Assembly (NCBI RefSeq): GCF_014268655.2
Contig: NZ_JABWQX020000002.1
Coordinates: forward strand, 456,501-520,500
Source of the DNA: Pseudomonas marvdashtae
GTDB taxonomy: Bacteria > Pseudomonadota > Gammaproteobacteria > Pseudomonadales > Pseudomonadaceae
DNA length: 64,000 nucleotides
Direction: 5' to 3'
Both the position numbers and the translations under genes were made by a program. This document shows, one piece after another, positions 1 through 64,000 of the stretch (position 1 is the first letter of the stretch; each line of letters starts with the position of its first letter). The notes below the pieces were generated by a model. The model did no database searches, had not been told where the DNA came from, and saw only the letters and a list, made by a program, of their open reading frames with translations.

Positions 1-2068
1 CCTGCGCGGTTTCGGCGCGACGGCCTACAACGATGGCCTGGAAGGCAGCGTTGGCACCTACGTCGATGGCGTTTACCAGGCGCGCCAGGGCATGGCGTTC
101 ACCGAGTTGATGGACATCGAACGCATCGAAGTGTTGCGCGGGCCGCAAGGCACCTTGTTCGGCAAAAACACCACGGCGGGCGCGCTGAATATCATCACTC
201 GCCAGCCGACCTTCCAGCCCGAGGCCAACCTCGAAGCCAGTTACGGCGAGCACGGCTTGCGCGAATTTCGCGGGACGATTTCCGGTCCGCTGCAAGACGA
301 CGTCCTGGCCGGCCGACTGAATGTCTTCGACAGCGCCGCCGATGGCACCGTGGAAAACCTGCACGACGGCAGCCGCCTCGGCGACGCCGACAGCCAGGGC
401 CTGCGCGGTCAATTATTGTGGACGCCGAACAGCGACTTCAGCGCCCGCCTGATCGCCGACTACGCCGAGCAAAACGAGGCCGGCAACGTCCTGCTGCCCA
501 ATCACTACAGCGAGCAAACCCGCAAGCGCGCCAAGTTCCTCGGCTATCCACTGACCGAGCCCGACCCTTACAAACGCGAATCCCGCATCGACGCGCCGGG
601 CCGTCCGCAAACTCTGCAGAACGGCGTCTCACTGGAGTTGAACTGGGACCTCGACGAGGCAATGCGCTTCACCAGCATCACCGCCTACCGCGACTGGGAC
701 TACCGCGCCGCCCGCGATGGCGACAGCACAGCGCTGTCGGTGGCCCGCTCCGAAACCGAACTGGGCCACCGGCAGTTCAGCCAGGAATGGCGCCTGTCCG
801 GGACGGCCGGCTCGTCCGTCGACTACGTCGCCGGGCTCTATTACCTGCGCCAGCAACTCGACCGGCAGATCGACGCCGAATTCGGCAAGGACGCCGCGTC
901 CTGGTTCGTCGGCGATCAACTGGAGCAACTGAAGCAACTAGGCATCAACATCACCAATCCGAGCCAGGTGCCTTCCATGCTGCTCGATGGCGCCCAGCAA
1001 CGTTATGACGGCGAGCAGAAGGGCGACAGCCGAGCCATTTTCAGCCAGGTTTCCTGGCGTCCGATTGACTCGCTGGAACTCACCGGCGGCCTGCGCTACA
1101 GCCAAGAGCGCAAGGACGGCTGGGTCTCCCGCGACGTCAGCAACCTCGCGCCGCTGACCGGCTTGCCCCCGGTGTTCCAGGCCGGTGGGCAACTGCTGCG
1201 CGACATCGCCCTCGGCGGTGGTTATTACCGCGAGGACTCGATTAAAGAAAACAACGTTTCCAGCCTCGCCAGCGCCAGCTACCGCTTCAGCGATGCGGTG
1301 ATGGGCTACGTCAGCTGGTCGCGGGGCTACAAGGCTGGCGGCATCAACTTCGACGTGGTTGGTCCGTTCACCGCGCCCACCTTCGAGCCGGAACGCGCCA
1401 CGTCCCTGGAGTTGGGCATGAAGACGCGCTTCTGGGACGAGCGCGCGATGCTCGACCTCGCCGTCTACCAGACCGACGTCGACGACTACCAAGCGCTCAC
1501 CTACAGCCCGCCCACGTCCGTGTTCGCGCCGCCGCTGCGCGACAACCTGATCAACGTCGGCAAAGTCCGCCTGCGCGGCATCGAACTCGATTCCGCCTGG
1601 CAACTCACTTCCCGACTCACCGGCCGCCTCGGCCTGGCCTGGAGCGATGCGCGCTACCGCAGCTTCCCCAACGCACCGTGCCCACCGGCCTCGGGCCAAT
1701 GGACCTGCGACCTCAGCGGCGAGCGTCTCTACAACGCGCCGGAATGGAACCTCAGCAGCGGCCTCGACCATACCCATCCGCTGCCCTACGGATTGGAAGC
1801 CTTCAGCGGCGTCGACTACAGCTTCCGCACCGGTTACTACGGCACCCTCGAAGGCGGCGAGGGCAGCTATCAACCCAGCTACGGCCTCACCAACCTGCGC
1901 CTGGGCCTGCGCAGCCAGGACCGTTCGTGGGAAGTGGAAGGCTGGGTGCGCAACGTCTTCGACCGGCAGTACATCACCGCCGTGTACTCACTGCTCGGCG
2001 CCGGTGATTACGGCGTCATGACTGGCAGCGAACGCACCCTCGGCACCACCGTCAGACTTCGCTATTGA
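1..2068 (+). CDS. TonB-dependent outer-membrane receptor, 5'-truncated by the window edge
   Basis: The frame is open from base 2, so the true start, signal peptide and TonB box lie outside the window. What remains is the end of the plug domain (VDGVYQAR, then IERIEVLRGPQGTLFGKNTTAGALN, a classic plug signature) followed by a long beta-barrel rich in alternating aromatic strands and ending in an aromatic residue (TVRLRY), as expected for an outer-membrane protein. The barrel style (SRGYKAGGINFD, then a C-terminal NVFDRQY) resembles siderophore or other small-ligand receptors, but the substrate cannot be told. The gene ends 17 bp inside the convergent diguanylate cyclase gene. Confidence 0.93.
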   Translation, partial: LRGFGATAYNDGLEGSVGTYVDGVYQARQGMAFTELMDIERIEVLRGPQGTLFGKNTTAGALNIITRQPTFQPEANLEASYGEHGLREFRGTISGPLQDDVLAGRLNVFDSAADGTVENLHDGSRLGDADSQGLRGQLLWTPNSDFSARLIADYAEQNEAGNVLLPNHYSEQTRKRAKFLGYPLTEPDPYKRESRIDAPGRPQTLQNGVSLELNWDLDEAMRFTSITAYRDWDYRAARDGDSTALSVARSETELGHRQFSQEWRLSGTAGSSVDYVAGLYYLRQQLDRQIDAEFGKDAASWFVGDQLEQLKQLGINITNPSQVPSMLLDGAQQRYDGEQKGDSRAIFSQVSWRPIDSLELTGGLRYSQERKDGWVSRDVSNLAPLTGLPPVFQAGGQLLRDIALGGGYYREDSIKENNVSSLASASYRFSDAVMGYVSWSRGYKAGGINFDVVGPFTAPTFEPERATSLELGMKTRFWDERAMLDLAVYQTDVDDYQALTYSPPTSVFAPPLRDNLINVGKVRLRGIELDSAWQLTSRLTGRLGLAWSDARYRSFPNAPCPPASGQWTCDLSGERLYNAPEWNLSSGLDHTHPLPYGLEAFSGVDYSFRTGYYGTLEGGEGSYQPSYGLTNLRLGLRSQDRSWEVEGWVRNVFDRQYITAVYSLLGAGDYGVMTGSERTLGTTVRLRY

Positions 2069-3137
2069 CCGAAATAAACCGCGTCGGACAAAACGCCAAA
2101 CGATTACCGCCGGCCTTCTTCGACAGGTACATCGCCTGATCCGCCTTGCTGATCAGCCCATCGACCTCCAGCCCATGCTCCGGATAAAACGCTACCCCGA
2201 TACTCGCCGCAATCTCCACCGTCTGCGCCCCGATCAAAATCGGCGCATTGGCCGCCGCCAGCATCCGCTTGAGCAAAGGCTCGCAGTCTCCCACTTCCTG
2301 CAACCCCACCAGCCCCGCGACAAACTCATCGCCGCCGAGCCGCGCCAACGTATCGCCCTCGCGCAACGTCGCATTGATCCGCGCCGCGACAATCTGCAAC
2401 ACCCGATCCCCCCAGTCATGCCCATAACTGTCGTTGAGCGCCTTGAACCCATCCAGATCAATAAACGCAATCGCCACCTTCTGCTGATGCAGGCGCGCCT
2501 TGCCCAACGCCTGGCGCATGCGCTCGGCCAACAACAAGCGATTGGGCAACTGCGTGAGCGCGTCATACCGCGCATCCCGCTCCAGCAACTGCAAGCGCTG
2601 CTTCATCTGCGTCATGTCGCCGAGCAGCGCCACGTAATGCCGAACATTGCCGTGCCGGTCATGCACCGCACTGATGCTGATCCGCGACGTCATCTCCCGG
2701 CCATCCTTGTGGCTGCTTTGGACCTCGCCGGACCAATGCCCGTGGAAATCCAACGCATTCTTCACTGGCGCATAAAACGCCGCGAGCCGCCGCAGCATGC
2801 GATGGGAATTCAAATCACGGCCCAGCACCTCGTCCTGCCCGTAACCGGTGAGGCGCGTGAAGGCCTCGTTCACGGCGATGACCCGGCCGAACGGGTCGAC
2901 CAGGATGATGCCTTCACGGGCGTGGCTGAACACGCTGGCGGCCAGCTCTGGGCAGAGGGTGTTGAAGTGCCGGTCCAGCGCGCTTTCGTCACGGGTCGCC
3001 GGCCATACCTTGGAATCGAAACCTTGCTGGGCCAGATAGGCGGCGAGGGACGAGAGCGACTTGTGCAGACGGATGAGCGCATTCGTGGCAAGCCTGGCGT
3101 TGAGGCAGTAGCTGCGAATGAAGGTGCGTAGGTTCAT
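2052..3137 (-). CDS. PAS-GGDEF diguanylate cyclase
   Basis: 361-residue cytoplasmic protein with no membrane segment. An N-terminal stretch of about 65 residues without a recognised domain is followed by a PAS domain (about 70-185; EGIILVDPFGRVIAVNEAFTRLTGY) and a GGDEF domain (about 190-350). The active-site motif is an intact GGDEF. An RxxD motif (REGD) sits exactly five residues before it, which is the product-binding inhibitory I-site. Known role of the family: makes cyclic di-GMP from two GTP, affecting biofilm and motility. No EAL domain is present. The last 17 bp overlap the end of the TonB receptor gene on the other strand. The input sensed by the PAS domain is unknown. Confidence 0.93.
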   Translation of the reverse strand: MNLRTFIRSYCLNARLATNALIRLHKSLSSLAAYLAQQGFDSKVWPATRDESALDRHFNTLCPELAASVFSHAREGIILVDPFGRVIAVNEAFTRLTGYGQDEVLGRDLNSHRMLRRLAAFYAPVKNALDFHGHWSGEVQSSHKDGREMTSRISISAVHDRHGNVRHYVALLGDMTQMKQRLQLLERDARYDALTQLPNRLLLAERMRQALGKARLHQQKVAIAFIDLDGFKALNDSYGHDWGDRVLQIVAARINATLREGDTLARLGGDEFVAGLVGLQEVGDCEPLLKRMLAAANAPILIGAQTVEIAASIGVAFYPEHGLEVDGLISKADQAMYLSKKAGGNRLAFCPTRFISVNSEV

Positions 3138-3338
3138 GGGAGGTACACGGTGCTCGGGTTGCAGCGGTAGGGGTTGGTGAAGAGTGGATTATCGAGGCGG
3201 GGGGCAGTGGGGGAGTTTGCTGGAGCGGATAGGGGCTTTGCGGGAGGGGACATTGCAAAGATATTTTCGGCGGATTGTATCCGCCGGCGGGCGGACGGAA
3301 GTCCTGCGTCCTTGCGGTAGAGAAAAAAATTCCCTAGC

Positions 3339-3581
3339 ATGCCTGGCATGGCTACCGTACACAGCGACCGTAACTGGAAAATAAAAATCTACCCGGACGA
3401 TCACGCTCCGCCGCATTTTCATGTGCAAACGCCTGACGGTGAATCGCTGGTGGAAATCGATGGGCTCCAGGTACTTGGCAAAGGAGCCAACCCTAAAGCT
3501 TTAAAGGCCGCCTTGGCGTGGGCGACAAGCCACAAGGCTGAACTTCAGCGTATTTGGAACGAACAAAACCGGAGGCACTGA
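3339..3581 (+). CDS. DUF4160 family small protein
   Basis: 80 residues. The motif KIKIYPDDHAPPHFHV with several histidines is the hallmark of DUF4160. The next gene starts only 3 bp after the stop codon, so the two are almost certainly co-transcribed. In many genomes DUF4160 and DUF2442 proteins are encoded side by side, which suggests a toxin-antitoxin-like or regulatory pair, but no activity is established to my knowledge. A second start (MATVHS) lies three codons downstream and cannot be excluded. Accessory rather than core gene. Confidence 0.8.
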   Translation: MPGMATVHSDRNWKIKIYPDDHAPPHFHVQTPDGESLVEIDGLQVLGKGANPKALKAALAWATSHKAELQRIWNEQNRRH

Positions 3582-3584
3582 CCC

Positions 3585-4070
3585 ATGATCAGCAAAGCCA
3601 GAATCAACAGCGTGAAGGCCGTCCCAGGCAAACATGCTTTGCAAGTGGAGTTTGCCAATGGCAAACACTACGACGTTGACCTGCGCGAGCAAATCCGACA
3701 ATACCCAGTGCTAAAGCCCTTGGAGGATCTGTCGTTGTTCGGCACTGCTCAGGTCGGCGAATGGGGTTTCGATGTGAGCTGGGGTGATGACTTGGAACTG
3801 GCGGCCGTCACTGTGCATCGGTTGGCGCTGGAGCAAGCCGGCGAGGTGATGCCAACCCAGGCATTCAAACGCTGGATGGCGACCAACAAGCTCTCGCTGA
3901 CGACTGCCGCCCAGGAACTGGGTTTCACCCGGCGGACCATCACCGCCTATAGCAGCGGTACCTCGCTGATTCCCAAGCATGTCGCCCTGGCTTGTAAAGG
4001 ATGGGAGTTTGAGCATAAGGGCAAGAGAGCGACAACAGCTGAGGGCCGAAAGAGGTCTCAAATAGCCTGA
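3585..4070 (+). CDS. DUF2442 protein fused to a helix-turn-helix domain
   Basis: 161 residues. The first about 80 residues match the DUF2442 pattern (VEFANGKHYDVDLREQI, then VSWGDDLELAAVTVHRLAL). Residues about 95-140 (FKRWMATNKLSLTTAAQELGFTRRTITAYSSG) form a helix-turn-helix of the XRE/Cro sort, so this is likely a DNA-binding partner or antitoxin for the DUF4160 protein directly upstream. The two genes are separated by 3 bp. Function beyond DNA binding is inferred from context only. Confidence 0.8.
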   Translation: MISKARINSVKAVPGKHALQVEFANGKHYDVDLREQIRQYPVLKPLEDLSLFGTAQVGEWGFDVSWGDDLELAAVTVHRLALEQAGEVMPTQAFKRWMATNKLSLTTAAQELGFTRRTITAYSSGTSLIPKHVALACKGWEFEHKGKRATTAEGRKRSQIA

Positions 4071-4200
4071 TGAGGCTAAGCCTTCGTCATCGCTGCAGAG
4101 CAACACATTGCTAGACTCTGTGCTTATCTTTGACCCGAGAGAAGTTCAGGGGCGCAATACCTAAGTTGGCGCCCGTCCAAACATGAGCGGAGCAACGACC

Positions 4201-4431
4201 ATGGAGTACGACGACAGATTAATAGAAGAAGCCGTGCTTGCCTTGTTGGCAGCCTTCAGTTCCGACGGCGGTCATGCCTGGAAAGGTTTCGATTTCGAGG
4301 TCATGAGCCGATTGCATGAACAAGGCCTCATCAGCGATCCGGTGAACCGGAACAAATCGATCTGGTTGACCGAAGAAGGATTGGAGCGTGGTCGGCAGAT
4401 TGCTGGGCGGTTGTTTGGAAAAGCGGGTTGA
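4201..4431 (+). CDS. DUF6429 family protein
   Basis: 76 residues from the start MEYDDRLIEEAVLALL. That start is preferred over an in-frame ATG at 4183 because GGAG lies 8 bp upstream of it and because family members begin with an M-D/E-YDD sequence. Later features are AWKGFDFEVMSRLHEQGLISDP and LTEEGLERG, which resembles a winged-helix fold. No known function. Stands alone between the DUF2442 gene and a convergent GIY-YIG-like gene. Confidence 0.75.
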   Translation: MEYDDRLIEEAVLALLAAFSSDGGHAWKGFDFEVMSRLHEQGLISDPVNRNKSIWLTEEGLERGRQIAGRLFGKAG

Positions 4432-4466
4432 TGGGGGCTAAGGGAGTTGCTGCGCGCGACGTTTCA

Positions 4467-4964
4467 TTAGTCCAATACAACAATGCCATTTTGGGGAACG
4501 TTCACGAACGGCAACGCACTGCATCGCTGATGATGGGCTTCAAGGGCCAGTGCCTCGTACCAATGTAGATAGCCATTCAGCATATGTTTGGGGATGTTTG
4601 AATTGCGCAGCGGAAAGAACGCGACGGACAATTGGTCTTCCTTTTGTTCATGCCAGCGCCAGCCAGCCGAATGGCCACGAGCCCGGGCTCCCCAAAGCCC
4701 TGCGGACCAGGCAAATTGCCCCATGCGAAACTTGAAACTGCTCGTTTGCCCAATGTATTGGACGGTTGGATTGTCAGGAGAAGCCTTCCCGGTCGCTCTC
4801 CAGGCAATGCAGTAGACGCCCTTCGCAGCAACCATCTGTGCGAGAACGGGGTCCACGCCAGTGGATTTCTTGCCGACCCCGGGCCAGAAGCAACTGCTGA
4901 TTTCTGCCCAGGGGTACCAGCCTGCGCCATGCGCCTCAAGATCAAACAGCTCGGGAACTTTCAT
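4467..4964 (-). CDS. GIY-YIG-like nuclease domain protein
   Basis: 165 residues starting MKVPELFDLEAHG. This start is chosen because AAGGACG lies 8 bp upstream; the frame stays open further 5' but without coding character. The GVY (49-51) and YIG (70-72) pair, Arg80, Glu137/Glu142 and a C-terminal Asn (LPFVN, 155) follow the order of the GIY-YIG nuclease fold, although spacing is unusual. No other domain is present. It could be a solitary nuclease of a mobile or defence element, or a non-catalytic relative. Substrate unknown. Confidence 0.6.
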   Translation of the reverse strand: MKVPELFDLEAHGAGWYPWAEISSCFWPGVGKKSTGVDPVLAQMVAAKGVYCIAWRATGKASPDNPTVQYIGQTSSFKFRMGQFAWSAGLWGARARGHSAGWRWHEQKEDQLSVAFFPLRNSNIPKHMLNGYLHWYEALALEAHHQRCSALPFVNVPQNGIVVLD

Positions 4965-5147
4965 TGTGATTCGTCCTTGATCGATCAGATTGAAGTGAAG
5001 GCAGGATACCGAGACTGATGCCTTAGTGCCATTATCCGGCTGAGGTATTGGTTTTGGCGGCGGTTGCTGGTCAGACAGGCACGGAGAGTTAGCTGCACGA
5101 AACGGAGTCAATCAACATGGCGGCCTCACTCAACACGCTCGGTGGGT

Positions 5148-5216
5148 GATGTTCAGGCGCAGTTGTTGGCGGTGGTGCACAGCGCGCAATCGGCACAGAA
5201 GAGCGAGAACCCCTAG
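5148..5216 (+). pseudogene. Possible 3' remnant of a broken gene
   Basis: A 22-codon open stretch ends at TAG 5214-5216 and reads DVQAQLLAVVHSAQSAQKSE... Its codons end almost always in G or C, as in real Pseudomonas genes, yet no start codon or upstream open frame accompanies it. It may be the C-terminal tail of a small protein gene cut off when the repeats downstream were inserted. Weak, read by eye only. Confidence 0.3.
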
Positions 5217-5230
5217 CTCCTCTGATCGCC

Positions 5231-5542
5231 ACGCTGCTACCAAGTAGACACCGAACCCCGTGGCGAGGGAGCTTGCTCCCGCTGGGCTGCGCAGCAGCCC
5301 CTCTTCATCCATCGGGCAACCGCTCACGCCAGCCAAATGAAGCCCTGTCAGTAAAGCCCGACAGACACTGTCCAAAAGGGGACCAGATCCATTTATTACT
5401 ACGCTGCTCAGTTGAGTAAACACTGAACCCCGTGGCGAGGGAGCTTGCTCCCGCTGGGCTGCGCAGCAGCCCCTCTTCATCCATCGGCCTACCGCTCACC
5501 CCAGCCAAATGAAGCCCTGTAAGCAAAGCCCGACAGACACCG
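5231..5542. repeat. Tandem pair of a REP-like intergenic repeat
   Basis: Two copies of a roughly 140-bp unit, 5231-5370 and 5401-5542, lie 170 bp apart in the same orientation and are nearly identical. Each carries GTGGCGAGGGAGCTTGCTCC followed by a GGGCTGCGCAGCAGCCC palindrome and a tail ending in AAAGCCCGACAGACAC. The 28-bp spacer between them is unique. Short translations through these units (for example on the minus strand) are artefacts. This pair fills most of the stretch 4965-5660, in which I see no intact gene. Confidence 0.8.
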
Positions 5543-5659
5543 GCACAAAGCCTCGCCAGCCCACGTCGCCTTGCGCCTTTGCCTACAACTACGCCAGAAT
5601 CCGCCGGCTTGTGCGCCTTTGGTTACGTCGGTAGTTTGGGTCCTGTCGCTGCTCATCAG

Positions 5660-5863
5660 TGATCGGGTTTAGCAGCTCGCCGAGTTAAGTCGCACAACGC
5701 GTCATCAGTCAGGAATCCCCATCCCTGCACTTGATGGTGGCTGTGCGCAGGGCGCCCTCGGGCGCGCCGATTTCTTAACTCGTCGGTCTGCTAACCTGCG
5801 TACAGCTGCCTCCCAATTCGTTTAGCAGCGAACGGGTCGTGGCCTCAACAGAGAGTTAAGACC
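5660..5863 (+). promoter_or_regulatory. Structured 5' leader of DUF6124 gene copy A, candidate RNA switch
   Basis: Box 1 consists of TTAGCAG (5669-5675) and GAGTTAAG (5682-5689). Box 2 consists of the exact reverse complements CTTAACTC (5774-5781) and CTGCTAA (5788-5794). Box 3 repeats TTAGCAG (5822-5828) and GAGTTAAG (5853-5860), ending 3 bp before the ATG. Box 2 can pair with box 1 or, in an equally nested way, with box 3, which would bury the ribosome-binding site. Between boxes 1 and 2 lies a hairpin GCGCC-CTCG-GGCGC. A second copy at 7185-7392 has different box sequences with the complementarity preserved. Confidence 0.65.
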
Positions 5864-6223
5864 ATGGTCAAAATTACACCGAACCCTCCCGTTACCGACG
5901 AACACGTCTCCCGTGCTCAGTCTGCCCGCAACAAGAAAATCGACGACGCTGCCACGCGGGCGTTGGATTTTTATTTGAAGCCCAAGCCTAAGGACGAAAA
6001 GTCAGACAAGACCGACTCCATTTTCCGGATTGATCCGGGTGTGGATTCTGAATGTTTGCTTGCGAACCTCAGTGAGAACCTGGCTTCGGCGAATGCCATG
6101 ATCAGTGATTTGGCATTCGATCTGGATGGCTCGCGAAGGCAAGTTGCGTTGGGGATTTTGCAGGTGATCGAAGTGAGTGAACTGTTGGCGAATCGGGCTT
6201 TGGATATTGTTGAAGTAAGATAG
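5864..6223 (+). CDS. DUF6124 family protein, copy A
   Basis: 119 residues starting MVKITPNPPVTDEHVSR. It has a basic, proline-rich N-terminal third and a C-terminal region (about 55-119: LLANLSENLASANAMISDLAFDLDGSRR) predicted to be helical. I recognise this as the Pseudomonas-restricted DUF6124 family, of unknown function. No signal peptide or membrane segment. The paralogue at 7393-7752 differs at only 7 of 119 positions. Expression is probably controlled by the structured leader immediately upstream. The gene is closed by an intrinsic terminator. Confidence 0.85.
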   Translation: MVKITPNPPVTDEHVSRAQSARNKKIDDAATRALDFYLKPKPKDEKSDKTDSIFRIDPGVDSECLLANLSENLASANAMISDLAFDLDGSRRQVALGILQVIEVSELLANRALDIVEVR

Positions 6224-6246
6224 CCGAGGCGCTCGGCGTCAGCACA

Positions 6247-6277
6247 AGAGAGGTCTTGGTAACGAGACCTCTCTTTT
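6247..6277 (+). terminator. Intrinsic terminator after DUF6124 copy A
   Basis: Ten-base-pair stem AGAGAGGTCT / AGACCTCTCT with an 8-base loop, running into TTTT, 23 bp after the stop codon. Confidence 0.8.
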
Positions 6278-6403
6278 GCAGAGAATTGCTTACCCCAAAC
6301 AAACCCAGACCTGGCCGTAGGCAAGCTGATAGATGACCTGAAGCAATAACAGCTCAGACGAAACCGGAGTGCTGCACGCCTCCTCACGGACTAGGAGTTA
6401 TGG

Positions 6404-7012
6404 ATGACCGCTGTCTCGACACTCAAACAGTACTCACTAAAAAGCTGGGCCGCGATAGTGGCTGTTGTTGGCTTACTGGCTGGGTTCCCTAGCATTTCAT
6501 CTTGGTTGGCCGAAATGAGGGCCGACTACTACAAAAGCCATTTCATTGGTCGTTGGAACGAAGAGTTCAGCTATCCCAATGCCGAAGGCGTCCAGTTCGA
6601 GTTCAAGGGCATGATCGAATACTTCGCCAACGACCATTACAACGTCAGCGGCGTGGTCGCGCTGGTTGGAACAGACCCTTCGAAACCTTACAGACTCGAA
6701 TACAGCGCCAATGGCGCCGGTACCTGGAGCGCTGATAGCGAAAACCTGTCGTTCACGCTTCTGCAAATGAAAACGTTACCCAAGACCTACACGGTTGACG
6801 GCAAAGACATATCGCCTTTGACGGTGGCGCAACTGATCGGGCCCAGCATGCCCAACCTCAGCGATATGTACCCGGCAGGGGCGTCGGGGCAGGCGCGCAT
6901 CAAGGAGCTGAAAAAGGACAAGATGGTCTTGGAGCAAATGGACCCGCAGGGCAAGCCCTACATCGTGACGGGCCATCGCCAGGTCGTTGAGCAGCCTGGG
7001 CAGCCTGATTGA
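6404..7012 (+). CDS. Hypothetical membrane-anchored protein
   Basis: 202 residues with a good ribosome-binding site (AGGAG, 6 bp before the ATG). Residues about 14-34 (WAAIVAVVGLLAGFPSISSWL) form one membrane segment or an uncleaved signal. The rest is a soluble domain opening with FIGRWNEEF and continuing with alternating strands, the style of a lipocalin-like or META-like beta barrel. No catalytic motif is recognised. It sits between the two DUF6124 copies and may have been trapped when that unit was duplicated. Confidence 0.65.
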   Translation: MTAVSTLKQYSLKSWAAIVAVVGLLAGFPSISSWLAEMRADYYKSHFIGRWNEEFSYPNAEGVQFEFKGMIEYFANDHYNVSGVVALVGTDPSKPYRLEYSANGAGTWSADSENLSFTLLQMKTLPKTYTVDGKDISPLTVAQLIGPSMPNLSDMYPAGASGQARIKELKKDKMVLEQMDPQGKPYIVTGHRQVVEQPGQPD

Positions 7013-7184
7013 GGATTGGATACCCGGATGAAGTGGCCAGCGTCAGCCGGGTCTGTCAGACGCTGGGCGACCGCAGCCCATCAGCCCACATCACCTTGCG
7101 CCGTTACCTACAACTACGCCAGAATCCGCCGGCTTGTGCACCTTGGGCCGCGTCGGTAGTTTGGGTTCGGTCACTGCTTATCAG

Positions 7185-7392
7185 TGATCGGGTTTAGTCG
7201 CCCGCCGTAGCTAAGTCGCTCAAGCGCCCGTCAGTCAGGTACCCCCATCCCTGCACTCGATGGTGGCTGTGCGCAGGGCGCCCTCGGGCGCGCCGATTCC
7301 TTAGCTCGTCGGTCGACTAACCTGCGTACAGCTGCCTCCCAATCGTTTAGTCGCGAGCGGGTCGTAGCCTCAACCAAAAGAGAGCTAAGACC
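7185..7392 (+). promoter_or_regulatory. Structured 5' leader of DUF6124 gene copy B, candidate RNA switch
   Basis: Same architecture as the leader at 5660-5863. Box 1 is TTAGTCG (7194-7200) plus AGCTAAG (7209-7215). Box 2 is CTTAGCT (7300-7306) plus CGACTAA (7314-7320). Box 3 is TTAGTCG (7347-7353) plus AGCTAAG (7383-7389), ending 3 bp before the ATG. Relative to copy A each box carries three substitutions, all compensated in the other two boxes. The segment between boxes 1 and 2 (7240-7298) is almost unchanged. Confidence 0.65.
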
Positions 7393-7752
7393 ATGGTCAA
7401 AATTACACCGAATCCTCCCGTTACCGATGAGCACGTGTCACGTGCTCAGACTGCGCGGAACAAGAAAATCGATGATGCGGCCACTCGCGCGTTGGATTAC
7501 TACCTGAAACCCAAGCCCAAGAGCGAAACGTCTGACAAGCCCGACTCCATTTTTCGGATTGATCCGGGGATTGATTCTGAGTGTTTGCTTGCGAATCTCA
7601 GTGAGAACCTGGCTTCGGCGAATGCCATGATCAGTGATTTGGCGTTTGACTTGGATGGATCGCGGCGGCGGGTTGCGTTGGGGATTTTGCAGGTGATTGA
7701 GGTGAGTGAGCTGTTGGCGAATCGGGCTTTGGATATTGTTGAGGTGAGGTAG
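7393..7752 (+). CDS. DUF6124 family protein, copy B
   Basis: 119 residues, 112 of them identical to copy A (changes S20T, F36Y, D44S, K46T, T50P, V60I, Q93R). Same start context (the AGCTAAG box, then ACC-ATG) and same predicted helical C-terminal region. The duplication covers about 300 bp of leader as well as the gene, so it is a duplication of the whole regulatory unit. Function unknown. Followed by a terminator that is itself part of a degenerate tRNA end. Confidence 0.85.
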   Translation: MVKITPNPPVTDEHVSRAQTARNKKIDDAATRALDYYLKPKPKSETSDKPDSIFRIDPGIDSECLLANLSENLASANAMISDLAFDLDGSRRRVALGILQVIEVSELLANRALDIVEVR

Positions 7753-7781
7753 GGCGGGGGGAGCTACGTCCCGCCCGGGTC

Positions 7782-7813
7782 AAAAAAAGGTCTTGCCTAG
7801 CAAGGCCTTTTTC
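7782..7813. terminator. Intrinsic terminator after DUF6124 copy B
   Basis: Stem AAGGTCTTG / CAAGGCCTT (one G-T pair) with loop CCTAG, A-run before and T-run after, so it can act in both directions. It resembles the terminator next to tRNA-Leu at 8845-8875 in sequence as well as shape. Confidence 0.75.
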
Positions 7814-7833
7814 CGAGGGAGACTCGAGACTCC
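7813..7833 (-). repeat. Degenerate copy of the tRNA-Leu 3' end (possible attachment-site relic)
   Basis: Fifteen bases, CCGAGGGAGACTCGA (7813-7827), match the T-arm/3' acceptor part of the tRNA-Leu gene (8890-8904) in the same orientation. After one inserted base five more (ACTCC) match. The neighbouring terminator hairpins also correspond. The two genes at 7854-8686 lie between this copy and the intact tRNA. Confidence 0.5.
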
Positions 7834-7853
7834 AACAAGAACCGTGGCTCATT

Positions 7854-8258
7854 TCAGCCTTTGAAGTCCGACAAAACAAACGAAGTACAGCTTGTAAGAT
7901 AAGTCTCAACGTTCTCCAGCAGCGGCATCACCTCGCTACACGACTCGGTGCGCTCCCCGTCAGCCTCTCGAGTCAGGCTAACGGTATACCCGCCGTCAAC
8001 CCGCCGCAGGATGCCAACATATTTAACCGCACGACCCTCTTCATCACTAAACGACGTAGCGACGAGATCGTTCTCCGGCAAGGCTTGCTCTGTTCGCCTC
8101 ATGAACGCCTTACGCTTCGCGGCGTAATCTTTAGCGGCGATCGCGCCGCCAATCGCGACGGCGATCCAGAAGAGCATTTCCAGGTTGCTCATCATCCGCC
8201 GTTTTGTTTCATGGGTTTCGGTTAGCCAACTGCCTATCGCTGCGATGATGTCGTCCAT
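7854..8258 (-). CDS. Hypothetical protein with one membrane segment
   Basis: 134 residues. A short N-terminal amphipathic part is followed by one membrane helix (about 27-43: EMLFWIAVAIGGAIAAK) and a basic stretch (KRKAFMRR), giving a small soluble C-terminal domain with VKYVGILRRVDGGYTVSL. Not recognised. An internal start (MSNLEMLF) is possible. The gene lies on the minus strand between the tRNA-Leu relic and tRNA-Leu and may belong to a small integrated element. Confidence 0.55.
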   Translation of the reverse strand: MDDIIAAIGSWLTETHETKRRMMSNLEMLFWIAVAIGGAIAAKDYAAKRKAFMRRTEQALPENDLVATSFSDEEGRAVKYVGILRRVDGGYTVSLTREADGERTESCSEVMPLLENVETYLTSCTSFVLSDFKG

Positions 8259-8269
8259 GGATTGCCTGC

Positions 8270-8350
8270 GTAGGAGAGTGTTTCGCCTGTTAGGTCTGCA
8301 ACGCGGAGCGTCGCGGGATGCGTTACCACGCGGAGCGTGGGAACGAGCGC
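8270..8350. repeat. Short GC-rich palindromic repeat
   Basis: Contains CAACGCGGAGCGTCGCGGG and CCACGCGGAGCGTGGGAACG, two versions of an ACGCGGAGCGT palindrome that recurs between genes in Pseudomonas. No gene is seen in it. Confidence 0.45.
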
Positions 8351-8356
8351 TGGGGT

Positions 8357-8686
8357 TTATAGAATATCTTTCACGTAGCTGTTAAGCGCGATGAGCGGCG
8401 CGTAAAGGTCGTCCATCTTCTGTACTGCACTGAAGTCCGCAGCCAAACGATTCAGCTCTCGGCCCAGCACTGTATCTACCCCACCAATCGCCCCCAACGC
8501 TAAATCCAGGCATCGGCTGATTTCGCCCTGAATCCCGGCCACATCGCCCCGCCGTATCAGCAATTCAAAAACCTCACGGTCGCAACTGCCCATCAACGGA
8601 TCATCCCGCAGGATCGGGCTGTGGCCTTCTGTCTCATAAGCCAGCTTGAGTGAGTAGAGAGCGACCGTTTCCAGTAGCAATTCCAT
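8357..8686 (-). CDS. Hypothetical protein, helical
   Basis: 109 residues starting MELLLETVALYSLKLAYETEG, mostly helical with no membrane segment, cysteine motif or catalytic signature that I recognise. AGGA lies about 10 bp upstream of the ATG. Encoded just before the previous minus-strand gene, about 100 bp apart, so the two may be co-transcribed. Both are orphans by eye. Confidence 0.5.
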   Translation of the reverse strand: MELLLETVALYSLKLAYETEGHSPILRDDPLMGSCDREVFELLIRRGDVAGIQGEISRCLDLALGAIGGVDTVLGRELNRLAADFSAVQKMDDLYAPLIALNSYVKDIL

Positions 8687-8772
8687 GGGGTGAAATCCTT
8701 TGTGACTGGGCGGGAGGGTGTGGGCACTCGAAGCATCGGTGGGTGCAGTGACATTTTTGTGAGCGCTACGCG

Positions 8773-8802
8773 CTCAAGCGGGAGCAAGCTCCCTCGCCAC
8801 GG
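8773..8802. repeat. REP-like palindrome
   Basis: GCGGGAGCAAGCTCCCTCGCC, an imperfect version of the GGCGAGGGAGC palindrome found at several other intergenic places in the window. Confidence 0.6.
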
Positions 8803-8844
8803 GGAGTGTGGTGTTCTTGGATGTGGATCACTTTCCTACAGACG

Positions 8845-8875
8845 AAAAAAAAGACCTTGAATTTCAAGGTCTTTC
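8845..8875 (-). terminator. Intrinsic terminator of tRNA-Leu
   Basis: Stem AAAGACCTTGA / TCAAGGTCTTT at 8850-8873. The plus-strand A-run at 8845-8852 is the U-tract for minus-strand transcription, and the hairpin starts 10 bp after the tRNA 3' end. Confidence 0.8.
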
Positions 8876-8882
8876 TTTAAGA

Positions 8883-8967
8883 TGGTGCCCCGAGGGAGAC
8901 TCGAACTCCCACTCCTTTCGAAAACGGATTTTGAATCCGCCGCGTCTACCAATTCCGCCATCAGGGC
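8883..8967 (-). tRNA. tRNA-Leu (anticodon CAA)
   Basis: 85 nt including an encoded CCA. The 5' strand begins GCCCTGA and pairs with TCGGGGC before ACCA. The anticodon loop reads ATTCAAAAT, giving CAA, which decodes UUG. A long variable arm (GTTTTCGAAAGGAG region) and the T-arm GTTCGAGTC confirm a class II leucine tRNA. Its 3' end faces the accessory genes on its left. Confidence 0.95.
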
Positions 8968-9075
8968 TCAATGGCGGCGAAGTATAGAGAGGTGCCTACC
9001 GTTGGTCAATCACGTTTCATGGTGAATTTTTAATAATTCCGCTAGACTTTCCGGCCCTGCTAGACGAACCCCATC

Positions 9076-11255
<2,180 letters not shown>

Positions 11256-11298
11256 GTTTTCCGATCCCTAGATTCAATACTTGCAACTGGAGTGCTAA

Positions 11299-11637
11299 AT
11301 GAGCTTTTTTATCTCTAATGCCATGGCTGACGCGGCTGCACCTGCTGCTGCCGGGCCTATGGGCGGTGGTTTCGAGTGGATTTTCCTGGTCGGTTTCCTG
11401 GTCATCTTCTACCTGATGATCTGGCGTCCACAGGCCAAGCGCGCCAAAGAGCAGAAGAACCTGCTCGGCAGCTTGCAAAAAGGCGATGAAGTGGTCACCA
11501 CCGGCGGCATCGCTGGCAAGATCACCAAAGTGGCTGATGACTTCGTTGTATTGGAAGTGTCGGACACTGTTGAAATGAAGTTCCAGAAGGGCGCCATCGC
11601 GGCCACGCTGCCAAAAGGCACGCTGAAAGCGATCTAA
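11299..11637 (+). CDS. yajC: Preprotein translocase accessory protein YajC
   Basis: 112 residues: one membrane helix (about 25-42: WIFLVGFLVIFYLMIWRP) followed by a cytoplasmic domain with VVTTGGIAGKI, typical of YajC. It joins SecD and SecF in the holotranslocon. The start has GGAG upstream. A GC-rich hairpin without a T-run lies between it and secD (about 11661-11679) and could stabilise or attenuate the transcript. Confidence 0.96.
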   Translation: MSFFISNAMADAAAPAAAGPMGGGFEWIFLVGFLVIFYLMIWRPQAKRAKEQKNLLGSLQKGDEVVTTGGIAGKITKVADDFVVLEVSDTVEMKFQKGAIAATLPKGTLKAI

Positions 11638-11700
11638 GTAACAACTTCTCTTCAATCGACGGGGCGCGCAAGGCGCCCCGCGTCATAAGCGGGCGGCGTG

Positions 11701-13569
11701 ATGCTGAACAAATACCCTCTGTGGAAATACGTACTGATCCTGGCGGTGCTGGCGGTCGGTGTGATTTATTCCGCTCCGAATCTATACCCGGATGACCCGG
11801 CCATCCAGGTCAGCGGCGCCAGCACGGCGTTGCAGGTCACCCAGGCCGATCTGGACCGCGCGAGCGCAGCGCTCAAGGCGTCCAATATCGATGTGAAGGC
11901 TGCGTCCATCGCCGAAAACGGCAAGGGCGGCCTGTTACGCCTGGTCAAGTCGGAAGACCAACTGCCAGCCAAGGACGTCGTTCGCAAGGCCTTGGGCGAT
12001 GATTACGTGGTTGCCCTGAACCTGGCCCAGACCACCCCGCAGTGGCTGCGCAATCTTGGCGCGCACCCGATGAAGCTGGGTCTGGACTTGTCCGGTGGTG
12101 TGCACTTCCTGCTGGAAGTGGACATGGAAAAAGCCCTCGACGCGCGCCTGAAAGTCTATGAAGGCGACGTCAAGAGCCTGCTGCGTAAAGAGCGCCTGCG
12201 CTATCGCAGCCTGCCGCAGTTCGAAGGTGCCATTCAGCTGGGCTTCAGCGATGAAGATGCCCGCGAACAGGCCCGTGCGCTGATTCGCAAGAACTTCAAC
12301 GATTTCGACATCGTGCCGGCCGACCTCAATGGTCAGGCGGTGCTGCGTCTGGCGATGACCCCGGCCAAGCTGGCGGAAATCCGCGAATACTCCATCAAGC
12401 AGAACTTGACCACGGTGCGTAACCGCGTCAACGAGCTGGGTGTGGCCGAGCCAATCGTGCAGCGCCAGGGCGCCAACCGCATCGTGGTTGAGCTGCCGGG
12501 CGTGCAGGACACTGCCGAAGCCAAGCGCATCCTCGGCAAGACCGCCAACCTGGAATTCCGCCTGGCCGCTGAGCCGGGTGCGTCCAAGGCCACTTCCGAG
12601 AGCTTCGAGTTCCGTGAAGGCGGTCGTCCGGCGGCGCAGATCGAGCGTGGCCTGATCATCACCGGTGACCAGGTGACCGACGCCCAGGCGGGCTTCGACG
12701 AGCAGGGTCGCCCACAGGTGAACATTCGCCTGGACGGCCACGGCGGCGAACTGATGAGCCGCGCCACGCGCAGCAACGTCGGTCGCAGCATGGCGGTGAT
12801 CTTCATCGAGCAGAAGCCGACCACCACTTACACCAAGCAAGTGGTCAACGGTGTTGAGAAGGACGTACCGGTCCAGACCTTCAAGGAAGAGAAGAAGATC
12901 ATCAGCCTGGCGACCATCCAGTCGCCACTGGGCAGCCAGTTCCGCATCACCGGCCTGACCGGCCAGGGTGAATCCTCGGAACTGGCCTTGCTGTTGCGTG
13001 CTGGCGGCCTGGCCGCGCCGATGTACTTCGCTGAAGAGCGCACCATTGGCCCGAGCCTGGGTGCCGACAACATCACCAAGGGTGTCGATGCGTCGCTGTG
13101 GGGCATGCTGTTCGTGTCGCTGTTCATCATTGCCATCTACCGCTTCTTTGGCCTGATCGCCACGGTTGCGCTGGCGGTTAACATGGTGCTGCTGCTGGCC
13201 TTGATGTCCTTGCTGGGCGCCACGCTGACCCTGCCGGGTATCGCCGGTATCGTCTTGACCATGGGTATGGCGGTGGACGCCAACGTGCTGATTTTCTCGC
13301 GGATACGTGAAGAGATCGCCGCGGGCATGTCGATCCAACGGGCAATCAACGAAGGCTTCGGCCGCGCATTTACTGCGATTATCGACTCCAACCTGACCAC
13401 GTTGCTGGTCGGCGGGATTCTCTTTGCCATGGGCACCGGCCCGGTCAAGGGCTTCGCAGTGACCATGTCCCTCGGGATCTTTACCTCGATGTTCACAGCC
13501 ATTCTGGTGACCCGTGCAATGGTCAACCTGATTTATGGTGGCCGTGACGTCAAGAAGTTGTGGATTTAA
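11701..13569 (+). CDS. secD: Protein translocase subunit SecD
   Basis: 622 residues from ATG 11701 (an in-frame GTG lies directly before it). N-terminal membrane helix, large periplasmic region with the P1 motif LGLDLSGGVHFLLEVDM, then five C-terminal membrane helices with the conserved VLTMGMAVDANVLIFSRIREE motif, whose Asp and Arg carry the proton pathway. Works with SecF to pull exported proteins through SecYEG using the proton-motive force. Directly followed by secF. Confidence 0.97.
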   Translation: MLNKYPLWKYVLILAVLAVGVIYSAPNLYPDDPAIQVSGASTALQVTQADLDRASAALKASNIDVKAASIAENGKGGLLRLVKSEDQLPAKDVVRKALGDDYVVALNLAQTTPQWLRNLGAHPMKLGLDLSGGVHFLLEVDMEKALDARLKVYEGDVKSLLRKERLRYRSLPQFEGAIQLGFSDEDAREQARALIRKNFNDFDIVPADLNGQAVLRLAMTPAKLAEIREYSIKQNLTTVRNRVNELGVAEPIVQRQGANRIVVELPGVQDTAEAKRILGKTANLEFRLAAEPGASKATSESFEFREGGRPAAQIERGLIITGDQVTDAQAGFDEQGRPQVNIRLDGHGGELMSRATRSNVGRSMAVIFIEQKPTTTYTKQVVNGVEKDVPVQTFKEEKKIISLATIQSPLGSQFRITGLTGQGESSELALLLRAGGLAAPMYFAEERTIGPSLGADNITKGVDASLWGMLFVSLFIIAIYRFFGLIATVALAVNMVLLLALMSLLGATLTLPGIAGIVLTMGMAVDANVLIFSRIREEIAAGMSIQRAINEGFGRAFTAIIDSNLTTLLVGGILFAMGTGPVKGFAVTMSLGIFTSMFTAILVTRAMVNLIYGGRDVKKLWI

Positions 13570-13578
13570 GGGGCTGCC

Positions 13579-14493
13579 ATGTTACGTACAATCAACTTCA
13601 TGGGCGTTCGCAACATTGCGTTCGGCGTCACATTGTTCCTTACCGTCCTGGCCCTGTTCAGCTGGGCCACCAAGGGCCTGAACTACGGCCTGGACTTCAC
13701 CGGCGGTACGCTCATCGAGCTGACCTACGAGCGTCCGGCCGACGTCACCAAGGTGCGTGAGCAACTGGCGTCCTCCGGCTACAGCGATGCCATCGTGCAG
13801 AGCTTTGGTGCAACGACTGATCTGTTGGTGCGGATGCCAGGTGAAGACCCGCAATTGGGTCACCAGGTAGCCGAAGCTTTGCAGAAGGCCGGCGGCGACA
13901 ACCCGGCCCAGGTCAAGCGCGTCGAGTTCGTCGGCCCACAGGTGGGTGAAGAGCTGCGCGACCAGGGCGGCATCGGCATGCTGCTGGCGCTGGGCGGCGT
14001 GATGCTCTACCTGGCTTTCCGCTTCCAGTGGAAATTCGCGGTGGGCGCGATTGTCTCGCTGATCCACGACGTGATCGTGACCGTGGGCATCCTGTCGTTC
14101 TTCCAGATCACCTTCGACCTGACGGTGCTGGCGGCGGTGTTGGCGATCATCGGTTACTCGCTCAACGACACCATCGTGGTGTTCGACCGGGTGCGTGAAA
14201 ACTTCCGTGTGCTGCGCAAGGCCTCGCTGATCGAGAACATCAACATCTCGACTACCCAGACCCTGCTGCGGACCATGGCAACGTCGATCTCGACCTTGCT
14301 GGCAATTGCCGCGCTGTTGTTCTTTGGCGGCGACAACCTGTTCGGCTTCTCCATCGCGCTGTTCATCGGTGTGATGGCGGGTACTTACTCGTCGATCTAC
14401 ATCGCCAACGTGGTGCTGATCTGGCTGAACCTGAGCTCCGAGGATCTGATTCCTCCAGCGGCCACTGAGACTGAGGTGGACGACCGCCCGTAA
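13579..14493 (+). CDS. secF: Protein translocase subunit SecF
   Basis: 304 residues, six predicted membrane helices. Contains the N-terminal GLDFTGGTLIEL signature and the helix-4 motif YSLNDTIVVFDRVREN that pairs functionally with the SecD motif. Starts 9 bp after secD. The transcription unit ends in a strong terminator. Confidence 0.97.
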   Translation: MLRTINFMGVRNIAFGVTLFLTVLALFSWATKGLNYGLDFTGGTLIELTYERPADVTKVREQLASSGYSDAIVQSFGATTDLLVRMPGEDPQLGHQVAEALQKAGGDNPAQVKRVEFVGPQVGEELRDQGGIGMLLALGGVMLYLAFRFQWKFAVGAIVSLIHDVIVTVGILSFFQITFDLTVLAAVLAIIGYSLNDTIVVFDRVRENFRVLRKASLIENINISTTQTLLRTMATSISTLLAIAALLFFGGDNLFGFSIALFIGVMAGTYSSIYIANVVLIWLNLSSEDLIPPAATETEVDDRP

Positions 14494-14520
14494 GGCTCGG
14501 TTTTCCGTCCGTCACCGCTG

Positions 14521-14552
14521 AAAAGGCGCGAGTTGAACTCGCGCCTTTTTTT
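14521..14552 (+). terminator. Intrinsic terminator of the queA-secF unit
   Basis: GGCGCGAGTT / AACTCGCGCC, essentially a perfect 9-10 bp stem, followed by seven T. Confidence 0.93.
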
Positions 14553-14611
14553 GTGCTCCAAGGCTGGGAGAAGCGCGGATTAATCCGCATGTGATGGCCC
14601 TGGAGGTTCAA

Positions 14612-15160
14612 GTGAACAAATCGATGCTGGTTGGTGCGGTATTGGGTGCTGTCGGTGTGACTGCCGGTGGTGCGGTCGCGACCTACAGCTTGGTAAAGAG
14701 TGGCCCCGAGTATGCGCAAGTACTGGCCGTGGAGCCGGTCAAGACCCAAATCAAGACCCCGCGTGAAGTGTGCAAGGACGTCACGGTGACCCGGCAGAAG
14801 CCGGTTCAGGATCAACACCAGATCGCCGGTACCGTGCTGGGTGCCGTAGCCGGTGGCCTGTTAGGCAACCAGATCGGCGGCGGCAACGGCAAGAAAATCG
14901 CCACCGTGGCGGGTGCGGCCGGCGGCGGTTATGCCGGTAACAAGATTCAAGAAGGCATGCAGGAACGCGACACCTACACCACCACCCAAACTCGCTGCAA
15001 CACGGTCAATGACATCAGCGACAAGGTTGTGGGCTACGACGTTCGCTACATGCTCGATGGCAAGGAAGGCAAAGTCCGCATGGACCGCGACCCGGGCAAC
15101 CAGATCCCAGTCAGCAAGGAAGGCCAGCTGATCCTCGGTCAGAACGAACCGGCCCAGTAA
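14612..15160 (+). CDS. Glycine-zipper (2TM) outer-membrane-type protein
   Basis: 182 residues from GTG 14612, chosen because a perfect GGAGG lies 5 bp upstream; the frame is open to GTG 14591 but those codons contain the ribosome-binding site. The N-terminal hydrophobic helix is probably a signal or anchor. The central glycine zipper (about 72-112: AGTVLGAVAGGLLGNQIGGG, then GAAGGGYAGNKIQ) is the 2TM-2 pattern of SlyB/RcsF-like envelope proteins. Two cysteines flank it. Role: envelope integrity, by family only. Confidence 0.8.
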   Translation: MNKSMLVGAVLGAVGVTAGGAVATYSLVKSGPEYAQVLAVEPVKTQIKTPREVCKDVTVTRQKPVQDQHQIAGTVLGAVAGGLLGNQIGGGNGKKIATVAGAAGGGYAGNKIQEGMQERDTYTTTQTRCNTVNDISDKVVGYDVRYMLDGKEGKVRMDRDPGNQIPVSKEGQLILGQNEPAQ

Positions 15161-15177
15161 TTGGAAGATGTACAAGA

Positions 15178-15200
15178 AGCACCCTTCGGGGTGCTTTTTT
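15178..15200 (+). terminator. Intrinsic terminator
   Basis: AGCACCC-TTCG-GGGTGCT followed by T6, with a UUCG tetraloop. Confidence 0.9.
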
Positions 15201-15333
15201 ACGCCCGCGTTTTATGCCCCGCTCAAATCCCCTGTGTGCGAGCCCGCTCGCGAAAGCGGTGGTTCAACCTGCGTTAATTTCAGCGTGTAAACCCTCGCCA
15301 CGGGGGGGGTACTCATTGGTTTGCACAGGCATA

Positions 15334-15362
15334 AAAAAAGCACCCCGAAAGGTGCTTTTTTT
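15334..15362. terminator. Bidirectional terminator at the end of suhB
   Basis: A7-GCACC-CCGAAA-GGTGC-T7; the A-run on the plus strand serves suhB on the minus strand. The 170 bp between this and the previous terminator hold a REP-like sequence (GCGAGCCCGCTCGC at about 15238) and a run of eight or more G, but no gene. Confidence 0.85.
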
Positions 15363-15375
15363 GTAGCCGAGTTGT

Positions 15376-16194
15376 TTAACGCTTCAACGAAGCCGGCAAG
15401 TGCGGCTGGATCGCCGTCAGCACGGCCTTGAAGCATTTGGTGTTGCCGGCAACGATGTGGCCTTTTTCCAGGAAGTCGTGGCCGCCGGTGAAGTCGCTCA
15501 CCAAACCGCCGGCTTCCTGGATCAGCAGGGCGCCTGCCGCCATGTCCCACTCGGACAGGCCTGACTCCCAGAACGCATCGAAACGACCGGCAGCGACGTA
15601 AGCCAGGTCCAGGCTCGCGGCACCGGCGCGGCGGATGCCGGCGGTCTGGCCGACCAGGGCGCGGAACATGCCCAGGTAGTTGTCCAGGTTGTCCATCTGG
15701 TCGTCACGGAACGGGAAGCCGGTACCCAGCAGGGCGCCGTCCAGGCTGGTGCGGCCGCTGACGCGTAGGCGACGACCGTTCAGTTGGGCGCCGCGACCAC
15801 GGCTGGCGGTGAATTCTTCTTGGCGAACCGGGTCCAGCACGACGGCGTGTTCCAGGCGACCACGGTATTTGCAGGCAATGCTGACCGCGAAGTGAGGGAT
15901 GCCGCGCAGGAAGTTGGTGGTGCCGTCCAGCGGATCGATGATCCACAGGTACTCTTCGCCTTCGATGCCAGTGCCGGCGTGCATGCCGGTCTCTTCACCG
16001 AGGATGGAGTGGTTGGGGTAAGCCTTGCGCAGGGCGTCGACGATCTTCTGTTCGGCGGCGCGATCGACCTCGGACACGTAGTCCTTGGCGTCTTTTTCAT
16101 CGACCTTGATGGTATCCAGGCGCTCGATGGAGCGGAAGATCAGTTCACTGGCGCTGCGGGCGGCGCGCAGCGCGATATTCAGCATGGGCTGCAT
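15376..16194 (-). CDS. suhB: Inositol-1-monophosphatase family protein SuhB
   Basis: 272 residues. Metal-binding signatures of the family are present: GEETG, WIIDPLDGTTNFLRG and, near the C-terminus, SEWDMAAGALLIQEAGG. Besides inositol monophosphatase activity, SuhB is a known partner of the rRNA antitermination complex in enterobacteria and affects virulence regulation in Pseudomonas aeruginosa. Transcribed divergently from trmJ, as in other pseudomonads. Confidence 0.96.
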   Translation of the reverse strand: MQPMLNIALRAARSASELIFRSIERLDTIKVDEKDAKDYVSEVDRAAEQKIVDALRKAYPNHSILGEETGMHAGTGIEGEEYLWIIDPLDGTTNFLRGIPHFAVSIACKYRGRLEHAVVLDPVRQEEFTASRGRGAQLNGRRLRVSGRTSLDGALLGTGFPFRDDQMDNLDNYLGMFRALVGQTAGIRRAGAASLDLAYVAAGRFDAFWESGLSEWDMAAGALLIQEAGGLVSDFTGGHDFLEKGHIVAGNTKCFKAVLTAIQPHLPASLKR

Positions 16195-16338
16195 GGATGT
16201 GTCACCTAAGGTTGTTAAAGAAAGCCGCGCATTCTATCAGAAAGTTTTCTCAGGAGAAGGTTGGTGTTCGCTTTCATAGCTTAACGGTAGGTGCTTAGGT
16301 AAGATTTGCTCCCTTTTAAGTGTTCGAGAGCGCCTCCC

Positions 16339-17109
16339 TTGTTGCAGAACATTCGTGTCGTCCTGGTCAATACCAGCCATCCGGGTAATATCGGCGGAGC
16401 TGCGCGGGCCATGAAGAACATGGGCCTGTCGCGGCTGGTGCTGGTCGAGCCTCGCTCGTTTCCCCATCACGAAGCCGATGCCCGGGCGTCCGGCGCCGGT
16501 GATGTCCTGGCCAATGCCCAGGTCGTCGCCACGTTGGAAGATGCCCTTGTAGGGTGCAACCTGGTGCTCGGCACCAGCGCCCGTGATCGCCGCATACCCT
16601 GGCCGCTGCTCGACCCTCGCGAGTGCGGCACCAAAGTGGTCGAGGAAGCCGCGCAGGGCGCTGAAATCGCCCTGGTGTTCGGCCGTGAAGATTCCGGCCT
16701 GACCAATGAAGAGCTGCAGCGATGTCACTTTCACGTGCATATCCCCTCCGACCCCGAATTCAGCTCGCTGAACCTCGGGGCGGCGGTGCAGGTGTTGAGC
16801 TATGAAGTGCGTATGGCCTGGTTGAAAGCCGAAGGCCAGCCAAGCAAGGTGGAAAAATACGAGGCGACGTCGCCGCGCAGTGAGACACTGGCGACCATGG
16901 ACGAGCTGGAGCGGTTCTATGAACACCTGGAGCAGACCCTGGTGGATATCGAGTTCCTCGACCCGGACAAGCCTCGGCACTTGATGGCGCGCCTGCGTCG
17001 GTTGTACGGACGAAGCTCGGTGAGCCGGGCGGAAATGAATATATTGCGCGGCATCCTCACGGAAACCCAGAAAGCGGCCCGTGGCGAGCTGATTAAGCGG
17101 AAGGAATAA
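16339..17109 (+). CDS. trmJ: tRNA (cytidine/uridine-2'-O-)-methyltransferase TrmJ
   Basis: 256 residues. SPOUT-fold methyltransferase for position 32 of tRNA; the N-terminal [24 protein letters not shown] and [15 protein letters not shown] are its knot signatures. No ATG fits: TTG 16339 (giving MLQNIRV) agrees with the family N-terminus, and GAGAG lies 8 bp upstream. A TTG further upstream (16306) would add 11 residues of doubtful sequence. The stop is 1 bp from cysE. Confidence 0.93.
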
Positions 17110-17110
17110 A

Positions 17111-17887
17111 ATGTTCGAACGTTTGCGTGAAGATATCCAGAGCGTTTTCCATCGTGACCCAGCGGCGCGCAATGCTTTTGAAGTGCTGACCTGCTACCCG
17201 GGCATGCACGCCATCTGGATCCATCGCCTGTCCGGCGCCTTGTGGAACATGGGTTGGAAATGGTTGGCGCGGCTGGTCTCGAACTTCGGGCGCTGGTTGA
17301 CCGGCATTGAGATCCATCCGGGCGCCAAGGTCGGTCGCCGGTTCTTCATCGACCACGGCATGGGTATCGTCATCGGCGAAACCGCCGAGATTGGCGACGA
17401 CGTCACGCTGTACCAGGGCGTGACCCTCGGCGGCACCAGCTGGAACAAAGGCAAGCGCCACCCGACGCTTGAAGACGGCGTCGTCGTCGGTGCCGGCGCC
17501 AAGGTGCTCGGGCCGTTCACGGTGGGCGCGGGGGCGAAAGTCGGCTCCAACGCCGTGGTGACCAAGGCCGTGCCCCCCGGCGCGACCGTGGTCGGCATTC
17601 CAGGTCGGATCATCGTCAAGTCGGACGAGGAGCAGGATGCCCGGCGCAAAGCCATGGCCGAGAAGATCGGCTTCGACGCCTACGGTGTTGGCGAAGACAT
17701 GCCCGACCCGGTGGCCCGTGCCATCAACCAGTTGCTCGATCACCTGCAAGCGGTGGACGGGCGCCTGGAGGGGATGTGCGGCGCCCTGAAGGACCTCGGC
17801 AGTAATTATTGCGCCAAGGACCTGCCTGAACTGCGCGAAGAAGATTTCGCCTGCGTGAAGGACAAGGACGAAACCCGCGCCAGCTGA
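17111..17887 (+). CDS. cysE: Serine O-acetyltransferase
   Basis: 258 residues. Makes O-acetylserine from serine and acetyl-CoA, the first committed step of cysteine synthesis. An N-terminal helical domain is followed by left-handed beta-helix hexapeptide repeats (about 65-165; [38 protein letters not shown]). Strong AAGGAATAA ribosome-binding site, 1 bp after trmJ. Its position just before the isc operon puts cysteine supply next to the cysteine desulfurase that uses it. Confidence 0.96.
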
Positions 17888-17954
17888 TCTCATCGCGGTA
17901 TCGCTGGCCGCCGCAGGCCAGCCTTTGCTATGATGCGCGCGCTCTTTTGCGGGT

Positions 17955-17981
17955 AATCCCGAGTAAAGCACTAGGTCTTAT
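17955..17981. promoter_or_regulatory. Possible second IscR-type site
   Basis: ATCCCGAGTAAAGC...CTAGG resembles the reverse complement of the stronger site immediately downstream (TCCCGAGTA half shared), but its second half is degenerate. Paired IscR sites are known upstream of iscR in Escherichia coli. Confidence 0.4.
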
Positions 17982-18012
17982 ACTTGACTTAAATACTCGG
18001 GAATTGCATACT
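17980..18012 (+). promoter_or_regulatory. isc promoter with type 1 IscR operator
   Basis: The 25-bp segment 17980-18004 begins ATACTTGACT and ends ACTCGGGAAT, the pattern of the [2Fe-2S]-IscR type 1 site. It contains a -35 box TTGACT (17984-17989) spaced 17 bp from CATACT (18007-18012). Binding here would block RNA polymerase, so IscR is expected to repress its own operon when iron-sulfur clusters are plentiful. Confidence 0.82.
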
Positions 18013-18044
18013 CGCCCCCATTCCGAACTCCGTGGTAATTGTCC

Positions 18045-18536
18045 ATGCGACTGACTACAAAAGGCCGATACGCCGTGACCGCGATGCTCGATCTGGCATT
18101 GCATGCGCAGCACGGGCCGGTGTCCCTGGCCGATATCTCCGAGCGCCAGGGCATCTCCCTGTCATACCTCGAACAGCTGTTCGCCAAGCTGCGCCGCAGC
18201 AACCTGGTTTCCAGCGTTCGTGGCCCCGGTGGCGGCTATCAGCTGTCGCGGGAGATGCAAGGCATCCAGGTCGCGCAGGTGATCGATGCCGTGAACGAAT
18301 CGGTCGATGCGACCAAATGCCAGGGCCTTGGCGACTGCCATGGCGGCGATACTTGCCTGACCCATCATCTGTGGTGCGATTTGAGCCTGCAGATTCACGA
18401 ATTTCTGAGTGGTATCAGCTTGGCCGACCTTGTAACTCGCCGTGAGGTGCAAGAAGTAGCCCAGCGTCAGGACCAGCGCCGTTGCAATAGCAAGTCGCTG
18501 CACCTGGACAAGATTGAAGCGTCCGCCGTCGAATGA
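18045..18536 (+). CDS. iscR: Iron-sulfur cluster regulator IscR
   Basis: 163 residues from ATG 18045 ([20 protein letters not shown]). Rrf2-family winged helix with recognition region [29 protein letters not shown]. The cluster ligands Cys92, Cys98 and Cys104 plus His107 are all present, so the protein should sense cluster status. First gene of the isc operon, with the matching operator upstream. Confidence 0.97.
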
Positions 18537-18586
18537 CTGCCGCAGAGCACGCGGAACGCCAGCCAGCCTGATTTAGGAGAGAGTCC

Positions 18587-19801
18587 ATGAAATTGCCGAT
18601 TTACCTTGATTACTCAGCGACCACCCCGGTTGATCCGCGTGTTGCGCAAAAAATGAGTGAATGCCTGCTGGTCGACGGAAACTTCGGCAACCCGGCGTCC
18701 CGTTCCCACGTATTTGGCTGGAAGGCTGAAGAGTCGGTCGAAAACGCCCGCCGCCAGGTCGCCGACCTGGTCAACGCCGACCCGCGTGAAATCGTCTGGA
18801 CCTCCGGTGCTACCGAATCCGACAACCTGGCAATCAAAGGTGTCGCGCATTTCTACCACACCAAGGGCAAGCACCTGATCACCTCCAAGATCGAGCACAA
18901 GGCTGTCCTGGACACCATGCGCCAACTGGAGCGTGAAGGCTTCGAAGTCACCTACATCGAGCCAGGCGAAGACGGCATCATCACCCCGGCCATGATCGAA
19001 GCTGCACTGCGCGACGACACCATCCTGGTCTCGATCATGCACGTGAACAACGAAATCGGCACCGTCAACGACATCGCTGCCATCGGCGAACTGACCCGCT
19101 CCAAGGGCGTCCTGTTCCACGTCGACGGCGCGCAGTCCACCGGCAAGGTCGACATCGACCTGTCGAAGCTGAAAGTCGACCTGATGTCGTTCTCCGCCCA
19201 CAAGACCTACGGCCCTAAAGGCATCGGCGCGCTGTACGTGAGCCGCAAGCCGCGTGTTCGCATCGAAGCGACCATGCACGGCGGCGGTCACGAACGCGGC
19301 ATGCGTTCGGGCACCCTGGCGACCCACCAGATCGTCGGCATGGGCGAAGCCTTCCGCGTGGCCAAGGAAGACATGGCTGCCGAGAACGTTCGCATCAAGG
19401 CCCTGAGCGACCGTTTCTTCAAACAGGTCGAGCACCTCGAAGAACTCTACGTCAACGGCAGCCTGACCGCCCGCGTACCGCACAACCTGAACCTGAGCTT
19501 CAACTACGTTGAAGGCGAGTCGCTGATCATGGCGCTCAAGGATCTGGCCGTGTCATCCGGTTCGGCGTGCACCTCGGCGTCCCTCGAGCCTTCGTACGTA
19601 CTGCGCGCCCTGGGCCGCAACGACGAACTGGCGCACAGCTCGATCCGCTTCACCTTCGGCCGCTTCACCACCGAAGAAGAAATCGATTACGCCGCGCAGA
19701 AAGTCTGCGAGGCCGTTACCAAGCTGCGCGCTTTGTCGCCGCTGTGGGATATGTACAAAGACGGCGTCGACATTTCGAAAATCGAATGGGCGGCGCACTG
19801 A
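18587..19801 (+). CDS. iscS: Cysteine desulfurase IscS
   Basis: 404 residues. PLP enzyme that takes sulfur from cysteine for clusters, thiolated tRNA and cofactors. PLP lysine Lys206 in [12 protein letters not shown], His104 in KIEHKAV, and the sulfur-carrying Cys328 in [17 protein letters not shown] on the mobile loop. C-terminal IEWAAH matches the IscU-binding tail. AGGAGAGAG ribosome-binding site. Confidence 0.98.
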
Positions 19802-19844
19802 GAAGTCGCCACCAGAGCGGCTCCACTGATGAGGATTAAAGCAA

Positions 19845-20231
19845 ATGGCATATAGCGAAAAGGTCATCGACCACTACGAGAACCCGCGCAACGTCGGCAA
19901 GATGGACGCGCAGGATCCTGACGTCGGCACCGGCATGGTCGGCGCCCCGGCGTGCGGCGACGTAATGCGCCTGCAGATCAAGGTCAACGAGCAAGGCATC
20001 ATCGAAGACGCCAAGTTCAAGACCTACGGCTGCGGCTCGGCCATCGCGTCCAGCTCCCTCGCCACCGAGTGGATGAAAGGCAAGACCCTCGATGAAGCCG
20101 AAACCATCAAGAACACTCAGCTGGCCGAAGAACTGGCCCTGCCGCCAGTGAAGATCCACTGCTCGGTACTCGCCGAAGACGCCATCAAGGCCGCCGTTCG
20201 CGATTACAAGCAGAAGAAAGGCTTGGTCTGA
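19845..20231 (+). CDS. iscU: Iron-sulfur cluster scaffold IscU
   Basis: 128 residues. Cluster is built on Cys37, Cys63 and Cys106 with Asp39 and His105 nearby. The LPPVK motif (99-103) recognised by the chaperone HscA is intact. Confidence 0.98.
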
Positions 20232-20256
20232 TCCGCGTTACGGTAAGGAGTTTTCC

Positions 20257-20580
20257 ATGGCTATCCAGATGACAGAAGCGGCAGCTAACCATATCCAGCG
20301 CTCTCTTGCAGGGCGCGGCAAGGGCGAGGGTATCCGCCTGGGTGTTCGCACCACGGGCTGTTCCGGCCTCGCCTATGTACTGGAATTCGTCGACGAAGTG
20401 GGCGAAGACGACCAGGTATTCGAAAGTCATGGTCAGAAAGTGATCATCGACCCGAAAAGCCTGACGTACCTGGACGGCACCGAGCTGGATTTCGTCAAGG
20501 AAGGGTTGAACGAAGGCTTCAAGTTCAACAACCCCAACGTGCGCGGTGAATGTGGCTGCGGCGAAAGCTTCAACATCTGA
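20257..20580 (+). CDS. iscA: A-type iron-sulfur carrier IscA
   Basis: 107 residues with the three conserved cysteines of A-type carriers: Cys35 (TTGCSGLAY) and the C-terminal Cys99-Gly-Cys101 (GECGCGESF). Delivers clusters to apoproteins. Confidence 0.97.
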
Positions 20581-20588
20581 GGCAGCTT

Positions 20589-21110
20589 GTGGGTACTCCT
20601 TGTCATTTTGCGTTGTTCCAGTTGCAGCCTGCGTTCCAGTTGGACCTCGATCAGTTGTCCGCGCGTTATCTGGAACTGGCCCGTGGCGTCCATCCCGACC
20701 GCTTTGCCGATGCCTCCGAGGCGGAGCAGCGGCGGGCGCTCGAGCAGTCGGCGAACCTCAACGAGGCTTACCAGACGCTCAAGCACCCGGCCAAGCGCGC
20801 GCGTTACCTGCTCGCCATCAGCGGCCATGAGTTGCCGCTGGAGGTCACGGTCCACGATCCCGAGTTCCTGTTGCAGCAGATGCAATGGCGTGAGGAGCTT
20901 GAAGACCTGCAGGACAGCGCCGACCTGGCCGGAGTCGCGGTATTCAAGCGCCGCTTGAAAGACGCCCAGCAAACACTGAACGACAGCTTCGCAGCCTGCT
21001 GGAACGATGCCGCGCAACGCGAACAGGCCGAACGCCTGATGCGGCGCATGCAGTTCCTCGACAAGCTCACCTACGAAGTGCGCCAGCTCGAAGAGCGCCT
21101 CGACGATTAA
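20589..21110 (+). CDS. hscB: Co-chaperone HscB (J protein)
   Basis: 173 residues starting at GTG 20589 ([12 protein letters not shown]), 8 bp after iscA; this start matches the family N-terminus while the longer frame reads into iscA. J-domain HPD motif at 35-37 and a C-terminal helical domain ([12 protein letters not shown]) that binds IscU. Stimulates the ATPase of HscA during cluster transfer. Confidence 0.96.
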
Positions 21111-21160
21111 CCCAGTGCCGCTCCGGTCGCACGCCTGATTACAGATAAGTCCTGATTACG

Positions 21161-23023
21161 ATGGCCCTACTGCAGATCGCCGAACCCGGCCAAAGTCCAC
21201 AACCGCACCAGCGTCGCCTGGCTGTCGGGATCGACTTGGGTACTACCAATTCCCTGGTCGCTGCCTTGCGCAGCGGTCTTTCCGAACCGCTGGCCGACGA
21301 GCAGGGGCGGGTGATCCTGCCGTCTGCCGTGCGCTATCATGCCGATCATGTCGAAGTGGGCGAGTCGGCCAAGCTGGCCGCGGCCACCGATCCGCTGAAC
21401 ACTATTGTCTCGGTCAAGCGCTTGATGGGTCGTGGTCTGTCCGACGTCAAGCAATTGGGCGATCAGCTGCCGTACCGCTTTGTCGGCGGCGAATCCCACA
21501 TGCCGTTCATCGAAACCGTACAGGGCCCGAAAAGCCCGGTTGAAGTGTCCGCCGACATCCTCAAGGTCCTGCGCCAGCGTGCCGAAGCGGCGTTGGGCGG
21601 TGAGCTGGTGGGTGCGGTCATCACTGTTCCAGCCTATTTCGATGATGCCCAGCGCCAAGCGACCAAGGATGCGGCCAAGCTCGCCGGCCTCAACGTCCTG
21701 CGCCTGCTCAACGAGCCGACGGCCGCTGCGGTGGCGTACGGCCTGGACCAACACGCCGAAGGCCTCGTCGCGATTTACGACCTGGGTGGCGGCACGTTCG
21801 ATATTTCTATCCTGCGCCTGACTGGTGGTGTTTTCGAAGTCCTGGCCACCGGTGGCGACAGTGCCCTGGGCGGCGATGACTTCGATCATGCCATCGCCGG
21901 CTGGATCATCGAGCAAGCGGGCCTCTCCGCTGACCTCGACCCGGGTGCGCAACGCCAACTGCTGCAAACCGCCTGCGCGGCCAAGGAAGCCTTGACCGAC
22001 GTCGCCACGGTTGAAGTTGCCTATGGCGACTGGAAGGCCGCGCTGACCCGCGAAGCCTTCGATGCCCTGATCGAGCCCATGGTCGCCCGCAGCCTCAAGG
22101 CCTGCCGCCGTGCCGTGCGTGATTCCGGCGTTGAGCTTGAAGAGGTGAAGGCAGTGGTCATGGTCGGCGGGTCGACCCGCGTGCCTCGGGTTCGCGAAGC
22201 CGTCGCCGAAGCCTTTGGCCGCCAGCCGCTGACCGAAATCGACCCGGATCAGGTGGTGGCCATCGGCGCCGCGATCCAGGCTGACACCTTGGCCGGCAAC
22301 AAGCGCGAAGGCGGCGAATTGCTGCTGCTCGACGTGATTCCGTTGTCCCTGGGCCTGGAAACCATGGGCGGCCTGATGGAGAAGGTGATTCCACGCAACA
22401 CCACCATCCCGGTTGCCCGCGCCCAGGACTTCACCACCTACAAAGACGGCCAGTCGGCCATGATGATCCACGTGCTGCAAGGCGAGCGTGAGCTGATCAG
22501 CGACTGCCGTTCCCTGGCCCGCTTCGAACTGCGCGGCATCCCGGCGATGGTTGCTGGTGCGGCGAAGATCCGCGTGACCTTCCAGGTCGATGCCGACGGC
22601 TTGCTCAACGTCTCCGCCCGCGAGCTGGGTTCGGGCGTCGAGGCGAGCATCCAGGTCAAGCCGTCCTATGGCCTGACCGACGGCGAGATCGCCAAGATGC
22701 TCAAGGATTCCTTCCAGCACGCCAGCGACGACAAGGTCGCCCGCGTATTGCGCGAACAGCAAGTCGACGCCCAGCGCCTGATCGAGGCCGTGCAGGCCGC
22801 CCTCGAAGCCGATGGCGAGCGCTTGCTCGACGCCGAAGAGCGCATGGTCATTGAAATGCGGATGCAAGAACTTTCTGAATTGATCAAAGGCACCGATGGT
22901 TATGCCATCGAGCAGCAGACCAAGCGTCTGTCGCAGGTCACCGATGCCTTTGCTGCCCGCCGCCTGGACTCGACGGTGAAAGCCGCCCTGGCGGGGCGCA
23001 ACCTGAATGAAATCGAGGAATAA
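21161..23023 (+). CDS. hscA: Hsp70-type chaperone HscA
   Basis: 620 residues. Actin-like ATPase with [27 protein letters not shown] and [16 protein letters not shown], then a substrate-binding domain that recognises the LPPVK motif of IscU. Specialised for iron-sulfur transfer, not general folding. The ribosome-binding site is weak by eye. Confidence 0.98.
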
Positions 23024-23026
23024 CTG

Positions 23027-23368
23027 ATGCCGCAGATCATTTTCCTGCCACACGCCGAGCATTGCCCGGACGGTATGGTGGTAGAGGCCGAAACCGGCAA
23101 GTCCCTGCTTGAAGTGGCCCATGACAACCACATCGAGATCGAGAGCGCCTGCGGCGGCGTGTGTGCCTGCACCACGTGCCATTGCATCATTCGCGAAGGT
23201 TTCGACTCGCTCAATGAGGCCGATGAGCTGGAGGAAGACTACCTTGATCGGGCCTGGGGCCTTGAGCCGACGTCGCGCCTGACTTGTCAGGCCAAGGTTG
23301 GCACCGAGGACCTGGTGGTCGAAATCCCGAAATATTCGCTTAACCATGCGGCTGAAGCGCCGCACTGA
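23027..23368 (+). CDS. fdx: ISC-type [2Fe-2S] ferredoxin
   Basis: 113 residues. Ligands Cys42, Cys48 and Cys51 in ACGGVCACTTCHC and Cys87 in LTCQAKVG give an adrenodoxin-like [2Fe-2S] centre. Donates electrons during cluster assembly. 3 bp after hscA, with GAGGAA inside the end of that gene. Confidence 0.97.
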   Translation: MPQIIFLPHAEHCPDGMVVEAETGKSLLEVAHDNHIEIESACGGVCACTTCHCIIREGFDSLNEADELEEDYLDRAWGLEPTSRLTCQAKVGTEDLVVEIPKYSLNHAAEAPH

Positions 23369-23381
23369 TGGTGACACTGTC

Positions 23382-23582
23382 ATGAGCTATGGTTGGAATG
23401 ATGTACAACGCATCGCGGAAGAATTGGCCGAGGCCCACGAGGGTCTCGATCCGTACTCTGTAGGTTTCGTCCGCCTGCAGCAGATGATCCTGGAGCTGCC
23501 GGACTTCGATGCCACTTCTGGCCGAGTCGGCGAGAAGGTGTTGGAAGCGGTCCAGGAGCTCTGGGCCGCAGAATTGGACTGA
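23382..23582 (+). CDS. iscX: IscX, small ISC accessory protein
   Basis: 66 residues starting MSYGWNDVQRIAEEL, with the acidic surface and DPYSVGFVRL / LPDF motifs of IscX. It binds IscS and modulates its rate as an iron-dependent regulator. Last gene of the isc operon; a hairpin follows. Confidence 0.95.
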   Translation: MSYGWNDVQRIAEELAEAHEGLDPYSVGFVRLQQMILELPDFDATSGRVGEKVLEAVQELWAAELD

Positions 23583-23610
23583 TCGCCTCGCAGGTTAGGC
23601 AATACCCAAG

Positions 23611-23641
23611 AACCCGCGTATAATTCGCGGGTTTAATTTTT
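23611..23641 (+). terminator. Intrinsic terminator after iscX
   Basis: AACCCGCG / CGCGGGTT stem with a 6-base loop, then TAATTTTT. The loop happens to read TATAAT. Confidence 0.8.
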
Positions 23642-23669
23642 CGCAAATTACCGTTTCTGGAGTTACACC

Positions 23670-24095
23670 ATGGCTGTTCAACGTACTTTCTCCATCATCA
23701 AGCCTGACGCCGTTGCTAAAAACGTGATCGGCAAGATCGTTACCCGTTTCGAAGACGCTGGCCTGCGCGTTGTAGCTTCGAAAATGAAGCAGCTGTCCAA
23801 AGCCGAGGCCGAAGGCTTCTACGCTGAGCACAGCGAGCGCGGTTTCTTCGGCGAGCTGGTTGCCTTCATGACCTCCGGTCCGGTTGTCGTTCAGGTGCTG
23901 GAAGGCGAAAACGCCATCGCTCGCAACCGTGAGCTGATGGGCGCTACCAACCCTAAAGAAGCTGCTGCCGGCACCATCCGTGCTGACTTCGCTGAGTCCA
24001 TCGACGCCAACGCCGTCCACGGTTCGGACTCCGAAGCCGCCGCTGCTCGCGAAATCGCTTACTTTTTCTCCGCTACTGAAGTAACCACTCGCTAA
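23670..24095 (+). CDS. ndk: Nucleoside diphosphate kinase
   Basis: 141 residues, family length. Phosphate-carrying His117 in [13 protein letters not shown]-terminal [11 protein letters not shown]. Balances nucleoside triphosphate pools using ATP. GGAG ribosome-binding site. Encoded between isc and rlmN as in other pseudomonads. Confidence 0.98.
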
Positions 24096-24123
24096 GCCCA
24101 GGCTTTTGAGTGAAGGTGAATCC

Positions 24124-25272
24124 ATGACTACATCGAACGGCAAAACCAACCTGTTGGGCCTGACCCAGCCGGAAATGGAGAAATTCTTCGACTCGATCGG
24201 GGAGAAGCGTTTCCGTGCCGGCCAGGTGATGAAATGGATTCACCACTTTGGCGTCGACGACTTCGACGCCATGACGAATGTCAGCAAGGCCTTGCGCGAA
24301 AAGCTCAAGGCTGTTGCTGAAATTCGCGGTCCGGAAGTGGTCAGCGAGGACATCTCCAGCGACGGCACCCGTAAGTGGGTGGTGCGCGTGGCGTCCGGTA
24401 GCTGCGTCGAGACCGTCTACATTCCCCAGGGCAAGCGCGGCACCTTGTGCGTTTCGTCCCAGGCAGGCTGTGCCCTGGATTGCAGTTTCTGCTCCACCGG
24501 CAAGCAAGGCTTCAATAGCAACCTCACCGCCGCCGAAGTGATCGGCCAGGTGTGGATAGCCAACAAATCCTTTGGCAGCGTCCCGGCAACCGTCGACCGT
24601 GCCATCACCAACGTGGTGATGATGGGCATGGGTGAGCCGCTGCTGAACTTCGACAACGTCGTGGCCGCCATGCACCTGATGATGGACGACCTGGGCTACG
24701 GCATCTCCAAGCGCCGCGTGACCCTGTCCACCTCCGGCGTGGTGCCGATGATCGATGAGCTGGCCAAGCACATCGACGTCTCCCTGGCGTTGTCGCTGCA
24801 CGCACCCAATGACGCATTGCGTAACCAATTGGTGCCGATCAACAAGAAATATCCGCTTAAGATGCTGCTCGAGTCATGCCAGCGCTATATGTCGTCCCTG
24901 GGCGAAAAACGCGTGCTGACCATCGAGTACACCTTGCTCAAGGACGTGAACGACAAGGTTGAACACGCCGTCGAGATGATCGAGCTGCTCAAGAACATCC
25001 CGTGCAAGATCAACCTGATCCCGTTCAACCCGTTCCCGCATTCCGGCTACGAGCGCCCGAGCAATAACGCGATTCGTCGCTTTCAGGATCAGCTTCACCA
25101 CGCTGGCTTCAACGTCACCGTGCGCACCACCCGCGGCGAAGACATCGACGCCGCGTGTGGCCAGTTGGTAGGACAGGTGCTGGATCGCACCCGTCGCAGC
25201 GAACGCTACATTGCCGTGCGCGAATTGAACGCCGCCGACGATGCAGTGCAAAACGCTGCGAACAGTCACTAA
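24124..25272 (+). CDS. rlmN: Dual-specificity RNA methyltransferase RlmN
   Basis: 382 residues from ATG 24124 ([13 protein letters not shown]), preferred over an upstream start because AAGGTG precedes it and the N-terminus matches the family. Radical-SAM cluster cysteines 116, 120 and 123 (CALDCSFC), plus a conserved cysteine near the C-terminus (DIDAACGQL) that carries the methyl group. Methylates C2 of adenine 2503 in 23S rRNA and adenine 37 of some tRNAs. Confidence 0.97.
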
Positions 25273-25284
25273 GAGAGGAACTCT

Positions 25285-26043
25285 ATGTCCCTGCGCTTTG
25301 CGCTGCTGTTGCTGTTGGCCGGCCTTTGTTCCGGTTGTGTGCTGTCGGGTGACTACAACCCGATGAAGACCAGCAAGGGCCGCGACGAAGCGCGCGAAGC
25401 CTACGTGCAGTTGGGCATCGGTTATTTGCAACAGGGCATGACCGAGCGGGCCAAGGTGCCCCTCAAGAAAGCCCTGGAGCTGGACGGCAGCGATGCCGAT
25501 GCCAACGCGGCGCTGGCCTTGGTGTTCCAGGCGGAGATGGAGCCGGAACTGGCCGATGAACATTTTCGCAAGGCGCTGTCGGCCCGGCCGCAAGATGCCC
25601 GATTCCTGAACAACTACGGCAGCTTCCTTTACGAGCAGGCTCGTTACAAAGAGGCCTACGAACGCTTCGAGCAAGCGGCCGCCGATACCCTTTATCCCGA
25701 ACGTTCACGGGTTTTTGAAAACCTTGGCATGACCGCCGCGAAACTCGGCCAGCGCGACCTGGCCCGCCAGCAGCTTGAAAAGGCACTGCGACTCAACCGC
25801 CAGCAACCGCGCGCATTGCTGGAAATGGCTGAGTTGTCTTACGAAGACAGGCATTATGTGCCCGCGCGTGACTATTACGAACGTTTTAGCCTGCTGAGCG
25901 AGCAAAATGCACGTAGTCTATTGCTCGGCGTTCGGCTGGCACATGTGTTCGAAGATCGTGACAAGGCCGCAAGCTATGGCCTGCAACTCAAAAGACTCTA
26001 TCCCGGTACGCCGGAATATCAGCAATACCTGTCGGAGCAATGA
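25285..26043 (+). CDS. pilF: Type IV pilus assembly lipoprotein (PilF/PilW type)
   Basis: 252 residues. Lipoprotein signal with lipobox LCSGC (Cys18), then TPR units (for example AYVQLGIGYLQQGMTERAKVPLKKALELD). In Pseudomonas aeruginosa this protein (pilotin) carries the PilQ secretin to the outer membrane and helps it assemble. Its stop overlaps the start of rodZ, the conserved arrangement. Confidence 0.95.
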   Translation: MSLRFALLLLLAGLCSGCVLSGDYNPMKTSKGRDEAREAYVQLGIGYLQQGMTERAKVPLKKALELDGSDADANAALALVFQAEMEPELADEHFRKALSARPQDARFLNNYGSFLYEQARYKEAYERFEQAAADTLYPERSRVFENLGMTAAKLGQRDLARQQLEKALRLNRQQPRALLEMAELSYEDRHYVPARDYYERFSLLSEQNARSLLLGVRLAHVFEDRDKAASYGLQLKRLYPGTPEYQQYLSEQ

Positions 26044-27053
26044 TGAAAGCGGCGCATCCCGAAGTTGTAGCAGCGACTCGCGTAAATCCCGGTGAGACCC
26101 TGCGTCAAGCCCGCGAAAGCAATGGTTGGTCGCTGGCCGAAGTGGCCCTCAAGCTCAATCTCACCGTGACTTCCCTGGGCAATCTGGAAGCTGGCGCGTT
26201 CGACAAATTGCCTGGGCACACCTTTGCCCGGGGCTATATCCGCGCCTATGCCAAATTGCTCGGCATGGACCAGACAGTGCTGGTCCAGCAATTCGATCAA
26301 TACACCGGTTCCGACGCCCAGGGCAGCAGCGTGCACAGCCTGGGTCGTATCGAAGAGCCGGTGCGTGTTTCCCACACCATTTTGCGAATCGTCAGCCTGT
26401 TGCTGCTGATCGCGGTGATCGGTGGCGGTTTCGTCTGGTGGCAGGACCAGGCGTCCTTGCGCACCAAGGAACCGGTCGCCATGAACCCTGAACACGTCGA
26501 AGTCGAAGGCGCCGACGGCACCACCCAGATCCATCCGTTGGATGAGCCGGAAGACCAGGCTGTCGTGGAAGCACAAGCCGAAGGCGAAACCGCCCTGGCC
26601 TTGCCTCAGGGCCAGGACGGCGCCGAGGCCGATGCCGCCGCTGGCGCTGAGCCGACCGCTCCAGTGGCTCCCGCACCTGCTCCAGCTCCTGCCGCACCGA
26701 CGGCTCCAGCCCACGCCGGCACCGCGCCGGCAGCCCCGGCCCCGACGCTGGCCGCGCCAGCGCCAACCGTGGCCCCGGCAGCTCCGGCAACCGCGGCGGC
26801 TCCGGCACCGGGTGATGGCCAGGTACAAATCCAATTCATCGCCGACTGCTGGACGCAGGTCACCGACGGCAACGGCAAGGTGTTGTTCAGTGGCCTCAAG
26901 CGCAAGGGCGACAGCACTTCCATCAACGGCAAGCCTCCGTTTGCGGTACGCCTGGGCTATGCCCGTGGCGCGCAGGTCAGCTACAACGGCCAGCCGGTCG
27001 ACGTGGCTCCGTTCACCAGTGGCGAGACCGCTCGCCTGAAGTTGGGTCAATAA
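26040..27053 (+). CDS. rodZ: Cell-shape protein RodZ
   Basis: 337 residues. N-terminal XRE-like HTH (about 17-85) that binds MreB, one membrane helix (about 119-138: ILRIVSLLLLIAVIGGGFVWW), an Ala/Pro-rich linker (about 205-260) and a C-terminal periplasmic beta domain (VQIQFIADCWTQV). Couples the MreB filament to the cell-wall elongation machine. The two ATG codons at 26040 and 26043 are both possible starts. Confidence 0.95.
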   Translation: MMKAAHPEVVAATRVNPGETLRQARESNGWSLAEVALKLNLTVTSLGNLEAGAFDKLPGHTFARGYIRAYAKLLGMDQTVLVQQFDQYTGSDAQGSSVHSLGRIEEPVRVSHTILRIVSLLLLIAVIGGGFVWWQDQASLRTKEPVAMNPEHVEVEGADGTTQIHPLDEPEDQAVVEAQAEGETALALPQGQDGAEADAAAGAEPTAPVAPAPAPAPAAPTAPAHAGTAPAAPAPTLAAPAPTVAPAAPATAAAPAPGDGQVQIQFIADCWTQVTDGNGKVLFSGLKRKGDSTSINGKPPFAVRLGYARGAQVSYNGQPVDVAPFTSGETARLKLGQ

Positions 27054-27056
27054 GTC

Positions 27057-28166
27057 ATGCACGGCGAATCTCCAATCAAACGTCGCGAATCCCGGAAGAT
27101 CTGGGTCGGTAACGTGCCCGTGGGCGGCGATGCGCCAATCGCTGTGCAGAGCATGACCAACAGCGACACCAATGACGTAGCCGCCACCGTTGCGCAGATC
27201 AACCGCCTGGAAGCCGCCGGTGTCGACATCGTGCGTGTTTCCGTGCCTGACATGGACGCCGCCGAGGCGTTCGGCAAGATCAAGCAATTGGTCAAGGTGC
27301 CGCTGGTGGCCGACATTCACTTCGACTACCGCATCGCTTTGCGCGTGGCCGAGCTGGGCGTCGACTGCCTGCGTATCAATCCGGGCAACATCGGTCGCGA
27401 AGACCGGGTGCGCGCGGTGGTAGATGCCGCTCGCGACCGTGGCATCCCGATCCGCATCGGCGTCAACGCCGGTTCCCTGGAAAAAGACCTGCAAAAGAAA
27501 TATGGCGAACCGACCCCGGCCGCGCTGGTGGAATCGGCCCTGCGCCATGTGGAGCACCTGGAGCGCCTGAATTTCCAGGACTTCAAGGTCAGCGTGAAGG
27601 CGTCCGATGTGTTCATGGCCGTCGAAGCCTACCGCCTGCTGGCCAAGGAAATCGTCCAGCCGCTGCACCTGGGCATCACTGAAGCCGGTGGGTTGCGTTC
27701 GGGCACGGTGAAATCCGCCGTCGGCCTCGGTATGCTGCTCGCCGAAGGGATTGGCGATACCATCCGCATCTCGTTGGCGGCGGACCCGGTCGAGGAAGTG
27801 AAAGTCGGCTACGACATTCTCAAATCCTTGCACCTGCGTTCCCGCGGTATCAACTTCATCGCCTGCCCGAGTTGCTCGCGGCAGAACTTCGATGTGGTCA
27901 AGACCATGAACGAGCTGGAAGGGCGCCTTGAAGATTTGCTGGTGCCGCTGGATGTCGCGGTGATCGGTTGCGTGGTCAACGGGCCGGGCGAAGCCAAGGA
28001 GGCCCACATCGGCCTGACTGGCGGTACGCCGAACCTGATTTACATCGACGGCAAGCCGTCGCAGAAACTGACGAATGACAATCTGGTGGATGAGCTGGAA
28101 CGGCTGATCCGCCAGAAAGCGGCCGAAAAGGTCGAAGCCGACGCAGCGGTCATCGCGCGCGGTTAA
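27057..28166 (+). CDS. ispG: 4-hydroxy-3-methylbut-2-enyl-diphosphate synthase
   Basis: 369 residues. MEP-pathway enzyme making HMBPP for isoprenoids. The [4Fe-4S] ligands are visible in CPSCSRQ and in [16 protein letters not shown], with the conserved Glu. N-terminal TIM-barrel part [14 protein letters not shown]. Being a cluster enzyme, it profits from the nearby isc genes. 3 bp after rodZ. Confidence 0.98.
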
Positions 28167-28188
28167 GTCGAAAGATTAAGGAATACAT

Positions 28189-29478
28189 GTGAGCAAGTCT
28201 CTGCAAGCCATTCGTGGCATGAACGACATCCTGCCCGAGCAGACGCCCCTGTGGCGCTATTTCGAGGGCACCGTGGCGCGCCTGCTGGATAACTACGGTT
28301 ACCGGCAGATCCGCATGCCCATCGTCGAGTTCACCGAGCTGTTCAAGCGCTCCATCGGCGAAGTCACCGACATCGTCGAGAAAGAGATGTACACCTTCGA
28401 CGACCGCAACGGCGATTCGCTGACCCTGCGTCCCGAAGGCACCGCGGCGTGCGTGCGTGCGGTGCTCGAACACGGCATCACCGGTGGCGGACAGGTGCAG
28501 AAACTCTGGTACATCGGCCCGATGTTCCGTCACGAACGTCCGCAGAAAGGCCGTTATCGCCAGTTCCACCAGATCGGCCTGGAAGTGTTCAACCTGGAAG
28601 GTCCGGACATCGACGCCGAGCTGATCGTCATGACCTGGCGCCTGTGGGGCGAGCTGGGGCTGCGCGATGCGGTCAAGCTTGAGCTCAACAGCCTGGGCAC
28701 CAGCGAGTCCCGTGGCCGTTATCGCGAAGCGTTGGTGGAATTTCTTTCGGGGCACGTGGACAAGCTGGACGAAGACAGCCAACGCCGCCTGAAGACCAAT
28801 CCACTGCGGGTGCTGGACACCAAGAATCCGGAAACCCAGGCGATCCTGGTCGACGCGCCGAAAATGGCCGACTACCTCGACGACGAATCCCGTGCGCATT
28901 TCGAAGGGCTGAAGGCGCGCCTGGACGCCGTCGGCATTCCCTACGTGATCAACCCCAAGTTGGTCCGTGGCCTGGATTACTACAGCAAGACCGTATTCGA
29001 ATGGGTCACCGACAAGCTCGGTGCCCAGGGCACCGTATGCGCCGGCGGCCGCTACGACGGGCTGGTCGAACAGATGGGCGGCAAGCCCACGCCGGGCGTG
29101 GGCTTTGCAATGGGCATCGAGCGCCTGGTGCTGATGCTTGAAGCACTGGACAAGGTGCCTGAAGAACTGGCCCGCCAGGTTGACGTCTACCTGTGCGCCT
29201 TCGGCGAGGCCGCCGAACTGGCAGCCCTGGCCCTGAGCGAACGGGTCCGCGACCAGTTGCCCAGCCTGCGCCTGCAGATCAATGCCGGCGGCGGCAGTTT
29301 CAAAAGCCAATTCAAGAAAGCCGACAAGAGCGGTGCGTTGTACGCATTGATCCTCGGTGACGACGAACTGGCCCAACAAGTGGTAGGTTTCAAACCCCTG
29401 CGTGGCCAGGGCGAACAACAAAGCATTGCCTGGGATGCGCTTGCTGCACACCTGGCCACCTGCGTCGTGCAGGGTTGA
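28189..29478 (+). CDS. hisS: Histidyl-tRNA synthetase
   Basis: 429 residues, class II enzyme starting at GTG 28189 ([16 protein letters not shown]) behind AAGGAA. Motif 2 region [16 protein letters not shown], histidine-binding [15 protein letters not shown], motif 3 GFAMGIERL, and a C-terminal anticodon-binding domain. Confidence 0.98.
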
Positions 29479-29518
29479 AGCTGTCAAACAGCCGATTTAG
29501 CGATTAAGGAGTATTGGG

Positions 29519-30160
29519 GTGTCGAGTAGCGAAGATGAACAGCTGGCGGATTTGAAGGACTGGTGGACGCGCAACGGCAAGCCACTGCTCACTGGCGGCC
29601 TGCTGGCGCTGGTCATCGTGTTCGGTTGGCAGGCCTACCAGAAATACCAGGGCAACCAGTCGCAAGGCGCCTCGATGCTCTATCAGCAATTGCTGGAAAC
29701 CACCCTGACACCGGACGGCAAGCCTGACCCTGCCCGCGTGGCGGATCTGGCTGGCAAGCTCAACAAGGAGTTCGGCGGCACCGCCTACGCCCAGTACGGC
29801 AGCCTGTTCGTGGCCAAGGTCGCGGTAGACAGCGGCAAACTGGACGACGCGGCCACCGAGCTGAAGGCCATCGTCGACAAGCCGGCCAACCCGACCCTGG
29901 GCGAAGTGGCGCGTCAGCGTCTGGCACAGGTGCTGGCGGCGCAGAACAAGGCTGAAGACGCCTTGAAGCTGCTCGACGGCGACGCCGACAAGGCGTTCCT
30001 GGCGACTCGCGAAGAACTCAAGGGCGACCTGCTGGTACAGCTGGGCCGCGCTGATGAGGCCCATGCGGCCTACCAAAAAGCCAAGGCTGCGCTGTCGGAT
30101 GAAGCCGCGGTCGGTGGCCTGCAAATCAAGCTGGACGACCTGGCTAAAGGGGATGCGTGA
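29519..30160 (+). CDS. yfgM: YfgM-type ancillary SecYEG translocon subunit
   Basis: 213 residues from GTG 29519. Short cytoplasmic start, one membrane helix (about 22-39: LLTGGLLALVIVFGWQAY), then a periplasmic TPR-like domain. In Escherichia coli YfgM works with PpiD at the translocon exit. Always next to bamB. Confidence 0.93.
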   Translation: MSSSEDEQLADLKDWWTRNGKPLLTGGLLALVIVFGWQAYQKYQGNQSQGASMLYQQLLETTLTPDGKPDPARVADLAGKLNKEFGGTAYAQYGSLFVAKVAVDSGKLDDAATELKAIVDKPANPTLGEVARQRLAQVLAAQNKAEDALKLLDGDADKAFLATREELKGDLLVQLGRADEAHAAYQKAKAALSDEAAVGGLQIKLDDLAKGDA

Positions 30161-30161
30161 C

Positions 30162-31304
30162 GTGATCCGTTGGAAACATGCAGCATTGCTGGCCCTGGCC
30201 ATTCTGGCCGCGGGTTGCAGCAGCAACAGCAAGAAAGAACTGCCTCCAGCCGAACTGACCGACTTCAAAGAAGAAGTCGTGCTGCAGAAGCAATGGAGCC
30301 GTTCCATCGGTGATGGCCAGGGCGAAACCTACAACATGCTGGTGCCGGCTATCGACGGCGACACCATCTATGCCGGCGACGTCACGGGCGTCATCATGGC
30401 GATGGACCGCATGAGCGGCGACGTCAAGTGGGAAAAGGATCTTGAACTGCCTGTGTCCGGCGCCGTTGGCGTGGGTTACGGGCTGGTGATGATCGGCACG
30501 CTCAAGGGCGAGATTGTCGCCCTTGACGCGAGCAGCGGTGAAGAGAAATGGCGCGCCCGCGTGACCAGTGAAGTCCTGGCGCCGCCTGCCACCAACGGCG
30601 ACGTGGTGGTGATCCAGACCCAGGATGATCGTCTGATCGGTTTGGATGCCGCCACCGGCAGCCAACGCTGGTTATATGACAGCACCCCGGCGGTACTGAC
30701 CCTGCGCGGCACCAGCGCACCGATTGTCACCAACCGCCTCGCGGTGGCTGGCTTGTCGACCGGTAAAGTCGTTGCCCTGGACATTTCCAACGGCGTGCCG
30801 CTATGGGAACAACGCGTAGCCATCCCGCAAGGTCGTTCGGAACTGGAGCGCGTGGTCGACATCGACGGCGGCCTGCTGCTGTCCGGCGGCACGCTCTACG
30901 TTGCCAGCTACCAGGGCCGCGTCGCGGCGTTGGACCTGGAAAGCGGCCGTGTATTGTGGCAGCGCGATGCCTCCAGCTACGCCGGTGTCGCCCAAGGCTT
31001 CGGCAGCGTCTACGTGAGCCTGTCCTCGGGCACCGTCGAAGGCGTCGACGAGCGTTCCACCACGGCATTGTGGAGCAACGATTCCCTGGCCCGCCGTCAA
31101 CTGTCGGCCCCGGAAGTCTTCTCCAGCTACGTTGCAGTGGGTGACCTGGAAGGTTACCTGCACCTGCTCAGCCAGGTGGACGGTCGTTTCGTCGGCCGCG
31201 AGCGCATCGACAGCGACGGCCTGCGTGCCCGTCCGCTGGTGGTGGGCAGCATGATTTATGTGTATGGCAACAGCGGCAAACTGGAAGCCCTGACCATCAA
31301 GTAA
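30162..31304 (+). CDS. bamB: Outer-membrane assembly lipoprotein BamB
   Basis: 380 residues from GTG 30162, chosen because AAGGGG lies 9 bp upstream; ATG 30153 in the same frame is directly against that site. Lipobox ILAAGC (Cys19). Repeated strands with GEIVALDASSGEEKWRA and GRVAALDLESGRVLWQR are the blades of the eight-bladed PQQ-like propeller. Binds BamA and helps insert outer-membrane proteins. Confidence 0.94.
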   Translation: MIRWKHAALLALAILAAGCSSNSKKELPPAELTDFKEEVVLQKQWSRSIGDGQGETYNMLVPAIDGDTIYAGDVTGVIMAMDRMSGDVKWEKDLELPVSGAVGVGYGLVMIGTLKGEIVALDASSGEEKWRARVTSEVLAPPATNGDVVVIQTQDDRLIGLDAATGSQRWLYDSTPAVLTLRGTSAPIVTNRLAVAGLSTGKVVALDISNGVPLWEQRVAIPQGRSELERVVDIDGGLLLSGGTLYVASYQGRVAALDLESGRVLWQRDASSYAGVAQGFGSVYVSLSSGTVEGVDERSTTALWSNDSLARRQLSAPEVFSSYVAVGDLEGYLHLLSQVDGRFVGRERIDSDGLRARPLVVGSMIYVYGNSGKLEALTIK

Positions 31305-31381
31305 GACTATGCTTGGGGCTAATCCCCCAAGCGGCCTTGTTCGCAAGGTTTGCAGGGCTTGCACAGACTGCCCCGAGCACC

Positions 31382-31412
31382 AGCCGCTGCCTCGCAGCGG
31401 CTTTTGTATTTT
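31382..31412 (+). terminator. Intrinsic terminator after bamB
   Basis: AGCCGCTGC-CTC-GCAGCGGCT, nine paired bases, followed by TTTGTATTTT. Located 26 bp before der, so der may be partly insulated or have its own promoter. Confidence 0.8.
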
Positions 31413-31437
31413 CTGAAATAACGAAGTGGAGAGCCGC

Positions 31438-32910
31438 ATGGTTCCCGTAATCGCCCTGGTGGGCCGACCGAACGTCGGCAAGTCCACCTTGTTCAACCGC
31501 CTGACCAGGACTCGCGACGCCATCGTCGGCGACTTGTCCGGTCTGACCCGTGATCGCCAATACGGTGAGGCCAAGTGGCAAGGGCGTACCTATATTCTGG
31601 TCGACACCGGCGGCATCTCCGGTGATGAACATGGCATGGACGAAAAAATGGCCGAGCAGTCGCTGCTCGCCATCGAAGAAGCTGATGTGGTGCTGTTCCT
31701 GGTAGACGCCAAGGCCGGTTTTACCGCCGCCGACCAGATGATCGCCGAGCATTTGCGCAAACGTAACAAGCGCTCCTACGTGGTTGCCAACAAGGTCGAC
31801 AACATCGACCCGGACATGGCTCGCGCCGAGTTCGCGCCATTGGGAATGGGCCAGGCGATCCCGATCGCCGGCGCCCACGGCCGTGGCATCACCCAGATGC
31901 TGGAAATCGCCCTGGCTGATTTCCCCAAGGACGACGCAGACGAGCCGGAAGAGGGCGAGGAAGAAATCGTTGCCGAGGGCGAGGAAGCCAAGCGCATTCC
32001 TGGCCCGAGCGAAAAAGACGGGATCAAGATCGCCATCATCGGCCGCCCGAACGTCGGCAAGTCGACCCTGGTCAACCGCATGCTCGGCGAAGACCGGGTC
32101 ATCGTCTACGACCAGCCTGGCACCACCCGTGACAGCATCTACATTCCCTTCGAGCGTAACGAAGAGAAGTACACGCTGATCGACACCGCCGGTGTGCGCA
32201 AGCGCGGCAAGATCCACGAGGAAGTCGAAAAATTCTCCGTGGTCAAGACCTTGCAGGCGATCAAAGACGCCAACGTGGTGATCTTCGTGATGGACGCCCG
32301 CGAAGGCGTGGTCGATCACGACTTGAACCTGCTGGGCTTTGCCCTGGAAGCCGGTCGTGCGCTGGTCATCGCGATCAACAAGTGGGACGGCATGACGCCG
32401 AGCGAGCGCGACTACGTGAAGGTCGAATTGCAGCGCCGGCTGTTCTTCGTCGACTTCGCCGACATCCACTTCATCTCGGCCCTGCACGGCACCGGCGTGG
32501 GCAACCTCTACGCCTCGGTACAGAACTCGTTCAAGTCGGCGGTCACTCGCTGGCCGACCAACCGCCTCACCCAGATCCTCGAAGATGCGGTGGGCGAACA
32601 CGCGCCACCGATGGTCAACAACCGTCGGATCAAGTTGCGCTACGCCCACTTGGGTGGTGCCAACCCGCCGATCATCGTGATTCACGGTAACCAGATCGAA
32701 AAGGTGCCCAAGTCGTACGTTCGCTACCTGGAGAATACCTATCGCCGCGTCCTGAAGCTGGTCGGCACGCCGATCCGCATCGAGTTCAAGGGAGGCGAGA
32801 ACCCGTACGAAGGCAACAAGAACACGCTCACCGACCGCCAGGTCAACAAGAAGCGCCGCTTGATGTCGCACCACAAAAAGGCCGACAAGAAGCGCCGCGA
32901 TAAGAAATAA
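31438..32910 (+). CDS. der: Ribosome-assembly GTPase Der (EngA)
   Basis: 490 residues from ATG 31438 (GGAG 6 bp before). Two GTPase domains in tandem, each with a full motif set: [20 protein letters not shown] and then [21 protein letters not shown]-terminal KH-like domain and a very basic tail. The linker between the G domains is acidic (about 163-190). Needed for 50S subunit maturation. Confidence 0.97.
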
Positions 32911-32982
32911 AAGCAGCGGCAAGTTGTAAGCTGCAAGCGGCAAGTTCGGTGCGCATCAGCTTGTAGCTTGTAGCTGCCGTAG

Positions 32983-33012
32983 AAAAAGGTGCCCTTGCGG
33001 GCACCTTTTTTT
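32983..33012 (+). terminator. Intrinsic terminator after der
   Basis: AAAAAGGTGCCC-TTGC-GGGCACC-T7. Just upstream (32915-32980) is a repetitive AGCTTGTAGCTTG / CAAGTTGTAAGCTGCAAG inverted repeat of the kind scattered between genes in fluorescens pseudomonads. Confidence 0.9.
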
Positions 33013-33086
33013 GTGACGGCCGATTGGGCTATCCTCGACCTCTCCCGCGCCGCACCAGAGCCGGGTGCAGACCCAGGGAACCCTCG

Positions 33087-34235
33087 ATGATCACCAGCAA
33101 GTTGCCGAATGTCGGCATCACGATTTTCACCCAGATGTCCCAGCTCGCCGCGCAGACCGGCGCGCTCAATCTGTCCCAGGGGTTTCCCGATTTCGACGGT
33201 CCGCAGGCCCTGCGCGATGCGGTCGGCCGGCATATCGCCCAAGGCCATAACCAATACTCGCCGATGACTGGCCTGCCAGCGCTGCGCCAGCAGATCGCGG
33301 CAAAGATCGCCCGCAGTTATGGCGCCAACGTCGATGCCGATCAGGAAGTCACCGTGACCCCCGGCGCGACCCAGGCGATTTTCTGCGCCATCGCGGCGGT
33401 GGTTCACAGCGGCGACGAAGTGATTGTCTTCGACCCTAGCTACGACAGCTACGAGCCTGCCGTGCAATTGGCCGGTGGGCGTTGCGTGCATGTTCAGTTG
33501 GGCCTGGACGATTTCGCCATCGACTTCCAGAAGCTCGGCGAGGCCCTGAGCCCGCGTACGCGCATGATCATCCTCAATACCCCGCACAACCCCAGCGGCG
33601 CCTTGATCAGCCGCGCCGAGCTGGACCAGTTGGCGGCGCTGATCCGCGATCGCGACATTTACCTGATCAGCGATGAGGTCTATGAACACCTGGTGTTCGA
33701 CGGCGTGCCCCACGCCAGCGTCCTCGCCCACGAAGAGCTGTATCGTCGCGCCTTCGTGGTCAGCTCGTTCGGCAAGACCTATCACGTCACTGGGTGGAAA
33801 ACTGGCTACGTGGTAGCGCCAGCGGCGCTGACGGCTGAGCTGCGCAAGGTGCACCAGTACGTCAGCTTCTGCGGCGTGACGCCGTTGCAGTACGCCCTGG
33901 CCGACTACATGGCCGAGCATCCGGAACACGTCGACGAACTGCCGGACTTCTACCAGGCCAAGCGCGACCTGTTCTGCGATCTGCTGGCGCCGTCGCGCTT
34001 CAACTTCAAGCGGGTCGCCGGCACCTATTTCCAGCTGGTGGATTATTCGCAGATTCGCCCCGACCTGAATGACGTCGACATGGCCGTCTGGATGACCCGC
34101 GAACATGGCGTAGCGACCATTCCGATCTCGGTGTTCTACCAGAACCCGCCCCAAGGCCAGCGCCTGGTGCGCTTGTGCTTTGCCAAACGCGAGGAGACGC
34201 TGCGCGAAGCGGCGGAAAAACTATGCGTGATTTGA
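33087..34235 (+). CDS. PLP aminotransferase, YbdL/MtnE-like (methionine or glutamine transaminase)
   Basis: 382 residues from ATG 33087 (MITSKLPNVGITIF), AGGGA upstream. Class I fold with LNTPHNPSG, SDEVYEHL and the PLP lysine Lys230 in SSFGKTYHVTGWKTG. Closest by eye to YbdL-type transaminases, which use methionine, glutamine and aromatic 2-oxo acids. Overlaps by 13 bp with an omega-amidase gene; that pairing is the known way to make glutamine transamination irreversible and to close methionine salvage. Confidence 0.88.
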   Translation: MITSKLPNVGITIFTQMSQLAAQTGALNLSQGFPDFDGPQALRDAVGRHIAQGHNQYSPMTGLPALRQQIAAKIARSYGANVDADQEVTVTPGATQAIFCAIAAVVHSGDEVIVFDPSYDSYEPAVQLAGGRCVHVQLGLDDFAIDFQKLGEALSPRTRMIILNTPHNPSGALISRAELDQLAALIRDRDIYLISDEVYEHLVFDGVPHASVLAHEELYRRAFVVSSFGKTYHVTGWKTGYVVAPAALTAELRKVHQYVSFCGVTPLQYALADYMAEHPEHVDELPDFYQAKRDLFCDLLAPSRFNFKRVAGTYFQLVDYSQIRPDLNDVDMAVWMTREHGVATIPISVFYQNPPQGQRLVRLCFAKREETLREAAEKLCVI

Positions 34236-35017
34236 GTGCATTGCCGGACCTGAACATTGCGTTGGTCCAGACCACCTTGGCCTGGCACGACCGCCAGGCG
34301 AACCTGGAGCATTTCGAGGCGCTGCTCGAACAGGCGCGCGGGGCGGACCTCATCATCCTGCCGGAAATGTTCACCACCGGATTTTCTATGGAATCCGAAA
34401 CCCTGGCGGAGCCTGAGAGCGGCCCCGCCAGCCAATGGCTCAAGGTCCAGGCGGCGAAGCTGGACGCGGTGGTCACCGGCAGCGTGATCGTCCAGGCCGG
34501 CGACGGCAGCCATCGCAATCGCTTGCTGTGGGCGCGACCGGACGGCGAAGTGTTGCATTACGACAAGCGCCATCTGTTCCGCATGGCGGGTGAACACAAT
34601 CACTACACACCGGGCGAGCGCCAAGTACTGTTCGAACTCAAGGGCTGGCGGATCCGGCCGTTGATCTGCTACGACCTGCGCTTCCCGGCCTGGAGCCGCG
34701 ACGCCGAGGACACCGACCTGTTGCTGTACACCGCCAACTGGCCGGGCGCCCGGCGCCAGCATTGGAATCGCCTGCTGCCGGCCCGTGCCATCGAAAACCT
34801 CTGCTACGTGGCGGCGGTGAACCGTATCGGCACCGATGGCAAGGGTTTCGCCTACACCGGCGACAGCCAGGTACTGGACTTCCAGGGCGAGACACTCCTC
34901 GGCGCCGGCGAGGCCGACGGCGTATTCACCGTTCGCCTGAGCGCGGCGGACCTGGCGGCGTACCGCACACGGTTCCCGGCGAACCTGGACGCTGATCGCT
35001 TCGAATTCGTATATTGA
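34223..35017 (+). CDS. Omega-amidase (YafV/Nit2-type nitrilase-superfamily hydrolase)
   Basis: 264 residues from ATG 34223 inside the end of the transaminase gene. Catalytic triad of the nitrilase superfamily: Glu48 (LPEMFTTGF), Lys115 (YDKRHLF) and Cys149 (LICYDLRFP). Expected to hydrolyse 2-oxoglutaramate or 2-oxosuccinamate produced by the partner transaminase. The gene pair points to amide-dependent re-amination of 4-methylthio-2-oxobutyrate. Exact substrate not shown. Confidence 0.88.
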   Translation: MRDLSALPDLNIALVQTTLAWHDRQANLEHFEALLEQARGADLIILPEMFTTGFSMESETLAEPESGPASQWLKVQAAKLDAVVTGSVIVQAGDGSHRNRLLWARPDGEVLHYDKRHLFRMAGEHNHYTPGERQVLFELKGWRIRPLICYDLRFPAWSRDAEDTDLLLYTANWPGARRQHWNRLLPARAIENLCYVAAVNRIGTDGKGFAYTGDSQVLDFQGETLLGAGEADGVFTVRLSAADLAAYRTRFPANLDADRFEFVY

Positions 35018-35081
35018 AACGATTCAGTCCTCAAGGAACGCTGTTGCAGGCCGATAACGGGTCAGCCAAGGAGGAGTCCCC

Positions 35082-35498
35082 ATGACCAGTATCAGCGCAA
35101 CGACCGTAAACCCTTATCCGCTGTCGGCACCCAAAGTGTCCATTCGCGGGGCTGAAGAAGAAAAAGTGCTCAGTCCAGTAGCACCGACTGATAGCGCGGA
35201 AGAAAAAGACAAGAAGTTGGAAGTCGACACCAGCGGCGCGAACATTGCCGGCGTTGGTGGCAGCAATGGCAGCAACGTCATCGAACAGCTGAAGAAGCAG
35301 ATCGAGCGGACCGAAAAGTTGCTCGCCGACCAGCAAGCCCAATTGGCCCGTGTGCAGAAAAGCCAGGCCAACCAGGAGCAGAAAGCTCAGGAAACCATGG
35401 CGATCCAGACCCAGATCATGGGGACCCAGGCGACTTTGCAGACCTTGCAAGCTGCGCTTTTGCAGGCGATGACCGTTTCGATCGATACCCATGCCTGA
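35082..35498 (+). CDS. Small coiled-coil protein, FlxA-like
   Basis: 138 residues. Low-complexity N-terminal half, a Gly/Asn-rich hinge (GGSNGSNV) and a coiled coil at about 64-115 (EQLKKQIERTEKLLADQQAQLARVQ). The pattern resembles FlxA-like proteins, whose role is unclear. AAGGAGG ribosome-binding site. Ends before a strong shared terminator. Confidence 0.65.
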   Translation: MTSISATTVNPYPLSAPKVSIRGAEEEKVLSPVAPTDSAEEKDKKLEVDTSGANIAGVGGSNGSNVIEQLKKQIERTEKLLADQQAQLARVQKSQANQEQKAQETMAIQTQIMGTQATLQTLQAALLQAMTVSIDTHA

Positions 35499-35540
35499 TA
35501 ATTGTATGGCCTGACGGCCAACCAGAAATCAAGCAAACAA

Positions 35541-35574
35541 AAGGCCCCGGGGTTCACACCCCGGGGCCTTTTTG
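35541..35574. terminator. Bidirectional terminator between the FlxA-like gene and leuA
   Basis: AAGGCCCCGGGGT / ACCCCGGGGCCTT, 13 paired bases with loop TCAC and T-runs in both directions. Confidence 0.92.
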
Positions 35575-35589
35575 TTATTCAACGATCGA

Positions 35590-37269
35590 TCAGGCCGCTT
35601 TGGCTTCCGGCTGGCTCAGCGAGCGGTTCAGCGCACTGAACAGCGCCTTGAAGCTTGCCGTGGTGATGTTTTCATCGATGCCGACGCCATGCACCGCGCG
35701 TTCACCGTTGACTCGCAGTTCGATGTACGCCGCGGCCTTGGCGTTGGTGCCGGCGCCGATAGCGTGTTCGTTGTAGTCCATGATTTCCACCGGGATCGGC
35801 AGCCCGGCCACCAGGGCCTCCAGCGCGCCGTTGCCCTTGCCGCGCCAGTGCAGGTTGGTCTCGCCCTGGCCCTTGCTGGCCACTTCAACTTCCACTGCAC
35901 TGTTGCCGTTTTCTTCCTGCAGGCGATGGCTAACCAGCGCATACGGGGTATTGGCTTGCAGGTATTCGCGCTGAAGGAGGGCGTGGATCTGCTGAGCGGT
36001 CATTTCCAGGCCCAGGCGGTCGGTTTCACGTTGCACCACTTGGCTGAACTCGATCTGCATGCGACGCGGCAGGCTGATGCCGTATTCCTGCTCCAGCAGG
36101 TAGGCGATGCCGCCTTTGCCGGACTGGCTGTTTACGCGGATCACCGCTTCGTAGCTGCGACCGATGTCGGCCGGGTCGATCGGCAGGTACGGCACTTCCC
36201 ACAGGGTGTCCGGTTTCTGCTGGGCGAAGCCCTTGCGAATCGCATCCTGGTGCGAGCCGGAGAACGCGGTGTGGACCAGGTCGCCGACGTACGGGTGACG
36301 AGGATGAACCGGGATCTGGTTGCATTCCTCGACTACTTTGCGCACGCCGTCGATGTCGGAGAAATCCAGCTCGGGGTTGATGCCCTGGGTGTAGAGGTTC
36401 AGCGCCACGGTCACCAGGTCGACGTTGCCGGTGCGCTCGCCGTTGCCGAACAGGCAGCCTTCGACGCGGTCGGCGCCGGCCATCAGGCCCAGCTCGGTGG
36501 CAGCGACGCCGGTGCCACGGTCGTTGTGGGTGTGCAGGCTGATGAGCACGCTGTCACGACGGCTGATGTTGCGGTGGAACCACTCGATCTGGTCGGCGTA
36601 GATATTCGGGGTGGCGACTTCCACGGTGGCCGGCAGGTTGAGGATCACCTTGCGCTTGGGCGTCGGGTTCCACACTTCGATCACTGCGTCGCAGACCTCC
36701 TTGGCGAACTCCAGCTCGGTGGCGCTGAAGGTTTCCGGCGAGTATTCGAACTGCCATTGGGTTTCCGGCTGCTGGGCGGCATATTTGACGAACAGCTTGG
36801 CCGCGTTCACGGCGATTTCCTTTACGCCTTCCTTGTCCTGGTTGAACACGATGCGGCGGAACGACGGGCAGGTGGCGTTGTACAGGTGGACGATGGCTTT
36901 TTTCGCCCCGCGCAGGGATTCGAAGGTCCGGGCGATCAGGTCTTCACGGGCCTGGGTCAGCACCTGGATGGTGGTGTCGTCCGGGATGTGGCCTTCTTCA
37001 ATGAGGGTGCGCACGAAATCAAAATCGGTCTGGGACGCGGCTGGGAACGACGCCTCGATTTCCTTGACGCCTACCGCCACCAGGGTTTTCCAGAAGCGCA
37101 GCTTCTTCGCAGCGTCCATCGGCTCGATCAGCGACTGGTTGCCATCGCGCAGGTCGGAGCTGCACCAGATCGGCGCGGCGGTGATGGTCTTCGACGGCCA
37201 GGTGCGATCCGGGAGGTTGATGGTCGGGAAGGCGCGGTATTTCGAAGACGGGTCTTTGAGCATGCTCAT
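35590..37269 (-). CDS. leuA: 2-isopropylmalate synthase
   Basis: 559 residues, the longer LeuA form. First committed step of leucine synthesis (2-oxoisovalerate plus acetyl-CoA). Metal/active-site motifs [11 protein letters not shown] and SLHTHNDRG; the C-terminal third is the regulatory domain that binds leucine. Stands alone, not with leuBCD, as in other Pseudomonas. A small leader ORF precedes it. Confidence 0.97.
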
Positions 37270-37360
37270 GGGGCGGAATCCTTATTGTCGTGGCCGGAAA
37301 AAGGCGGCCTGCCGGTGGTTCGAATAGGGTGGCTTGTCAGCCGGGACGAGGTGCCGCGAT

Positions 37361-37438
37361 TCAGCCCGGCAGTCGTGCGCTGACGAGGCACAGGCTGCGG
37401 TGCTGGCGAAGCTGGATGAGGGTGTGAGAGGTTTTCAT
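37361..37438 (-). CDS. Candidate leader peptide upstream of leuA
   Basis: 25 codons reading MKTSHTLIQLRQHRSLCLVS and then ARLPG, ending 91 bp before leuA. AGGG lies about 8 bp upstream of the ATG. Five of 25 codons are leucine (CTC, CTT, CTG, CTC, CTG), not in a run. Downstream, CGCGGC can pair with GCCGC ahead of CTTTTTC, a possible attenuator. Whether it is translated or regulates leuA is inference; too short for usual gene finders. Confidence 0.5.
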   Translation of the reverse strand: MKTSHTLIQLRQHRSLCLVSARLPG

Positions 37439-37513
37439 GGATTCAACCCTAACCGTGTGCACCGGGGATCGCAAGCAGTCGGAAAAAATTGGGATAAGTT
37501 CTGTTTTTAGGTA

Positions 37514-37540
37514 AAAGCGCGAGATTTAATCGCGCTTTTT
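37514..37540. terminator. Terminator after the M23 peptidase gene
   Basis: AAAAGCGCGA / TCGCGCTTTT hairpin with T-rich ends in both directions; it separates the peptidase unit from leuA. Confidence 0.75.
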
Positions 37541-37602
37541 AGCAATATTTGTCTCACAAATTGCGTCGATATTTGGAGCTCGGCAATTGCTGGTCGGCAG
37601 TG

Positions 37603-38424
37603 TCAGGGCTGGAACGCTCCGATGAAAATCGCCGGGTCCACCCGCGCATCGTTCAGGCTGATGTTCCAGTGCATGTGCGGCCCGGTCGCCCGGCCCGTGG
37701 CGCCGACCTTGCCCACCACTGTGCCCCGCGCCAGTTGCTGGCCAACCTTCACGTCGATTTTCGACATGTGGCAGAACATGCTGATGAAGCCCTGGCCATG
37801 GTCGACGAACACCGTGTTGCCATTGAAAAAGTAATTGCCGGTGAGAATGACCTTGCCGGCGGCCGGGGTCTTGATCGGTGTGCCGGCTGGTACGGCGAAA
37901 TCCAGGCCGGAATGCGGGTTGCGTTCCTCGCCGTTGAAGAAGCGGCGCACGCCAAACTTGCTCGACAGCGGGCCGTTGACCGGTTTGTCCAGCAACAGGT
38001 TGCTGGGAATGTTCGGGCTGAAGCTACGGTAGGCCTTCAATTGGACCGCGAGCTCGGCATTGATCCGCGCAAGGTCCGCCGGGTCCGGATTCACCTGGCG
38101 TTTGTTTTTCAACGTGATGCGCTGCTCGGGGTACTTCTTGTAGCCGACTACGAATGGCTGGGTGGTGCCGCCACTGCTGATCTGCTGGGTACCGGGCTGG
38201 ACCGTCAGCGGAATGCCGACAATCGCCAGCCAGTTTTGCTGCTCCTTGACCACCAACACCGGTTTGCCCTGGTACGTGGCTTTCGGCGCCTGGGCCGCGG
38301 CGCCCAAATCGACCACGGCCACGCCGCCAGGCACCGGCTTGTTCAGCAGGCGGGTGATGTAGCTGTCGGCATGGGCGTTGAAGGTCAGGCACAGCAAGAG
38401 CAATGGAGCGAGAAATCGCGGCAT
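37603..38424 (-). CDS. M23-family metallopeptidase (LytM-type), exported
   Basis: 273 residues. Signal peptide (MPRFLAPLLLLCLTFNAHA), an N-terminal beta domain, then a LytM domain with the zinc ligands in HSGLDFA and GPHMHW. Probably a cell-wall endopeptidase acting on peptidoglycan cross-links. It follows xseA by 3 bp and should be co-transcribed with it. Confidence 0.92.
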   Translation of the reverse strand: MPRFLAPLLLLCLTFNAHADSYITRLLNKPVPGGVAVVDLGAAAQAPKATYQGKPVLVVKEQQNWLAIVGIPLTVQPGTQQISSGGTTQPFVVGYKKYPEQRITLKNKRQVNPDPADLARINAELAVQLKAYRSFSPNIPSNLLLDKPVNGPLSSKFGVRRFFNGEERNPHSGLDFAVPAGTPIKTPAAGKVILTGNYFFNGNTVFVDHGQGFISMFCHMSKIDVKVGQQLARGTVVGKVGATGRATGPHMHWNISLNDARVDPAIFIGAFQP

Positions 38425-38427
38425 GAA

Positions 38428-39807
38428 TCAATCCAGTAGAGAAAGGGTGACCGGCGTCAGGTGATTGTCTTCGACCCGCACCAGCAGTTCGCCTTCGCCG
38501 AGCTTGGCGGTCAGGCGCTGGCCGGTCTGGGTCTGTGCGGCATTGCGGACCGCATGGCCGCGCTCGTCCAACAGAATGCTGTAGCCGCGGCCGAGGGTCG
38601 CCAGAGGGCTGACGATGTGCAGCGTCTGCATCTGATTCTGTAACTGCACGCGTCGGGTTTTCAGGCCTTCGCGCATGGCCCGGGGCAGGCGTTCGGCCAG
38701 GCTCTCCAAGCGATGGCGCAGCATCGCCAGCTGCCGGCCCGGATGTTGCCCAGCCAGGCGGGTCTCCAGGCGGATCAAGCGCTCGCGACGGATATTGAGA
38801 CTGCGTTCGAAGGCCCGGCGCATGCGCATGTCCAGGTCGTCGAGGCGCTGGGCTTGCTGGCGCAGGCGTTCGCCGGGATGACGCAGGCGTCGAGTCAGGC
38901 CTTCGAGGCGAAGTTGATCGCGCATCAGCCGGTCGCGCATGCGCATCACCAACCGGCGATGCAGGCTTTCAACCCGGCGAACCAGATCCCCGGCATCCGG
39001 CGCCAGCAGTTCGGCGGCGGCGGACGGCGTCGGCGCGCGCACGTCGGCGACGAAATCGCTGATGGACACGTCGGTTTCATGGCCGACGGCGCTGACGATC
39101 GGCGTGACGCAAGCGTCCACCGCGCGGGCCACCGCTTCTTCGTTGAAGCACCACAAGTCTTCCAGCGAACCGCCACCCCGGGCCAGGATCAGCGCATCGA
39201 AACCGCGGGCGTCCGCCAATTTCAGGGCGCGGACGATTTGCGCGGTGGCTTCGCGGCCTTGCACGGCGGTGGGAATCAGCGTCAGGGCAATCTGCGGCGC
39301 TCGGCGGCGGAACACGCTGATGATGTCGCGGATCACCGCGCCGGTCGGCGAACTGATGATGCCGATGCGCTGCGGGTGAGCCGGCAGCGGCACCTTGCGC
39401 TCGGCGCTGAACAGGCCCTCGGCGCTGAGTTTTTCCTTCAAGGCATCGAAGGCCAGGCGCAGGGCACCATCGCCGGCCGGCTCGACGGTGTCGAGGATCA
39501 ACTGGTAGTCGCCGCGACCCTCGAACAGCGAGACCTTGCCGCGTACCTTCACCGCCAAACCGTCCTTCAAGGCCTGGCGCACCCGCGCGGCGTTCTGCCG
39601 GAACAGCGCGCAACGCACCTGGGCGCCGCTGTCCTTCAGCGTGAAGTACACGTGGCCAGAGGCGGGCCGGGCGAGGTTGGAGATTTCGCCCTCGACCCAG
39701 ATGTTGCTGAACACGTCTTCGAGCAGCACCCGCGCGCGGCCGTTGAGCTGGCTGACAGTCAGGACCTCGCGGTCCAGGCCCAGTCGGGCAAAGGGATCTT
39801 TAATCAT
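38428..39807 (-). CDS. xseA: Exodeoxyribonuclease VII large subunit
   Basis: 459 residues from MIKDPFARLGLD; an ATG three codons upstream (39816) is also possible and neither has a clear ribosome-binding site. N-terminal OB fold (about 18-100: IWVEGEISNLARPASGHVYFTLKD), catalytic core (GIISSPTGAVIRDI, LARGGGSLEDLWCFNEE, SAVGHETDVSISDFVAD) and a long C-terminal coiled coil. Degrades single-stranded DNA with XseB, which is encoded elsewhere. Confidence 0.95.
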   Translation of the reverse strand: MIKDPFARLGLDREVLTVSQLNGRARVLLEDVFSNIWVEGEISNLARPASGHVYFTLKDSGAQVRCALFRQNAARVRQALKDGLAVKVRGKVSLFEGRGDYQLILDTVEPAGDGALRLAFDALKEKLSAEGLFSAERKVPLPAHPQRIGIISSPTGAVIRDIISVFRRRAPQIALTLIPTAVQGREATAQIVRALKLADARGFDALILARGGGSLEDLWCFNEEAVARAVDACVTPIVSAVGHETDVSISDFVADVRAPTPSAAAELLAPDAGDLVRRVESLHRRLVMRMRDRLMRDQLRLEGLTRRLRHPGERLRQQAQRLDDLDMRMRRAFERSLNIRRERLIRLETRLAGQHPGRQLAMLRHRLESLAERLPRAMREGLKTRRVQLQNQMQTLHIVSPLATLGRGYSILLDERGHAVRNAAQTQTGQRLTAKLGEGELLVRVEDNHLTPVTLSLLD

Positions 39808-39963
39808 GGGCGGCATGATAAGGGGATTCGTAGGTGAATCTCCATGAGCGCAGACATTTCGATTCCGTTAGCTCCATTACGGACAGGTCCGCCAGCATAA
39901 ATGCTGGATGTGTCGCGACACATCTGGCTAAAGTCGCCGCTTTCGTCCTCAGGGAAGTGCCGG

Positions 39964-40731
39964 ATGGAGCTTTTGTCATGGCTGGGCCAGTGGGCATTCG
40001 CACCGATGCAGTGGCTGGTGATCGGGCTGGCGATCATCCTGGCCTACATTGTTTTTGGTATCGCCGGGTTTGGCACCGCGTTGGTGGCCGCGCCGATCCT
40101 GCTGCTGTACATGCCGCTGTCCAAGATCGTGCCGCTGCTGGTGCTGCTGGATTTTGTCGCGGCGTTCGGCAATCTGTTGCCCTCGCGGAGAGACGTCGCC
40201 CGGTCCGAGTTGCTGCGGTTGTTGCCGTGCATGGCGGTGGGGTGCACCCTCGGGGTGATTTTCCTGCTTAACCTCAAGTCCGACCTGTTGCTGTTGTTGA
40301 TGGGGCTGTTCATCAGCGCCTACGCGATCTACAGCCTGTTGATTAAAACCCGGCCGACGCAGTTGTCGGCGCTGTGGGCGCTGCCGATGGGAACGGTGGG
40401 CGGGATGTTCGGTGCGCTGTTCGGCAGTGGCGGCTTTTTATATGCCATCTACCTCAACAGCCGTTTGCCCAAGGAGGCGGCCCGGGCGACGCAGAGCGCG
40501 CTGATCAGTTGCAGCACGGTGGTGCGCTTGAGCCTGTTCGTCATTGCCGGGGTGTATGCCGAGCTACCCTTGTTGGTACTGGCGCTGTGTTTGTTGCCGG
40601 CCATGGCGCTGGGGCTGTGGGTCGGGCGTCGCTTGACCATGAAAATGTCCCGAGAGGCGTTCGTGCGCCTGGTTATCTGGCTGGTGCTCGCCAGCGGCCT
40701 TGCGTTGATTGTGCGCTACCTGAATGCTTGA
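39964..40731 (+). CDS. TauE/SafE-family membrane permease
   Basis: 255 residues from MELLSWLGQW, with about eight membrane helices and the two-fold GFGTALVAAPILL / GTVGGMFGALFGSGG repeat of the TauE/SafE (DUF81) family. Members export sulfite or organosulfonates, but many have no known substrate. Divergent from xseA. Confidence 0.88.
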   Translation: MELLSWLGQWAFAPMQWLVIGLAIILAYIVFGIAGFGTALVAAPILLLYMPLSKIVPLLVLLDFVAAFGNLLPSRRDVARSELLRLLPCMAVGCTLGVIFLLNLKSDLLLLLMGLFISAYAIYSLLIKTRPTQLSALWALPMGTVGGMFGALFGSGGFLYAIYLNSRLPKEAARATQSALISCSTVVRLSLFVIAGVYAELPLLVLALCLLPAMALGLWVGRRLTMKMSREAFVRLVIWLVLASGLALIVRYLNA

Positions 40732-40800
40732 CCTGGCTCGGCCAGGGATTAAGCTGCCGGCCTTCTATCAGACCCGCCAGGGAAACAGCCAGGCCTCGCC

Positions 40801-41349
40801 ATGAACTCGCAAAGCATCATCGTCCCGAAAATTTCTACCCTCCCGGTCCATGAGCCCCGAGCCCGGGCGATCGTGCGCTGGCTAGTGCGCAAGAATATCG
40901 TCGAAGAGCAACTGACCACTTGCGGGCGCACCGGCAACCGCATGGCCCACGCCATCGCCCCCGGTGCCCGCCATGTGGTCCTGCATCCCGACGCGCTGCC
41001 GTTCGGCGAACCGGTCAACGGCCTGGAGATCATCACCAAGCGCTGCATCTATACGCCGGCCAAGGGTTTTCTTGAGGAGGCAGGTTGTGCCGAGTGTCGC
41101 AAGGAGGTCGGCGAAGCGTTGTTCGAAAGCCTGGAAGACTGGATGCCGGGGCGCACCGATAACTTCACTTGCCCTGAGTGCGGGCATGAAGATGACATCA
41201 ACGGTTTCCTTTTCCTGCAACCCTGCGCTTTCTCAAACCTGGGTTTCATTTTCAATAACTGGCTGGAAGCGGGGTTCAAGCAGGCTTTTCTCGATGAATT
41301 CGCCGATTGGCTGGATTTGCCGGTGAGTTGGGTGAAGGTGGAGTTGTAG
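40801..41349 (+). CDS. Conserved hypothetical protein with zinc-ribbon cysteines
   Basis: 182 residues. Four cysteines in two CxxC pairs (Cys96/99 and Cys124/127: CAEC and CPEC) should bind zinc. Soluble, no membrane segment. I do not recognise a function; similar Pseudomonas proteins carry uninformative names. About 70 bp after the permease gene. Confidence 0.7.
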   Translation: MNSQSIIVPKISTLPVHEPRARAIVRWLVRKNIVEEQLTTCGRTGNRMAHAIAPGARHVVLHPDALPFGEPVNGLEIITKRCIYTPAKGFLEEAGCAECRKEVGEALFESLEDWMPGRTDNFTCPECGHEDDINGFLFLQPCAFSNLGFIFNNWLEAGFKQAFLDEFADWLDLPVSWVKVEL

Positions 41350-41368
41350 CCAGAAACACGCAACCTGT

Positions 41369-41392
41369 GGCGAGGGAGCAAGCTCCCTCGCC
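41369..41392. repeat. REP-like palindrome
   Basis: GGCGAGGGAGCA mirrored by AGCTCCCTCGCC, a perfect hairpin of the family also found at 57671 and 59283. Confidence 0.7.
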
Positions 41393-41454
41393 AAAGGTTC
41401 GGTGTATGACCGGAGCGCATTGATCAGCCCCGTCAATCACCCCGCCAATAATAG

Positions 41455-43002
<1,548 letters not shown>

Positions 43003-43028
43003 GGCCTTCAGCAAAACGTTAAATCACC

Positions 43029-43058
43029 GGGGCTGTTCATTCAGCCCCGAGTTGTTTC
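43029..43058 (+). terminator. Weak hairpin between guaB and guaA
   Basis: GGGGCTG-TTCATT-CAGCCCC followed by GAGTTGTTTC. The U-tract is poor, so it is likely to reduce rather than stop transcription into guaA. Confidence 0.5.
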
Positions 43059-43082
43059 TGATTCACTACATGAGAATGAGTC

Positions 43083-44660
43083 ATGGCCCTCGACATTCAC
43101 GCTCACCGCATCCTGATCCTCGACTTCGGTTCCCAGTACACCCAGCTGATCGCCCGCCGCGTGCGTGAAATCGGCGTGTACTGCGAACTGCATCCGTTCG
43201 ACATGGATGACGAAGCGATTCGCGAATTCGCTCCCAAAGGCGTCATCCTCGCCGGCGGTCCCGAGTCCGTGCACGAAGCCGACAGCCCACGCTGCCCGCA
43301 AGCCGTGTTCGACCTTGGCGTGCCGGTCTTCGGTATCTGCTACGGCATGCAGACCATGGCTGAGCAACTGGGCGGCAAGGTCGAAGGTTCGGACCTGCGT
43401 GAGTTCGGTTATGCCCGCGTCGACGTCGTCGGCAAGAGCCGCCTGCTGGACGGCATCGAAGACCACATCGACGCCGATGGCCTGTTCGGCCTCGACGTGT
43501 GGATGAGCCACGGTGACAAAGTCACCAGGATGCCGGAAGACTTCCACATCCTGGCCAGCACCCCGAGCTGCCCGATCGCAGGCATGTTCAACGACGATCG
43601 CCGCTACTACGGCGTGCAGTTCCACCCGGAAGTGACCCACACCAAGCAGGGCGGCCGCATCCTGTCGCGCTTCATCCTCGACATCTGCGGGTGCGAAGCC
43701 CTGTGGACCCCGTCGAAGATCGCCGAAGACGCCATCGCCCAGGTCCGCGCCCAGGTTGGTACCGACAACGTGCTGCTGGGCCTGTCCGGTGGCGTCGACT
43801 CCTCGGTGGTTGCCGCATTGCTGCACAAGGCCATCGGCGACCAGCTGACCTGCGTCTTCGTCGACAACGGCCTGCTGCGCCTGCACGAAGGCGAGCAAGT
43901 GATGGCCATGTTCGCCGAGAACATGGGCGTCAAGGTGATCCGCGCCAACGCCGAAGAGCAGTTCCTGAACAACCTGGCCGGCGAGTCCGACCCGGAGAAG
44001 AAACGCAAGATCATCGGCCGCACCTTCATCGACGTGTTCGATGCCCAGTCCAACAAGTTGGACAACATCAAGTACCTGGCCCAGGGCACCATCTATCCCG
44101 ACGTGATCGAGTCGGCCGGCGCCAAGAGCGGCAAGGCCCACGTGATCAAGTCCCACCACAACGTCGGTGGCCTGCCGGAAGAGATGAACCTCAAGCTGGT
44201 CGAGCCGCTGCGCGAATTGTTCAAGGACGAAGTGCGTCGCCTCGGCCTGGAACTGGGCCTGCCGTACGACATGGTCTACCGCCACCCATTCCCAGGCCCG
44301 GGCCTTGGCGTGCGGATCCTCGGTGAAGTGAAGAAGGAATACGCCGACCTGCTGCGCCGCGCCGACCACATCTTCATCGAAGAACTGCGCAAGGCCGACT
44401 GGTACCACAAGGTCAGCCAGGCATTCGTGGTGTTCCAACCGGTGAAATCGGTGGGCGTCGTCGGCGATGGCCGTCGCTACGCTTGGGTCGTCGCCCTGCG
44501 CGCCGTGGAAACCATCGACTTCATGACCGCTCGCTGGGCACACCTGCCGTACGAGCTGCTGGAAACCGTTTCCGGGCGGATCATCAATGAAATCGAAGGC
44601 ATTTCTCGCGTCACGTATGACGTGTCGAGCAAGCCGCCGGCGACGATTGAGTGGGAGTGA
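43083..44660 (+). CDS. guaA: GMP synthase (glutamine-hydrolysing)
   Basis: 525 residues. Glutaminase domain with Cys86 (FGICYGMQ) and the GVQFHPEV His/Glu pair, ATP-pyrophosphatase loop LSGGVDSSV, and a C-terminal dimerisation domain ending TIEWE. Amidates XMP. The 3' end of guaA is a known integration site of genomic islands in several bacteria, and accessory genes do follow here. Confidence 0.98.
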
Positions 44661-44781
44661 CGGAAGCTCAACAGGGTAACCCCCTGTTGTCCTGAAATCG
44701 ATGCAACGTCGATTTTGTGATCGGAGGGAGAAAGGGGCAGGTTCAGCCTCTTTCTCAGCTCTGACGAGCCGGTTGTTGAAA

Positions 44782-44839
44782 TAATCGTTTTTGCGCACAG
44801 CTCTTGTTATCTAATCGTTTTTATCCCATCTTAATCGTT
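44782..44839. promoter_or_regulatory. Three helically phased TAATCGTT direct repeats
   Basis: TAATCGTT occurs at 44782-44789, 44812-44819 and 44832-44839; start-to-start distances are 30 and 20 bp, i.e. whole turns of DNA. The first two continue as TTT. They lie 72-129 bp before the Fic gene and look like a regulator-binding array. Binding protein unknown. No gene is visible in 44661-44910. Confidence 0.5.
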
Positions 44840-44910
44840 AGCTGACCAAATCAGGCGGCACGACATCATTTCTTAGTCCCTAAAACTCATCTTGTCCGCG
44901 GAGGCCCTAT

Positions 44911-46524
44911 ATGACCGATTTGCCCGCAGACCCGATAGGCGCCGCCTGGCTGGCTCAAATCTATGGTGTGCAGCCTCTGGGGCGACTGCCGGTGATGAGT
45001 CAAGTAGGCGGGAGACGCGCAACTCAAGTCACCGATGGCTTTCGTATGGAGAGCTACACCGAGGCGATGCGGCCGGATGAGGAGCCGGCTGCACATCTGC
45101 AGTTCCATCTGCGTCATGAAGTCCCGCATCTGGAGTTCCTTGCCCGTCTGTTCGAGAAGACGGGGCCTGTTTTCGTCCAGGACTGGGTTACGGTCGAGCC
45201 TACTGGGCAGTACGCGCGTCGTGCTGCGTTTCTATATGAATGGCTGACCGGAGACACTCTGGTCGTGCCCGAGCGCTTAGGCGGCAATTACGTCGATGCC
45301 ATTGACGAAGCCAAGCTGGTATCGGCAACCCGCGACCGAGTGGTCAAGGTGCAGCGCTGGCGGGTAAATGACAACCTGCCCGGCACGCGTGAATTCTGCC
45401 CCTGCGTGGTCAAGACCGAGGCGGTAATGCGTGCGGTTGGACTGGACGTCCCACGCCTGTTCGGTGAATTGACAGATGAGTTCGGCGAGGATCTGCTGAT
45501 GCGGTCGGCGGTCTGGATGACGTTACGCGAGAGCAAGGCCAGCTTTGCCATCGAAGGCGAGGCCGACCGGGTAGGGCGGGTGCAACGCTTTGCGGACGTG
45601 ATGGCTCGTCGTACAGGGCAAGGTGCAGTCCCGTTGAGCAATGCCGCACTTGCAGAGTTGCAGCAAGAAATTCTCGGTGATCGGACGACGATCGCCCACT
45701 TCGGCGTGCGCCAGTCACCGGTTTTCGTCGGCGAAACGGTGCGCTACCAAGAGGTCGTACATTACGTCGCCCCTGCGGCCGATGAGATCGGCGCGATGCT
45801 TGAAGGGCTAAAGGTGTTCCTCGAAAGGACGCAAGGCCAATCGTCAGTGATGCGTAGCGCGGTGACAGCCTTTGGTTTCGTCTATATCCACCCTCTCGCT
45901 GATGGTAACGGCCGTGTGCACCGGTTTTTGGTCAATGACGTACTGCGACGCGACGGCGTGATTCCTGATCCGGTGATTTTACCGATCTCAGCGGTTATTA
46001 CCGATGACGCGGGCGAGCGTCGCGGCTACGACCGAGTGCTGGACCAAGTGTCCAGGCCGCTTATGCAGGCTGTACGCGAACAAGTAGTCTTCGAATCCAG
46101 GCAGACGACCTATCCAGACGGTGTCGTGTCGAATTTCTCTTTTCAAGGTGCTGACCAAGCACGACCGCTGTGGCGTTATCCGGACCTCGGACCCCATACC
46201 GTGTTTCTGGCCAATATCATTGGCCGGACGTTGACCGAGCAGATGCGCGAAGAGTCTCGTTATCTGCGCAGCCACGCCCGGGCGCGGGCGATGCTGAAGG
46301 AGGTGGTCGAGATGCCCGATCAACAGGCAGATCGGGTGCTGCGCTCAATTGAGCAGAATCGTGGCGAGTTGAGCAATGTGCTTGCCAAGGAAATGCCCGT
46401 CCTGCAACAGGCCGGGGTGTGGGCCGAGATCGTTGATGCTGTCTCGCAGGCGTTTGCGCAGGACGGTGGAGTGGGTGCTGCTGTGATTGATCGCTATCGT
46501 CCGGGAAAGCCTGTCGACCGCTGA
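44911..46524 (+). CDS. Fic-domain protein with N-terminal inhibitory motif
   Basis: 537 residues, GGAGG upstream. The Fic core motif HPLADGNGRVHR is complete at 327-338, so AMP-transfer (or deAMPylation) activity is plausible. SFAIEG (211-216) fits the inhibitory S/T-xxx-E-G/N motif, placing it in the class that carries its own inhibitory helix before the Fic core. About 200 N-terminal residues and about 110 C-terminal helical residues extend the domain. Target unknown; no separate antitoxin is expected or seen next to it. Confidence 0.88.
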   Translation: MTDLPADPIGAAWLAQIYGVQPLGRLPVMSQVGGRRATQVTDGFRMESYTEAMRPDEEPAAHLQFHLRHEVPHLEFLARLFEKTGPVFVQDWVTVEPTGQYARRAAFLYEWLTGDTLVVPERLGGNYVDAIDEAKLVSATRDRVVKVQRWRVNDNLPGTREFCPCVVKTEAVMRAVGLDVPRLFGELTDEFGEDLLMRSAVWMTLRESKASFAIEGEADRVGRVQRFADVMARRTGQGAVPLSNAALAELQQEILGDRTTIAHFGVRQSPVFVGETVRYQEVVHYVAPAADEIGAMLEGLKVFLERTQGQSSVMRSAVTAFGFVYIHPLADGNGRVHRFLVNDVLRRDGVIPDPVILPISAVITDDAGERRGYDRVLDQVSRPLMQAVREQVVFESRQTTYPDGVVSNFSFQGADQARPLWRYPDLGPHTVFLANIIGRTLTEQMREESRYLRSHARARAMLKEVVEMPDQQADRVLRSIEQNRGELSNVLAKEMPVLQQAGVWAEIVDAVSQAFAQDGGVGAAVIDRYRPGKPVDR

Positions 46525-46671
46525 AACCCGGGCCAATTCGTACAGCACCCGTCCTTGCGGTCTGACTTGCCGCACTGAGCAAACTCAGTAACATGCGGGT
46601 CATGACTCTCGTGATCAACTCTCTGGAACGTTTCCCTTAACTCCCCCGAACACTGCGAGGCTGCTCGACCC

Positions 46672-47256
46672 ATGCCAAAGACGACTCCTATGTCCGTGAT
46701 TAAACCCGACCAAGTCCTGATTCTGCACATCGAATTTAAATGGATAAAACCTTCGATCTGGCGTCGAGTTGCAGTGCCTGAAAACATCACCTTGAGCAAG
46801 TTGCATCAGGTGATCCAGGCTGTGTTTGGCTGGAGCGACACGCATCTGCATGAGTTTGAAATTGATGGTGAAAGTTACGGTGTGCCTGACCCGGATTGGG
46901 GCCCGCCGGTAATTTCCGAGCAGCGTAAAAAGCTGATCAACGTGTTGTATGGCAAGAAGACGTTTCGTTATGTCTATGACTTTGGCGACAACTGGGAGCT
47001 GCGCATCAAAGTCGAGAAAACCTTGCCCGCAATTATTTTTGCGCAGGTGCCGTGTTGCATCGATGGGGCCAATCGACGCCCGCCGGAAGATATTGGCGGT
47101 GCGCCTGGATATGAAACGTTTCTGGCGGCGTTGGCGGATCCGAATCATCCCGAACATGAAGAAATGTCGGAGTGGTATGGGGGTGATGGATTTGATCCGA
47201 CAGCGTTTGACTGCGATTGGGTCAACCAGTGGCTGAAGAAGCAGGTGAAGACCTGA
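46672..47256 (+). CDS. Plasmid pRiA4b ORF-3-like protein
   Basis: 194 residues. Signature elements IKPSIWRRVAVPENITLSKLHQVIQAVFGW, HLHEFEI, YVYDFGDNWELRI and PPEDIGGAPGYE identify the family. It is common on plasmids, islands and near defence loci; function unknown. A second start, MSVIKPD, lies six codons on. Confidence 0.88.
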   Translation: MPKTTPMSVIKPDQVLILHIEFKWIKPSIWRRVAVPENITLSKLHQVIQAVFGWSDTHLHEFEIDGESYGVPDPDWGPPVISEQRKKLINVLYGKKTFRYVYDFGDNWELRIKVEKTLPAIIFAQVPCCIDGANRRPPEDIGGAPGYETFLAALADPNHPEHEEMSEWYGGDGFDPTAFDCDWVNQWLKKQVKT

Positions 47257-47333
47257 TCCACAAGAGGGGGCCGGGCGGACGCTTACGTGCTAAGCGGGGC
47301 TGGGCTCCTGACCGGATGCATAGGGAAAGTTGA

Positions 47334-47606
47334 ATGCAAATCGTAAAAACGAAAGGACATTTGATCTATAGCGCTAATCAAGGCTCGCCAACTCACGCAT
47401 GTCTCGGGAGCTGTCAAAAGGTTTGGTGGCCTGACGACATTCCGTCTGATATTGCAGTTCTGGCCAAGCCAGTCTGCCCTCAGTGTGGTGGTGTCCTCAC
47501 ATGTGATATTCCGCCGGGGTACTACAGCGTGATATCGGATGATGCAGGAGTGCTACAAAAAGGCGGCGCAATGATCAAAAATGTGGGGCTCAACCTGGGC
47601 AAATGA
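47334..47606 (+). CDS. Small hypothetical protein with cysteine pairs
   Basis: 90 residues. Cys23/Cys27 (CLGSC) and Cys48/Cys51 (CPQC) may bind zinc; the C-terminal GYYSVISDDAGVLQKGGAMI is glycine-rich. GGAAAG lies just upstream of the ATG. Not recognised; remotely like small PAAR-like or immunity proteins, without good support. Confidence 0.5.
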   Translation: MQIVKTKGHLIYSANQGSPTHACLGSCQKVWWPDDIPSDIAVLAKPVCPQCGGVLTCDIPPGYYSVISDDAGVLQKGGAMIKNVGLNLGK

Positions 47607-47704
47607 TCAGCAAGGAAAAATGGAAGCAGCACGTACCATGCAGCGCTAGGTTCGGACTACCGTAGGAAAGGGTTTTAGCCAATGCCAATAGGCTGGCTCA
47701 GGCA

Positions 47705-49777
47705 TTAGAGAAACTGCGACCGAATCACATCCGTATCGAACGGCGTTACCCCTTGATCAGGCGCAAATACCGCCTGTGCCTGTTGCGGCGATGCCACTCG
47801 TTCTCCTCGGGCTCGTGCATGCAAATCGAACAGCGTCTCCAGATCCGGACGTGGTGTGTGCACCAAAGCCCGCAGCATCAACGATACCCCTCCCAGGTTG
47901 TTCTGAACGTTGTTCCACCGCGGCGATGATGTAAGTCCGAGATCGGCCCAGACCACACGCCGCTCTTGCAAGTCCATCACGAATGGCAGGCAGATACTGG
48001 TATCGGATGCGATATCGAGACGGTCGATCACCGAGCGCGGTTCGAATACTTCACCTGATGCCACGTCAGCACGGGCCATCCAGCCAGCGAAGCATTCGGG
48101 CAGATCGCAGTACGGCTGCTCGGTATATGAATTGATAGACGTGACGACGTAGCGGATACCCTTCTCGACGAGGGCATTGATGTCGAGGTCGATGAATTCT
48201 GAAGCCCCGTGGGGCGCGTCGACGATATCGCCGCTGTGGTAGCCGCCGAATCCCTTCAGGTTGTAATACGCGACAGTTTGTATGAACACGAAGTTGGCGT
48301 CGAAAAATGCGGCGGACAAGTCGATGTCCGTGCGTTCACGTCCGTTCTTCCACCACAGAAACAGCCGAATGAAACGCGTGTCAGGCATAGGCAACCGGCT
48401 TCCGCGCACCAGCGTACGTAGCGACTTCGATGCGGCACGTTGTGCCAGCGGCACCCTGTATTCGCGCAGTGCGGGGTCGATGAAACAGCGGCCTAGCGGC
48501 GGCAGAGACGCAAAACGCGTTATGAGGGCGTCCTTGCAAATGTGAGCTGCGCGCGCCAACACCTCAGGCGTGAGAGGTTCGCGCCGGTCCTTGATGCCAT
48601 AGACCTTAGCCAATGCCCCTTTCGGTGTGAAGGCCCGCAGGGGCAGGGGACGCGGGGCACGTACTTGGGCTAACACCTGCAGCAGGATAGGTGTGGACAC
48701 TTGTGTCGCGACGGCCTCGAACGCGTCGAGTACAGCGTCTGCTTCGCTCGCGCGGCGCAAGGTCACATCCAGCCGTCGTGCGAATTCACCGGGACGCTCC
48801 TGTAATAAGGGCGTGAGCGCGGCGATCTGACGCTGGGCAAGCATTGTTTCGACGCGTGATCCGAACGAGGCCGGCGGGTCGTTGCGGCGCGCTGCTGTGA
48901 TCGCGGCGAGTGCTCGTGGGTATTTATCGGCATGCTCTCCCGGATGCAGTACTTCGGCCAAGCGTTTCCAACGTTCGGCATGACGCATCACATCCTCCCC
49001 GGCGTTGGCTGCGCGATCGAGTAGGCGCAACAGCAAACGGCGCGTCGCGCGCTTCATCGCTGTGAAACGTGTCGAAGCTGTCATCAGTGACACGTCGCCT
49101 CCACTCAGCGCGACTGCCAGTCGTAGTACATCTGCCGCCGTTTCGACGTTTTGCTCCAGGAATGCATCCACCCGTGCATCGCCGGCTACATGCAGGAGCA
49201 GTGCGCCGCCAACCAGTGCGCGAGTCTCCCGGAACGGGACGACCTCAGGCAGCAGACGGAAGACGTCACTTTTGTATGTCTGGATGAACCAGACGACATC
49301 GGCCGTTTCCTCTTCGGAGAGTGAGGTACGCGATGAAACCAGGGGTTCGAGCAGTGCCTCGAACTCAGAGACGCTGCCCAGTTCGATCACTCGGGATATG
49401 AAGCTTCCTTCAAGCATCACAGATCGAGCATGTTCGCTCGGTGGCAAGCGCCGAAGCGTGAGGTAGTGAATGACGGCGGTCAGGTACAACTCTGCCTCTG
49501 AGGCTTTCAAAACCTGCTCTGGGAAGTCAGGATAAAACGGCTGGTGGTGCACATGGGCGCCGATCTGCCGCCGAAGCACTCCGACAACGTCGCGCAGCCA
49601 GTGCGTGAGTTCCGCCGCCGAGAGCATGCCGATTCGCTCGATCAGTGACTCCGATAGCACCAATCGGAACGCCGCGATTTCCTGGACTGCCGACGCGACC
49701 TGAGCGATTGTGGCTCCGCCGCTGCCCATCGGGACGTGAACCTTGCTACGGCGACGCAGGAACAGCTCCTGATTCAT
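47705..49777 (-). CDS. Large protein with C-terminal TerD-like domain
   Basis: 690 residues. Residues 1 to about 430 are helical and repeat-like (Ala/Leu/Arg-rich) without a recognised domain. Residues about 455-650 hold a TerD-like fold: LFLWWKNGRERTDIDLSAAFFD (DIDLSAAFF at 484-492), GYHSGDIVDAPHGASEFIDLDI and WADLGL. TerD domains bind calcium and belong to tellurium-resistance/stress systems; this fusion type is found apart from the classical ter genes. Role unknown. Codon use is slightly less GC3-biased than the neighbours by eye. Confidence 0.7.
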   Translation of the reverse strand: MNQELFLRRRSKVHVPMGSGGATIAQVASAVQEIAAFRLVLSESLIERIGMLSAAELTHWLRDVVGVLRRQIGAHVHHQPFYPDFPEQVLKASEAELYLTAVIHYLTLRRLPPSEHARSVMLEGSFISRVIELGSVSEFEALLEPLVSSRTSLSEEETADVVWFIQTYKSDVFRLLPEVVPFRETRALVGGALLLHVAGDARVDAFLEQNVETAADVLRLAVALSGGDVSLMTASTRFTAMKRATRRLLLRLLDRAANAGEDVMRHAERWKRLAEVLHPGEHADKYPRALAAITAARRNDPPASFGSRVETMLAQRQIAALTPLLQERPGEFARRLDVTLRRASEADAVLDAFEAVATQVSTPILLQVLAQVRAPRPLPLRAFTPKGALAKVYGIKDRREPLTPEVLARAAHICKDALITRFASLPPLGRCFIDPALREYRVPLAQRAASKSLRTLVRGSRLPMPDTRFIRLFLWWKNGRERTDIDLSAAFFDANFVFIQTVAYYNLKGFGGYHSGDIVDAPHGASEFIDLDINALVEKGIRYVVTSINSYTEQPYCDLPECFAGWMARADVASGEVFEPRSVIDRLDIASDTSICLPFVMDLQERRVVWADLGLTSSPRWNNVQNNLGGVSLMLRALVHTPRPDLETLFDLHARARGERVASPQQAQAVFAPDQGVTPFDTDVIRSQFL

Positions 49778-49838
49778 GCTTGATTTCTCCCTTGGCCGCC
49801 GTTGTGAGTGAGCAGCAGCGTCGCGTCTGCAGTCGATG

Positions 49839-49863
49839 TAAAAACGCCTGCAAGAAGCAGGCG
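49839..49863 (-). terminator. Minus-strand terminator-like hairpin
   Basis: CGCCTGC-AAGAA-GCAGGCG (49845-49863); on the minus strand it runs into GTTTTTA. It lies just upstream of the TerD-like gene, so it would end a leader or an unseen minus-strand RNA from the 49864-50256 gap. Confidence 0.5.
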
Positions 49864-50065
49864 CGGTGTGGAGAGCGGAACCCCTAGATCATAGGAGGTT
49901 AGAAGGAAGGTGTTCCATAGCCACGCAGGCATTCTAAGAGAGGTTGTCCCTGTTTGTCAGGTTGCTCACATATCTTGAACCATTACGGCAAAAGAGCGGA
50001 AGAAAGGGGCCCGCCATTTTTGACATTCAAGGAGTCGCCCTCTGCGCATCGTGTTGATTGTTGTA

Positions 50066-50165
50066 GGCTTGATCGCGATTCGCGATCAAGCCGTTGATGA
50101 CCTATGGCTGTCCGGCTGGGCATGGCACAGCGGCCATTCTGCATGAGGTTGTCGATTGACAACCT
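50066..50165. promoter_or_regulatory. Two perfect inverted repeats before the HTH gene
   Basis: A 12-bp arm palindrome GGCTTGATCGCG-ATT-mirror (50066-50092) and an 8-bp arm palindrome AGGTTGTC-GATT-GACAACCT (50146-50165) are the only structure in the 480-bp gap 49778-50256. They may be operators of the HTH protein encoded at 50257. No gene is visible in the gap. Confidence 0.45.
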
Positions 50166-50256
50166 TTCCGGCCGCGCGAATGCTGGAGATCACGGATGAT
50201 TCGTCCCTCGCACCCGAAGAAAAAGGTCGAAGAAACGCTCAGGCAGGAATAGAACA

Positions 50257-50781
50257 ATGGAATTCATCTTCACCTTGAAGTATCAGCTTGCTGACGATGG
50301 CTATGCCATGGATGAACTGGTGGAGCGGCTGGGAGAAGCGGGCTGCGACGATGCCCTGGTCGGCATCGGGCAACCGGGGCGGCTGGCGCTTGAGTTCACT
50401 CGCGATGCGCCTGATGCCGCTGAGGCGGTGCTTAGTGCGCTAGACGACGTGCGCCGCGCGGTGCCGTCGGCCAAGTTGATCGAGGTTGCGCCTGATCTGG
50501 TCGGTCTGACCGACGTAGCCGAGATCGTAGGGGGCTCGCGGCAGAACATGCGCAAGCTGATGTTAACTCATCCGGGCAGCTTTCCGACGCCGGTGCACGA
50601 AGGCAGTGCATCCATCTGGCATCTGGCCGACATTCTGACCTGGCTGCAGGCCCGGGGCAGTTATTCGTCTGCCTCGGGTGTGTTGGATGTGGCCCGGGTG
50701 GCCTTGCAGGTCAATGTTGCGAAAGAGCGCCGACGGCTAGCCGAGGTGGGTTACAAGGAGTTGGAAGCGCTGATTGAGTGA
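50257..50781 (+). CDS. HTH DNA-binding protein
   Basis: 174 residues. N-terminal alpha/beta part (about 1-75) and a MerR/AlpA-like helix-turn-helix at about 85-130 (LTDVAEIVGGSRQNMRKLMLTHPGSFPTPVHEGSASIWHLADILTWL). Such HTH proteins act as excisionases or small regulators on islands. It closes the accessory block after guaA. Target unknown, possibly its own palindromes upstream. Confidence 0.7.
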   Translation: MEFIFTLKYQLADDGYAMDELVERLGEAGCDDALVGIGQPGRLALEFTRDAPDAAEAVLSALDDVRRAVPSAKLIEVAPDLVGLTDVAEIVGGSRQNMRKLMLTHPGSFPTPVHEGSASIWHLADILTWLQARGSYSSASGVLDVARVALQVNVAKERRRLAEVGYKELEALIE

Positions 50782-50906
50782 CAGCGCTTATCGTCCGAAC
50801 GCGCCCCGCGACAATCCTTCACTTAATCTTTCTCAATTGCAGGTGTATCGTATTCGCCTTTTCCGGGCCCCCCGGTCCGTCGCAGATTCAAGAGGTAGTC
50901 GCGTTC

Positions 50907-52283
50907 ATGTCCTTTACCCGTCGCCAAATTCTCGGTGGCCTGGCCGGTCTTGTTGTCGTTGGCGTAGGTGCGGGAGGCGCGTCGCGGTATTGGCTGGGCA
51001 AGATGGCGGATGCCGAGGCCGGTCATGACTATGAATTGATTGCGGCGCCGTTGGACGTCGAGCTGGTTGCTGGACACAAAACCCGGGCTTGGGCGTTCGG
51101 TCCGTCGGCGCCGGGCACCGAGCTGCGGGTGCGCCAGGGGGAGTGGTTGCGGGTTCGCTTCATCAATCATTTGCCGGTCGCGACGACGATTCATTGGCAT
51201 GGGATCCGCTTGCCGCTGGAGATGGACGGCGTACCGTACGTCTCACAATTGCCGGTGTTGCCGGGTGAGTACTTCGATTACAAATTCCGTGTGCCGGACG
51301 CTGGCAGCTATTGGTATCACCCCCACGTCAACAGTAGCGAAGAGCTCGGGCGTGGGCTGGTGGGGCCGTTGATCATCGAAGAGCGTGAGCCCACCGGCTT
51401 CAAATACGAGCAGACCCTGAGTCTCAAGAGCTGGCATGTGGATGAGCAGGGCGAGTTCGTCGCGTTCAGCATCCCCCGTGAAGCGGCCCGTGGCGGCACG
51501 GCGGGGCGGTTGTCGACGATCAATGGCGTGGCGCAAGCGGTGATCGATTTGCCGGCCGGGCAGATTACTAGGGTGCGCTTGCTCAATCTCGACAACACCC
51601 TGACTTACCGCATCAACATCCCCGGCGTTGAAGCGCAGATTTATGCGCTGGACGGCAACCCCATCACGCCGCGCCCGCTGGGCAAGGAATACTGGCTGGG
51701 CCCGGGCATGCGCATCTGCCTGGCAATCAAGGCACCGCCGGCCGGGGAAGAGCTGTCGTTGCGCAACGGCCCGGTACGCCTGGGCACCCTGCGTTCGGTG
51801 GCCAACAATGACGCGCCGACTCCATGGCCGCCAGCATTGCCGCCTAACCCCGTGGCAGAGCCGGACTTGGCCAATGCCGAGAAACTCAACTTCAATTTCG
51901 AGTGGGTCGGCTCGGTGTCGGTCAATGTCGACAACGGCAAGCCGCCGAGCCTGTGGCAGATCAACGGCAAGGCTTGGGACATCACCGACAAGACCTGCGC
52001 CGACCGGCCGATCGCCACCCTGAAGAAAGGCCAGAGCTACATTTTCGAATTGAAGAACATGACCCAGTACCAGCACCCGATCCATTTGCACGGCATGAGC
52101 TTCAAGGTGATTGCGTCCAACCGGCATAAAGTCATTCCGTATTTCACCGATACTTACCTGCTGGGCAAGAACGAACGGGCGCAGGTGGCGCTGGTGGCGG
52201 ATAATCCTGGCGTGTGGATGTTCCACTGCCATGTGATCGATCACATGGAAACCGGCCTGATGGCCGCCATCGAGGTGGCGTGA
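50907..52283 (+). CDS. Multicopper oxidase, Tat-exported
   Basis: 458 residues from ATG 50907; the frame is open to GTG 50778 but the Tat signal (SFTRRQILGG, then a hydrophobic stretch) starts here. Copper ligands are all visible: HWHG (96-99), HPH (138-140), HPIHLHG (about 394-400) and HCH with His446 and Met452 near the C-terminus. Periplasmic oxidase of the laccase/CueO kind; substrate (copper, manganese or phenols) not deducible. Its stop overlaps the tadA start (TGATG). Confidence 0.92.
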   Translation: MSFTRRQILGGLAGLVVVGVGAGGASRYWLGKMADAEAGHDYELIAAPLDVELVAGHKTRAWAFGPSAPGTELRVRQGEWLRVRFINHLPVATTIHWHGIRLPLEMDGVPYVSQLPVLPGEYFDYKFRVPDAGSYWYHPHVNSSEELGRGLVGPLIIEEREPTGFKYEQTLSLKSWHVDEQGEFVAFSIPREAARGGTAGRLSTINGVAQAVIDLPAGQITRVRLLNLDNTLTYRINIPGVEAQIYALDGNPITPRPLGKEYWLGPGMRICLAIKAPPAGEELSLRNGPVRLGTLRSVANNDAPTPWPPALPPNPVAEPDLANAEKLNFNFEWVGSVSVNVDNGKPPSLWQINGKAWDITDKTCADRPIATLKKGQSYIFELKNMTQYQHPIHLHGMSFKVIASNRHKVIPYFTDTYLLGKNERAQVALVADNPGVWMFHCHVIDHMETGLMAAIEVA

Positions 52284-52780
52284 TGCGCCAGATTCGCCCC
52301 GCCAGAATCATCGACCGCAGCGGTGACCAGGACTTCATGCGCGAAGCCCTGGCCCTTGCCGAGCAGGGTGCGGCCCTGGGCGAAGTGCCGGTGGGCGCGG
52401 TGTTGGTCCAGGACGGTGAAATCATCGGGCGTGGCTTCAACTGCCCGATCAGCGGTCACGACCCCAGCGCCCACGCCGAAATGGTCGCCATTCGCGCCGC
52501 CGCCCAGGCCGTGAGCAATTATCGCCTGCCCGGCAGCACGCTATATGTAACGTTGGAGCCGTGCAGCATGTGCGCCGGCCTTATCGTCCATTCGCGTATC
52601 GCTCGGGTCGTCTACGGCGCCCTGGAACCCAAGGCCGGGATTGTGCAGAGCCAGGGGCAGTTCTTCACCCAGGGTTTTTTGAATCATCGGGTGATGTTCG
52701 AGGGAGGGGTGCTGGCCGAGGAATGCAGCGCCGTGCTAAGCGAGTTCTTCAAGGCCCGACGAGCCAAGCCCCAAGATTAA
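52283..52780 (+). CDS. tadA: tRNA-specific adenosine deaminase
   Basis: 165 residues. Converts A34 to inosine in tRNA-Arg(ACG). Zinc site His64-Ala-Glu66 (SAHAEMVAI) and Cys94/Cys97 (EPCSMCAG). Starts within the stop of the multicopper oxidase gene, so translation is probably coupled. Confidence 0.96.
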   Translation: MRQIRPARIIDRSGDQDFMREALALAEQGAALGEVPVGAVLVQDGEIIGRGFNCPISGHDPSAHAEMVAIRAAAQAVSNYRLPGSTLYVTLEPCSMCAGLIVHSRIARVVYGALEPKAGIVQSQGQFFTQGFLNHRVMFEGGVLAEECSAVLSEFFKARRAKPQD

Positions 52781-52833
52781 ACACATACCCCTGTGGCAAG
52801 CCTGGATTGCAGCGGCGGATCTGCGCTGTCTGT

Positions 52834-53790
52834 TTATTTGCGCGCCACAATCACCGCTCGCATCGGCGCCGGCAGCCCTTCGATGGTCTTGCTGTGGTCG
52901 GTGGGGTCGAGGAAGTCGCTCAGCGACTGGTACTTCATCCATTCGGTGCTGCGCTGTTCTTCGACGGTGGTCAGGCTTACGTCCACGCAACGCACGTCGC
53001 TGAACCCGGCACGGCGCAGCCAGCGTTCCAAGGCCGGGACCGACGGCAGGAACCACACGTTGCGCATCTGCGCGTAGCGGTCCTCGGGCACTAGCACCTG
53101 GTGCTCGTCGCCTTCGATCACGAGGGTTTCCAGCACCAGTTCGCCGCCTTTGACCAGGCAATCCTTCAAGGCCAGCAAGTGTTCGATCGGCGAGCGGCGG
53201 TGATAGAACACGCCCATGGAAAACACTGTGTCGAAGCCTTCCAGTTCCGGCGGCAGGGCCTCGAACGGGAACGGCAGGTGCCAGGCGTTGGGCTGCGACA
53301 GGTAACGCTGCACGGCCTGGAACTGACAGAAGAATAACCAGTTGGGATCGACACCGATCACCGTGTCGGCCCCGGCGCCCAGCATGCGCCACATGTAATA
53401 GCCGTTGCCGCAACCCACGTCGAGGATGCGCTTGCCCGCAAGGTCCAGGTGCGGCGCCACCCGCGACCACTTCCAGTCCGAGCGCCATTCGGTGTCGACG
53501 TGCACGCCAAACAGATCGAACGGCCCTTTGCGCCATGGCGACAGGCCCATCAGCGCCGTGCGCATCTGCACACGGGTTTCGTCGGAGCAATCGACATCCA
53601 GCGTCAGACCGTTCAGCAAGTCCACTGTGGTTGGCTGCAAGTCCGGCAAAGCATCAAGGGCGCTTTGCCAGCGCTCCAGATCGCCATGGCCCTTTTCCAT
53701 TTTGCTGTCGAGCTGCGCCTGCAGCGTTGCGGCCCATTCGGCCAGCGGCGTGCCAGCCAGATGGTGGGTGAGGGGCGACAGATCAATCAT
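52834..53790 (-). CDS. cmoB: tRNA U34 carboxymethyltransferase CmoB
   Basis: 318 residues. Uses carboxy-SAM to make 5-carboxymethoxyuridine in the wobble position. SAM-fold motif [17 protein letters not shown] and conserved WRSDWKW. Overlaps by 4 bp with cmoA, which supplies the cofactor. Confidence 0.96.
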
Positions 53791-54530
53791 GGCAGGGCAA
53801 TCAACGAGGCGAAGTTAAGACACTGGAACCACGGCACGACTTTCGAGAAACCGGCCGCCAGCAGGCGCTCGCGGTGTTCGTCGAGGCTGTCGGGCTTCAT
53901 GACGTTTTCGATGGCGCTGCGTTTCTGGGCGATTTCCAGCTCGCTGTAGCCGTTGGCGCGCTTGAACGCCACGTGCAGGTCGGTGAGCAGCGTGTGTTCC
54001 TCGGCATCGTTGAAGCGCAGCTTCTCCGAGAGGATCAAGGCACCGCCGGGCAGCAACGACTGGTGGATGCGACTCAGGAGTGCGGTTCGCTGGTCCGGCG
54101 CGATAAATTGCAGAGTGAAGTTCAACGCCACCACCGAGGCGGGCTGAAACTCGAGGGCAAGGATGTCGCCTTCGATCACTTCTACCGGCAGCAATTCCTG
54201 GAACATCGAGTCCTGGCCGTTGAGGTACTCGCGGCAGCGCTCGACCATGGCCGTCGAGTTATCCACGGCAATCACGCGGCAACCGTCGGTGCGCACGTGA
54301 CGGCGCAGCGCCTGGGTCACCGCGCCCAGGGACGAACCCAAGTCGTAGAGCACGCTGCCCGGCTGGGCAAATTGCGCCGCGAGCACGCCGAGGTTCTCGA
54401 CGATGGTCGGGTAACCCGGTACCGAACGCTTGATCATGTCCGGAAACACCCGCACCACGTCTTCATTGAAAGCGAAGTCAGGCACCTGGGCCAAGGGTTG
54501 GGCGAATAGGCGATCGGGTTCTTTGCTCAC
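53787..54530 (-). CDS. cmoA: Carboxy-S-adenosylmethionine synthase CmoA
   Basis: 247 residues from GTG 54530 ([13 protein letters not shown]), which gives the family length; the longer frame adds an unlikely 18-residue extension. Makes carboxy-SAM from SAM and prephenate. Methyltransferase motif [13 protein letters not shown]. Operon with cmoB. Confidence 0.95.
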
Positions 54531-54610
54531 GGCGGTTCCGGTGGCAGGGGTGGAAAAGGCCGGCATTTTAACCAAAAAAACCATGAGCGCGAGCTTTGTT
54601 CAGGGGAACG

Positions 54611-55003
54611 TCAATTCACCGAAATGGCGCACTCAAAGGTTTCGACCGGTGGCACTTCCGGTGCCCAGGGCTGTTGATACGTCAGGCGTAATTTCCCGGT
54701 TCCGCCGGCAAACGCCTGGAAGCGCCAGGTGGACACGCCTGCGGCGCCGACAATGCCCGCGTCTTCGGGGTTGCGGTAAACCTCTGGCCCCAAGGCTTTC
54801 AGCACGCCACCCGCTGAATCCTGGATCGCCCAGCGATAACCGGTGCTGGGATTGCTCGGCAAACTCAGGATCAGGTTCTGCCCATTGTGGAGTTGCACGG
54901 GGCATTGGCTCTGTTTCTCCACCGTCACGTTTTGTTTTGGCTGCGTGGCGCAGGCGCTCAACAGGGCGAGGCTGACAGGGACGAGCAAGCGGGTGAGGGA
55001 CAT
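54611..55003 (-). CDS. icp: Chagasin-type cysteine peptidase inhibitor (I42), lipoprotein
   Basis: 130 residues from MSLTRLLVPV. Lipoprotein signal with LLSAC (Cys18). The inhibitory loop NPSTGY (51-56) and a second loop AGGTGKLRLTYQQPW are those of chagasin, which blocks papain-like peptidases. In Pseudomonas aeruginosa the homologue (PA0778) also sits next to a Lon-like protease gene. Confidence 0.88.
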   Translation of the reverse strand: MSLTRLLVPVSLALLSACATQPKQNVTVEKQSQCPVQLHNGQNLILSLPSNPSTGYRWAIQDSAGGVLKALGPEVYRNPEDAGIVGAAGVSTWRFQAFAGGTGKLRLTYQQPWAPEVPPVETFECAISVN

Positions 55004-55138
55004 AAAGGCTCCGGCATTCACGACGAACGGCGAGCATAACCGAAGATGCCACGGGGTGTGTCGGGCGGGATGCGTTGCCTGTGGAGGCCCCCTCGCGCGC
55101 GAAGCTCGCGATGGGGCCGTACAGCCACTACATGAGTA

Positions 55139-57553
55139 TCAGAACAACACCTTCGCCACATCCGCGAACCGCTTGGCAAAGTGCACCGTGACGCCTTCCT
55201 TGAGATAGTCCGGCAGTTCTTCGAAGTTGCCCCGGTTGGCTTCCGGCAGGATCAGTTCGTTGATTTTCTGCCGCCGCGCCGCGATGACTTTCTCGCGTAC
55301 GCCGCCAATCGGCAGGACATGTCCGGTGAGGGTCAGTTCGCCGGTCATGGCCACGCCTTTTTTCGGTGCCTGGTTGCGCGCCAGGGACAGCAAGGCGCTA
55401 GCCATGGTTACGCCGGCGCTCGGGCCGTCCTTGGGCGTGGCGCCCTCCGGTACGTGCAGATGCACAAAAGCCTCGTCGAAGAACTTCGGATCCCCACCGA
55501 ACTGCTTCAGGTGAGAACTGACGTAGCTGTGGGCGATTTCAGCTGATTCCTTCATCACCTCGCCCAGTTGCCCGGTGAGCTTGAAACCGCGATTAAGGGT
55601 GTGAATGCGCGTCGCTTCGATCGGCAGGGTTGCACCGCCCATGCTGGTCCAGGCCAGTCCGGTAATCACGCCGACGCCGGACAGCACCTGTTCATTGCGG
55701 AACACGGGTTTGCCCAGCGAGGCTTCAAGGTCCTTCGGCCCGAGCTTGATCACCGCTTTTGGATCGTCGATCAGCTTCATGACCGCCTTGCGTACCAGTT
55801 TGCCCAGTTGTTTTTCCAACTGGCGTACCCCGGCCTCGCGAGCATAACCGTCGATCAGGGCCTTGAGGGCGCTGTCATTGATACTGAGGCTGCCCTTGGA
55901 CACACCCGCCTTGGCCAGTTGCTTGGGCCACAAGTGGCGCTTGGCGATGGCGACTTTCTCTTCGGTGATGTAACCCGACAGGCGGATCACTTCCATGCGG
56001 TCCAGCAGCGGGCCAGGAATCGAGTCCAGCGTGTTGGCGGTGCAGATGAACAGCACTTTTGACAAGTCCAGGCGCATGTCCAGGTAATGATCCAGAAACT
56101 CGACGTTCTGCTCGGGGTCAAGGGTTTCCAGCAACGCGGAGGCCGGGTCGCCCTGGTAGCTCTGGCCCATTTTGTCGATTTCATCGAGCATGATCACCGG
56201 GTTCATCACTTCGACGTCCTTGAGCGCCTGCACCAGCTTGCCCGGCTGGGCGCCGATGTAGGTGCGCCGATGCCCCTTGATCTCGGCCTCGTCGCGCATG
56301 CCGCCGACGCTGAAGCGGTAGAACGGTCGCCCGAGGGATTCGGCAATCGACTTGCCTACGCTGGTCTTGCCCACGCCCGGCGGGCCGACCAGCAAGACGA
56401 TGGAACCGCTGATCTCGCCTTTGTAGGCGCCCACCGCGAGAAATTCCAGGATACGGTCCTTGATGTCATCCAGGCCGGCGTGATGCTGGTCGAGGATCTT
56501 GCGGGCATGCTTGAGCTCCAGTTTGTCCTGGCCAAACACGCCCCACGGCACCGAGGTCGCCCAGTCGAGATAATTGCGGGTAACGGCATACTCCGGTGAG
56601 CCGGTTTCGAGGATCGAGAGCTTGTTCATTTCCTCTTCGATGCGCTTCTGGGCCTGGGCCGGCAGCACCTTGCCTTCGAGGCGCTGCTCGAACTGTTCAA
56701 GGTCGGCGCTGCGGTCGTCCTTGGTCAGCCCCAGCTCCTGCTGGATGACCTTGAGCTGTTCCTTGAGGAAGAACTGGCGCTGGTGTTCGCCGATCTTGCT
56801 GTTGACCTCGGCGGAAATTTCTTTTTGCAGCCGCGCGACCTCCACTTCCTTGCGCAGCATCGGCAGCACTTTTTCCATGCGCTTGAGCATCGGCACGCAG
56901 TCGAGAACTTCCTGCAACTCGCTGCCGGTGGCGGAGGTGAGCGCGGCGGCGAAGTCGGTCAGGGGCGAAGGATCGTTGGGGCTGAAGCGGTTGAGGTAGT
57001 TCTTCAGCTCTTCGCTGTACAGTGGATTGAGCGGCAGCAGTTCCTTGATCGCATTGATCAGCGCCATGCCGTAGGCCTTGACCTCGTCGGTCGGCTCGCT
57101 TGGCTGGTGCGGGTATTCGACTTCCACCAGGTAAGGCGGGCGATGGTGCTTGAGCCAGGTGCGGATGCGCACGCGGGTAAGGCCCTGGGCGACGAACTGC
57201 AATTTGCCCGCTTCGCGACTGGCGTGGTGCACCTTCACCAGCGTGCCGTACAGCGGCAGCTTCGAGGTGTCGAAGTGGCGCGGGTCCTCTTGGGGCGAGT
57301 CCATGAAGAACAGCGCCAGGGAGTGATGATCGGACTTGGCCACCAGTTCCAGGGTTTCAGCCCACGGTTCTTCATTGACGATGACCGGCAGCACTTGGGC
57401 CGGGAAGAACGGACGGTTGTGGATGGGAATGATGTAGACCTTGTCCGGCAGGCTCTGGCCAGGCAGGGCCAGGCCGGTGCCGGAAACGGTGTGCTCGATG
57501 TGCTCGGCGTCTGCGTATTCGTTTGTGGCTTCAGTAGAGTGCTGGTCGCTCAT
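55139..57553 (-). CDS. Lon-family ATP-dependent protease (second Lon, AsrA-like)
   Basis: 804 residues from MSDQHSTEATNEY (AGGTG upstream). N-terminal substrate domain, AAA+ module with GPPGVGKTSVGKS and IMLDEIDKMG, and a C-terminal Ser-Lys protease with the catalytic serine in PKDGPSAGVTMASALLSL. Its neighbour icp and absence of clpX identify it as the paralogue corresponding to PA0779 (AsrA), a Lon-like protein tied to the aminoglycoside stress response in Pseudomonas aeruginosa, rather than the main Lon. Heat-shock control not visible. Confidence 0.9.
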   Translation of the reverse strand: MSDQHSTEATNEYADAEHIEHTVSGTGLALPGQSLPDKVYIIPIHNRPFFPAQVLPVIVNEEPWAETLELVAKSDHHSLALFFMDSPQEDPRHFDTSKLPLYGTLVKVHHASREAGKLQFVAQGLTRVRIRTWLKHHRPPYLVEVEYPHQPSEPTDEVKAYGMALINAIKELLPLNPLYSEELKNYLNRFSPNDPSPLTDFAAALTSATGSELQEVLDCVPMLKRMEKVLPMLRKEVEVARLQKEISAEVNSKIGEHQRQFFLKEQLKVIQQELGLTKDDRSADLEQFEQRLEGKVLPAQAQKRIEEEMNKLSILETGSPEYAVTRNYLDWATSVPWGVFGQDKLELKHARKILDQHHAGLDDIKDRILEFLAVGAYKGEISGSIVLLVGPPGVGKTSVGKSIAESLGRPFYRFSVGGMRDEAEIKGHRRTYIGAQPGKLVQALKDVEVMNPVIMLDEIDKMGQSYQGDPASALLETLDPEQNVEFLDHYLDMRLDLSKVLFICTANTLDSIPGPLLDRMEVIRLSGYITEEKVAIAKRHLWPKQLAKAGVSKGSLSINDSALKALIDGYAREAGVRQLEKQLGKLVRKAVMKLIDDPKAVIKLGPKDLEASLGKPVFRNEQVLSGVGVITGLAWTSMGGATLPIEATRIHTLNRGFKLTGQLGEVMKESAEIAHSYVSSHLKQFGGDPKFFDEAFVHLHVPEGATPKDGPSAGVTMASALLSLARNQAPKKGVAMTGELTLTGHVLPIGGVREKVIAARRQKINELILPEANRGNFEELPDYLKEGVTVHFAKRFADVAKVLF

Positions 57554-57670
57554 GGGGCACCTGCGCAATGGAGTATGGATCTTAGATGGGGCAGGTGAGG
57601 GGTTGTTTCAATGCTGGACAATTGTGAGCGGTTATTTCATTGGCCTGTGTTCAGGCTGGCGACAGGTTGG

Positions 57671-57700
57671 TGTGGCGAGGGAGCAACCCCTCGCCACAGG
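57671..57700. repeat. REP-like palindrome
   Basis: TGTGGCGAGGGAGCAACCCCTCGCCACAGG region; stem TGTGGCGAGG / CCTCGCCACA. Sits between the Lon-like gene and the MFS gene. Confidence 0.7.
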
Positions 57701-57704
57701 GGAC

Positions 57705-59018
57705 TCAGTCAATGCGATTCAGATCGTTATGACGGGTTTCCTTCAAGCACAGGACCGCGATTACGCTGAGCGCTGCGGCGACGGAAACGTAACCGCCGAC
57801 GTAGCTTAGGCCGCCCATCGCCACCAGTTTCTGGGCGAAGAACGGCGCCGCTGAGGCGCCGACGATGCCGCCGAGGTTGTAGGCAGCCGACGCGCCGGTG
57901 TAGCGCACATGCGTGGGAAACAGCTCCGGCAGCAACGCACCCATGGGCGCGAACGTTACCCCCATCAGGAACAGCTCGATGCACAGGAACAGCGCCACGC
58001 CCCACGTCGAGCCGTGGGTCAGCAGGGGCTCCATGAGGAAACCCGAGGCAATCGCCAGGACGCCACCGATGATCAGCACCGGCTTGCGCCCGTAGCGGTC
58101 GCTGGCCCAGGCCGACAGCGGCGTGGCGGCGGCCATGAACAACACGGCGAAGCACAGCAGGCCGAGGAAGGTTTCGCGGCTGTAGCCAAGGGTGGCGACG
58201 CCGTAGCTCAAGGAAAACACCGTCGAGATGTAGAACAGCGCGTAACACACGACCATGGCGGCAGCGCCCAGCAATGTCGGTGCCCAGTACTGGCTGAACA
58301 GCTCGACCAGCGGGATCTTCACGCGTTCCTGGCGAGCCATGGCATTGGCGAATACCGGCGTTTCATGAAGTTTGAGCCGCACATAGAGGCCGACGATCAC
58401 CAATACGGCACTGAGCAGGAACGGAATCCGCCAGCCCCAGGACCGGAACTGCTCGTCATCCAGGCTCATGGCCAGGGTCAGGAACAAACCGTTGGCAGCC
58501 AGGAAGCCGATGGAGGGGCCCAACTGGGGAAACATGCCGAACCAGGCCCGCTTGCCCTTGGGCGCGTTCTCGGTGGCGAGCAATGCTGCGCCGCCCCATT
58601 CACCGCCAAGCCCGAGGCCCTGGCCAAAACGCAGCAGGCACAACAGGATCGGCGCCCAGGCGCCGATGCTGGCGTAGCCGGGCAGCACGCCGATAAGCGT
58701 GGTGCACACGCCCATCAACAGCAGCGAGGCCACCAGCGTGGACTTGCGTCCGATCCTGTCGCCGAAATGGCCGAACAGCGCCGAACCCAGCGGGCGGGCG
58801 AGAAACGCGATACCGAACGTCAGGAAGGACGACAGCATCTGTGCCGTGCCTGAGGTCTGCGGGAAAAACACCGGCCCGATCACCAGTGCGGCGGCGGTGG
58901 CGTAGACGTAGAAGTCATAGAACTCGATGGCGGTGCCGATGAAGCTCGCGGTCGCCACGCGGGTCGCCGAGTTGGTCGGTTGCGAGGCCACGGTGTCGTT
59001 GCAAGTGGTGGTTGTCAT
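57705..59018 (-). CDS. MHS-family MFS transporter
   Basis: 437 residues from MTTTTCNDTVAS; AGGGATAA lies upstream of this start, and an ATG seven codons earlier is less likely. Twelve membrane helices. Family signatures GTAIEFYDFYVYATAAALV, GHFGDRIGRKSTL and RFGQGLGLGGEWGGA are those of the metabolite:proton symporters (KgtP, ProP, ShiA). The transported acid or osmolyte is not deducible. Confidence 0.9.
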   Translation of the reverse strand: MTTTTCNDTVASQPTNSATRVATASFIGTAIEFYDFYVYATAAALVIGPVFFPQTSGTAQMLSSFLTFGIAFLARPLGSALFGHFGDRIGRKSTLVASLLLMGVCTTLIGVLPGYASIGAWAPILLCLLRFGQGLGLGGEWGGAALLATENAPKGKRAWFGMFPQLGPSIGFLAANGLFLTLAMSLDDEQFRSWGWRIPFLLSAVLVIVGLYVRLKLHETPVFANAMARQERVKIPLVELFSQYWAPTLLGAAAMVVCYALFYISTVFSLSYGVATLGYSRETFLGLLCFAVLFMAAATPLSAWASDRYGRKPVLIIGGVLAIASGFLMEPLLTHGSTWGVALFLCIELFLMGVTFAPMGALLPELFPTHVRYTGASAAYNLGGIVGASAAPFFAQKLVAMGGLSYVGGYVSVAAALSVIAVLCLKETRHNDLNRID

Positions 59019-59323
59019 GCGGTTATCCCTGACAGTCATGTGCTCCGTTGGAGCGAATTATTATGGTCGAACACCCAGGGATGTGGGTTAGGGCGCTGCC
59101 GCTGTTTCGGGTAGGAACAGTCGCAGGGTTGAAGCGGATACTGCCGGTGGACTGCACGAACTGTCCGAATGCAGGGTAGGCACGGGGCTCGGGCGGGGCT
59201 GGGTAAGCGGATTGAGTATAGGAAGGGGGCTAACGGATCGACAAGAGCGCTCGCACACAATATTGAAGCGTGCGCTGAGCCTCTGTGGCGAGGGAGCAAG
59301 CTCCCTCGCCACAGGTAGGGCGT
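59019..59323. repeat. Intergenic gap with a perfect REP-like palindrome
   Basis: The only structure seen in this 305-bp gap is at 59283-59314, where CTGTGGCGAGGGAGCA is followed by its exact reverse complement. The rest is upstream DNA of the MFS gene. No gene is visible. Confidence 0.65.
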
Positions 59324-60574
59324 TTAGACCACTACCGGCACCGAACTGTTATGCCACACCAGCACCTGGCTCACGCGGTTGTCGACGGTTTCGATGATCT
59401 CCAGCCGGTAGCGGCCGATCTTCAGGCAAACCGGACTCTCGGGGATGGTTTCCAGCGCCTCGGTCACCAGCCCGTTGAGGGTCTTCGGGCCGTCGCAAGG
59501 CAGATGCCAGCCCAGGGTCCTGTTCAGTTCGCGGATAGACGCCGCGCCATCGATCATCAAGCGCCCATCGGGCTGTGGATGGACGTGAGGGTTGTCGAGG
59601 CTGTGCTCGCTTTCAAACTCACCGACGATTTCTTCGAGGATGTCTTCCAGGGTCACGATGCCCAGCACTTCGCCGTATTCGTCCACCACCATGCCCAGGC
59701 GCCGCTGTTGCTTGTGGAAGTTCAGCAATTGCAGCTGCAACGGGGTGCTTTCGGGCACGAAGTACGGTTCGTGGCAGGCCGTCAGCAGCGCTTCCTTGGT
59801 CAGGCTCGTATCCGCCAACAGGTGACGGATCTGGCGGGTGTTGAGCACGGCTTCGACCTGGTTGATGTCGCTGTGGAACACCGGCAGGCGGGTACGACGG
59901 TTCAGGCGCAACTGCTCGATGATATCGCCGATGGGATCGTCGAGGTTGATGCCGTCCACCTCGCTGCGGGGCACGAGGATGTCGTTGACGGTGATGTTGT
60001 CCAGCGCGTGGATACCGGAAACCGGATGCGCCCGACCGTGGCCGTGCTCCTGCTCGTGGTCGGTGCGCGGCGGTGCGGGCATTTCATCGTCGCTTTGCTG
60101 GACCGCGCCGCTCTTGCGGGCCAAGGGGCGCAGCAGCAACTGGCTGAGGCCATTGAGCAGCCAGGCTGCGGGATAAAGAATTTTCAATGGCACGCTGAGC
60201 AAGCTGTTGCCCACGTTGAGCACCGCATCGGGGTGACGGGTGGCCAGGGTGCGTGGCAGGTAGTCGGCAAAAACCAGCAAGGCCGCGCCGCTGCCGAGCC
60301 AGGCCAGCCAGGGGCCATTTTCCAACCAGGTGAAAATAGCCAGCCAAGTGCCGATGACCACGGCGAGGGCGCGACAGAGGGTATTGCAGAGGACCAGGCT
60401 GACCAGTGGGAAACTCAGCTTGGCCAGCGGCTTGTCGCTGGCGCGCGAGGCCCTGCGCTGGGCCAGCAAGTGCTGTTGGGCGGCTTCGATGGCCGTGAAC
60501 AGGGCCGACCAGAGGATCAGTACGACCATTACCGCAAACAATGGCCCCAAGGGCAGCCTATCCATCAGCGTCAT
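59324..60574 (-). CDS. CorC/HlyC-family membrane protein with CBS domains
   Basis: 416 residues. N-terminal DUF21 membrane domain (about 10-150), a His-rich linker (HEQEHGHGRAH), a CBS pair (about 190-310; VNDILVPRSEVDGINLDD, LGMVVDEYGEVLGIVTLEDILEEIVGE) and a C-terminal CorC_HlyC domain. Likely magnesium or other divalent-cation handling (CNNM/CorB type). Next to the CcsA-like gene and ffh, the conserved gamma-proteobacterial order. Confidence 0.9.
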   Translation of the reverse strand: MTLMDRLPLGPLFAVMVVLILWSALFTAIEAAQQHLLAQRRASRASDKPLAKLSFPLVSLVLCNTLCRALAVVIGTWLAIFTWLENGPWLAWLGSGAALLVFADYLPRTLATRHPDAVLNVGNSLLSVPLKILYPAAWLLNGLSQLLLRPLARKSGAVQQSDDEMPAPPRTDHEQEHGHGRAHPVSGIHALDNITVNDILVPRSEVDGINLDDPIGDIIEQLRLNRRTRLPVFHSDINQVEAVLNTRQIRHLLADTSLTKEALLTACHEPYFVPESTPLQLQLLNFHKQQRRLGMVVDEYGEVLGIVTLEDILEEIVGEFESEHSLDNPHVHPQPDGRLMIDGAASIRELNRTLGWHLPCDGPKTLNGLVTEALETIPESPVCLKIGRYRLEIIETVDNRVSQVLVWHNSSVPVVV

Positions 60575-60577
60575 CCA

Positions 60578-61390
60578 TCAAATATGCAGGATGTATTCAC
60601 GGACCAGCTTGCTGCCGAAGTAGGCCAGCATCAGCAGGCAGAACCCGGCCAGCGTCCAGCGTATGGCCTTGTGGCCGCGCCAGCCGAGACGGTTACGGCC
60701 CCACAGCAGCACGCTGAACACCACCCATGCCAGGCAAGCCAGTAACGTCTTGTGTACCAAATGCTGTGCAAACAGGTTTTCTACGAACAGCCAGCCGGAG
60801 ATCAGCGACAGCGACAGCAACGTCCAGCCGGCCCAGAGAAAACCAAACAACAGGCTCTCCATGGTTTGCAGCGGTGGGAAGTTGCGGATCAGCCCGGACG
60901 GATGCTTGTGCTTGAGCTGGTGGTCCTGGATGAGCAGCAACAACGCCTGGAACACGGCGATAGTGAACAGGCCGTAGGCCAGGATCGACAGCAGGATATG
61001 CGCAAGGATGCCGGGTTCTTCGTCGATGATCTGCACTGTGCCCGACGGCGCGAACTGCGCCAGCAGCACCGTGGCCAATCCCAGCGGGAAGAGCAGCACC
61101 AGCAGGTTTTCCACGGGGATGCGCGAACAGGCCAGCAGCGTCAGGGCAATCACGGCGACGGCGATCAGGCTGGCGGCGTTGAAAAAATCCAGGCCCAGGC
61201 CGATCGGCGTCATCAAGTGGGTAAAAAGGCTGGCCGCATGGCCGAGCACCGCCAGCACGCCCAGCGTGACCAGCAGGCGTTTGTTCGCCTTGGCGCCAGT
61301 GGCCAGGCGGGTACCCTGATAAAAGGTCGCAGCGGCATAAAGACAAGCGGCGGCGAGGGAGGCAAGCAAGCTGGGTGACAAGGGGAGCAT
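60578..61390 (-). CDS. YpjD/CcsA-like cytochrome c assembly family membrane protein
   Basis: 270 residues from MLPLSPSLLASL; the frame extends 42 residues further upstream without coding character. About eight membrane helices with the CcsA-type histidines and WAGWTLLSL. Related to haem-handling proteins of cytochrome c maturation, though YpjD itself is unproven. Co-directional and 3 bp from the CorC-type gene; divergent from ffh. Confidence 0.9.
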   Translation of the reverse strand: MLPLSPSLLASLAAACLYAAATFYQGTRLATGAKANKRLLVTLGVLAVLGHAASLFTHLMTPIGLGLDFFNAASLIAVAVIALTLLACSRIPVENLLVLLFPLGLATVLLAQFAPSGTVQIIDEEPGILAHILLSILAYGLFTIAVFQALLLLIQDHQLKHKHPSGLIRNFPPLQTMESLLFGFLWAGWTLLSLSLISGWLFVENLFAQHLVHKTLLACLAWVVFSVLLWGRNRLGWRGHKAIRWTLAGFCLLMLAYFGSKLVREYILHI

Positions 61391-61595
61391 AAATCCTGTT
61401 AGGCAGGCCCGAAAGGCGCGAGTTTGGCATAGAACCCCCATCGCACGAAAGACCACCGCAACCGACAGCGAGGTGTACGTCGCGCGCTTCTTCGCTATAA
61501 TCCGCGACCTGCCCACGCCGCAGGCTCGCCGAGCACATATTTCACGGTCTGGGCCGCCATTATCCCGGTCTCATCTGGGCCTGAAAGGATCGCGC

Positions 61596-62972
61596 ATGTT
61601 TGAAAACCTAACCGACCGTCTCTCGCAGACGCTGCGCCATGTCACCGGCAAGGCGAAACTGACCGAGGACAACATCAAAGACACCCTGCGCGAAGTGCGC
61701 ATGGCGTTGCTCGAAGCCGACGTCGCCCTGCCGGTGGTCAAGGACTTCGTCAATTCGGTCAAGGAGCGCGCCGTCGGCGCCGAAGTGTCGCGCAGCCTGA
61801 CGCCGGGCCAGGCGTTCGTGAAGATCGTCCAGGCCGAACTCGAAAGCCTGATGGGCGCCGCCAACGAAGACTTGAACCTGAGCGCCGTGCCGCCAGCCGT
61901 GGTGCTGATGGCCGGCCTGCAGGGCGCGGGCAAGACCACCACCGCCGGCAAGCTGGCGCGCTTCCTTAAAGAGCGCAAGAAGAAGTCGGTAATGGTCGTG
62001 TCGGCGGACATCTACCGTCCGGCGGCGATCAAGCAGCTGGAGACCCTGGCCAACGAGATCGGCGTGACGTTCTTTCCGTCCGACCTGAGCCAGAAGCCGG
62101 TGGACATCGCCCAGGCGGCCATTAAAGAAGCAAAACTGAAATTCATCGACGTGGTCATCGTCGATACCGCCGGTCGCCTGCACATCGATGAAGAGATGAT
62201 GGGCGAGATCAAGGCGCTGCATGCCGCGATCAATCCGGTGGAAACCCTGTTCGTGGTCGATGCCATGACCGGCCAGGATGCGGCCAACACCGCCAAGGCC
62301 TTCGGTGACGCGCTGCCACTGACTGGCGTGATCCTGACCAAGGTCGACGGCGACGCCCGTGGCGGTGCCGCGCTGTCGGTGCGGGCCATCACCGGCAAGC
62401 CGATCAAGTTCATTGGCATGGGCGAGAAGAGCGAAGCGCTCGAACCGTTCCACCCCGAGCGTATCGCTTCGCGTATCCTCGGCATGGGCGACGTGCTCAG
62501 CCTGATCGAGCAGGCCGAACAGACCCTCGACAAGGACAAGGCCGATAAACTGGCCAAGAAACTGAAGAAGGGCAAGGGCTTCGACCTCGAAGACTTCCGC
62601 GACCAGTTGCAACAAATGAAGAACATGGGCGGCCTTGGCGGCCTCATGGACAAACTGCCGAACATCGGTGGCGTGAACCTGGCGCAGATGGGCAATGCCC
62701 AGGGCGCGGCTGAAAAGCAGTTCAAGCAGATGGAAGCCATCATCAACTCCATGACTCCGGCCGAGCGCCGCGACCCTGATCTGATCAGCGGCTCGCGCAA
62801 GCGTCGGATCGCCATGGGTTCCGGCACCCAGGTGCAGGACATCGGTCGCTTGATCAAGCAGCACAAGCAGATGCAGAAGATGATGAAGAAATTCTCCGCC
62901 AAGGGCGGAATGGCCAAGATGATGCGCGGCATGGGCGGTATGTTGCCCGGCGGCGGCATGCCGAAAATGTAA
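61596..62972 (+). CDS. ffh: Signal recognition particle protein Ffh
   Basis: 458 residues from ATG 61596 (AAAGGA upstream). N domain, GTPase G domain (GLQGAGKTTTAGKL, DTAGRLH, TKVDGDARGG) and a methionine-rich M domain that binds 4.5S RNA and signal peptides (QMQKMMKKF, GMGGMLPGGGMPKM). A TATAAT at 61496-61501 is a likely -10 box. Confidence 0.97.
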   Translation: MFENLTDRLSQTLRHVTGKAKLTEDNIKDTLREVRMALLEADVALPVVKDFVNSVKERAVGAEVSRSLTPGQAFVKIVQAELESLMGAANEDLNLSAVPPAVVLMAGLQGAGKTTTAGKLARFLKERKKKSVMVVSADIYRPAAIKQLETLANEIGVTFFPSDLSQKPVDIAQAAIKEAKLKFIDVVIVDTAGRLHIDEEMMGEIKALHAAINPVETLFVVDAMTGQDAANTAKAFGDALPLTGVILTKVDGDARGGAALSVRAITGKPIKFIGMGEKSEALEPFHPERIASRILGMGDVLSLIEQAEQTLDKDKADKLAKKLKKGKGFDLEDFRDQLQQMKNMGGLGGLMDKLPNIGGVNLAQMGNAQGAAEKQFKQMEAIINSMTPAERRDPDLISGSRKRRIAMGSGTQVQDIGRLIKQHKQMQKMMKKFSAKGGMAKMMRGMGGMLPGGGMPKM

Positions 62973-63122
62973 AGAATCCTGGCGTCGGCAGTCATGCCGG
63001 CGCTGCCCACGGGGACGTGGGATCTCCAGCCCGCTCGCTTCGGCGGGGGCTGACCAGCTGTTTTCAACGACGGCTTCATGGCAGATCTGAACGGCACGCT
63101 GATAGGCGCCGGAAAAAGTCAT

Positions 63123-63150
63123 TTGCAAAAGTCCGGATATTCCTTAGAAT
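63123..63150 (+). promoter_or_regulatory. Probable promoter of rpsP-rimM
   Basis: TTGCAA (63123-63128), 16 bp, TAGAAT (63145-63150), 73 bp before rpsP. A GC-rich hairpin at about 63027-63051 (AGCCCGC / GCGGGGGCT) after ffh may end the preceding transcript. Confidence 0.5.
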
Positions 63151-63222
63151 ATGCGGCCTTTCGGGCACCTATGCCCGCTGTGCATTTAGATTTGCAGCAC
63201 CGACTACAGGAACGATGTTCAC

Positions 63223-63474
63223 ATGCTAACAATCCGTCTTGCCCTTGGCGGCTCCAAAAAGCGCCCGTTTTACCACCTGACCGTAACCGACAGCCGCAAC
63301 CCGCGTGACGGTTCGCACAAGGAACAGGTTGGTTTCTTCAACCCTGTTGCCCGTGGCCAGGAAGTTCGTCTGTCCGTGAACCAAGAGCGCGTAGCCTACT
63401 GGCTGAGCGTTGGTGCACAACCTTCTGAGCGCGTTGCTCAGTTGTTGAAGGAAACGGCTAAGGCTGCGGCCTGA
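63223..63474 (+). CDS. rpsP: 30S ribosomal protein S16
   Basis: 83 residues, full length ([30 protein letters not shown]). AGGAACG upstream. First gene of the rpsP-rimM-trmD-rplS operon. Confidence 0.98.
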
Positions 63475-63479
63475 GCAAT

Positions 63480-64000
63480 ATGAACGCGACGCCAAAAGAT
63501 GCTGATGATTTGATCGTTGTCGGCAAGATCTATTCTGTTCATGGCGTTCGCGGCGAAGTGAAGGTGTATTCCTTTACTGATCCGATCAAGAACCTGTTGG
63601 AGTACAAAACCTGGACGCTCAAGCGCGAAGGTAGCGTGAAACAGGTGGAGCTGGTCAGCGGACGTGGGAACGACAAGTTCCTGGTCGCCAAGCTCAAGGA
63701 TCTCGATGATCGTGAAGAAGCGCGTCTTCTGGCCGGTTATGAGATCTGCGTGCCGCGCAACCTGTTCCCTGAACTGACCGACGGCGAGTACTACTGGTAC
63801 CAGCTGGTGGGTCTGAAGGTCATCGACCACCTCGGGCAATTGCTCGGGAAAATCGATCACCTGCTCGAGACCGGTTCGAACGATGTCATGGTGGTCAAGC
63901 CTTGCGTCGGCAGCCTGGATGATCGCGAACGCCTGTTGCCCTATACCGAGCAATGCGTGTTGGCCGTCGACCTTGCCGCAGGCGAGATGAAGGTGGAATG
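63480..64000 (+). CDS. rimM: Ribosome maturation factor RimM, 3'-truncated by window edge
   Basis: 173 codons plus two bases are present, only a few short of family length. Begins MNATPKDADDLIVVGKIYSVHGVRGEVKVYSFTDP; the PRC-barrel part GEYYWYQLVGLKV follows. Chaperone for 30S maturation that binds S19. 5 bp after rpsP. Confidence 0.95.
   Translation, partial: MNATPKDADDLIVVGKIYSVHGVRGEVKVYSFTDPIKNLLEYKTWTLKREGSVKQVELVSGRGNDKFLVAKLKDLDDREEARLLAGYEICVPRNLFPELTDGEYYWYQLVGLKVIDHLGQLLGKIDHLLETGSNDVMVVKPCVGSLDDRERLLPYTEQCVLAVDLAAGEMKVE

Follow-up and report, generated by a model that had tools for sequence, protein, structure and literature searches.

Chromosomal C4-type antisense RNA leaders with matching boxes upstream of DUF6124 genes in Pseudomonas

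Two C4-bearing leaders and their boxes

The window is the whole stretch of 64,000 nucleotides of Pseudomonas marvdashtae DNA that we analysed, and on its plus strand two tandem leaders, copy A and copy B, each precede a gene for a DUF6124 protein. In covariance-model searches both leaders matched the C4 antisense RNA family (RF01695) above its curated cut-off of 45 bits. We name box 1 as a1/b1, box 2 as b'/a' and box 3 as a2/b2 because the record of phage P1 (AF234172) annotates the same order, which is a1, b1, C4 of 77 bases, a2, b2 and icd. Between the two copies lies a 202-aa open frame (window 6404-7012) that had no match in Pfam, NCBIfam or PHROG. The features are as follows.

Copy A
5609..5637, plus strand, promoter-like pair: TTGTGC 5609-5614, 17 bases, TAGTTT 5632-5637
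5664..5689, plus strand, box 1: a1 TTAGCAG 5669-5675 in hairpin 5664-5679, b1 AGTTAAG 5683-5689
5730..5816, plus strand, C4 antisense RNA (RF01695, 78 bits)
5774-5780 and 5788-5794, plus strand, box 2: b' CTTAACT and a' CTGCTAA
5822..5860, plus strand, box 3: a2 TTAGCAG 5822-5828, b2 AGTTAAG 5854-5860
5864..6223, plus strand, DUF6124 protein, 119 aa (PF19619, E 2.2e-28)

Copy B
7134..7162, plus strand, promoter-like pair: TTGTGC 7134-7139, 17 bases, TAGTTT 7157-7162
7171..7187, plus strand, 5' inverted repeat TCACTG...CAGTGA, the first stem of the Rfam c4-a1b1 model
7189..7204, plus strand, hairpin CGGG-TTTAGTCG-CCCG presenting a1
7194-7200, plus strand, box 1, a1: TTAGTCG
7209-7215, plus strand, box 1, b1: AGCTAAG
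7256..7342, plus strand, C4 antisense RNA (RF01695, 72 bits)
7300-7306, plus strand, box 2, b': CTTAGCT, the loop of stem P3
7314-7320, plus strand, box 2, a': CGACTAA, a C4 stretch without pairing
7347-7353, plus strand, box 3, a2: TTAGTCG
7383-7389, plus strand, box 3, b2: AGCTAAG, overlapping the 3' end of the purine run GAGAG, with the ATG 3 bases on
7393..7752, plus strand, DUF6124 protein, 119 aa (PF19619, E 3e-28)

In both copies the upstream a1/b1 and the a2/b2 in front of the start codon are exact complements of a' and b'. The mature C4 of copy B is predicted at about 7262-7338, with its ends placed after the 77-base C4 of phage P1 and the GGW start; of the processing features, the sequence shows the P1 stem and the GG(T) start, which in copy B is GGT at 7262-7264. 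The mature C4 folded at -47.7 kcal/mol in A and in B, and b' and a' were both open in these folds. Searched against RF03163 (c4-a1b1) at laxer settings, the upstream parts scored 31.5 bits (E 1.4e-5) in A and 30.2 bits (E 3.3e-5) in B. The 5' inverted repeat and the a1-presenting hairpin of that motif are matched in both copies at scores below its gathering score of 46.7, which was passed at two other loci of the same genome. The hairpin has four standard pairs in 29 of the 31 leaders of this genome and three in L014 and L019, with the hairpin counted for L061 not being the true a1.

The box words that the original prediction gave for copy B were all located at exact positions. Relative to copy A each box carries three substitutions, two in the a half and one in the b half, so that nine changes leave every pair Watson-Crick. 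The T-G pair of copy A in the inner 1:2 helix is indeed a C-G pair in copy B (CTCG in A, CCCG in B), and the same bases also form the closing stem of the 4-bp hairpin that presents a1. Near identity of the segments between boxes, as originally described, applies to the C4 body outside the boxes, where A and B are 98% identical, and does not extend to the spacer 5' of C4 (82%). The idea that differing boxes could keep the two leaders from cross-pairing agrees with the computed duplexes, which were weaker for non-cognate than for cognate partners: the C4 of A gave -21.1 kcal/mol with a2/b2 of A and -14.9 with those of B (cognate margin 6.2), and the C4 of B gave -21.8 with a2/b2 of B and -17.0 with those of A (margin 4.8). 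Co-folding of mature C4 with a2/b2, a method that cannot model loop-loop pairing, showed zero gain in all four combinations of C4 and target.

Agreement of the three boxes across leaders

We parsed 140 leaders, a non-random sample drawn from the own genome, Pseudomonas sp. Q11, the best-scoring matches in the genus and a group of copy B homologues; 136 were distinct, and one stayed unparsed. A 7-base a word stood in the a1 hairpin and in a2, with its complement in C4, in 129 of the 136 distinct leaders, which comprise 19 a-types, while random re-pairing of one target would be expected to give exact a matches in both targets in about 18 of 136. When leaders of the own genome were re-paired, 0 of 20000 re-pairings reached the cognate mean, for b':b1, b':b2, a':a1 and a':a2 alike, a test that leaves the kinship between copies in place. 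The joint change of the three boxes is thus seen in many copies beyond A and B.

Four nearly complete sets, from the own genome (31 leaders), Q11 (G542, 29), G547 (29) and G125 (29), gave 118 leaders. They took in 30 of the 35 C4 matches of G542 and 30 of the 33 of G125, and G542, G547 and G125 each had one unparsed leader. In strict register the three-way a box was found in 104 of the 118, including 28 of the 31 own leaders, with 7 of 7 a bases matching at both sites. Sliding the register and adding the three unparsed leaders raised this to 113 of 121. Five strict-register misses (L273, L277, L297, L301 and L306) are parsing artefacts, and L175, L272 and L308, which had stayed unparsed, show a full match when judged by eye; the eight sliding-register misses are L020 and seven copies with a single mismatch. 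Leaders in which only two of the three boxes remain complementary, the pattern named at the outset as speaking against conservation of both helices, were sought and proved rare: L020 lacks box 3 and L042, which lies outside the four sets, lacks box 1. In L020 box 3 has been replaced, most of the gene is gone and the DUF6124 match is partial. Where L020 lacks box 3 and L042 lacks box 1, palindromic repeat-like sequence is present instead, and the window itself holds two near-identical GC-rich repeats at 5259-5300 and 5437-5478 (GTGGCGAGGGAGCTTGCTCCCGC...) that resemble the sequence replacing box 3 in L020.

The expectation that box changes are always compensated three ways held in nearly all leaders for the a half and proved too strong for the b half. 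Among 23 homologues with A- or B-type loops, relatives of the B type had an exact b1 in 6 of 16 and an exact b2 in 13 of 16, and those of the A type had an exact b2 in 7 of 7 and an exact b1 in 5 of 7; the inexact b1 sites contain a G-U pair or are mismatched at an end. Runs of at least six b pairs occurred in 118 of 130 leaders for b1 and 121 of 130 for b2. Because such runs are also frequent in non-cognate pairings (34% and 63%), energies are the better measure of the b half. By this measure b':b1 reached -12.7 kcal/mol in cognate vs -7.5 in non-cognate pairings and b':b2 reached -14.4 vs -8.3, for 130 of 136 leaders; the remaining six had a box or the start missing, and a misplaced start codon lies behind several of the weak b2 values. 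When sites were anchored on the a1 hairpin, the cognate b':b1 was the best partner in 17 of 31 leaders, compared with 7 of 31 for fixed upstream windows, which are weak for b1 and a1 because the distance to C4 varies. Box b1 is the loosest of the boxes. A start could be located in 29 own leaders, and in 22 of them the duplex formed by b' overlaps a purine-rich Shine-Dalgarno-like four-mer.

Copy number, distribution and private addresses

The own genome has 31 C4 matches, each above the cut-off, and 34 DUF6124 matches; 26 of the C4s sit within 600 bases upstream of a DUF6124 match, and 8 of the DUF6124 matches have no C4 in front. In the genus C4 was present in 138 of 149 genomes and DUF6124 in 118, all of which also have C4, leaving 20 genomes with C4 and no DUF6124. 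Per-genome counts of the two were correlated over the 149 genomes (Spearman 0.87, with C4 entered as at least 27 in 34 of them and DUF6124 counted up to 38 per genome). Among 398 sampled proteobacterial genomes, 62 had C4 and 6, own genome included, had DUF6124 above its cut-off, each of these in the genus Pseudomonas; a seventh DUF6124 match, in a genome of another family, fell below the cut-off. Around queA, 21 loci in Pseudomonas-like records (L078 left out) had C4 at 5, and of seven loci compared only the C4 of Pseudomonas sp. Q11 aligned to copies A and B. Assigning orthology from 1.5 kb flanks was abandoned, as it yielded few usable pairs, some of them false through repeats.

Several loci depart from the common arrangement. 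In L011, L014 and L016 of the own genome C4 lies 5' of a different small protein of 90-94 aa without a Pfam match, and the b2 site of L016 is weak. The gene looks lost behind the C4 unit L001 and frameshifted behind L061. Four DUF6124 loci of the own genome have no C4 and retain an RF03163 match (L319 1005-1056, L320 999-1051, L321 931-983 and L322 988-1040), two of them above the gathering score; they are possibly C4-deletion derivatives or targets in trans, and their energies against the C4 set, computed with longer targets, are not comparable with the cognate values. Just 3' of a C4-less DUF6124 gene there is a PrrF RNA match (L324 1529-1676, 166 bits).

A promoter-like pattern with a spacing of 16-18 occurred in 74 of the 118 leaders of the four genomes vs 7 of 2360 shuffles, and the upstream element CTACAACTACGCCAGAATCCGCC in 75 of 118. 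We regard the promoter-like pair as suggestive only, because a scan for the standard sigma-70 consensus detected no promoter in the leader region. A TTGTGC-17-TAnnnT pair and CTACAACTACGCCAGAATCCGCC recur in about two thirds of the units, as would be expected of a single regulon; in the window these lie at 5590-5640 and 7110-7165.

No b' loop was repeated within any of the four genomes among the 118 parsed leaders. Of 26 loops common to at least two of these genomes, 25 keep the same a-type everywhere, and in the exception, L001, a1, a' and a2 have all changed together. Tandem copies with near-identical coding sequence carry different loops, as in L023 and L024, whose products of 121 aa are identical. 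At an identity of at least 0.85 in coding sequence and C4 stem, the loop was the same in 0 of 14 within-genome vs 31 of 80 between-genome pairs (Fisher 0.0039), and at a coding identity of at least 0.90 in 0 of 6 vs 10 of 23 (p 0.068); these pairs are not independent, the A/B tandem for example being also present in G547. Where loops were near-identical, the a-type differed in 5 of 6 within-genome vs 16 of 94 between-genome pairs (Fisher 0.0014, again on non-independent pairs). A further genome, G601, has two copies with one common loop and different a-types. This contrast between paralogues and orthologues is confounded, since tandem pairs with near-identical coding sequence have diverged in their spacers too; gene conversion limited to the coding part, instead of selection on the boxes, may explain some of it.

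Summed over a and b, the own C4 was the best partner for a1/b1 in 24 of 31 leaders of the own genome, 23 of 29 in G542, 23 of 29 in G547 and 21 of 29 in G125, and for a2/b2 in 24 of 31, 18 of 29, 17 of 29 and 22 of 29, respectively. The cognate mean was reached by 0 of 5000 re-pairings in each case of genome and site. Because the cognate partner is best in only part of the leaders and the median cognate gap is small (1.5-3.5 kcal/mol), the predicted insulation between units is real on average and partial by energy.

Proposed control, its rivals and related systems

Instead of being an unrecognised element, the leader has the C4/a1b1 arrangement that is annotated in phage P1. Like the immI operon c4-icd-ant of P1 and P7 (RF01695), the Pseudomonas leaders combine the C4 fold with the order a1, b1, C4 (77 bases in the phage), a2, b2 and start codon. 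As described in PMC5320573, RNase P processes C4 at a GGW start, the b' loop partly covers the ribosome-binding site and a' gives specificity. According to the same text, which cites Citron and Schuster 1990, P1 and P7 differ by 4 bases, and this difference limits their cross-reaction. We aligned the immI leaders of P1, P7, D6, 813R1, MH422554, 673R5 and JL22 and judged their boxes by eye. The a1, a' and a2 boxes agree in 7 of 7 phages, which show two a-types. The b1, b' and b2 boxes do so in 6 of 7, the exception being 673R5 with its two-base insertion in b1, and they fall into four b-types. P7 and JL22 have a common b and different a, so parts have been combined freely. Because P1-like phages show the same rule, the triple box change is the expected behaviour of the C4 family and its box logic was already known. 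Across these phage records (L310-L316) the free mix of two a-types and four b-types suggests more C4 immunity groups than those of P1 and P7.

Each leader is very probably a chromosomal C4 antisense RNA control unit, in which a C4 RNA cut from the leader would repress its own gene through a two-part address. This reading combines analogy with P1 and what can be read from the DNA, namely the order a1/b1, C4, a2/b2 and start codon, the C4 fold, the complementarity of b' and a' and the position of b2 at the ribosome-binding region. As in P1, leader and gene would form one transcript, from which RNase P would free a C4 RNA of about 77 bases that could pair with a2 and b2 and block translation of the DUF6124 gene. 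The a1/b1 pair would offer a second, equally strong docking site, as decoy or precursor target, and may tune or autoregulate C4. In the own genome mean binding of the own C4 was -23.7 for a1/b1 and -23.6 for a2/b2, and because a1/b1 is as good a site as a2/b2, it could be a decoy, a precursor target or a cis partner. Jointly, the a and b boxes would serve as a two-part address that keeps paralogous units from silencing each other.

The joint change of the boxes had originally been taken to mean that both alternative pairings matter. That both should occur within one molecule is unneeded, because the middle part in P1 is a separate processed RNA that acts on target boxes (as set out for C4 in PMC5320573); conservation of box 1 is compatible alike with cis and trans pairing and cannot separate them. 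One rival reading is a switch acting only in cis, in which the helices between boxes 1, 2 and 3 would exclude each other on a single nascent transcript, in the manner of an attenuator, and no free C4 RNA would act. Such a switch would account for the equal conservation of both helices, and the whole-leader fold of A does form the 1:2 helix (6.1 of 7 a1:a' pairs and 6.7 of 7 b1:b' pairs), but this helix is absent from the whole-leader fold of B. Moreover, the middle box sits in a self-contained, conserved C4 fold with the processing-site sequence of P1 and Acinetobacter, for which a pure switch would have no need, and we consider the cis-only switch improbable.

A shared network, in which C4 RNAs would mainly hit several DUF6124 messages and the boxes would mark cross-reacting families instead of private addresses, seems to us only slightly less improbable than a cis-only switch. 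Non-cognate partners lie within a few kcal/mol, a G-U pair allows the b' loop of B to pair with b2 of A, and the four C4-less DUF6124 loci keep an a1/b1-like leader, yet loops do not repeat inside a genome and near-identical loops tend to have different a-types. We give very little credence to mutation or recombination as the sole cause, by which boxes 1 and 3 as direct repeats and box 2 as their inverted repeat would copy one another without any function. Recombination is plausible between copies in tandem pairs, but conversion would bring flanks along and the flanks of the three boxes differ. Orthologues, in addition, keep their address, and the three-way rule also holds in coliphages. Returning to C4 control units acting through private addresses, we tentatively extend them to the genus as a possible wider picture that is slightly less likely than not: many Pseudomonas genomes would carry about 30 C4 units co-transcribed from a shared type of promoter, with a two-part address (a-type and b loop), kept distinct by selection against cross-silencing and retained by orthologues, so that an immunity-type code placed in the chromosome would have come to give private control of one protein family.

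The Pseudomonas units differ from P1 in being chromosomal, at about 30 copies per genome, and in having a shared upstream element and promoter-like pair where P1 has a C1-controlled promoter. Their target DUF6124 has no detectable similarity to Icd of P1: BLASTP between the two returned nothing at E 100, and where the phage immunity operon has icd and ant downstream, the gene here is DUF6124. The C4 and c4-a1b1 motifs are both among those listed in the motif survey of Weinberg et al. 2010 (PMC2864571). The Group 1 sRNAs of Acinetobacter baumannii, in the account given in PMC5320573, are likewise C4-like RNAs present many times in one genome, with 21 similar sequences, and are produced by processing of longer transcripts, but their targets are described there as not known, whereas each unit here has its own matching target sites, mostly before one protein family. 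In the literature that we searched, no paper described multiplication or private addresses of C4 for Pseudomonas, and none dealt with DUF6124 or RF03163. The C4/a1b1 box logic is known; what is new is its multiplication in the chromosome, with DUF6124 as target and with private addresses. In paralogous type I toxin-antitoxin pairs, too, a genome has families of antisense RNAs whose targets are private; they differ from the Pseudomonas units in that toxicity of DUF6124 is without support.

A known mechanism, multiplied in bacterial chromosomes, explains a striking box pattern. The dozens of natural antisense-target sets per genome, together with their orthologues, offer a route to how antisense RNAs keep their specificity, and let one ask how change is possible in a pairing code that involves three sites. 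The link to C4 is also a first handle on DUF6124, which is nearly confined to Pseudomonas in the 398-genome sample. Searches of Pfam, NCBIfam and PHROGs assigned nothing more than the DUF6124 label, with no PHROG match. The predicted structure has three helices (mean pLDDT 76.9, pTM 0.56), and a comparison of this model with the PDB gave no match with E up to 0.001. That DUF6124 is toxic or affects growth, as Icd of P1, is a guess by analogy. Relatives of DUF6124 were found in zero plasmid records and in one phage record, that of Pseudomonas phage DVM-2008, where the relative lies at the extreme end of the record (EU982300.1 52-405).
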